The notes beneath the pieces are model-generated. The model was not told where the DNA came from, did no database searches, and worked only from the letters and a program-made list of their open reading frames with translations. From positions 1 to 33,793 of the forward strand of contig VGEM01000004.1 in assembly GCA_016869315.1 (NCBI GenBank): a stretch of 33,793 nt of DNA. Reading direction: 5' to 3'. This document shows positions 1 through 33,793 of this stretch, one piece after another. Within the stretch, counting starts at the first letter, position 1; the number at the start of each line of letters is the position of its first letter. The translations under genes and the position numbers were made by a program. The stretch comes from Alphaproteobacteria bacterium. GTDB taxonomy: Bacteria > Pseudomonadota > Alphaproteobacteria > Rhodospirillales > Rhodospirillaceae.

Positions 1-964
1 CGTCGTCGAACATCTCGTGCGGTTTGCTGATGGGCGCAAACGGCATGCCGGTTTGCTCCAACTTCGCCATCAGCTCGGCCTTGGTATATGTCTTGAACAG
101 GGCCTCGATGCGCGGCTTGACCCGATCGCGCGCCGCGACCCGGCCGTTGTTGGCGGCGAGCGATTCATCCGCGGCGAAGTCCTTCAGGTCGAAGGCTTCG
201 CAGAACACTTTCCACTGGGTGTCGCTGACCACGCCGACGAAGACCTTGTCGTCGTCCTTGGTGTCGAACACGTCGTAAATCGCCCACGCCGAAATGCGTG
301 CCGGCATCGGCGCCGCCGGCGAACCGGTTACGGCGAATTGCGCCATGTGCTGGCCGACCAGGAAGATGGTGGTCTCGAACAGCGAGGCCTGGACCATCTG
401 GCCCTTGCCGGTCGCCTGGCGCTGGTACAGCGCCGCCAGAATGCCGATAACCCCGAACATGCCGCCGGTGACATCGATGACCGAGGCCCCGGCACGCAAC
501 GGCCTGCCAGGCGGTCCGGTCATGTAGGCGAGGCCGCCCATCATCTGCGCCACTTCGTCGAGCGCGGTGCGATGCTCGTACGGGCCTTTCAGGAATCCTT
601 TCTCCGAGCAGTAGATCAGTTTCGGATTCAACTTGTTGATGGCTTCATAGCCGAATCCCAGCTTGTCCATGGCGCCGGGGCGGAAATTCTCGATCAGAAC
701 ATCGGCCTTCTCGATCAGCTGCAGAGCGACCTTTCTGCCTTCGGGCGATTTGAGGTCGAGGCAGATGCTGCGCTTGTTGCGGTTGTACATCGGGAAGTAA
801 CCGGCGCCCGAGCCCTTGAGGCGCCGCGTATTGTCGCCGCCCAAGGGCTCGATCTTGATGACGTCGGCGCCAAGATCGCCGAGCACGACGCCAACCGTCG
901 GGCCCATCACCATGTGGGTGAACTCGACCACCTTGAGACCCGAAAGGGGCATACCTGCGGACAT
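1..964 (-). CDS. CaiB/BaiF family (class III) CoA-transferase, 3' end cut by window edge
   Basis: Reads leftward from an ATG at 964 and runs off the left edge after 321 codons, so the C-terminus is missing. The N-terminus (MSAGMPLSGLKVVEF, then GDLGADVIKIEP and YNRNKRSICLDLKSPEG) is the typical family III start: a Rossmann-like half with the ADVIKIEP segment. An Asp at about residue 164, in the run ASVIDVTGG, sits where the catalytic aspartate that forms the acyl anhydride is found in formyl-CoA transferase (Asp169). The last visible residues (GMPFAPISKPHEMFDD) match the usual late PxAPI..P.E.F.D region, so only roughly the final 60-80 residues are lost. Family members move CoA between carboxylic acids. 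The substrate cannot be read from sequence. The divergent lyase at 1142 suggests a hydroxy- or methyl-branched dicarboxylate, for example citramalate; this is inference. Confidence 0.93.
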   Translation of the reverse strand, partial: MSAGMPLSGLKVVEFTHMVMGPTVGVVLGDLGADVIKIEPLGGDNTRRLKGSGAGYFPMYNRNKRSICLDLKSPEGRKVALQLIEKADVLIENFRPGAMDKLGFGYEAINKLNPKLIYCSEKGFLKGPYEHRTALDEVAQMMGGLAYMTGPPGRPLRAGASVIDVTGGMFGVIGILAALYQRQATGKGQMVQASLFETTIFLVGQHMAQFAVTGSPAAPMPARISAWAIYDVFDTKDDDKVFVGVVSDTQWKVFCEAFDLKDFAADESLAANNGRVAARDRVKPRIEALFKTYTKAELMAKLEQTGMPFAPISKPHEMFDD

Positions 965-1141
965 CAAATCACCTTTGAAATCAATATCTTATAACACTAG
1001 GGCACGACGCCGGCAGGCGCGAGCGGATGATCGATCTTATATCTTGGTTCAGCGAGGACAACCCTTGGCGAGTGGGCCTTGGCGAGCGGCACGCTCTCGC
1101 CTAAGAACCGAGAACAAAGTCTCACCAGTAGGATGATCGAT
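965..1141. promoter_or_regulatory. Divergent intergenic region between CoA-transferase and lyase
   Basis: These 177 bases separate the two diverging start codons and must hold both promoters unless transcription enters from elsewhere. The octamer ATCTTATA occurs twice in direct orientation, at 986-993 and 1034-1041. It could be part of an operator or of -10 elements. No convincing -35/-10 pair was found by eye. Confidence 0.35.
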
Positions 1142-2122
1142 ATGGATACCCTGATGTCCGGCATCGACGTGCTGATCAGCGAAGTCGGTCCGCGAGATGG
1201 TCTGCAAAGCATCACGTCGGTGATGCCGACCGACGCCAAGAAGGCATGGATCGCCGCCGAAGCCGCTGCCGGCGTGCGCGAAGTCGAGGTTGGCTCATTC
1301 GTTCCCGCCAAGCTGCTGCCGCAGATGGCCGATACCGCCGAGGTGGTGAGCTACGCGCGCACCATCAAGGGGCTCAAGGTCGCGGCGCTGGTGCCGAATT
1401 TCAAGGGCGCCGAGGCCGCCATCGCTGCCGGCGCACACAAGATCACGCTGCCGCTGTCGGTGAGCGAAACCCACAGCCTCAAGAATTTGCGCAAGACCCA
1501 CGAAGAGGTGTTCGAGGAAGTTCGCCAGATCGTCGCGCTGATCAAGACACTGCCGGTAGACCGGCGCCCCCAGTTCGAAGGAAGTCTGTCCACGGCGTTC
1601 GGATGTACGCTGGAGGGTTTGATCCCCGAAGTGACGGTGGTGAAGTTGGGCGAGCGGTTGGTCGCGCTGGGGTGCGACGAAGTCGGCCTTGCCGACACGA
1701 CCGGCTATGCCAACCCGGCCCAGGTCAAGAGCATGATCAAATCGATCTGGGCGGCCGTCGGCCGCGACAAGTTGACCGGCATTCACATTCACAACACGCG
1801 CGGCCTCGGCCTCGCCAACGTGCTGGCGGCTCTCGATGTCGGATTGACGACGTTTGACAGCTCCTTGGGTGGCCTCGGCGGCTGCCCGTTTGCGCCGGGC
1901 GCGTCGGGCAACATCGTCACCGAGGATCTGGTATTCATGCTCGACAGCATGGGCCTCAAGACCGGGATCGATCTCGCGGCGCTGCTCAAGGTGCGCGACA
2001 TCGTCAAAGCCGCGGTGCCGGACGAGATGTACGGCTTCACCCCCGACGCCGGCGTGCCCAAAGGCTACGTCCAGGGCGGGCAGGGCTGGGGCTTGGGCGC
2101 GGCGAAGATGGCGGCGGAGTAG
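1142..2122 (+). CDS. Hydroxymethylglutaryl-CoA lyase-like (HMGL family TIM-barrel) enzyme
   Basis: A DRE-TIM metallolyase. The start is set at ATG 1142 because AGGA at 1130-1133 lies 8 bases upstream; in-frame starts at 1079 and 1133 are possible. Length is then 326 residues. ISEVGPRDGLQ near residue 18 carries the Arg-Asp pair of the family, with Asp19 a metal ligand. HIH at 215-217 supplies the two metal histidines, and GLGGCPFAPGASGN around 244-257 is the glycine-rich active-site loop with the catalytic Cys (about 248). In classical HMG-CoA lyases the histidine motif usually continues as HDTYG; here it is HNTRG, so the acyl group cleaved may not be HMG-CoA. Known relatives cleave HMG-CoA to acetoacetate plus acetyl-CoA, or related 3-hydroxyacyl-CoA thioesters. 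The divergent CoA-transferase could make its substrate. It ends 6 bases before the convergent carbonic anhydrase. Confidence 0.9.
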   Translation: MDTLMSGIDVLISEVGPRDGLQSITSVMPTDAKKAWIAAEAAAGVREVEVGSFVPAKLLPQMADTAEVVSYARTIKGLKVAALVPNFKGAEAAIAAGAHKITLPLSVSETHSLKNLRKTHEEVFEEVRQIVALIKTLPVDRRPQFEGSLSTAFGCTLEGLIPEVTVVKLGERLVALGCDEVGLADTTGYANPAQVKSMIKSIWAAVGRDKLTGIHIHNTRGLGLANVLAALDVGLTTFDSSLGGLGGCPFAPGASGNIVTEDLVFMLDSMGLKTGIDLAALLKVRDIVKAAVPDEMYGFTPDAGVPKGYVQGGQGWGLGAAKMAAE

Positions 2123-2128
2123 GCAGCC

Positions 2129-2743
2129 TCACACCTGCTCAAACTTTCCATCCGCGTTCTGGCGCCAGAGCAATCCGGTGCCGATGTTGAAGTACCAGCC
2201 GTGTATCTTCAGGTGGCCCGCGTCTTCGGCAGTCTTCACCCACGGAAAAGTCCGCAGATTCTTCAGCGAGACTTTGACTGACTCGAGTTCGGCCAGCAGC
2301 CGTCGTTGATCGTCATCGTGCAGATTTGCAGCTTCGACCGCTTGCCGCGCCGGTTCGGCAATCCGGATCCAGTTGCCGACGAAGTCCGATCGGCCCGCGT
2401 GCGCTCCGGAGAGCAAGGCGGCAATACCGCCACAGCGCGCGTGTCCGAGCACGATGATGTGCTCGACCTTAAGGGCCAAAACCGCGAACTCCAAAGCAGC
2501 GCTGGTCGAGTGAAACTCGCTGTCGGGCCGGTACGGCGGGACCAGATTCGCGACGTTGCGCACCATGAACACGTCGCCCGGCCGGGCGCCCAGTTGCAGC
2601 GCCGGATCGATGCGGCTGTCGGAACATGCGATCATCATTGTCTTCGGCGATTGGCCGCGCTCGAACAGGTCTTTCAGCAGTTTTTCGTTCTCGCGATAAT
2701 AGGTCTTGCGAAAGTGGCGATATCCTTCGATCAATGCGTCCAC
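2129..2743 (-). CDS. Beta-class carbonic anhydrase
   Basis: A 204-residue protein that interconverts CO2 and bicarbonate. The zinc site is complete: Cys40 in CSDSRID, with the Asp42-Arg44 dyad, and His101 and Cys104 in HARCGG. Length and spacing are those of the bacterial plant-type beta family. No signal peptide is visible, so a cytoplasmic location is likely. It lies 54 bases downstream of the VOC protein gene on the same strand and could be the last gene of the methyltransferase block, although the gap is large enough for its own promoter. Bicarbonate supply would also serve carbamoyl-phosphate synthase encoded at the other end of the window, but no direct link is implied. Confidence 0.95.
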   Translation of the reverse strand: MDALIEGYRHFRKTYYRENEKLLKDLFERGQSPKTMMIACSDSRIDPALQLGARPGDVFMVRNVANLVPPYRPDSEFHSTSAALEFAVLALKVEHIIVLGHARCGGIAALLSGAHAGRSDFVGNWIRIAEPARQAVEAANLHDDDQRRLLAELESVKVSLKNLRTFPWVKTAEDAGHLKIHGWYFNIGTGLLWRQNADGKFEQV

Positions 2744-2797
2744 GGGGGCCCCGCTTTTCTTGGGTCGCGCGTCAACATAGTCCGCGCAGATGGAAGT

Positions 2798-3376
2798 TCA
2801 ACCCGGTGGTTTCAGGTCCGTCGTGTGCGTCACTTCGACGACATAGCCGTCGGGGTCGCGCACCAGCATGCTGACGCCGGTCTTGCGGCCGGCCGGGCCA
2901 ATTGAGGTATAGGGCGTTGGCGGACGCAGAGTCGCGCCGCCGAGCACCTCGACACGCCGCGCGAACGCGTCGAGGTCGCGATCGGATTCGATCACCAGCA
3001 TGACATCGTGAATGCCGAGCCGCTCGGCCATTTTGCGATTTGAATCGAGCGCGGAGTCCTTCATTTCCAGCAGACCGATCATGGCGGCGTAGTCGTCGCG
3101 CCCGGCAACAATGACAATTCGGGATTTCTTGGCTGGCGCCGTCAGGGGAAGCGCTGACGGATTTTGGGGATCCTGATCTCCCGTCCAGTCAAGCCAGGTG
3201 CGAAATCCGACGGCTTCATAGAACGCGCGCGAGCGCTCGACGTCCGAAACGAACAATGTCGCGCGGCGCAGCTGTGGGCCGGTCTCGGCCGCGCCGGCCG
3301 CAGTCGCCAGTGCGAGAAAGCAAACGAGGATGCGTGCGATCGGGGTCAGGGTTTGCGCGCCGTGCTGACGGTCCAA
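2798..3376 (-). CDS. Exported VOC (glyoxalase/bleomycin-resistance fold) family protein
   Basis: The start is uncertain. A TTG at 3376 gives 192 residues and a signal-peptide-like N-terminus (LTPIARILVCFLALATAAGA, then AET, with an AxA-type cleavage site). A CTG at 3349 overlapping the methyltransferase stop as CTGA is another option. A farther TTG at 3484 would put a long non-conserved tail before the hydrophobic stretch. The mature part has paired beta-alpha-beta-beta-beta modules: RATLFVSDVERSRAFYEAVGF at the front and SMLVRDPDGYVVEVTH near the end, the classic VOC signatures. The Glu of VVEV is the usual metal ligand position. Members include glyoxalases, dioxygenases and resistance proteins, and the substrate is unknown. 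It overlaps the end of the upstream methyltransferase, so the two are probably translationally coupled. Confidence 0.8.
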   Translation of the reverse strand: MDRQHGAQTLTPIARILVCFLALATAAGAAETGPQLRRATLFVSDVERSRAFYEAVGFRTWLDWTGDQDPQNPSALPLTAPAKKSRIVIVAGRDDYAAMIGLLEMKDSALDSNRKMAERLGIHDVMLVIESDRDLDAFARRVEVLGGATLRPPTPYTSIGPAGRKTGVSMLVRDPDGYVVEVTHTTDLKPPG

Positions 3377-4467
3377 GAAATCGTCTTGTCGATCTGATCG
3401 TACTTGCCCATCCAGATCGACTCTTTCGGAAACCCCGCATCGCAAAACATCTGCACCGGATCGTTGGTGGCATACGCTTCCCAATAGGGCTCATTGTTGT
3501 TCTTGAGATCCCAGCTCGCGTCAAACTGACCGAAGGCGTCCTTTTCCGAGTAACGGAGCGGCACGTCCTGATGGATGGCGATGCCGCCCGGCTTCAGAAG
3601 GCGAAAGCTTTCCTTGAACATGGCCTTCTGGGTTTTGAGCGGCATCTCATGCATGGCGTTGTGCGACACCACAAGGTCGAACGAAGCGTCAGGAAATGTC
3701 GTCACTGCCGCGTCCTTTTGATGAAAGTGAACGCGAGCACCCAGAGATTCGGCGCGCGCATGCGCATAGCGAAGCATGCCGGCGCCGACATCGAGCGCGT
3801 GAACGTCGGCCTTGGGGAAATTGAGCGCCCACGGCGTCGACGACGATCCGGCCGAACAGCCGAAGTCGAGAATCCGGGTCGGCGTAAAACCGGGATAGCG
3901 CTCCTTGAGGAAGCGCTGAATCACCTCGGCCTTGCCCTCGACCGTGCCGATCCCGCCGCTCATGGAATAGAGATTGCTGCCGGCTTCGTAGAACGCCCCG
4001 GCCATAACGTCGTCGCCGCCGTAGTCTTCGGCGTAGTTGACCGGCTGCAGGTGAATATTGACCTGGCGAATACCTTCCGGCGGCTTGAACGCCGGGTCGA
4101 GCGTCACGCTGCCTTTGCGGTTGGGCGAGGCATGGAGGCGGGCGTAAGCCGCGGAGAGCCGGTCGATGTTGCGCGCGATCGGATCAGCGAGCGAATCCCA
4201 CATCAGCTCCTGGGCATTGCGGGCGAGGCCCGAGAAGAACTGATAGCCTGGCTCCTGGCACATCACGTCGCCAACTTGATGGCGATCGGAAGGTCCGCGG
4301 CCGTGCGCCTTCTCGAACTTCGGTTTGGCGAGCCGGTCGTAGATCAACCGATTGCCGGGCCGCACCTTGCGGCCGATGTGCATCTTGAGCGTGAACACCC
4401 AGCTCTGCCGCGCGCGCTCGTCGTGCGTCGGCTGCGACAGCATTTCATGCATCGGGTTACGGGGCAT
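3346..4467 (-). CDS. Class I SAM-dependent methyltransferase, paralog 1
   Basis: The start is ATG 4467, preceded by AGGAG 8 bases upstream, giving 373 residues. The N-terminal ~190 residues are not part of the SAM fold. They include the segment GSVTLDPAF...VNIHLQPVNY that is shared with the gene upstream. The Rossmann methyltransferase core starts with motif I RILDFGCSAGSSS (about 199-210), followed by the acidic loop VHALDVGAGM (about 222-231), the motif FDLVVSHNAMHEMP and the post-I LLKPGG (about 290-295). The family uses S-adenosylmethionine; the acceptor is unknown. It is the second of a tandem pair of paralogs, 75 bases downstream of the other copy, and overlaps the exported VOC gene that follows. 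No signal peptide, so cytoplasmic. Confidence 0.88.
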   Translation of the reverse strand: MPRNPMHEMLSQPTHDERARQSWVFTLKMHIGRKVRPGNRLIYDRLAKPKFEKAHGRGPSDRHQVGDVMCQEPGYQFFSGLARNAQELMWDSLADPIARNIDRLSAAYARLHASPNRKGSVTLDPAFKPPEGIRQVNIHLQPVNYAEDYGGDDVMAGAFYEAGSNLYSMSGGIGTVEGKAEVIQRFLKERYPGFTPTRILDFGCSAGSSSTPWALNFPKADVHALDVGAGMLRYAHARAESLGARVHFHQKDAAVTTFPDASFDLVVSHNAMHEMPLKTQKAMFKESFRLLKPGGIAIHQDVPLRYSEKDAFGQFDASWDLKNNNEPYWEAYATNDPVQMFCDAGFPKESIWMGKYDQIDKTISWTVSTARKP

Positions 4468-4542
4468 GGGATGACTCCTTGAATCTACCAATGCCGCATA
4501 GTGCTGGCTTGGTCAGAACCAGCTTTGACGAAACTCAAATTC

Positions 4543-5631
4543 TTACGCCGCCTTGTCGCACACGCGGTCGTGCATCTGCGCTTTGGGGCCGGGCCGGGCA
4601 CGGAGGCTGAAGCCGGCCTCGGCCATCAGGTTCTCGACGTTGCAATGGACGTAGTTGTGAGCGTAGGGCTCGCCATTGTCCGAGGCGTCCATCAGTCCAA
4701 CGAAGCCGCCATAGCCGAGATTGTCCGCCGTGGCGGTGGCGAAGTCCCACAGCACGAAGGTGCCGCCGGGCCGGAGCACGCGGTGCGCTTCGGCCAGTGT
4801 CTTCTTGATCACTTCCAGCGGGATCTCGTGAAACAGGATATGGCACCCGACCAGGTCGAAATGGCGGTCGGGAAATTCGAGATCCTCCGACGGCATCTGG
4901 GCAAAATGGACGTCGAGATTGTTCTGGGTCGCACGCCAGTGGGCGTAGCGCACCATCGGTGCGCCGATATCGATGCCGATCACCTCGGCGTCGGGGAAGC
5001 GCTTCTTCAATTCGGTCGTGTACTGGCCGCAGCTGCAGCCGATGTCGAGGATGCGGCGGATTTTACCGTCCTGCGGCGTTGCCGTCTCCTTGGCGAGGCG
5101 CGCGTGCAGCGCGTCGCCGGCGTTGGCGCCGCCGTAGAAGATGCTGGTGCCGTAATCGTACAGCAGGCCCGAGAACTTCGAACGGGTATATCCGCCGGGC
5201 GAGATATGAATATCGACGGTGGCGTAGTCGGGATAGACGAAGTTCGGATCCCACGTCACCGAGCCCGGCCCGCGCGTGTCGGCCTCGTCCAGCATCCGTT
5301 CCAATTCTTCGCGGCGCAGGTTGTACGAGTCGATGATGCGTTGCTTGTAAATTTCCTGGCAGGTGCGCTTGACGCGGAGGAAAGTCGCGATCGACGTATT
5401 GTCGCGGATCACCTTGCGCGCGCCTTCGACGCCGGCCTTGGTGTGCGCGATGGGTTGCGCGGCGGCTTTCATGGCCGCATCGCCGATGCCCATCATGTTT
5501 TTCCAGTGGGCGTGCAACAGCGCGTTCCGGGTGTCGGACATGAACTCGGTGTAGGCCTCGTCCGACCGCCGGGTGAGGGCGGGCATCGGCCCGACGAAAC
5601 CGCGATCGACGCGTTGGTTGCTGAGTGTCAT
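4543..5631 (-). CDS. Class I SAM-dependent methyltransferase, paralog 2
   Basis: The start is ATG 5631 with GGAG about 10 bases upstream; a TTG at 5646 is a less likely start. The product is 362 residues. The core has motif I RILDIGCSCGQYT (about 193-205), VIGIDIGAPMVRYAHWRA, FDLVGCHILFHEIP and VLRPGG in the right order. The N-terminal domain shares GSVTWDPNF...VDIHISPGGY with the neighbouring paralog, including the following YGTSIFYGG region, so the two genes descend from a duplication of a two-domain protein and not merely of a methyltransferase core. Substrate unknown. It is the first gene of a minus-strand block (methyltransferase, methyltransferase, VOC protein, then carbonic anhydrase) and diverges from an exported barrel-like protein gene. 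Confidence 0.88.
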   Translation of the reverse strand: MTLSNQRVDRGFVGPMPALTRRSDEAYTEFMSDTRNALLHAHWKNMMGIGDAAMKAAAQPIAHTKAGVEGARKVIRDNTSIATFLRVKRTCQEIYKQRIIDSYNLRREELERMLDEADTRGPGSVTWDPNFVYPDYATVDIHISPGGYTRSKFSGLLYDYGTSIFYGGANAGDALHARLAKETATPQDGKIRRILDIGCSCGQYTTELKKRFPDAEVIGIDIGAPMVRYAHWRATQNNLDVHFAQMPSEDLEFPDRHFDLVGCHILFHEIPLEVIKKTLAEAHRVLRPGGTFVLWDFATATADNLGYGGFVGLMDASDNGEPYAHNYVHCNVENLMAEAGFSLRARPGPKAQMHDRVCDKAA

Positions 5632-5712
5632 GGACGCTTGCTCCAATAAACCGGAAGCAAAGTGTATCGACTTTGGGCGTTTGTCGCTACCGCATCCGCA
5701 CAGCGAGCTTGC

Positions 5713-5735
5713 GGTGAGATGCGTATCGCCTCACC
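5713..5735. promoter_or_regulatory. Inverted repeat in divergent promoter region (possible operator)
   Basis: GGTGAG at 5713-5718 and CTCACC at 5730-5735 are perfect inverted half-sites with an 11-base spacer. The centres are 17 bases apart, a spacing suited to a dimeric regulator on one DNA face. The site lies in the 149-base gap between the methyltransferase block and the exported barrel-like gene. A six-base dyad can occur by chance. Confidence 0.3.
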
Positions 5736-5780
5736 ACAATTTGATTGTCAGAAACTTCGCGGAAGAGCGAGAAATCACCC

Positions 5781-7013
5781 ATGCTGCCCCTGTTGGCTTC
5801 CGTGATTTTTGCTATTGCCGCTGCGCGGCAGCTTGCTGCGGCCGAGCCGATGGAGTTGCGAGCTGCCGGCTTCATCGATCTTCGGCTTGCCCACGGCGAT
5901 GATGCGGTGTCCTGGCTCGATCGCGGCCCGGGCAAAACCCGCCTCGGCGGCCCCGAGTCCGCCGGCGCGCAAGTTGCCGAGGTTGCCGCGATCGTCCAGG
6001 CGCGGTTGACATGGGACATTTCGGCGGTCGCTCACGTCGTTGCAGGCGCGCAGCAACGGCCGGGGGTCGACGCAATCGAGTCTTTCCTCGCCTACAAACC
6101 CGCGCCGCGCCAAGGGTTGGTCGTCCGGGCCAAGGCCGGCGCCTTTTTTCCCCCGATCTCACTGGAAAACACGGGCCTGGCGTGGACCAGCCCCTATACG
6201 TTGAGTTCGTCGGCGCTCAACAGCTGGGTCGGTGAAGAACTTCGCACTATCGGCGTCGAGGGAAGCGCGGTGCGGAGGAGCGACGCAGGTGAGTGGTCGC
6301 TGACGGGAGCCGTGTTCGGGTTCAACGATCCGGTTGGCTCGGTCTTAGCGCGGCGCGGCTGGGCAATCCACGACCGCGAAACCGGTCTATTCGGCCGGTT
6401 GCCGTTGGCGCCGTTGGCGGCCTTTCGGCCCGGAGGATCGGCTGCCGGACAGGCGAACGACGTCGATCCGGTTGCCGAGATCGATGGCCGCGTCGGTTGG
6501 TACGCTGCCGGCGAATGGGCGGAAAACGAAGGCGTTCGGGTTCGCGCTCTGGTTTACGACAACCGATCGAACGACCGATCATTCAACGGCGAACAGTATG
6601 CCTGGCACACGCGCTTCGGCGCCATCGGCGGGGAAGTGCCGATCGGCGATCGCATCGAACTGGTCGCGCAAGCGATGAGCGGCCGAACCAAGATGGCGTC
6701 TCCGGTGGTCGACAACCGATTCCATGCGGCGTTCGCCCTTGCGTCGTATGCCTGGGATCGGCACAGGCTTTCCGCTCGCGTCGAGCGATTCACCGTCAAA
6801 GATCGAGATCGAACCGGGGACGACCCCAACGGCGAACGCGGCCGGGCTTGGACGGCTGCCTATGTGTTCCGTCCGGACGACCGCCAACGGTTGACGATCG
6901 AGGCTCTCCATGTGCGGTCGAGCCGCGACGCCCGTCCGCGATTTGGCCTGCCGCGGCGTGTCGACGAAACCCTGCTCCAGCTGAGCTATCGATATTTCTA
7001 CGACACGCGGTAA
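5781..7013 (+). CDS. Exported protein, probable outer-membrane beta-barrel, function unknown
   Basis: The start is ATG 5781, giving 410 residues; a purine-rich GGAAGAGCGAG lies upstream, and a TTG at 5745 is a weaker choice because it puts charged residues before the signal peptide. MLPLLASVIFAIAAARQLAAAEP is a signal peptide. The mature chain is rich in alternating aromatic and hydrophobic residues (for example VGWYAAGEWAENEGVRVRALVYDN and AAFALASYAWDRHRLSARVERFTV), the pattern of amphipathic strands in barrel proteins. It ends LLQLSYRYFYDTR, similar to a last barrel strand though without a terminal Phe. No catalytic motif was recognised. It converges on icd with two bases between the stops. 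It may be a porin-like channel serving the divergent methyltransferase block; that is only positional inference. Confidence 0.75.
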   Translation: MLPLLASVIFAIAAARQLAAAEPMELRAAGFIDLRLAHGDDAVSWLDRGPGKTRLGGPESAGAQVAEVAAIVQARLTWDISAVAHVVAGAQQRPGVDAIESFLAYKPAPRQGLVVRAKAGAFFPPISLENTGLAWTSPYTLSSSALNSWVGEELRTIGVEGSAVRRSDAGEWSLTGAVFGFNDPVGSVLARRGWAIHDRETGLFGRLPLAPLAAFRPGGSAAGQANDVDPVAEIDGRVGWYAAGEWAENEGVRVRALVYDNRSNDRSFNGEQYAWHTRFGAIGGEVPIGDRIELVAQAMSGRTKMASPVVDNRFHAAFALASYAWDRHRLSARVERFTVKDRDRTGDDPNGERGRAWTAAYVFRPDDRQRLTIEALHVRSSRDARPRFGLPRRVDETLLQLSYRYFYDTR

Positions 7014-7015
7014 GT

Positions 7016-8230
7016 CTACTTCATCTCGGCTTTCATCATGCTGTCGAGCTTGTCGAGGAAAGCCGTCGTCGTCAGCCAGGGCTGATCGGGGCCAACCAGG
7101 ATGGCCAAATCCTTCGTCATGAACCCCGACTCAACCGCCTTCACGCAGATCTTCTCCAGCCGGTCGCCGAAGTCGACGACATCCGGGGTGTTGTCGAACT
7201 TGCCGCGATACTTGAGGCCCTGCGTCCAGGCGAAGATCGAGGCAATCGGGTTGGTCGAGGTTTCCTTGCCCTGTTGGTGCAGACGGTAGTGACGCGTCAC
7301 CGTGCCGTGCGCGGCTTCGGCCTCGATCGTGTTGCCGTCGGCGGTCATCAATACCGACGTCATCAGGCCGAGCGAGCCGAAACCCTGCGCGACCGTGTCG
7401 GACTGCACGTCGCCGTCGTAGTTCTTGCAGGCCCACACGAAAGCACCGGACCACTTCAACGCCGAAGCCACCATGTCGTCGATCAGGCGATGTTCATAGG
7501 TGATCTTCTTGGCGTCGAACCTGGCCTTGTAATCTTTCTCGTAGACGGCCTGGAAGATATCCTTGAACCGTCCATCGTAGCCCTTGAGGATGGTGTTCTT
7601 GGTCGACAGGTACACCGGCCAACCGCGCATCAAACCGTAATTGAGGCAGGAATGCGCGAAGTCGGCGATCGAGTCATCCAGGTTGTACATGCCCATGGCG
7701 ACGCCGGGTCCTGGGAAGTCATAGACGTCGTACGTCGTCGGCGCGCCGCCGCCTTCGGGCGTAAAGGTCATCGTCAGCTTGCCCTTGCCCGGCACCTTGA
7801 AATCGGTGGCACGGTATTGGTCGCCAAAGCCGTGGCGGCCGATGACAATCGGCTGAGTCCAACCGGGCACCAGTCTTGGAACATTCTTACAGATGATCGG
7901 CTCGCGGAAGATGGTGCCGCCGAGGATGTTGCGGATGGTGCCGTTCGGCGACTTCCACATTTTCTTGAGCTTGAATTCCTTCACCCGCGCTTCGTCGGGG
8001 GTGATGGTGGCGCACTTGACACCGACGCCGTATTTCTTGATGGCGTTGGCGGAATCGACCGTGATCTTGTCGTCGGTCTTGTCGCGGGAATCCATGCCAA
8101 GGTCGTAGTACTCGATCTGCAAGTCGAGATACGGCAGGATCAGTTTGTCCTTGATGAACTGCCAGATGATCCGGGTCATCTCGTCGCCGTCGAGATCGAC
8201 AATCGGTGTTTTGACCTTGATTTTCGCCAT
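7016..8230 (-). CDS. icd: Isocitrate dehydrogenase (NADP+)
   Basis: Oxidative decarboxylation of isocitrate to 2-oxoglutarate in the TCA cycle. The start is ATG 8230 with GGGAG six bases upstream. At 404 residues ([20 protein letters not shown]...) it is the eukaryote-like homodimeric type seen in many alphaproteobacteria, not the longer E. coli type. [20 protein letters not shown] is the substrate-binding segment. [20 protein letters not shown] and [14 protein letters not shown] carry the metal-binding aspartates and the cofactor region. An in-frame upstream extension to 8335 lacks family similarity. It is a single gene, convergent with the barrel-like gene and divergent from the chemotaxis receptor across a 198-base region. 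Confidence 0.97.
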
Positions 8231-8428
8231 GCTGTGCTCCCTGCCCGTCCCGTTTCGGCCGACTTTGCCCCCAAAATCGGGGCGGACCTTAGCCACCGGA
8301 CCCGGCCGAGGCAAGGTCGCAATCCCGCGACGCAATCCGCTGCAAAGTCAGCCAAAATCGCTCCATTACATTCCAAGGGTTGGTGAGGAATCGTCCTCGG
8401 TCTCGACCGTAACCAAGGTGCTGCCCCG

Positions 8429-10506
8429 ATGGCCTCGGCATTTCTCAATTTGACCCTCCGAATTCAGATCGCCGCGACCTTTGGCGCCATTCTGGTGCTG
8501 GCGTTTGTCGCGCTGGTTGCCGCCGTGCAGATGCGCGCCAGCGCCGATGCAACGCGGCTCGCTCAGCTCTATGCGGCGGAAGCCGCCGGAAAGCATGCGG
8601 CAGCTGTGGCCGGTGAGATCGACCGCGCGTTCGAAGCGGCCCAATCGATCGCCGCCGGATTCGTGACGCAATCCAAGAGCGAGGCTTTCGACCGTGCCGC
8701 GCTCGGCCGCAGTCTCGAAACGATCCTTGAGCAGAACCCCACCTGTTCGGAACCTGGGCGCAGATTCCGGCCGGCGTGATGCCGGACGACGACAAATTCG
8801 TCGGAACATCAGGCCACGACAACAAAGGCCGCTACGTCGGATATTACGTTCGCGAGGACGGCCGTGTTCGCGTCGAAGACCAGGATCCGACCGAGGACTA
8901 TTTTATCGAGGACTACTACACGGCTCCTGAAAGCTCGCGTCGCCGCGAGCTGATCGAACCCTACGCCGAAGATCTCGCCGATGGTTCAAAAGTCTTGATG
9001 ACGACAGCAGCGGTTCCCCTGCTTGACGGCCGGATCGTCGAAGGCGTGGTTGGAGTCGATTTGACCTTGGCCGCCATGCAGGATCGCGTCTCGAAAATCA
9101 GTGTCTATCAGACAGGCACGGCGGTTCTCTCGACGGGTTCGGGAAGCATTGTCGGCCACCGTGACTCGGGTGCGCTGGGGGAATCCGTCGACCGTCTGGG
9201 CTTGCCTCGCGAGGTGCGCGCGGCAGTCGGCGAGTCCGAAAATGCTTCTGCATTCGGAGAAATGGACGGCGTCGAGATGTTTCAGATCGCCGTGCCGGTT
9301 CTGTTTGCGCGGACCGACGCACGCTGGACCCTGGTCTTGACGGTACCGCGCACAGAGATTGAAGCGGATGCCATCGCGCTCCGCAATTTCGCGTTGGCGC
9401 TTGCGGCGGTCGCGATCCTCATTGGCATGATCGTCGCCTGGCTGGTTGGCGGGCTGTTGGCGCGGCCTATTGTCGGCATGACGGCGACCATGCGGCGTTT
9501 GGCCAAGGGCGAGATTGACGTCGCTATCGACGGCACGGACCGCGCCAACGAAGTCGGCGCCATGTCCGGCGCGCTGGCATTTTTCCAGTCCAGCTTGCGT
9601 GAACGACGCGTCGAAGAAGAGCGCAAAGAGCGCGAAACTCAACGCAAAGCCGAGGAAAAAGCGCGGGTCGATCGATTGATCGCGGAATTTCAGGCAGGGA
9701 TCGGCGACATTACGAACGCGATCTCGCAAATGTCGCGCAGCATGGCGGAATCGTCGTCAGCCATGCAGTCGGCCGCGACGATTTCAGGCCAGCGGTCCGA
9801 AACCGTTGCCACCGCCGCGCGCGATGCGTCCGCCAATGTTCAGGTGGTCGCCGCCGCTGCCGAGGAATTGTCGGCCTCAGTCCAGGAAATCGGTCGCCGC
9901 GTGAAGGAGGCCTCGGTTGCCACCAGTCAGGCGGTTGAGGAGGCAAACGTCGCGCAGCAACAAGTGCGGACCCTCGATACGCCGTCCCAAACCATCGGCG
10001 ACGTGGTTGGCGTGATCTCGGAAGTCGCGGCGCAGACCAATCTGCTGGCTTTGAACGCAACCATCGAGGCGGCGCGGGCCGGCGAGGCAGGCAAAGGATT
10101 CGCGGTGGTCGCATCCGAGGTCAAGAATTTAGCCAATCAGACTGCCCGGGCAACGGAAGACATTCAAAATCAAGTCGGCGGAATTCAAAAAGCGATACGA
10201 TCGTCGGTCGAAGCGATCGATCGCATCTTCAAGCGAGTCGCGGAACTCGAACAGATCTCGGGCTCCATCGCGATCGCCGTCGACGAGCAGGCTCAGGCCA
10301 CGACCGAGATTGCCCGCAATGCCGCGCAGGCCTCGGGCGGAACGACTGAAGTCTCGGGCAGCATCAGCGAAATCGCCGAGTCAGCTCATCAGACCGGGGA
10401 TGTGGCAAAGAGCGTCTCGGTTGCTGCTCAAGATCTCGCGGCGCGTGCCGATGTGCTGAACAGGGACGTGGATGCGTTTCTGAAGGATGTTCAGGCTAAA
10501 CCTTGA
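8429..10506 (+). pseudogene. Methyl-accepting chemotaxis protein split by a one-base deletion
   Basis: One gene read in two frames. From ATG 8429 (AAGG upstream) the first frame gives a short cytoplasmic tail, a transmembrane helix (about residues 11-34) and the start of a periplasmic sensor, then derails near 8744 and stops at 8779. From 8746 the next frame continues the protein exactly: FGTWAQIPAGVMPDDD, the middle of a Cache-type sensor domain. Adding one base after ACC at 8741-8743 (restoring Leu before Phe) gives about 692 residues. Downstream are the second membrane helix (FALALAAVAILIGMIVAWLV), a HAMP domain and the signalling hairpin tip EVAAQTNLLALNATIEAARAGEAGKGFAVVASEVK (core around 9,999-10,130). 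No CheR-binding pentapeptide ends it. Either a sequencing or assembly error or a real recent mutation. Intact, it would be a membrane chemoreceptor acting on CheA/CheW; none of those genes is in this window. Confidence 0.9.
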
Positions 10507-11089
10507 ATACCACGGCCGGCTTCGGCGCCGCCAATTCGGCGTCGATGATTGGAATTACATCCTCGGCGCGGTCGATGAAGTCGATCAGCGCATTGTGGCC
10601 ACCGTGGGCGAAGCCACGGTCGATGATCACGTCCATCAGCCCGCGCAGGTGATTCCAGTAGCCGGCGGTGTTGAGCACGACGATCGGCTTGTTGTGACGA
10701 TGCAGTTGGCGCCAGGTGACGATCTCGAAGAATTCGTCGAGCGTACCGATGCCTCCCGGCAGAATGCAGAACGCGTCCGCGCGCTCGAACATGATCCGCT
10801 TGCGGGTGTGCATGTCGGGGACCACGACCATCTCGGTCGCGCGCGGATGCGCCAGTTCCTTGTCGCGGAGAAACTCGGGGATGACGCCGACCACCTTGCC
10901 GCCGCCGGCGAGGACGGCATCCGCACAGGCGCCCATCAGGCCGACCCGCCCGCCACCGAACACCAGCGCAACCCCCCGTGCGGCCATGGCCGAGCCCAAC
11001 AGCGAGGCTTGGGCTTTGTAGGCAGGGTCGGCGCCGACCTGGGAGCCGCAAAAGACACACAAATACGTGAGGCGGGGTGGGGTCTTCAT
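10496..11089 (-). CDS. LOG family protein (cytokinin riboside 5'-monophosphate phosphoribohydrolase-like)
   Basis: A 197-residue Rossmann protein of the TIGR00730/LOG family, which removes ribose 5-phosphate from nucleoside monophosphates. Visible motifs: CVFCGSQVG at the N-terminus, VFGGGRVGLMGACADA (glycine-rich phosphate loop), RKRIMFERADAFCILPGGIGTLDEFFE with the PGGxGTxxE signature and its catalytic Glu. Length matches the family. In plant-associated bacteria such enzymes can activate cytokinins; elsewhere they act as general AMP or nucleotide hydrolases. Its last 11 bases overlap the convergent end of the chemoreceptor gene (10496-10506). It diverges from the cytochrome gene across 160 bases. 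Confidence 0.92.
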   Translation of the reverse strand: MKTPPRLTYLCVFCGSQVGADPAYKAQASLLGSAMAARGVALVFGGGRVGLMGACADAVLAGGGKVVGVIPEFLRDKELAHPRATEMVVVPDMHTRKRIMFERADAFCILPGGIGTLDEFFEIVTWRQLHRHNKPIVVLNTAGYWNHLRGLMDVIIDRGFAHGGHNALIDFIDRAEDVIPIIDAELAAPKPAVVFKV

Positions 11090-11249
11090 GAAACCGCCTT
11101 GACTCCCTTCAAAATGAACACGGCGCCACGGGTTCGCTTGCCATCGAACGGGCTTCTTTGTACTTGTTCGAAGCGTGGGTCAACGCGCCGGCCGCGTCAT
11201 GCCGATCAACCTGTTCCGACCGTTCGGGACTTTCTGGGGAGAACGCAAA

Positions 11250-11690
11250 ATGAAGACGTTTGTTACGCTGCTCGGCGCAACTGCCGTGGCGGCGATGCTA
11301 TCGGTTCCGGCCTTGGCCGACGACAAAGCGACCATCGACTATCGCATCAACATCATGAAGGCGATGGGTGCCCAAGCCGCGGGCCTCGGCGCCGCCATGC
11401 AGGGCAAGGTGCCGAACGACAATATTGGCTTGCACGCCCGCTCGATCGCGCTCGGCATGAAGCAGTCCATGAAGGCGTTCGAGTCCAAGGCCGTCGGCGG
11501 AACGTCGAAGGGCGAAATTTGGGACAACTGGAAGGATTTTTCGGATCGCCTGGCCAAACTTGAGGCGGCCGCAGTCGTTGTCGCCGATCTCGCCGACAAG
11601 GGCGATAAGGCCGGCGCTCAAGCCAAGATCAGGGACATGCTGACCTGCAAGTCCTGCCACGACGTCTATCGCGTGCCGGATCAGAAGTAA
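11250..11690 (+). CDS. Exported class II cytochrome c (c'/c556 type)
   Basis: The start is ATG 11250 with GGGGAG upstream; an in-frame start at 11175 only adds non-signal sequence. The product has 146 residues. Residues 1-23 (MKTFVTLLGATAVAAMLSVPALA) are a signal peptide; the mature periplasmic chain begins DDKATIDYR. The single haem-binding motif CKSCH is at residues 133-137 near the C-terminus, as in the four-helix class II cytochromes. The first helix contains YRINIMKAMG; a Met here is the sixth haem ligand in c556 types, whereas true c' proteins are five-coordinate, so the subtype is open. The cytochrome b561 gene two positions downstream could be an electron partner. A strong hairpin follows its stop codon. 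Confidence 0.92.
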   Translation: MKTFVTLLGATAVAAMLSVPALADDKATIDYRINIMKAMGAQAAGLGAAMQGKVPNDNIGLHARSIALGMKQSMKAFESKAVGGTSKGEIWDNWKDFSDRLAKLEAAAVVVADLADKGDKAGAQAKIRDMLTCKSCHDVYRVPDQK

Positions 11691-11712
11691 GCCGCACGAC
11701 CTTTGAATATGG

Positions 11713-11742
11713 AAACGCCCGCTCCGTCAGGAGCGGGCGTTT
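11713..11742. terminator. Intrinsic terminator after the cytochrome c gene, probably bidirectional
   Basis: A perfect 13-bp stem AAACGCCCGCTCC / GGAGCGGGCGTTT with loop GTCA, 22 bases after the cytochrome c stop. The stem ends in TTT on both strands and lies between two convergent genes, so it can serve both. Confidence 0.85.
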
Positions 11743-11762
11743 GCACTTCTGGAGCCAGCGAT

Positions 11763-12731
11763 CTACTTGCTGACTTTGACGCGCTGTGTCTGACGCAAAT
11801 CCTGGTCCATGGCGCCCGCGAGAAAAGCGCGGATGTCCGGGATCACGCGATCGGGCGCCTCGACATAGGGGTAATGCCCGAGGCCTTCGTACTTCTTGGT
11901 CAGCGTCGGCGCTGAGGTTATCCAATGCTCGAACACGTCGGCTTCGAGATGCATGACTGTCGGGTTGGCCATGCCCCACATGATCAGCGTTGGCGCCGTG
12001 ATCCCCGATAGAATCGATTTGGTGTCGCCCGTCGCGAACCGGTACTTCGTATCGGGCGTGGTGTCGCCGCGGCGGCCGATGTCGTAGGCAAGATCCAAAA
12101 ACCAGTCGGGCGGCGGCGCCGCCGGAAAATTCTTGCCAACCGTGTAAGCCCAGTACTCCCGCGGTTTGATCGGCATCGCATTCCAATGCGCGGTGTCGGG
12201 TCGGTCGCGGTTTGGGTCGGTCTGCGCCGTGCGCGGCATGCCCGCCGAATTGATCAGCACGAGGCGGCTCACCTTCGAAGGAAAGCGAGAGGCATAGCGG
12301 AAACCGACACTGCCGCCGCTGGAGGTCGCGATCAGCGCGAAACGGTCCAGCTTAAGCGCGTCGACCAAACCGGCCAGCACCTCGACGTTGCGTTCGATCA
12401 GGTTGAACGTGCCGCCGGGCGGTTCCTTGGTTTCGGGGCCGCTCAGCCCAACGTTGGGAAAGTCGAGGCGAATGACGCGGTAATTCGGCCGCAACGCGTC
12501 CGCGACCGCGCGCCAGGATTCTAAGTTGAAATAGGAAGCGTGCAGGAGTACGACCACCGGACCCTGGCCTTCGTCGCGCATGTGAATCTCGGCGCCATCG
12601 ATCGTGACGTATCGCGAGCCAGCGTCGGCATGTTTGGCCCGGAGATCCTTGAGGCTGATTCGGCCGGGGTCTTGCGCCTGGGTTGGCACCGCCATGATCA
12701 GCGCGGCCAGCGTCAGAAGATTGGCTTTCAT
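11763..12731 (-). CDS. Exported alpha/beta-fold hydrolase
   Basis: 322 residues with a signal peptide (MKANLLTLAALIMAVPTQA, then QDP), so periplasmic or secreted. The fold is clear: GPVVVLLHASYFNLESW (oxyanion strand with HA in place of HG), RVIRLDFPNVGLSG, then the nucleophile elbow ATSSGG around residues 135-140 with Ser137 as the likely nucleophile (Ala replaces the usual first Gly). APTLIMWGMANP is the acid strand region, and GLGHYPYVEAPD carries the catalytic His near the C-terminus. The triad therefore looks intact. Substrate unknown; relatives include esterases, C-C hydrolases and haloperoxidase-like proteins. It sits between the cytochrome c and cytochrome b561 genes, with the b561 gene upstream on the same strand separated by a hairpin. 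Confidence 0.88.
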   Translation of the reverse strand: MKANLLTLAALIMAVPTQAQDPGRISLKDLRAKHADAGSRYVTIDGAEIHMRDEGQGPVVVLLHASYFNLESWRAVADALRPNYRVIRLDFPNVGLSGPETKEPPGGTFNLIERNVEVLAGLVDALKLDRFALIATSSGGSVGFRYASRFPSKVSRLVLINSAGMPRTAQTDPNRDRPDTAHWNAMPIKPREYWAYTVGKNFPAAPPPDWFLDLAYDIGRRGDTTPDTKYRFATGDTKSILSGITAPTLIMWGMANPTVMHLEADVFEHWITSAPTLTKKYEGLGHYPYVEAPDRVIPDIRAFLAGAMDQDLRQTQRVKVSK

Positions 12732-12781
12732 GAGGCGTTCCTTTAGAGGTTACCGTTTCTTCAAGACAGAATGAATCTGCC

Positions 12782-12812
12782 TGTCATGCCGCGCTTCATG
12801 CGCGGGGTGACA
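12782..12812. repeat. Palindromic intergenic hairpin
   Basis: TGTCATGCCGCGC and GCGCGGGGTGACA form a 13-bp arm pair with two mismatches around TTCAT. The outer GTCAT...GTGACA shape is shared with the repeats at 25853 and 28819, so this may be a single-hairpin member of the same family. It lies between cytochrome b561 and the exported hydrolase and could also attenuate transcription between them. Confidence 0.6.
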
Positions 12813-12836
12813 ATTCATATTGCTGGCCCGCCCGCA

Positions 12837-13559
12837 CTAACCGCCAAAACTCTTGATCCAAGCGACGATCGCCGCGGAATTGGCGAACACGATGATCGCG
12901 GTGACGTTGCTTGCAAACTTGAGACTGGGCGGCGGGGCCCCCGCCGGCGCATCGGCGCGGCCCGTGATCATGGGTACGATCAGGTTGTGCTTCAGCACCA
13001 GCCAGTAGAACAGATTCCCGGCGATGTGGGCGATGACGACGATTTCGATCACGCTCCAGATACGAGCATGAATTCCGGTGATTTGATTGGCGGTTTCCTC
13101 GCTGACCATGCCATTGAGCGGCCCGGCCAGTCCGAAGAAGTCGTCTTCCTTGGCGAACAGCCCGGTACTCGCCTGGGCAAGCAGCAGCACGATCATCAGC
13201 ACGACCACCGCCCCGCCGGCAGGATTGTGCCCGGCGAAAAACGCGACCGATCGTTTGGCGATGCCTTTGAGATAATCGATGATCGCGCCCGGGCCTCGGA
13301 CAAAACCGCTGAAGCGCGACGAGCTTGAACCGATCAAGCCCCAGACGATGCGGAAGATCAGCAACGTTAGGATCGAGAGGCCGCTCCAAATGTGGATGTT
13401 CATGTTGGCGACCATGTTGCCGCTGCCGGGCATGGTGAATTCGAAGCCGCCGACTTCGCCGGTGAGGTAAGACACCAGCACCAGCAAGACCAGCGCCCAG
13501 TGAAACAACCGCGTCGGTACGTCCCAAAGTTTGAATGACCGCGATTCCTTGTCCGCCAT
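12837..13559 (-). CDS. Cytochrome b561 family di-haem membrane protein
   Basis: 240 residues from ATG 13559 (GGAGAGCA upstream); an in-frame extension to 13655 has no family features. The N-terminus ESRSFKLWDVPTRLFHWALVLLVLVSYLTGE is the hallmark of bacterial b561/Ni-Fe-hydrogenase-type cytochromes b: the WDxPxRxxHW motif carries a haem histidine in the first helix. More helices follow (HIWSGLSILTLLIFRIVWGLIG, AVVVLMIVLLLAQASTGLFA, and one with HARIWSVIEIVVIAHIAGNLFYW), giving His residues for two b haems. An extra C-terminal hydrophobic segment (NVTAIIVFANSAAIVAWI) follows. It passes electrons across or within the inner membrane; the exported cytochrome c at 11250 is a plausible partner. Confidence 0.92.
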   Translation of the reverse strand: MADKESRSFKLWDVPTRLFHWALVLLVLVSYLTGEVGGFEFTMPGSGNMVANMNIHIWSGLSILTLLIFRIVWGLIGSSSSRFSGFVRGPGAIIDYLKGIAKRSVAFFAGHNPAGGAVVVLMIVLLLAQASTGLFAKEDDFFGLAGPLNGMVSEETANQITGIHARIWSVIEIVVIAHIAGNLFYWLVLKHNLIVPMITGRADAPAGAPPPSLKFASNVTAIIVFANSAAIVAWIKSFGG

Positions 13560-13641
13560 GGGAGTGCTCTCCACGTGATGCCCGAGATGATGATAGAGTG
13601 CGGCGCTCGGCCCTGTCACGTCTGCATCGCACCGAAATTTC

Positions 13642-14469
13642 ATGTCGTGGATCATCTACGCGGCCCCGTTCCTTGTCGCCTTGATCGGGGGCGTTGGCCT
13701 CAAGTTCCTGACAAGCCCTGAAAGAGCGGCTCGCTGGAGCGGGGTTGCCGTCGGCGCCGGCGTTCTGCTGGGCTGGCAATTGCTGGTCGATCCCGCGTGG
13801 GCCCCGAAAACCGCCCATGATCGGATCGGACACATGGTGCTTGGCGCGATCCTGATCAGCACTGCGCTCGATACGATTGTCGCCAGACCGTTGTGGCGGG
13901 GCATCCTGCTCGGCGGCTTCGTCGTCGGTTGCGCGTGGCTGTCGGTTGCCGGCGGCATTGCCGTGCGCGCGGCGCCAAGCCTGATGGCGCTGCTCGGCGG
14001 TCTTGCCCTGGCCGGAGCCTGGCTGGGAACCATTCTCAAATTCGAAGTGCTTCGTGGCCACGCGGCAACGGCCCAGACCATTGGTGTCGTTTTGCTTGGC
14101 GCCGTCTGCGCGATCGCCACGACGGTTGGCGATGCGGTCGTCGCCAAGTCCTCGCTCGGGGCCCTCAGCGCATGGCTGGGTCACGTAGTCGCGAACCGGG
14201 TCTTCGGTTTGCCGGTGACGTGGGCCGCGCTGCTCCCCGTGCTCGCCGTTCTGTTTGGAGGCGCGTGGGCGGTCTCCGCATCTCACTCTGCAGCCATTGC
14301 CGGGTTTGCTGTGGCGCTGTTGGCCCTTTTTGCCGATCGCACGGCGCGGCGCATCCCGATGCCGGGTGGTCGAATCAGCGATATTTTCTATGTCTTGGCC
14401 CTTGCCGGCATGGCCGCGATCCCAGCGACGTTGGCGGTGATCATTGTGGCGGCCCGCCACAATCCTTAA
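13642..14469 (+). CDS. Multi-pass inner-membrane protein, function unknown
   Basis: 275 residues, strongly hydrophobic, with about eight or nine membrane helices by eye (for example IIYAAPFLVALIGGVGL, LLGGFVVGCAWLSVAGGIAV, LMALLGGLALAGAWLGTIL, TIGVVLLGAVCAIATTVG, LLPVLAVLFGGAWAV, YVLALAGMAAIPATLAVIIV). Few charged residues are inside the helices and no transporter or enzyme signature was recognised. It diverges from cytochrome b561 with only 82 bases between starts, so promoters overlap. The next gene, the LysM protein, is on the same strand 96 bases downstream. The ATG at 13642 is the natural start because the hydrophobic sequence begins at once. Confidence 0.75.
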   Translation: MSWIIYAAPFLVALIGGVGLKFLTSPERAARWSGVAVGAGVLLGWQLLVDPAWAPKTAHDRIGHMVLGAILISTALDTIVARPLWRGILLGGFVVGCAWLSVAGGIAVRAAPSLMALLGGLALAGAWLGTILKFEVLRGHAATAQTIGVVLLGAVCAIATTVGDAVVAKSSLGALSAWLGHVVANRVFGLPVTWAALLPVLAVLFGGAWAVSASHSAAIAGFAVALLALFADRTARRIPMPGGRISDIFYVLALAGMAAIPATLAVIIVAARHNP

Positions 14470-14565
14470 TCCGGTACAGGCGTATATGACAAGCGTGTCA
14501 TGGCCAAAGAAACCCCGGGATGATGTACGCTAGCGCGGCCTTCCTGAAGATGTTCCCGAGGCCTC

Positions 14566-15507
14566 GTGAACCGACCTCTCGTCATTGCCGTTCTTGGTCT
14601 GGTGGTTGTCGCCGCTGCCGTCGCTCTCAACTTGACGCTGCGCCCGCCTGATGTCGGCGGGTCCGCCGGGCGGGCTTCGTCAGTGTCGTCGGCGCAACAA
14701 CCGCTTGCGCCCAGTTTCGATGTTGTCCGAATCGACGCGCAGGGCAACACCGTGATGGCCGGCCGGGCCGTGCCCGGCGCGACCGTGACGATCCTCGATG
14801 GCACGACGGAACTCGGGCGCGTTGTCGCGAACGACCAGGGCGAGTGGGTGTTCACCCCCGACCAGCCGCTGCCGCCCGGTTCGCGCGAATTGTCGCTGTC
14901 GGCGGTGGGGCCGGACGGTACGACACTGATCTCCGAGACCGTCGTCGTCATGTCGGTGCCGGAGCGTGGCGGCGAAGTGCTGATCGTCGAGCAATCGCGG
15001 CAAGGCGGGCAGTCGCGTGTGCTGCAAGGGCCCGACGCACCGGCCGGTATGACGGCGCTGACGATTGACGCGTTGGACTACGACGATCAGGGCCGCATCA
15101 CCGTCGGCGGTAAATCCGAAGTTGGCTCGCGGGTCAGGGTCTATCTCGACAACGCGCCGATCGGCGAAGCGACGACCGACGCCCGTGGGCAGTGGCAGCT
15201 TGCGCCGGATCAAAAAGCGTTGCCCGGGCCGCACACCGTGCGTGCCGACGAGATCGGCGTGAACGACACTATCCTGGCGCGGGTCGAGGTGCCGTTCACG
15301 GTCGCCCAGGAACAGGCGACCGCGGATGGCGGGTCGGTGACGATCGTGCGGGGCAATAGCCTGTGGCGGATCGCCCGGCGGGTGTACGGCAAGGGCACGC
15401 TCTACACCGTGATCTTCGACGCCAATCGCGAGCAAATTCGCGATCCCAATCTCATTTACCCCGGTCAGGTTTTTCAGATGCCCACCCCCGGCAAGCCGTC
15501 CGGGTGA
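14566..15507 (+). CDS. LysM-domain protein with two Ig-like repeats, membrane-anchored or exported
   Basis: The start is GTG 14566, giving 313 residues. Residues 5-25 are a hydrophobic segment (VIAVLGLVVVAAAVALNLTL), either a signal anchor or an uncleaved signal. Two Ig-like modules follow: one around 50-120 (NTVMAGRAVPGATVTILDG...GEWVFTPDQPLPPG) and one around 165-240 (GRITVGGKSEVGSRVRVYLDN...GQWQLAPDQKALPG). The shared pattern of GxAxPGxxVxxxxD and GxWxxxPDxxLPxG shows an internal duplication. A C-terminal LysM domain (about 258-305: VTIVRGNSLWRIARRVYG...YTVIFDANREQIRDPNLIYPGQVFQMP) binds peptidoglycan. A cell-wall-bound periplasmic protein is likely. It precedes psd-pssA by 67 bases on the same strand. 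Confidence 0.9.
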   Translation: MNRPLVIAVLGLVVVAAAVALNLTLRPPDVGGSAGRASSVSSAQQPLAPSFDVVRIDAQGNTVMAGRAVPGATVTILDGTTELGRVVANDQGEWVFTPDQPLPPGSRELSLSAVGPDGTTLISETVVVMSVPERGGEVLIVEQSRQGGQSRVLQGPDAPAGMTALTIDALDYDDQGRITVGGKSEVGSRVRVYLDNAPIGEATTDARGQWQLAPDQKALPGPHTVRADEIGVNDTILARVEVPFTVAQEQATADGGSVTIVRGNSLWRIARRVYGKGTLYTVIFDANREQIRDPNLIYPGQVFQMPTPGKPSG

Positions 15508-15574
15508 CTTAATTCGCCTCCGGAACAGTGCTATAAAGGGGGCATAACCCTGTTTTGACCCCGGCGCGCACACA

Positions 15575-16297
15575 ATGTCTGCAGAACAAGCGAAATCGGC
15601 TCAGATTACCTGGCGCACCTACCTGCTGCCGCCCCTGCATCCCGAGGGGCCCGGATTCGTGGCCGTGTTCGCGCTGGCGGCGCTGATCCTGTATTTGATC
15701 TGGACGCCGCTCGGGCTCGCCGGTCTTGGCGCCACGGTGTGGTGCTTCTATTTTTTTCGTGATCCGGACCGCGTTACCCCGGCCCGCGACGGCCTGGTGA
15801 TCTCGCCGGCCGACGGCATCGTCCAGATGATCGTCGACGCCGCGCCGCCGCCGGAACTGGGGATGGACCCGACGCCACGCACCCGCATCAGCGTGTTCAT
15901 GAGCGTGTTCGATTGCCACGTGAATCGTGCGCCGATCGCGGGATCGGTGGTGAAGGAGGAATACACGCCCGGCAAATTCCTCAACGCCACCCTCGACAAG
16001 GCGAGCGAAGACAACGAGCGCCAGGCGCTGTTGTTCAAGACCGAGAGCGGCGCCGACTACGCCATGGTTCAGATTGCGGGCCTGGTCGCCCGTCGCATCC
16101 GATGCGATGCCCGCGCCGGACAGCAAGTGGTCGCCGGACAGCGCGTCGGCCTGATTCGTTTCGGCAGCCGGGTCGATGTCTATCTGCCGGCCGGCGTCGC
16201 GCCCTTGGTCGCCGTCGGACAAAAAGCCGTCGCCGGCGAAACCGTGTTGGCCGATGCGACGTCGAACGAGACGGCGCGCCGCGGAGAGGTCTGTTGA
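15575..16297 (+). CDS. psd: Phosphatidylserine decarboxylase (short form)
   Basis: Converts phosphatidylserine to phosphatidylethanolamine at the inner membrane. It is 240 residues, the short class common in alphaproteobacteria and archaea. Residues 27-50 are a hydrophobic segment. Motifs in order: FYFFRDPDR (about 58-66), SPADGIVQ (78-84, catalytic Asp region), [14 protein letters not shown] (107-120, with the general-base His) and [13 protein letters not shown] (193-205). Self-cleavage before Ser198 in FGS would create the pyruvoyl cofactor and split the proenzyme into beta and short alpha chains. Its TGA shares a base with the ATG of pssA (TGATG), so the two are translationally coupled and act in sequence, pssA first. 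Confidence 0.96.
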
Positions 16298-17106
16298 TGC
16301 CGCTCGACGAGCCCGACGGCGACACGACGTCACGGCTGGTTCGACCTGTACGTCGGTTCAAGAGCCTGTCGTTCAATCGCATTCTGCCGAATTTGATGAC
16401 GCTACTCGCGATCTGCGCGGGCATGACGGCGATTCGTTATTCCTTCGTCGGCGATTTCGATAAAGCCGTCATCGCCATCGTCATCGCTGCGATCATCGAT
16501 GCGCTCGACGGCCGGGTCGCGCGCATGTTGCGCGGCACCACCAAGTTCGGCGCGGAACTTGATTCGCTGGCGGATGCCATCAACTTCGGCGTCGTCCCGG
16601 CGATGGTGGTTTATCTCTGGTCGATGAAGGATGCCGGCAGTCTGGGCTGGGCGCTGTGTCTGCTGCACGCCATCTGCTGCGTTCTCCGGCTGGCACGTTT
16701 CAACACCATGATCGGCGAGCCCGAACTGCCGCCGTGGGCGCATAGTTATTTCACCGGTGTGCCGGCGCCGTCCGGCGCCGGCTTCGCCATCCTGCCGCTG
16801 ATCCTGTTTCTCGAGACCGGGAAGGGGATTTTCGACAGTCCCTGGATCGTTGGCGCGTTTCTGCTGATGTCGTCGATCCTGATGGTCAGCAAGGTCCCCA
16901 CCTATTCCACCAAGGCGTTACGGCTCAAGCCAAGCTGGGTCATTCCCGTCATGCTCGGCGTCGGCACGTTGGCGGCCTTCTTGGTCACCGATCCGTGGCG
17001 GACGCTCAGCGTCGTCGGTTTCATCTACCTGTTGAGCATTCCGGTCAGCGCCTGGACTTATCAACGCCAAGCCAAGCGCTCCGCCGCTCCCGCGCCGGCG
17101 GCATAG
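16297..17106 (+). CDS. pssA: CDP-diacylglycerol-serine O-phosphatidyltransferase (phosphatidylserine synthase)
   Basis: Makes phosphatidylserine from CDP-diacylglycerol and serine, the substrate of the decarboxylase just upstream. The start is ATG 16297, overlapping the psd stop by one base, with GGAGAGG upstream; the product has 269 residues. The CDP-alcohol phosphotransferase signature is complete: Asp68, Asp71-Gly72, Ala75-Arg76, Gly85, Asp89 and Asp93 in the D-x2-DG-x2-AR-x8-G-x3-D-x3-D arrangement. About six to eight hydrophobic helices follow (for example WIVGAFLLMSSILMV and VIPVMLGVGTLAAFLV), as in the integral-membrane type II synthases. It ends 7 bases from the convergent uvrB stop with no clear terminator between them. 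Confidence 0.96.
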   Translation: MPLDEPDGDTTSRLVRPVRRFKSLSFNRILPNLMTLLAICAGMTAIRYSFVGDFDKAVIAIVIAAIIDALDGRVARMLRGTTKFGAELDSLADAINFGVVPAMVVYLWSMKDAGSLGWALCLLHAICCVLRLARFNTMIGEPELPPWAHSYFTGVPAPSGAGFAILPLILFLETGKGIFDSPWIVGAFLLMSSILMVSKVPTYSTKALRLKPSWVIPVMLGVGTLAAFLVTDPWRTLSVVGFIYLLSIPVSAWTYQRQAKRSAAPAPAA

Positions 17107-17113
17107 CGGCCGA

Positions 17114-19282
<2,169 letters not shown>

Positions 19283-19393
19283 GGATGTGAAGATAGGTCT
19301 GTCGTTTCGATTTCGCCAGCGAGCCTTGATGTGTGCTTGCGTGCGTGGTTCGCGCTAGATTAGCCGGGCCCTGTCCATGACCGGAGTTGGACC

Positions 19394-21121
19394 ATGATTG
19401 CGCGCCGCAGCCTGATCGCCAACGTCGCCGGCCTTGTTGCCGCGCCACAGATCGCGAACGCCGAGGATCAGCTCGATCGTGACACCACCGGGTTTCCGCT
19501 CGACGCTGCGGCGCTCGATCTTCTCAAGTGGTGGACCACGCCGAAGGGCGTCCAACGTGCCTATCTCGGCGATCCGGGTCGGCAAGTGCATGTGCGCTGG
19601 GCTCAGCCCGATCGCCCGCGCCATCGGCCGCTTGTGTTGCTGCACGAGGGCGGCCTGTCGGGCCGCGTGTGGGATCACGCCCTACCGCTTCTTGCGGCGG
19701 CCCGATCGGTCATCGCACCCGATCTGCCGGCGCATGGGGACTCGGATGGCGACCCCGCCATCTCCGTCGAGGGTCACGCCGCGACAGTGATGCGCATGGC
19801 CGACCAGCTTGGGCTCGGCCGGTTCGATGTCGTCGGCGACGGTCTTGGCGCCCATGTGGCGCTGCTGTTGGCCGCGATGGTGCCGTCGCGCATCGGGCGA
19901 TTGATCCTGCTCGGCGTGCGGCCACAGCCGGGTACCCTCGCGCCGCGACCCGAACCGGCCAATCGTGAAGACACGGCGTTTCTCACCGCGGCCTGGTCGG
20001 CGTTTAACGCGGGATATGCCGACAAGACGCCGCTTGGCATTCGCGATCGCGACTTTGCCGACCTGCTTCGATCGCGCGCGCTGACACCGCGCCACGTCGG
20101 ATCGCTTTCGCTGGTGGGCGCGCTGTCGCAGCAAATCACTGCCATCACCGGAAGGGGCGAGGGCCAGGGCCTTTCTGAATTCTCCGACATCGATGCTCAG
20201 CCGTCCTGGACGCGCGACACGCCGACGTGGCGCGACAAAGAGTGGTCGGCGAAAATTCTCGCACACCTTGGCGGCGAACCCGCGGATGTGCGGCCAATCA
20301 AAAATCCCGACGCGCCCGCGCCAACTGGCGCGCTGGTGCGCCGTTTTGTCACCACACCGGCCGGGCAAATACATTACCGCATGATTGCCGGCGCCACCGC
20401 GGCGCCGCCGCTGTTGTGCTTTCACATGAGTCCGCGGTCGAGCGCGTACTACGAACAATTGATGTCGGCGTTGTCGGTGACCGGCCGGACGATTATTGCC
20501 GTCGATTCTGCTGGATATGGCGAGTCCTTCAAACCCCCAGCCTGGCTCGACGTGCCGGGCTATGCCGGGCACATGGCGGCGTTCATCGATGCGCTGGGCC
20601 TGCCGCAGGTCGACGTCATGGGCGATCATACCGGGGGAAAGATCGCGATCGCGACCGTTCGGGAGCGCCCCAAAGTCGTCCGCAAGGTCGTCATGAGCAC
20701 GGCTGGCGTCTATTCACTGGAAGAACAACGCGGCTGGCAAAAGCGGATGGAACTGATCCCGGTGCGCGACGACGGCGGGCACTACGCCGCCCTGTGGGCG
20801 CGCTATCACACGCTCAATCGCGGCAAGCTCGATTCCGACCAGAATGCCTTTCGCTTCTACGAAACCGTCCGCGCCGGGCCGTGCATGTGGTGGGGGCCGC
20901 GGGCGGCCAACCTGTACATCCTCGGCGACGTACTGCCGACAATCGACCACGAAATTCTTCTGGTCTGCTCGGACGAGGATTCATTGATCGAGCCCTCACG
21001 CCGCGGCGCCAAGCTGCTCAAGCGCGGCCGCTATGTCGAGTTTCCGGGGCAGGGCAATAGCATGGTCGAATACCGCGCCGCCGCGGTCGCGCCGACGGTC
21101 GCGGCGTTTCTGGCCGAGTGA
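19394..21121 (+). CDS. Exported tandem alpha/beta-hydrolase-fold protein lacking both serine nucleophiles
   Basis: 575 residues from ATG 19394 (CCGGAG upstream). The N-terminus MIARRSLIANVAGLVAAPQIANAED has a twin-arginine-like RRSLI and an ANA cleavage site, suggesting Tat export. Domain 1 (about 55-290): RPLVLLHEGGLSGRVWD, SVIAPDLPAHGDSDGD and elbow VVGDGLGAH, where Gly150 replaces the nucleophile. Domain 2 (about 315-575): PPLLCFHMSPRSSAYY, TIIAVDSAGYGESFKPP and elbow VMGDHTGGK, where His412 stands in the nucleophile position; near the end PGQGNSMVEY has Asn where GxGH would give the catalytic His. The fold is clear but the ordinary Ser-His-Asp triad is not. It may be a binding protein or use different chemistry. 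The stop is 11 bases from the convergent MocR-type gene. Confidence 0.85.
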   Translation: MIARRSLIANVAGLVAAPQIANAEDQLDRDTTGFPLDAAALDLLKWWTTPKGVQRAYLGDPGRQVHVRWAQPDRPRHRPLVLLHEGGLSGRVWDHALPLLAAARSVIAPDLPAHGDSDGDPAISVEGHAATVMRMADQLGLGRFDVVGDGLGAHVALLLAAMVPSRIGRLILLGVRPQPGTLAPRPEPANREDTAFLTAAWSAFNAGYADKTPLGIRDRDFADLLRSRALTPRHVGSLSLVGALSQQITAITGRGEGQGLSEFSDIDAQPSWTRDTPTWRDKEWSAKILAHLGGEPADVRPIKNPDAPAPTGALVRRFVTTPAGQIHYRMIAGATAAPPLLCFHMSPRSSAYYEQLMSALSVTGRTIIAVDSAGYGESFKPPAWLDVPGYAGHMAAFIDALGLPQVDVMGDHTGGKIAIATVRERPKVVRKVVMSTAGVYSLEEQRGWQKRMELIPVRDDGGHYAALWARYHTLNRGKLDSDQNAFRFYETVRAGPCMWWGPRAANLYILGDVLPTIDHEILLVCSDEDSLIEPSRRGAKLLKRGRYVEFPGQGNSMVEYRAAAVAPTVAAFLAE

Positions 21122-21132
21122 ATGCGCCGCAG

Positions 21133-22596
21133 TCATAGGGAGTGCAGCAGCGCTGCCAGTTTTTTCGCGGCCGGTCGCAAGGATTCCGGCGGAAATCCCG
21201 AGAACCCCAGCATCAAAGCCTGGCGCGGCGTTCCGGCAAGGTAGAGCCGGCTCATGGCGCGGACGATGATGCCGCTTTGGCGCGCGATCGGCTCCAGGCG
21301 AATATCGGATCGATGGCGCTTCAAGTAGGCGACCAGATGCAAGCCCTGATCGGGCACCCTGACATCGAGGAGGTCGTTCGCGTGCGCCTTCAAGGTGTCG
21401 GCGAGGGTGTCGCGCTGTTCGGCGTAGGCCGCACGGGTGCGTCGCAGGTGGGTGGCGAAGTGACCTTCGCTGATAAACGCCGTGACCATCGCCTGCGTGA
21501 GACTGGCGGGCTGACGGTCGGTCAGATAGCGCGTGCCGACCATGGCGGCGACCAGCTCCGGCGGCGCCACCAGATAGCCCATGCGCAGGCCCGGGAACAA
21601 AGCCTTATTCAAAGTGCCGACATAGATGACGCGTCCGGCATCATCGAGACCTTGCAGTGAGGATAGCGGCTTCCCCGAGTAGCGGTACTCGCTGACGTAG
21701 TCGTCCTCGATGATCCAGGATTTACGTTCGCGCGCCCAGGCCAACAGTTCGAGCCGCCGTGACAACGACATCACAACGCCGGTCGGAAACTGGTGCGATG
21801 GCGTGACGAACGCGGCGCGCGCCTTCGCTGCCCGGCGGATGCCTTCAGCGACGTCGATGCCATACGCATCGACCGCAATCGGTTTCAAGCGCACATGTGC
21901 CGCTTGGAGCGCGCGCGTCGTCAGCGGATAGCCGGGATCCTCGACCCACGCCTCGTCGCCGGGCCGCATCAGCACGCGGATGGCAAGATCGACCGCCTGC
22001 TGCGCGCCGGTGGTGACGATGACTTGATCAGGCTCGGCGCGGACACCCCGGGCGGTTCGGAGATACGTGCAGATGGCGGACCGTAAATCCGCGGCGCCGC
22101 GCGGGTCGGCATAGCCAAGATGGATCGGCCCGATGTCACGCACGGCCCGCTGCGTCAGCCGGCGCCAGACTTTGGCCGAGCGCGGATCGAGCAGCGTACG
22201 CCCGGTCGCGAACGGTCGATCGTCATGGGCTGTGGCGTGTTCGAGGAAGCCGTCGCGCAAGTGCGGCGGGACGTCGAATTTCACATCACTCTTGGATGGC
22301 CGGCGTCTGCGGCGCGTCAGATCGTGCGGAAGATCGTCGGCGACGTAGGTCCCGGATCCGACTTTTCCGGCGATGACATTCTCGGCCAGAAGCAGTTCGA
22401 AGGCGGTGACGATGACCGCGCGTGCGACCCCGACTGTTTCGGCGAGCCGGCGCGTCGATGGCAAACGGTCACCCGGGGAAATCGCGCCGTTGGCAATGGC
22501 GTCGCGAAGTTGCTGATACACCTGCCGGTACAACGGCACATCGCCGGTACGATCGACAATCCACGGATGATGATCGATCCACGACGCACGCGGCAT
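21133..22596 (-). CDS. MocR/PdxR-type regulator (GntR HTH fused to aminotransferase fold)
   Basis: 487 residues. Residues 20-88 are a winged-helix GntR domain (PLYRQVYQQLRDAIANGAISPGDRLPSTRRLAETVGVARAVIVTAFELL...GSGTYVAD). A basic linker (DLTRRRRRPSK) leads to a fold-type I aminotransferase domain from about 130. PLP contacts are visible: TGAQQAVDLA, PSHQFPTG (266-273), IIEDDYVSEYRY (Asp for the pyridine nitrogen) and Lys331 in GTLNKALFPGLRMGY, the expected Schiff-base lysine. Such proteins sense PLP or an amino-acid adduct and control vitamin B6 or amine metabolism genes. It diverges from a PNPOx-fold gene across 105 bases that carry two matching direct repeats, so that gene is its likely target together with its own promoter. 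Confidence 0.94.
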   Translation of the reverse strand: MPRASWIDHHPWIVDRTGDVPLYRQVYQQLRDAIANGAISPGDRLPSTRRLAETVGVARAVIVTAFELLLAENVIAGKVGSGTYVADDLPHDLTRRRRRPSKSDVKFDVPPHLRDGFLEHATAHDDRPFATGRTLLDPRSAKVWRRLTQRAVRDIGPIHLGYADPRGAADLRSAICTYLRTARGVRAEPDQVIVTTGAQQAVDLAIRVLMRPGDEAWVEDPGYPLTTRALQAAHVRLKPIAVDAYGIDVAEGIRRAAKARAAFVTPSHQFPTGVVMSLSRRLELLAWARERKSWIIEDDYVSEYRYSGKPLSSLQGLDDAGRVIYVGTLNKALFPGLRMGYLVAPPELVAAMVGTRYLTDRQPASLTQAMVTAFISEGHFATHLRRTRAAYAEQRDTLADTLKAHANDLLDVRVPDQGLHLVAYLKRHRSDIRLEPIARQSGIIVRAMSRLYLAGTPRQALMLGFSGFPPESLRPAAKKLAALLHSL

Positions 22597-22610
22597 GGGG
22601 TCGCCTTCCG

Positions 22611-22644
22611 AAGTGGTCCTACGAAAACGCTAAAAGTGGACCTT
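22611..22644. promoter_or_regulatory. Candidate operator of the MocR-type regulator (paired direct repeats)
   Basis: AAGTGGTCCTA (22611-22621) and AAGTGGACCTT (22634-22644) match in 9 of 11 bases and start 23 bases apart, about two helical turns. A weaker copy in the opposite orientation (GGCCACTC) starts at 22651. They lie between the diverging regulator and PNPOx-like genes. MocR proteins are known to bind paired direct repeats, so this is a good candidate binding site; binding itself is inferred. Confidence 0.6.
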
Positions 22645-22701
22645 CACACAGGCCACTCGGCGAAGGTATGTCCGGCGCCTATCTGATGCAAGGAGCCTGT
22701 C

Positions 22702-23394
22702 GTGTCCGAAGCCTATTCCGTCGATGCCCGTAACCGGGTTCGGCGCCGACCTCAGCGTGCCGCCTACGATCGCGCGTCGGTCTACGCCATCCTGGACGCT
22801 GGATTGATGTGCCACGTTGGCTACGTGCTCGACGGGCAGCCTTTCGTCACGCCGACGGCGTATTGGCGGCACGGTGATCGAATTTTCTGGCACGGTTCGG
22901 CGGCGAGCCGGATGATCGAATCGGTCATCGGCGCCAACGTGTGCGTCACTGTCACGTTTCTCGATGGGCTGGTTCTGGCGCGCTCACAGTTTCATCACAG
23001 CATCGATTATCGCTCGGTGATGCTGTTCGGCAGATGCGAATTGATCGAGGACTTGTCCGAGAAGAAAGCGGCGATGGACGCTTTCCTTGAGCGGCTCTAT
23101 CCGGGCCGGCTGAACCACGCGCGGCCGGCGACCGAGCGCGAACTCAAGACGATTTCAATCGCCGCCATGACCATCGATCAGGCGTCCGCGAAAGTGCGCG
23201 TCGCCGGCGTGGTCGACGAGCCCGAGGACTATGCGTTGCCGGTGTGGGCGGGGACGATTCCGGTTCGGCAGCATTTGGGCACACCGACAGCCGATAAGGG
23301 GATCGGCAGCGACACGCCTTTACCCCCTGAAATATCGGCTTATGCGCCAAACACGATCCTCGATGCCGTTTTGAAAGCCAACGCGAAAGCTTGA
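22702..23394 (+). CDS. Pyridoxamine 5'-phosphate oxidase-fold (flavin-binding split barrel) protein
   Basis: 230 residues from GTG 22702, with AAGGAG six to seven bases upstream. The split-barrel flavin-binding pattern is visible: AILDAGLMCHVGYVLDGQPFVTPTAYWRHGDRIFWHGSAASR (strands with the WHG turn that contacts FMN phosphate), CVTVTFLDGLVLARSQFHHSIDYRSVMLFGRCE, and ERLYPGR near residue 130. This matches the PNPOx-like group of nitroimidazole-resistance and FMN-binding proteins more than true PdxH. Role: probably flavin-dependent reduction or oxidation of a small molecule, or F420/FMN binding. The divergent PLP-dependent regulator suggests a link to B6 vitamers or amines, an inference from position only. 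Confidence 0.88.
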   Translation: MSEAYSVDARNRVRRRPQRAAYDRASVYAILDAGLMCHVGYVLDGQPFVTPTAYWRHGDRIFWHGSAASRMIESVIGANVCVTVTFLDGLVLARSQFHHSIDYRSVMLFGRCELIEDLSEKKAAMDAFLERLYPGRLNHARPATERELKTISIAAMTIDQASAKVRVAGVVDEPEDYALPVWAGTIPVRQHLGTPTADKGIGSDTPLPPEISAYAPNTILDAVLKANAKA

Positions 23395-24702
<1,308 letters not shown>

Positions 24703-24847
24703 CTGGCGTTCCGTCCACCGCAATGTGGACAGCGCTGAAGTTCTTTGTCGACCGCGATCTCGCGCCCAATTTGGAGTTGAATTGCGCTATCAAGAATAAA
24801 TCTTGAAGCGCCGGCGGATCGCTGAATCGCTGAGGAATTCGATCAAG

Positions 24848-24979
24848 TGTCAAATTTTCTTTACAGTTGGACATGGCTTCCAAAGGACAGCGTTTATAAT
24901 TGATAAAAAATGATATTTCTGAATGTTTCGAATTGGCATCCTTGGTTTCATACCAAAGTACTGTAAAGAAAATTTGACA
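24848..24979. promoter_or_regulatory. Pair of identical 20-bp sites in inverted orientation (candidate activator sites)
   Basis: TGTCAAATTTTCTTTACAGT at 24848-24867 is repeated exactly as its reverse complement at 24960-24979. Each copy is itself a dyad of the form TGT-N-AA-N6-TT-N-ACA. Their centres lie about 100 and 212 bases before the predicted start of transcription from the -24/-12 element at 25042-25058. That position and pairing fit upstream activator sites for a sigma-54 enhancer-binding protein; PrsR is the natural candidate for PEP-CTERM genes. A transposon-end explanation is less likely because nothing transposase-like is present. Confidence 0.6.
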
Positions 24980-25010
24980 GTTTGCCCCCCTAGAACGCGG
25001 CGATATTTCG

Positions 25011-25023
25011 TAACCAGTTGAAA
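25011..25023 (-). promoter_or_regulatory. IHF-like site
   Basis: On the minus strand TTTCAACTGGTTA matches the IHF consensus WATCAANNNNTTR at eight of nine specified bases. It sits between the proximal 20-bp site and the -24/-12 element, where IHF usually bends sigma-54 promoters. Single matches this good occur by chance, so it matters only with its neighbours. Confidence 0.4.
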
Positions 25024-25041
25024 TTAAACGATTTCCAATAG

Positions 25042-25058
25042 TTGGCGCGCCGTTTGCA
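25042..25058 (+). promoter_or_regulatory. Sigma-54 (RpoN) -24/-12 promoter element
   Basis: TTGGCGCGCCGTTTGCA fits YTGGCACGRNNNTTGCW at all but two of its specified positions, with the essential GG (25044-25045) and GC (25056-25057) separated by exactly 10 bases. Transcription would begin near 25069, leaving about 46 bases before the ATG at 25115. Confidence 0.65.
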
Positions 25059-25394
25059 TTAGAATGCTCGTGCCGGGCGACGATGCCGGTTATCCACAGG
25101 GGGAAGCTCTACCAATGAACGTTATCCAGAAACTTTCAGCAGCCGCGCTGCTGAGCATCGGCTTCGCCGGACAAGCCCAAGCGGCCTTAATTACCTATAA
25201 TTTCACCGGAACAGTCTTCAATGTTGCCGCGCCGCTTGCAGGTGCCGGAATTTCCGTGGGCAGCGGCGTTTCGGGCACGTTTACCCTCGATACATCCATA
25301 GCTGACATTTTTGGTACGCCTTTGGCGGGCATGTATCTCGGCATTTCTGGCAGCGTCACGATTGGCGGCTATGCGTCACCTAAATTGTTTTGGG

Positions 25395-25424
25395 AAGGGC
25401 TCCACCGGTTGGTGGGGCCCTTTT
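25395..25424 (+). terminator. Rho-independent terminator inside the remnant frame
   Basis: AAGGGCTCCACC and GGTGGGGCCCTT form a 12-bp stem (one G-U pair) with loop GGTT, followed by a T-run (TTTT counting the last stem bases). It lies within the remnant's reading frame, which supports the view that true coding sequence ended before 25395. Confidence 0.8.
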
Positions 25425-25445
25425 CGATTGGTGCATCATCGCGCC

Positions 25446-25478
25446 AAAAGAAAAAGCCCCGGTCGAAGGCCGGGGCTT
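25446..25478 (-). terminator. Strong terminator reading on the minus strand
   Basis: AAGCCCCGG (25454-25462) pairs with CCGGGGCTT (25470-25478). Read on the minus strand the stem is followed by TTTTTCTTTT. The nearest minus-strand gene upstream is the LysR gene, ending at 26033, so it may end the trxB-LysR transcript at a distance or be left over from a lost gene. Confidence 0.75.
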
Positions 25479-25519
25479 GAGTTCGTTGGGACAACCTCGA
25501 TCGGACCGGATTGATTCCC

Positions 25520-25570
25520 GAGCGCCCTTCGGCGCGCATTTTCCAGAATGGCGGCGGGCATGCCCGCCGC
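25520..25570. repeat. GCGCC hairpin followed by a perfect 20-bp palindrome
   Basis: A GCGCC-CTTC-GGCGC hairpin (about 25522-25535) is followed after a short spacer by AATGGCGGCGGGCA and then the perfect palindrome GCGGCGGGCATGCCCGCCGC (25551-25570). The arrangement GCGC hairpin, spacer, GAATGGCGGCGGGCA recurs in the units of the greA-proximal tandem repeat (28979-29018 and 29070-29109), so it looks like a dispersed element. Confidence 0.6.
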
Positions 25571-25591
25571 TGCGCGTCCCACCAAATAAAA

Positions 25592-25664
25592 ATGCTGCAC
25601 CGCAGATATGGATAGCCACTATCCGGGGAGGGGGAGGAGAGGGGCAAATGCTGCGGTGCAGCAT
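25592..25664. repeat. 14-bp perfect inverted repeat enclosing a purine tract
   Basis: ATGCTGCACCGCAG (25592-25605) and CTGCGGTGCAGCAT (25651-25664) are exact reverse complements, 45 bases apart. The loop contains a 20-base all-purine stretch (25625-25644) with runs of four, five and four G. Function unknown. Confidence 0.7.
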
Positions 25665-25852
25665 CTGAAGTATAAGTACGGCAACTAATGCCTGTATTCA
25701 AAGGGAATAATGTCAATGCTGCCATGCAGCAATAGCATAGACAAAGGGGCCGCCTAAGTGGCTGAAAATTAAGGGCGAACAGGCCAACGGTTATCGCGCC
25801 AAGAGTTTTTCTACGCGGCCCATCTTTCACAACACGTGGATCAAGATCGTGA

Positions 25853-25944
25853 CGTCATACCGCGCGTAGGCGCGGTATCCAGAGTTTCATGCTCGCTTTG
25901 CGAACAGAAACCTCTCGATGGCGCGATCAAGTCGCGCCATGACG
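25853..25944. repeat. Double-hairpin palindromic intergenic repeat, copy A
   Basis: Begins CGTCAT, then hairpin ACCGCGC-GTAG-GCGCGGT (25859-25876) and ATCCA. After a spacer a second hairpin GGCGCGA-TCAAG-TCGCGCC (25920-25938) is closed by ATGACG. The CGTCAT...ATCCA start and TGAC-containing end match the element at 28819-28897, although the stem sequences differ. Stems that differ while pairing is kept point to a conserved structure. Confidence 0.6.
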
Positions 25945-26032
25945 CCAAGTCCAAGGTGAATGAGCGTGCCTAGAGCTTCCCCCCTGCAAGCGGAGGGAAG
26001 AGCATCCATTTACAGACGCAATTGACCCGCAC

Positions 26033-26995
26033 TCACGCGATCGCGCTTTTGGAGGGTCTCGCCACCTCGGCCAGCACGGTGTTCTGGGCCTTGGCGCGGG
26101 CGATTTCGCGGAAGAGGTAGTCGCGGAACACGCCGACCCGCGCCGAATTACGGAGCTCTTCCGGATACACGAAGTAGCCGTGAATCTCCGGGCCCTCGAT
26201 GTCGGGCAACACATGCACCAGGCCGTGGCCTTCGCGATAGAAATATTCCGGCAACGCACTGATGCCGATGCCCGATCTCACGGCGCGGTAGATGCCGTAC
26301 AGATTATTTACGCGAAGCCCAATGCGTGCCGTCACGCCGCGCCGTTGCAGTTCTTCCGTCAGCCAATGAACCTGGCCAAACGGATAGGCGCCTTCGCCGA
26401 AAACCACTAACTCATGCCGTGCCAGATCTTCGAACGACCGCGGCGCGCCGCGCTCTTTCAAGTAATCGGGCGATGCGAACAGCATCACCCGCATCGAGCC
26501 GCCGTGCTTCTTGATCAGGTTGGGATCGGTCGGCTCGCTGAAGCGGATCGCCACATCGGCCTCGCGCATGGCGAGGTCGAGTTCACGATCGTCCAAGCGC
26601 AACGTGACCTCGATATTGGGATACGACCGGACAAATTCCTTCAGGCGTGACGTCAGCCACACCGATCCGAAGGCAACCGTGGTCGTGACGCGCAGCGGGC
26701 CCTCGGGGTTCTCGCGCGTTTCGGTCAGCATGCTCTCGACGTTGTTGAGCTTGGCGAACACGTCGTGCACGGTCTTGTACAGAAGATCGCCGGCCTCGGT
26801 CATGACCAGGCCGCGGGCATGACGGTGGAACAGCGACACACCCAGCGATTCTTCCAGCGCGCTGATCTGGCGGCTGACGGCTGATTGGCTGAGATTGAGC
26901 GACTCGCTCGCGTGGGTGAAGCTGCCGGCTTCGGCCACAGCGTGGAAGACACGGAGCTTATTCCAATCGAGTTTGCAGGTGCTGCGCTGTGGCAT
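26033..26995 (-). CDS. LysR family transcriptional regulator
   Basis: 320 residues from ATG 26995. The N-terminal winged helix-turn-helix is clear (about 8-67): LDWNKLRVFHAVAEAGSFTHASESLNLSQSAVSRQISALEESLGVSLFHRHARGLVMTEAG in family order. The remainder is the two-lobed periplasmic-binding-protein-like effector domain (GPLRVTTTVAFGSVWLTSRLKEFVRSYPNIEVTLRLDDRELDLAMREADVAIRF...). It starts only 11 bases after the trxB stop on the same strand, so it is very likely cotranscribed with trxB. This trxB-LysR pair is common in Rhizobiales. Effector and targets are unknown; a GcvA/DsdC-like or redox-linked role cannot be decided from sequence. Confidence 0.94.
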   Translation of the reverse strand: MPQRSTCKLDWNKLRVFHAVAEAGSFTHASESLNLSQSAVSRQISALEESLGVSLFHRHARGLVMTEAGDLLYKTVHDVFAKLNNVESMLTETRENPEGPLRVTTTVAFGSVWLTSRLKEFVRSYPNIEVTLRLDDRELDLAMREADVAIRFSEPTDPNLIKKHGGSMRVMLFASPDYLKERGAPRSFEDLARHELVVFGEGAYPFGQVHWLTEELQRRGVTARIGLRVNNLYGIYRAVRSGIGISALPEYFYREGHGLVHVLPDIEGPEIHGYFVYPEELRNSARVGVFRDYLFREIARAKAQNTVLAEVARPSKSAIA

Positions 26996-27006
26996 GTTTG
27001 CCTCGC

Positions 27007-27951
27007 TCAGTGTCCTTGGCCGGCCAGGAAACGGTCGGCCTCAAGGGCTGCCATGCAGCCGGTTCCGGCGGCGGTCACGGCCTGGCGATAGATGTGATCC
27101 TGCACGTCGCCGGCGGCGAACACGCCTGGGATCTTGGTGCGTGTGGTGCCGGCCTTGGTGAGCAGGTAGCCGTTCTCGTCCATGTCGAGGGCGTCGCGGA
27201 AAAGTTCGGTATTCGGCGTGTGGCCAATGGCGACGAACAGTCCATCGACCTTGAGGTCCGACAACGCGCCGGTCTTGACGTTTTTGACCTTGAGGCCCGT
27301 CACACTGTTGGGATCGCTGGTGCCGACGACTTCGTCGACCGCGGAATCCCAAATCACTTTGACCTTGGGATTCTCGAACAGGCGCTTCTGACCGATCTTC
27401 TCGGCCTTCAACGAATCGCGCCGGTGAATTAGCGTCACCTTGGTGGCGTGATTGGTGAGGTACAGAGCCTCTTCGACGGCGGTGTTGCCGCCGCCGACCA
27501 CGGCCACTTCCTTGCCGCGGAAAAAGAAGCCGTCACAGGTGGCGCATGCCGAGACGCCGAAGCCGCGAAATTTCTGCTCCGACGGCAGGCCCAGCCAGCG
27601 TGCCGAGGCGCCGGTGGTGATGATCAGGGTCTCGCCGACGTAGGTGTCGCCGCCGTCGCCCGTGCACACAAACGGCCGCTTGCTCAGGTCGACCTTGACG
27701 ATGGTGTCGGCCATCATCCGGGTGCCGACGTGCTCGGCCTGTTTCTGCATTTGCTCCATCAGCCACGGGCCCTGGATGACATTGGCGAAGCCCGGGTAGT
27801 TTTCGACATCGGTCGTGATGGTCATCTGGCCGCCGGGCTGCATGCCGTGGACGACAATCGGCGCCAGGTTGGCGCGGGCGGCGTATATGGCGGCGGTCAG
27901 GCCCGCCGGTCCCGATCCCAGGATCAGGACTTTGGAACGATGCTCGGACAT
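27007..27951 (-). CDS. trxB: Thioredoxin-disulfide reductase
   Basis: 314 residues from ATG 27951. An NADPH- and FAD-dependent enzyme that reduces thioredoxin in the cytoplasm. FAD motif GSGPAG is at 12-17, MQPGGQMTITTDVENYPGF is typical of the family, the redox CATC pair is Cys136/Cys139 in SACATCDGFFF, the NADPH-binding GGGNTAVEEALYL starts at 153, and the closing FAD motif is GVFAAGDVQDHIYRQAVTAAGTGCMAALEA. An in-frame extension to 28284 does not resemble the family. It is first in the transcript with the LysR gene and divergent from the Lrp-type regulator across about 250 bases. Confidence 0.97.
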   Translation of the reverse strand: MSEHRSKVLILGSGPAGLTAAIYAARANLAPIVVHGMQPGGQMTITTDVENYPGFANVIQGPWLMEQMQKQAEHVGTRMMADTIVKVDLSKRPFVCTGDGGDTYVGETLIITTGASARWLGLPSEQKFRGFGVSACATCDGFFFRGKEVAVVGGGNTAVEEALYLTNHATKVTLIHRRDSLKAEKIGQKRLFENPKVKVIWDSAVDEVVGTSDPNSVTGLKVKNVKTGALSDLKVDGLFVAIGHTPNTELFRDALDMDENGYLLTKAGTTRTKIPGVFAAGDVQDHIYRQAVTAAGTGCMAALEADRFLAGQGH

Positions 27952-28200
27952 AGGGTGATCTAAACGGCTGTGTTGTTCAGGAATGGTGGAGGGCCAGTCT
28001 TGCGCTGGCGCCTGACCAACATACGAACCCACCGACCGGTCCGCAATCTGCCGGGCCGGCCGGAGTGACGCATCACACCCAGATGAAACAAAACAGGAAT
28101 TTCGCGTCCGGCAGGGTCTGTGTTGCATACAGCCTCTGGGCTGGGCTAGCTTTGAAATATTATTGCTTAGCCGCTCTAACGGGGAGCTGGGGTGGGTCCT

Positions 28201-28728
28201 ATGCCGGAGACAAAGCCGGAGAAATCGCGCGCCCAGCGGGTGCGGCTCGACCGCATCGACCGCCAGCTGTTGAACGACCTGCAAGCCCAGGGCCGGATGA
28301 CCAACGTCGAATTGTCGCAGCGCGCCGGGATCTCCGCGCCGCCCTGCCTCAGGCGGGTCAAGGCCCTGGAAGACTCAGGCTACATCAAGGGTTACCACGC
28401 CGAAGTCGATGCGGCGAAAATGGGCTTTACGGTCACGGTCTTCGCCCAGGTTGGCCTCAACAGCCAGGCCGAGGCCGATCTGGTGGCGTTCGAAAATCTG
28501 GTCAGGGAATGGCCGGAAGTGCGCGAGTGCCACATGCTGGCGGGCGAGACCGATTTCCTGCTCAGGATCGTCGCCAAAGACTGGGATGCCTATCAGCGGT
28601 TCGTGACCGAAAAGCTGACGGCCGCCCCCAAGGTGTCGCAGGTCAAGTCGGCGCTTGGCATTCGCAGCGCCAAAAACCTGCCTGGCGTGCCGATCGAGGT
28701 CGAACAGCCGAAACCGCCGGCGACTTGA
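28201..28728 (+). CDS. Lrp/AsnC family transcriptional regulator
   Basis: 175 residues from ATG 28201; a GTG at 28192, five bases after GGGGAG, is an equally possible start. The N-terminal helix-turn-helix (about 14-60: VRLDRIDRQLLNDLQAQGRMTNVELSQRAGISAPPCLRRVKALEDSGYIKGYHAEVD) and the C-terminal RAM ligand domain (FTVTVFAQVGLNSQ...FENLVREWPEVRECHMLAGETDFLLRIVAKDWDAYQRFV) are complete. Members sense amino acids and form octamers. Divergent from trxB, so both are probably affected by this regulator or by shared promoter DNA. The C-terminal tail (PGVPIEVEQPKPPAT) is a little longer than usual. Confidence 0.94.
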   Translation: MPETKPEKSRAQRVRLDRIDRQLLNDLQAQGRMTNVELSQRAGISAPPCLRRVKALEDSGYIKGYHAEVDAAKMGFTVTVFAQVGLNSQAEADLVAFENLVREWPEVRECHMLAGETDFLLRIVAKDWDAYQRFVTEKLTAAPKVSQVKSALGIRSAKNLPGVPIEVEQPKPPAT

Positions 28729-29117
28729 GCTCTGGCGCCCGAATGACGCCGCGGGTTCGATGCCTCTTGCGTCTCTCACCCGTGATTCTGTGCGCGCGAG
28801 GCACGACACATTCTCAGGCGTCATCCTGGCGAAGGCCAGGATCCATGCAGGCACCTCACGCATTGCAAGATGGACCCTGGCTTTCGCCAGGGTGACAATA
28901 CTTTGTCTTGATCGCAGCCGTGGGTCAGGCTCGGCACAATTGAATTTGACTGCCAGGACGTCGTAGGCCTTGCCGCTTGCGCGCTCTTGGCGCGCAAATC
29001 ATGGAATGGCGGCGGGCAAGGCACACTTATTTGAATTTGACCGCCAGGACTTCGTAGGCCTTGCCGCCTGCGCGCCTTTGGCGCGCAAACCAAGAAATGG
29101 CGGCGGGCAAGGCACGC
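28729..29117. other. Non-coding region between Lrp-type gene and greA
   Basis: These 389 bases between two convergent genes hold the double-hairpin repeat (28819-28897) and most of the 91-bp tandem array that includes the greA end. No gene is supported. Confidence 0.7.
28819..28897. repeat. Double-hairpin palindromic intergenic repeat, copy B
   Basis: CGTCATCCTGGC-GAAG-GCCAGGATCCA (28819-28845) and TGGACCCTGGC-TTTC-GCCAGGGTGACA (28871-28897) are each hairpins and are also near reverse complements of each other, so the whole can fold as one long arm or as two small ones. Alphaproteobacterial genomes are known to carry many intergenic copies of such CGTCATCCTGGC-type palindromes. It sits downstream of the Lrp-type gene, where it may also end transcription. 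Confidence 0.75.
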
Positions 29118-29160
29118 TTATTTGAATTTGACCGCCAGGACTTCGTAGGCCTTCCCGCCG
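28940..29160. repeat. 91-bp tandem repeat, about 2.4 units, including the 3' end of greA
   Basis: TTGAATTTGA recurs at 28940, 29031 and 29122, exactly 91 bases apart, and the sequence between is nearly identical. On the minus strand each unit contains codons for [12 protein letters not shown]; the copy nearest greA is the real gene end, the second keeps all 12 codons and the stop, and the third has drifted (GKAYDVLAVKFN, stop lost). Each full unit also has a GCGCGCC-AAA-GGCGCGC-type hairpin. As 91 is not a multiple of three the copies are in different frames, so they do not extend the protein. Confidence 0.9.
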
Positions 29161-29591
29161 CCCGGTGCGGTGACTTCGGCGGTGTCGCCGACCGTCTTGC
29201 CGATCAATGCCCGACCCAAGGGCGACTGCACGGAAATCTTCTTCTTTTTGAGATCGGCCTCGTAGGGACCGACGATTTGCAGGGTCGATTCCTCGTCGGT
29301 ATCGCAATCGACCACCTTGACGGTCGCGCCAAATCGAACCGTCTTTCCCGACAGTTTGGAAACGTCGATCACATCGGCGCGGCTGATGATGTCCTCGAGT
29401 TCGAGGATGCGCCCTTCAATGAAACTCTGGCGTTCGCGCGCGGCATGATACTCGGCGTTCTCCGAGAGATCCCCGTGCTCGCGGGCTTCCGCGATCTGCT
29501 TGATGATCGACGGCCGGTCGGCCGTCTTCAAGCGGTGCAGTTCTTCCTGCAGAGGAGCCAAGCCCTCTGCCGTCATTGGCACTTTGTCCAT
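29118..29591 (-). CDS. greA: Transcription elongation factor GreA
   Basis: 157 residues from ATG 29591 with GGAG about 9 bases upstream; the in-frame start at 29645 only adds a non-conserved leader. It rescues arrested RNA polymerase by stimulating transcript cleavage. The N-terminal coiled coil (about 8-75) contains the conserved tip with acidic residues ([20 protein letters not shown]), and the C-terminal FKBP-like domain ends [35 protein letters not shown], all family-typical. It follows carB on the same strand after a hairpin. Its last 13 codons form one end of the 91-bp tandem array, so the gene end has been duplicated beyond its stop. Confidence 0.96.
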
Positions 29592-29630
29592 GACGCCCAA
29601 TCTCCGCGTGGCCCGAGAGCCAAAGAAACG

Positions 29631-29657
29631 AAAAGCCCACGCCACAAAGGCGAGGGC
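29631..29657 (-). terminator. Terminator after carB
   Basis: On the minus strand GCCCTCGCC-TTTGT-GGCGTGGGC (one mismatch) is followed by TTTTC. It lies 5 bases past the carB stop and before greA, so greA probably has its own promoter or relies on read-through. Confidence 0.75.
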
Positions 29658-29662
29658 ACCAC

Positions 29663-32600
29663 TCAGCCCGGTATTACAGGCACGCTCTTAAAATATGACT
29701 GCAGGGGCGCGACATCAAGGGCCCCGTCACGCAGGGCCGCAATGGCCTCGGCGGCGGCGTTGGCCGCCGACATCGTCGTGAAATGGCAGATACTCTTCAT
29801 CAAGGCGGTACGGCGGATATCGAAGCTGTCCTTAAGCGACCGCGCGCCTTCGGAGGTGTTCACCACCATCTGGACCTGGCCGGAGATCATCAGATCAACG
29901 CAGTGCGGCCGTCCTTCGGCGACTTTGTTGACGGCTTCGACCGATATGCCGTGCTTGGCGAGATGGGCCTGAGTGCCCCGGGTCGCAATCAACTTGAAGC
30001 CCAGCCCCGCCAGCCGTTTGGCCAATGCAATGGCCGCATCCTTGTCGCGCTCGCGGACGGAAATGAAGGCGGTGCCCTTGAGCGGCAGGTTGGTGTTAGC
30101 GGCAAGCTGTGATTTGGCGAAGGCGCGCGGGAAGTCGAGGTCGAGACCCATGACTTCGCCGGTCGACTTCATCTCCGGACCGAGCACGATATCGACGCCA
30201 GGGAACCGGTTGAAGGGGAACACTGCCTCCTTGACGGCGTAGTGTTTCTTGAGGCTTGGCGCGGAGGAGTAGTCGGCGCCGAGCTTGAAGCCCGCGAGTT
30301 TCTCGCCGGCCATGACCCGCGCCGCGATCTTGGCCACCGCCACGCCGGTCGCCTTGGCGACAAACGGCACGGTACGGCTGGCGCGCGGATTGACCTCGAG
30401 GATGTAGATAACGTTGTCCTTGATGGCGTACTGGACATTCATCAATCCGACGACCTTGAGCGCGCGGGCGAGCGCAACAGTCTGGCGACGAAGTTCATCG
30501 ACCAAGGCAGGCGCCAGCGAATAGGGCGGTAGCGAGCAGGCCGAATCGCCCGAGTGGATACCGGCTTCCTCGATGTGCTCCATGATCCCGGCGACATAGA
30601 CGTCGGTGCAGTCGCAGATCGCGTCGACATCGACTTCGATCGCGCCTGACAGATATGAGTCGATCAGGAGCGGATTGTCTCCGGTGACTTTCACAGCGTC
30701 GCGAATGAAGGTGTCGAGTGAGCTGTCGTCGTGGACGATGCTCATGGCGCGGCCTCCGAGCACGTACGACGGGCGAATGACCACCGGATAGCCGATTCGA
30801 TTGGCGGCGGCCTTTGCCTCGGCCACGGTCATCGCCGTGCCGTTGGCCGGCTGGCGCAGCTTGAGGTCGACCAGCAGTTTCTGGAAGCGCTCGCGGTCTT
30901 CGGCGAGGTCGATCGCATCGGGCGACGTGCCGAGGATCGGAATCCCCGCGGCTTCCAGCTGTTTCGCCAACTTCAGCGGAGTCTGCCCGCCAAGCTGCAC
31001 GACAACCCCAAGCACTTCGCCGTTCCTGTTTTCGGTGTGGACCAGCTCGATCACGTCCTCGGCCGTGAGTGGCTCGAAGTAGAGGCGATCCGAGGTGTCG
31101 TAGTCGGTGGAGACGGTCTCGGGGTTGCAGTTGACCATGATGGTCTCGAACCCGGCGTCTCTCAACGCAAAGGCGGCGTGGACGCAGCAGTAGTCGAATT
31201 CGATGCCTTGGCCGATGCGGTTGGGACCGCCGCCGAGGATAACGATTTTCTTGCGCGCCGACGGCTGGGCCTCGCACTCGGCCGGATTGAGGCCGTCGCC
31301 TTCGTAGCAGGAGTACATGTACGGCGTGGGCGAGGCGAACTCCGCGGCGCAGGTATCGATGCGCTTGAACACCGGCCGGATGCTGAGATTGCGGCGGGCG
31401 GCCGCGACATCGATTTCCTTGCGGCCGACCAGTTCGGCCAATCGCTTGTCGGAGAAGCCGAGCTTCTTCAGGGCCAGCATGTCCTGGGTATCGGTCGGCA
31501 GCCCTTTGGCGCGGACGCGGGCCTCGGTCGAAATAATGACTTCGACCTGCCGCACGAACCACGGATCGTACTTTGCGAGACCGCAGATCTCCTCGACCGA
31601 AATACCGACACGGAGCGCCTGGGCGGCGACAAGCAGGCGGTCGGGCCGGGGCTGCGTCAGGGCGGCGCGGAGCGCTTCCTTGTCGGTGGTCGGTTTGCCA
31701 TCGTCGGCAAGCGAGATTTCGTTGAGGCCTGAGAGCCCGATGTCCATCGAGCGCAAGCCCTTCTGCAGGCTCTCGGCGAACGTCCGACCGACCGACATGG
31801 CCTCGCCGACCGACTTCATCGATGTCGTCAGCAGCGCCTTGGTGTCGGGGAATTTCTCGAACGTGAATCGCGGAATCTTGGTGATCACATAGTCGATGGT
31901 CGGCTCGAACGAGGCCGGTGTCGCCTTGGTGATGTCGTTGGTGACTTCGTCGAGGGTGTACCCCACCGCGAGCTTGGCCGCGACCTTGGCGATCGGAAAG
32001 CCTGTCGCTTTGGACGCCAGCGCCGACGAGCGCGACACGCGCGGGTTCATCTCGATCACGACCATTCGGCCGTCGGCCGGATTGATCGCGAACTGCACGT
32101 TCGAACCGCCGGTGTCGACGCCGATCTCGCGCAGGCACGCGATCGAGGCGTTGCGCATGATCTGGTATTCTTTGTCGGTCAGCGTCAGGGCAGGGGCGAC
32201 CGTGATCGAGTCGCCGGTGTGAATGCCCATCGGGTCGACGTTCTCGATGGCGCAGATGATGATGCAGTTATCCTTGCGGTCGCGCACCACTTCCATCTCG
32301 AACTCTTTCCAGCCGAGAACGGATTCCTCGATCAGCACGGACTTGACGGGGGACGCGGCAAGACCGGAGGCGACGATGGCCTCGAACTCTTCGGTGTTGT
32401 AGGCGATGCCGCCGCCTTCGCCGCCCAACGTAAATGACGGCCGGATGATCGCGGGCAGGCCGGTCATGGCGAGCGCCTTGCGCGCTTCCTCCATGGTTGT
32501 GATCATCTGGCTGCGCGGACTCTCAAGGCCGATTTTTGTCATCGCGTCGCGGAACAGCTCGCGGTCCTCGGCCTTGGCGATGACGTCGCGCTTGGCGCCG

Positions 32601-32947
32601 ATCATTTCGACGTTGTTGGCTTTGAGCACGCCCATGTCGGTCAGTTTCATCGCCGTATTGAGGGCGGTCTGACCGCCCATGGTCGGCAGCAGCGCGTCGG
32701 GTTTTTCTTTTTCGATGATCTTCGCCACCATCTCGGGCGTGATCGGCTCGACATAGGTGGCGTTTGCAAGGCCCGGGTCGGTCATGATCGTCGCCGGATT
32801 CGAGTTGACCAGGATGACGCGGTAACCCTCCTGCCTGAGCGTCTTGCACGCTTGGGCGCCGGAGTAATCGAACTCGCAGGCCTGACCGATGACGATCGGC
32901 CCGGCGCCGATGATCATGATGCTGTTGATGTCGGTGCGTTTCGGCAT
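29663..32947 (-). CDS. carB: Carbamoyl-phosphate synthase large subunit
   Basis: 1,094 residues, close to E. coli CarB (1,073). It makes carbamoyl phosphate from bicarbonate, ammonia and two ATP for arginine and pyrimidine synthesis. It begins [58 protein letters not shown] in family form, and the duplicated ATP-grasp halves are evident: carboxyphosphate half (about 1-400) and carbamoyl-phosphate half, which begins [23 protein letters not shown] near residue 570. The C-terminal allosteric (MGS-like) domain (about 950-1094: [36 protein letters not shown]) binds effectors such as UMP and ornithine. It starts 18 bases after the carA stop, so the two form one operon. Confidence 0.97.
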
Positions 32948-32965
32948 GGGCGTCCGTCGGGTCCG

Positions 32966-33793
32966 TCAGCGCTTTCCGGCGCGATGCTTGGCCATCGCGT
33001 CCGTGAATCGTTCAAAAAGGTAGTGGCTGTCCTGCGGGCCCGGTGAAGCTTCGGGATGGTACTGCACCGAGAACACAGGCTTGTCGGTGAGGCGCAGGCC
33101 TTCAACCACGCCGTCGAACAACGACGCGTGGGTTTCGACCGCGTTCTTCGGCAGCGATGCCCGATCGACACAGAAGCCGTGGTTTTGCGAAGTGATCTCG
33201 ACCTTACCGGTCTCGAGGTCTTTGACCGGTTGATTTGCGCCACGATGGCCGCGCGGTAATTTGTAGGTCTTGGCGCCGACGGCCAGTGCCAGCATTTGAT
33301 GTCCAAGACAGATTCCGAAAATCGGAATGCCGCTGGCAATCAATTTCTGGATCACGGGGACGGCATAGACCCCTGTCGCCGCGGGATCGCCCGGGCCGTT
33401 CGACAGGAACACCCCGTCGGGCTGATGGCGCAGGATGTCGTCGGCCGAGGTGGTGGCCGGAACAACGGTGACCTTGCAGCCGGCATCGGCCAGGCAGCGA
33501 AGAATGTTGCGCTTCACGCCGTAATCGATCGCGACCACGTTGAACGCGGGCTTGCGCCCGTCGCGATTGAGATCGCCGAATCCGCCGACGCGGTTCCAGC
33601 GGGTTTCGGACCAGGCGTAGGACTGCGCGCAGGTGACATCCTTGGCAAGGTCCATGCCGTTCAGGCCGGGCCAAGCTTTGGCCTCCTTGTGCAGCGCGCC
33701 GAGATCGAATGTACCGGCGGTGTTGTGCGCAACGACACCGTTCGGCGGGCCCTTGTCGCGAATGCGGCGTGTCAGCCGGCGGGTGTCGAGACC
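32966..33793 (-). CDS. carA: Carbamoyl-phosphate synthase small subunit, 5' end cut by window edge
   Basis: The last 275 residues are present; the start lies beyond the right edge. It supplies ammonia from glutamine to CarB through a tunnel. The visible part begins [24 protein letters not shown], within the N-terminal domain typical of CarA, and continues into the class I glutamine amidotransferase domain: [28 protein letters not shown], the nucleophile Cys in [11 protein letters not shown] and the His-Glu pair in [11 protein letters not shown]. Only about 110-120 residues of a normal CarA should be missing. Confidence 0.97.

Follow-up and report, generated by a model that had tools for sequence, protein, structure and literature searches.

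In the alpha/beta-hydrolase fold, one of the largest among enzymes, the chemistry is set by the residue at the nucleophile elbow. Enzymes of the chloroperoxidase and aryl esterase group (1a88, 1zoi, 1va4) rely on a Ser-His-Asp triad, and haloalkane dehalogenases and epoxide hydrolases on an Asp nucleophile assisted by a His and an acid. Passages of a 2024 survey of the superfamily give Ser, Asp, Cys or no nucleophile, His being absent from them, and put on record members without catalytic residues or Ser, namely DUF687 and CGI-58 (PMC11878206). In parts of another report, the cofactor-free dioxygenases HOD and AqdC and the methylketone synthase MKS1 are described as using a His or a His-Asp general base, the nucleophile being dispensable (PMC10548524). 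An elbow-His class of this fold was not found in the literature searched by title and abstract start, mostly non-subscription, and the literal strings GHHTG, GYHTG, GFHTG and GDHTG gave no match on this fold at the same level of text. One candidate was set aside: the 'Ser to His' change in PMC7686037 affects a PET hydrolase at Ser185, and the passage does not present this residue as part of an elbow. Here we describe a protein with two alpha/beta-hydrolase domains, encoded in a 33,793-nucleotide stretch of alphaproteobacterial DNA (the window), whose elbows carry Gly and His.

Results

Anatomy of the two-domain protein

The ORF listed in Table 1 was confirmed as a real gene, and its GC content by codon position is similar to that of the neighboring genes. 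The product contains two PF00561 stretches, as expected from the double fold proposed in the initial annotation, and scores 88.6 bits against this profile, for a curated cut-off of 25.8 bits. Its N-terminus, MIARRSLIANVAGLVAAPQIANAED, combines a twin arginine with a hydrophobic stretch (recognized by eye and by one regular expression), suggesting that the protein is probably exported. Both flanking genes lie on the opposite strand: 17114–19282 (minus), presumably uvrB-like, and 21133–22596 (minus), which encodes a MocR/PdxR-type regulator (422.5 bits for a cut-off of 320). The residues at the sites of interest were verified by index: Gly150 lies in GDGLG, His412 in GDHTG and Asn555 in PGQGNSM.

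Table 1. Features of the two-domain gene, in window coordinates
Feature	Position	Strand	Basis
Two-domain alpha/beta-hydrolase-fold protein, 575 aa	19394..21121, stop codon included	+	ORF, PF00561
Putative twin-arginine export signal MIARRSLIANVAGLVAAPQIANAED	19394..19468	+	Sequence by eye, regular expression
Domain 1, N-terminal part kept, cap/acid/His part degenerate	19538..20302	+	Comparison with L001 domain 1
Domain 1 elbow GDGLG (Gly150)	19835..19849	+	Sequence, index check
Domain 2, elbow-His alpha/beta-hydrolase domain	20309..21118	+	Comparison with L001 domain 2, model
Domain 2 elbow GDHTG (His412)	20621..20635	+	Sequence, model, index check
Asp529 codon, acid position	20978..20980	+	Alignment
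Asn555 codon, usual catalytic-His position	21056..21058	+	Alignment

In a profile alignment with chloroperoxidase L (1a88), the best PDB-sequence profile match among the matches listed, the columns of the elbow His, Asp529 and Asn555 correspond to Ser (in GHSTG), an Asp (in GTDDQ) and His (in PHGML) of that enzyme, respectively; we take these three residues to be the catalytic triad of 1a88. Asn at the position of the catalytic His of domain 2, already noticed in the initial annotation, is borne out by this alignment; domain 1 is unalignable in the same region. Neither elbow carries the Ser of serine hydrolases or the Asp of haloalkane dehalogenases and epoxide hydrolases, and domain 2 scores only 46.1 bits against one dehalogenase model (cut-off 241 bits) and 50.4 bits against a second model for these enzymes (cut-off 466 bits). 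Similarly, the whole protein remains below the PcaD cut-off (TIGR02427, 87.1 versus 255.85 bits).

The model of domain 2, built with seven domains in the alignment, has a pLDDT of 91.3 and a pTM of 0.90. It displays the strand–elbow–helix arrangement of the PF00561 fold: a strand spans model residues 101–106 and a helix starts at residue 107, which corresponds to His412, so that His412 sits at the elbow. VIA-align places esterases and chloroperoxidases first (Z close to 30, 18–21% identity for the best eight rows), and Foldseek ranks Cfl1 first, with a thermophilic esterase as well as dehalogenases and chloroperoxidases among its top rows. The full-length model, based on three sequences, is poor, with a mean pLDDT of 60.2 and values below 50 for segments 174–198, 208–283 and 294–311, located in the linker and toward the end of domain 1.

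The elbow His as a family trait

A profile, referred to as A1, was built from domain 2 and 34 of the 47 relative domains that we gathered. Seven of the 13 domains left out lack an elbow His (L003:566, L005, L013, L016, L029 and the second domains of L028 and L031), and the profile therefore leans to His. All 35 members of A1 match PF00561 and all 35 match TIGR02427 at E ≤ 1e-5. Domain 2 has the HxSPxS loop, the GxHTG elbow and the acid that characterize the family; its A1 score of 303 bits is partly circular, as domain 2 is row 1 of the profile. Domain 1, with GDGLG at the elbow and no acid, scores 102 bits. In the best 60 of 206 profile matches to PDB sequences, with five alignments, no solved structure with an elbow His was seen. 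The window also encodes a Ser-type alpha/beta hydrolase with the elbow ATSSGG (11763–12731, minus), which scores 36.7 bits against A1 and lies outside the His family.

We then assembled 127 unique domains scoring above 150 bits, no two rows being 98% identical: 32 come from the own genome of the window and 95 from L001 and L032–L110, selected for their high similarity to the query or A1. The elbow residue is His in 119 of these domains, Ala in three, Gly in two, Phe in two and Arg in one, and it is followed by Thr in 113 of them. The acid position is occupied by Asp or Glu in 120 domains; a C-terminal His is present in 83 and a cap His in 66. With the cap His limited to these 66, a metal site made of several His finds no support as a family trait. 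The elbow His is found in 26 of the 32 own-genome domains and in 93 of the 95 others; the latter share is inflated and the former fairer, because the 95 domains were picked by similarity to His-elbow sequences.

The own genome (4.1 Mb in 577 contigs) contains 84 PF00561 matches, and the elbow was read in 75 domains matched by A1: 31 have His, 21 Ser and 17 another residue, the elbow being unreadable in six. Most of the Ser-elbow domains (18 out of 21) score 75 bits or less. Above 75 bits, 49 domains have a readable elbow, with His in 31, Ser in three and other residues in 15; the 75–150-bit range accounts for five of the His and for 12 other residues, including the three Ser. Ser at the elbow of homologues would have spoken against the initial annotation, which survives this count. 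The elbow-His trait is strong in the family core and patchy among remote relatives, and with His412 the protein conforms to what is common in an alpha/beta-hydrolase-fold family, which speaks against a chance or local loss. The initial statement that both nucleophiles are replaced is correct in that neither elbow carries Ser; that they were lost is only half right, the elbow His being the family norm.

A single full-length homologue and the fate of domain 1

The only full-length homologue found is the first of three consecutive genes (585, 568 and 279 aa, L001:6001–10487) of a MAG titled Proteobacteria bacterium. Its identity with the query is 47% from end to end, and both of its halves have GDHTG. 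Together, the three genes encode five domains, which all have GDHTG and all lack a His at the C-terminal catalytic position. Domain 2 of the query is 63% identical to its L001 counterpart over 260 columns, with GDHTG, SDEDSLIEP and GNSM kept. For domain 1, the identity is 39% over 191 alignment columns, in the first part only; as judged from this alignment, the two first domains are related by descent. Domain 1 of the query combines Gly150 with the absence of the acid, a deletion and low pLDDT values, and its position in the tree, on a long branch, is unsure. Because the sole full-length homologue has GDHTG in both halves, domain 1 probably had an elbow His originally and lost it later, as it decayed, to give Gly150. 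The matched loss in both halves that had been put forward initially is not upheld, given the elbow His of 119 of the 127 domains and of both halves of this homologue; compared with this one homologue, Gly150 looks local.

The known copies of the fusion are those of the window and of L001, no further copy being found at E ≤ 1e-50 in the 73 genomes of the taxonomic family. Named genomes were scanned with six peptide patterns taken from the query, an approach that relatives can escape. After L001, the next best match to the query (2e-47) is a split paralogue from the own genome, L003 (C270:614–2209), a double-domain sequence with 31% identity over query residues 55–573. Its halves, whose elbows carry Gly and Arg, are separated by one in-frame TAG, an arrangement compatible with a split pair as well as with tandem genes.

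Co-variation within the site

Of the 119 His-elbow domains, 117 retain the acid, versus three of the eight others (Fisher p = 4e-6, kinship ignored). An independent-pairs count for elbow His and acid yields three pairs whose branches are well supported, a number too small to give significance. There is no clear association of the elbow His with the C-terminal His (82/119 versus 3/8, p = 0.11, any His in four columns being counted) or with the cap His (p = 0.28). The minimum number of changes on the tree is ten for the C-terminal His, 15 for the cap His, five for the elbow His and four for the acid.

The occurrence of the C-terminal His follows the residue that precedes the elbow His: it is present in 72 of 75 domains with Tyr, 5 of 11 with Phe and 2 of 13 with His, and in none of those with Ser (0/8), Asp (0/6, or 0/7 when the Arg-elbow row is included) or Thr (0/3), a link that follows clades in part. 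Domain 2 of the query is of the Asp type. This tracking suggests one coordinated site, and we infer from the alignments that the variants would represent a single active site with an elbow His + acid core and an optional C-terminal His.

Paired genes, neighborhoods and distribution

Adjacent same-strand family genes occur in 18 of the 40 loci that have a called family gene above 150 bits; ten of them (L072–L076 and L078–L082) look like one syntenic place, so that the 18 do not represent separate events. The neighboring family genes overlap by 4 bases in five of the 18 paired loci. Six ORFs of the own genome, including the query, contain two domains above 50 bits each. L028, L031 and L143 have an elbow His in the first domain and not in the second, the reverse of what the query shows; pairs in which one half is non-His are thus recurrent. 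At another own-genome locus (L138, C1:42515–45573), two adjacent two-domain proteins have the elbows GAATG, GNATG, GRYSG and GRYAG, so that all four halves are non-His and non-Ser (Ala and Tyr elbows).

A twin arginine followed by a hydrophobic stretch was recognized by eye at the N-terminus of eight own-genome family ORFs (L003, L010, L012, L013, L015, L016, L021 and L145); the regular expression flagged only the query, L015 and, doubtfully, L005. Export may be common across the elbow-His family, as these N-termini would suggest.

The recurrent neighbors of family genes encode an FAD_binding_2 oxidoreductase, an NmrA-like NAD(P)-binding protein, an HsaA-like flavin monooxygenase (306 bits, under its cut-off of 450), a tannase/feruloyl-esterase family protein, a DUF3089 protein and a sodium:alanine symporter. 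These genes were called with a simple longest-ORF scheme, and most neighbor counts correspond to orthologous loci. Such mixed neighbors are compatible with the catabolism of ring compounds and name no substrate. In L073 and L075–L080, which belong to two genera (g17 and g18), the FAD_binding_2 oxidoreductase gene, the family genes, the NmrA-like gene and an rsmB-like gene stand together; L071, L072 and L074 contain part of this block.

At E ≤ 1e-45, A1 matches 31 of the 73 genomes of the taxonomic family, with up to at least 33 matches in one genome; these counts are lower bounds, with at most 34 candidates scored per genome. At E ≤ 1e-60, matches are found in nine genomes out of 248 from the order, every one of which belongs to this family (ten candidates scored per genome), and in one of 299 genomes of the phylum, the window's own (eight candidates scored per genome). 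Remoter elbow-His relatives were read on plasmids of Novosphingobium, Rhodococcus and Streptomyces, one plasmid per genus. The GHHTG protein of the Streptomyces plasmid adjoins an LLM-class flavin oxidoreductase (L040:5995–7820) and the Rhodococcus member a zinc-binding alcohol dehydrogenase family protein (L039:4964–6837). When viral contigs were scanned with the profile, 20 stretches were retrieved, none of which encodes a relative. Family members on four of the listed plasmid records are annotated just 'alpha/beta hydrolase'; routine annotation would therefore read them as esterases.

Discussion

The explanation that we favor, to which we give about an even chance as a whole, is that two domains of a Ser-less alpha/beta-hydrolase-fold family are fused here in a protein that is probably exported. 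Domain 2 would probably be a working enzyme relying on an elbow His-Asp dyad: His412 would serve as a general base or acid, activating water or deprotonating a substrate, and Asp529 would polarize His412 directly, in which case the usual C-terminal His would not be needed. Domain 1 would be a decayed copy that once had GDHTG at the elbow and now acts as a scaffold or partner.

Alternatively, both halves could be pseudoenzymes that bind a small ligand or a partner outside the cytoplasm, a rather unlikely reading to our mind. The absence of Ser from both elbows, the lack of a C-terminal His in domain 2 and the degeneracy of domain 1 are in line with it, and DUF687 and CGI-58, as presented in passages of the 2024 survey, provide precedents without catalytic residues or Ser (PMC11878206). 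However, binding needs no acid, and the acid is retained alongside nearly all elbow His, with co-variation of neighboring site residues; repeated duplication, up to at least 33 matches per genome, fits enzymes at least equally well. The initial annotation offered two readings: new chemistry using the elbow His, the better half, and non-hydrolytic binding, which fits domain 1 better than domain 2.

Two further readings keep domain 2 catalytic. If the elbow His replaced Ser as a covalent nucleophile, through an acyl- or phospho-histidine intermediate, its location would be accounted for: it stands at the nucleophile place of the fold and precedes a Thr-Gly that chloroperoxidase L also has, in GHSTG, and the usual oxyanion-hole loop retains H344, P347 and S349. 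Yet imidazole is larger than Ser, this loop reads H-x-S-P and not H-G, and no precedent for the fold was found in the literature searched, which makes this mechanism improbable. We consider it more doubtful still that the protein is an ordinary hydrolase acting through another Ser or an alternative triad: the fold and the nearest solved structures are those of plain esterases, chloroperoxidases and related enzymes, but there is no elbow Ser here and Ser is found in only three of the 49 own-genome domains above 75 bits whose elbow is readable.

Returning to the dyad enzyme with a decayed partner, we tentatively propose, at somewhat less than even chance, that a bacterial lineage moved the key catalytic His to the nucleophile elbow. 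The resulting class, elbow His + acid with an optional C-terminal His, would join the classes defined by Ser, Asp, Cys or no nucleophile, with tens of paralogues per genome, many of them paired and some forming fused pairs with a pseudo-domain half. The number of matches per genome provides many natural variants.

The protein is ordinary as a fold and unusual as a catalytic class. Domain 2 shares its fold with the chloroperoxidase and aryl esterase group, as well as the Thr-Gly that follows the elbow, but their elbow residue is Ser whereas domain 2 has His there, and Asn555. Haloalkane dehalogenases and epoxide hydrolases, among which a variant of Cfl1 (7jqx) is the top row of Foldseek, share the fold and a non-Ser elbow with domain 2, the residue being Asp in their case and His in ours. 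The fold is likewise common to PcaD and the C–C hydrolases (2xua, 2og1, CarC and DxnB2), which use a Ser nucleophile. Finally, the base of HOD is the triad His, H251; domain 2 has Asn at this position and carries its His at the elbow instead.
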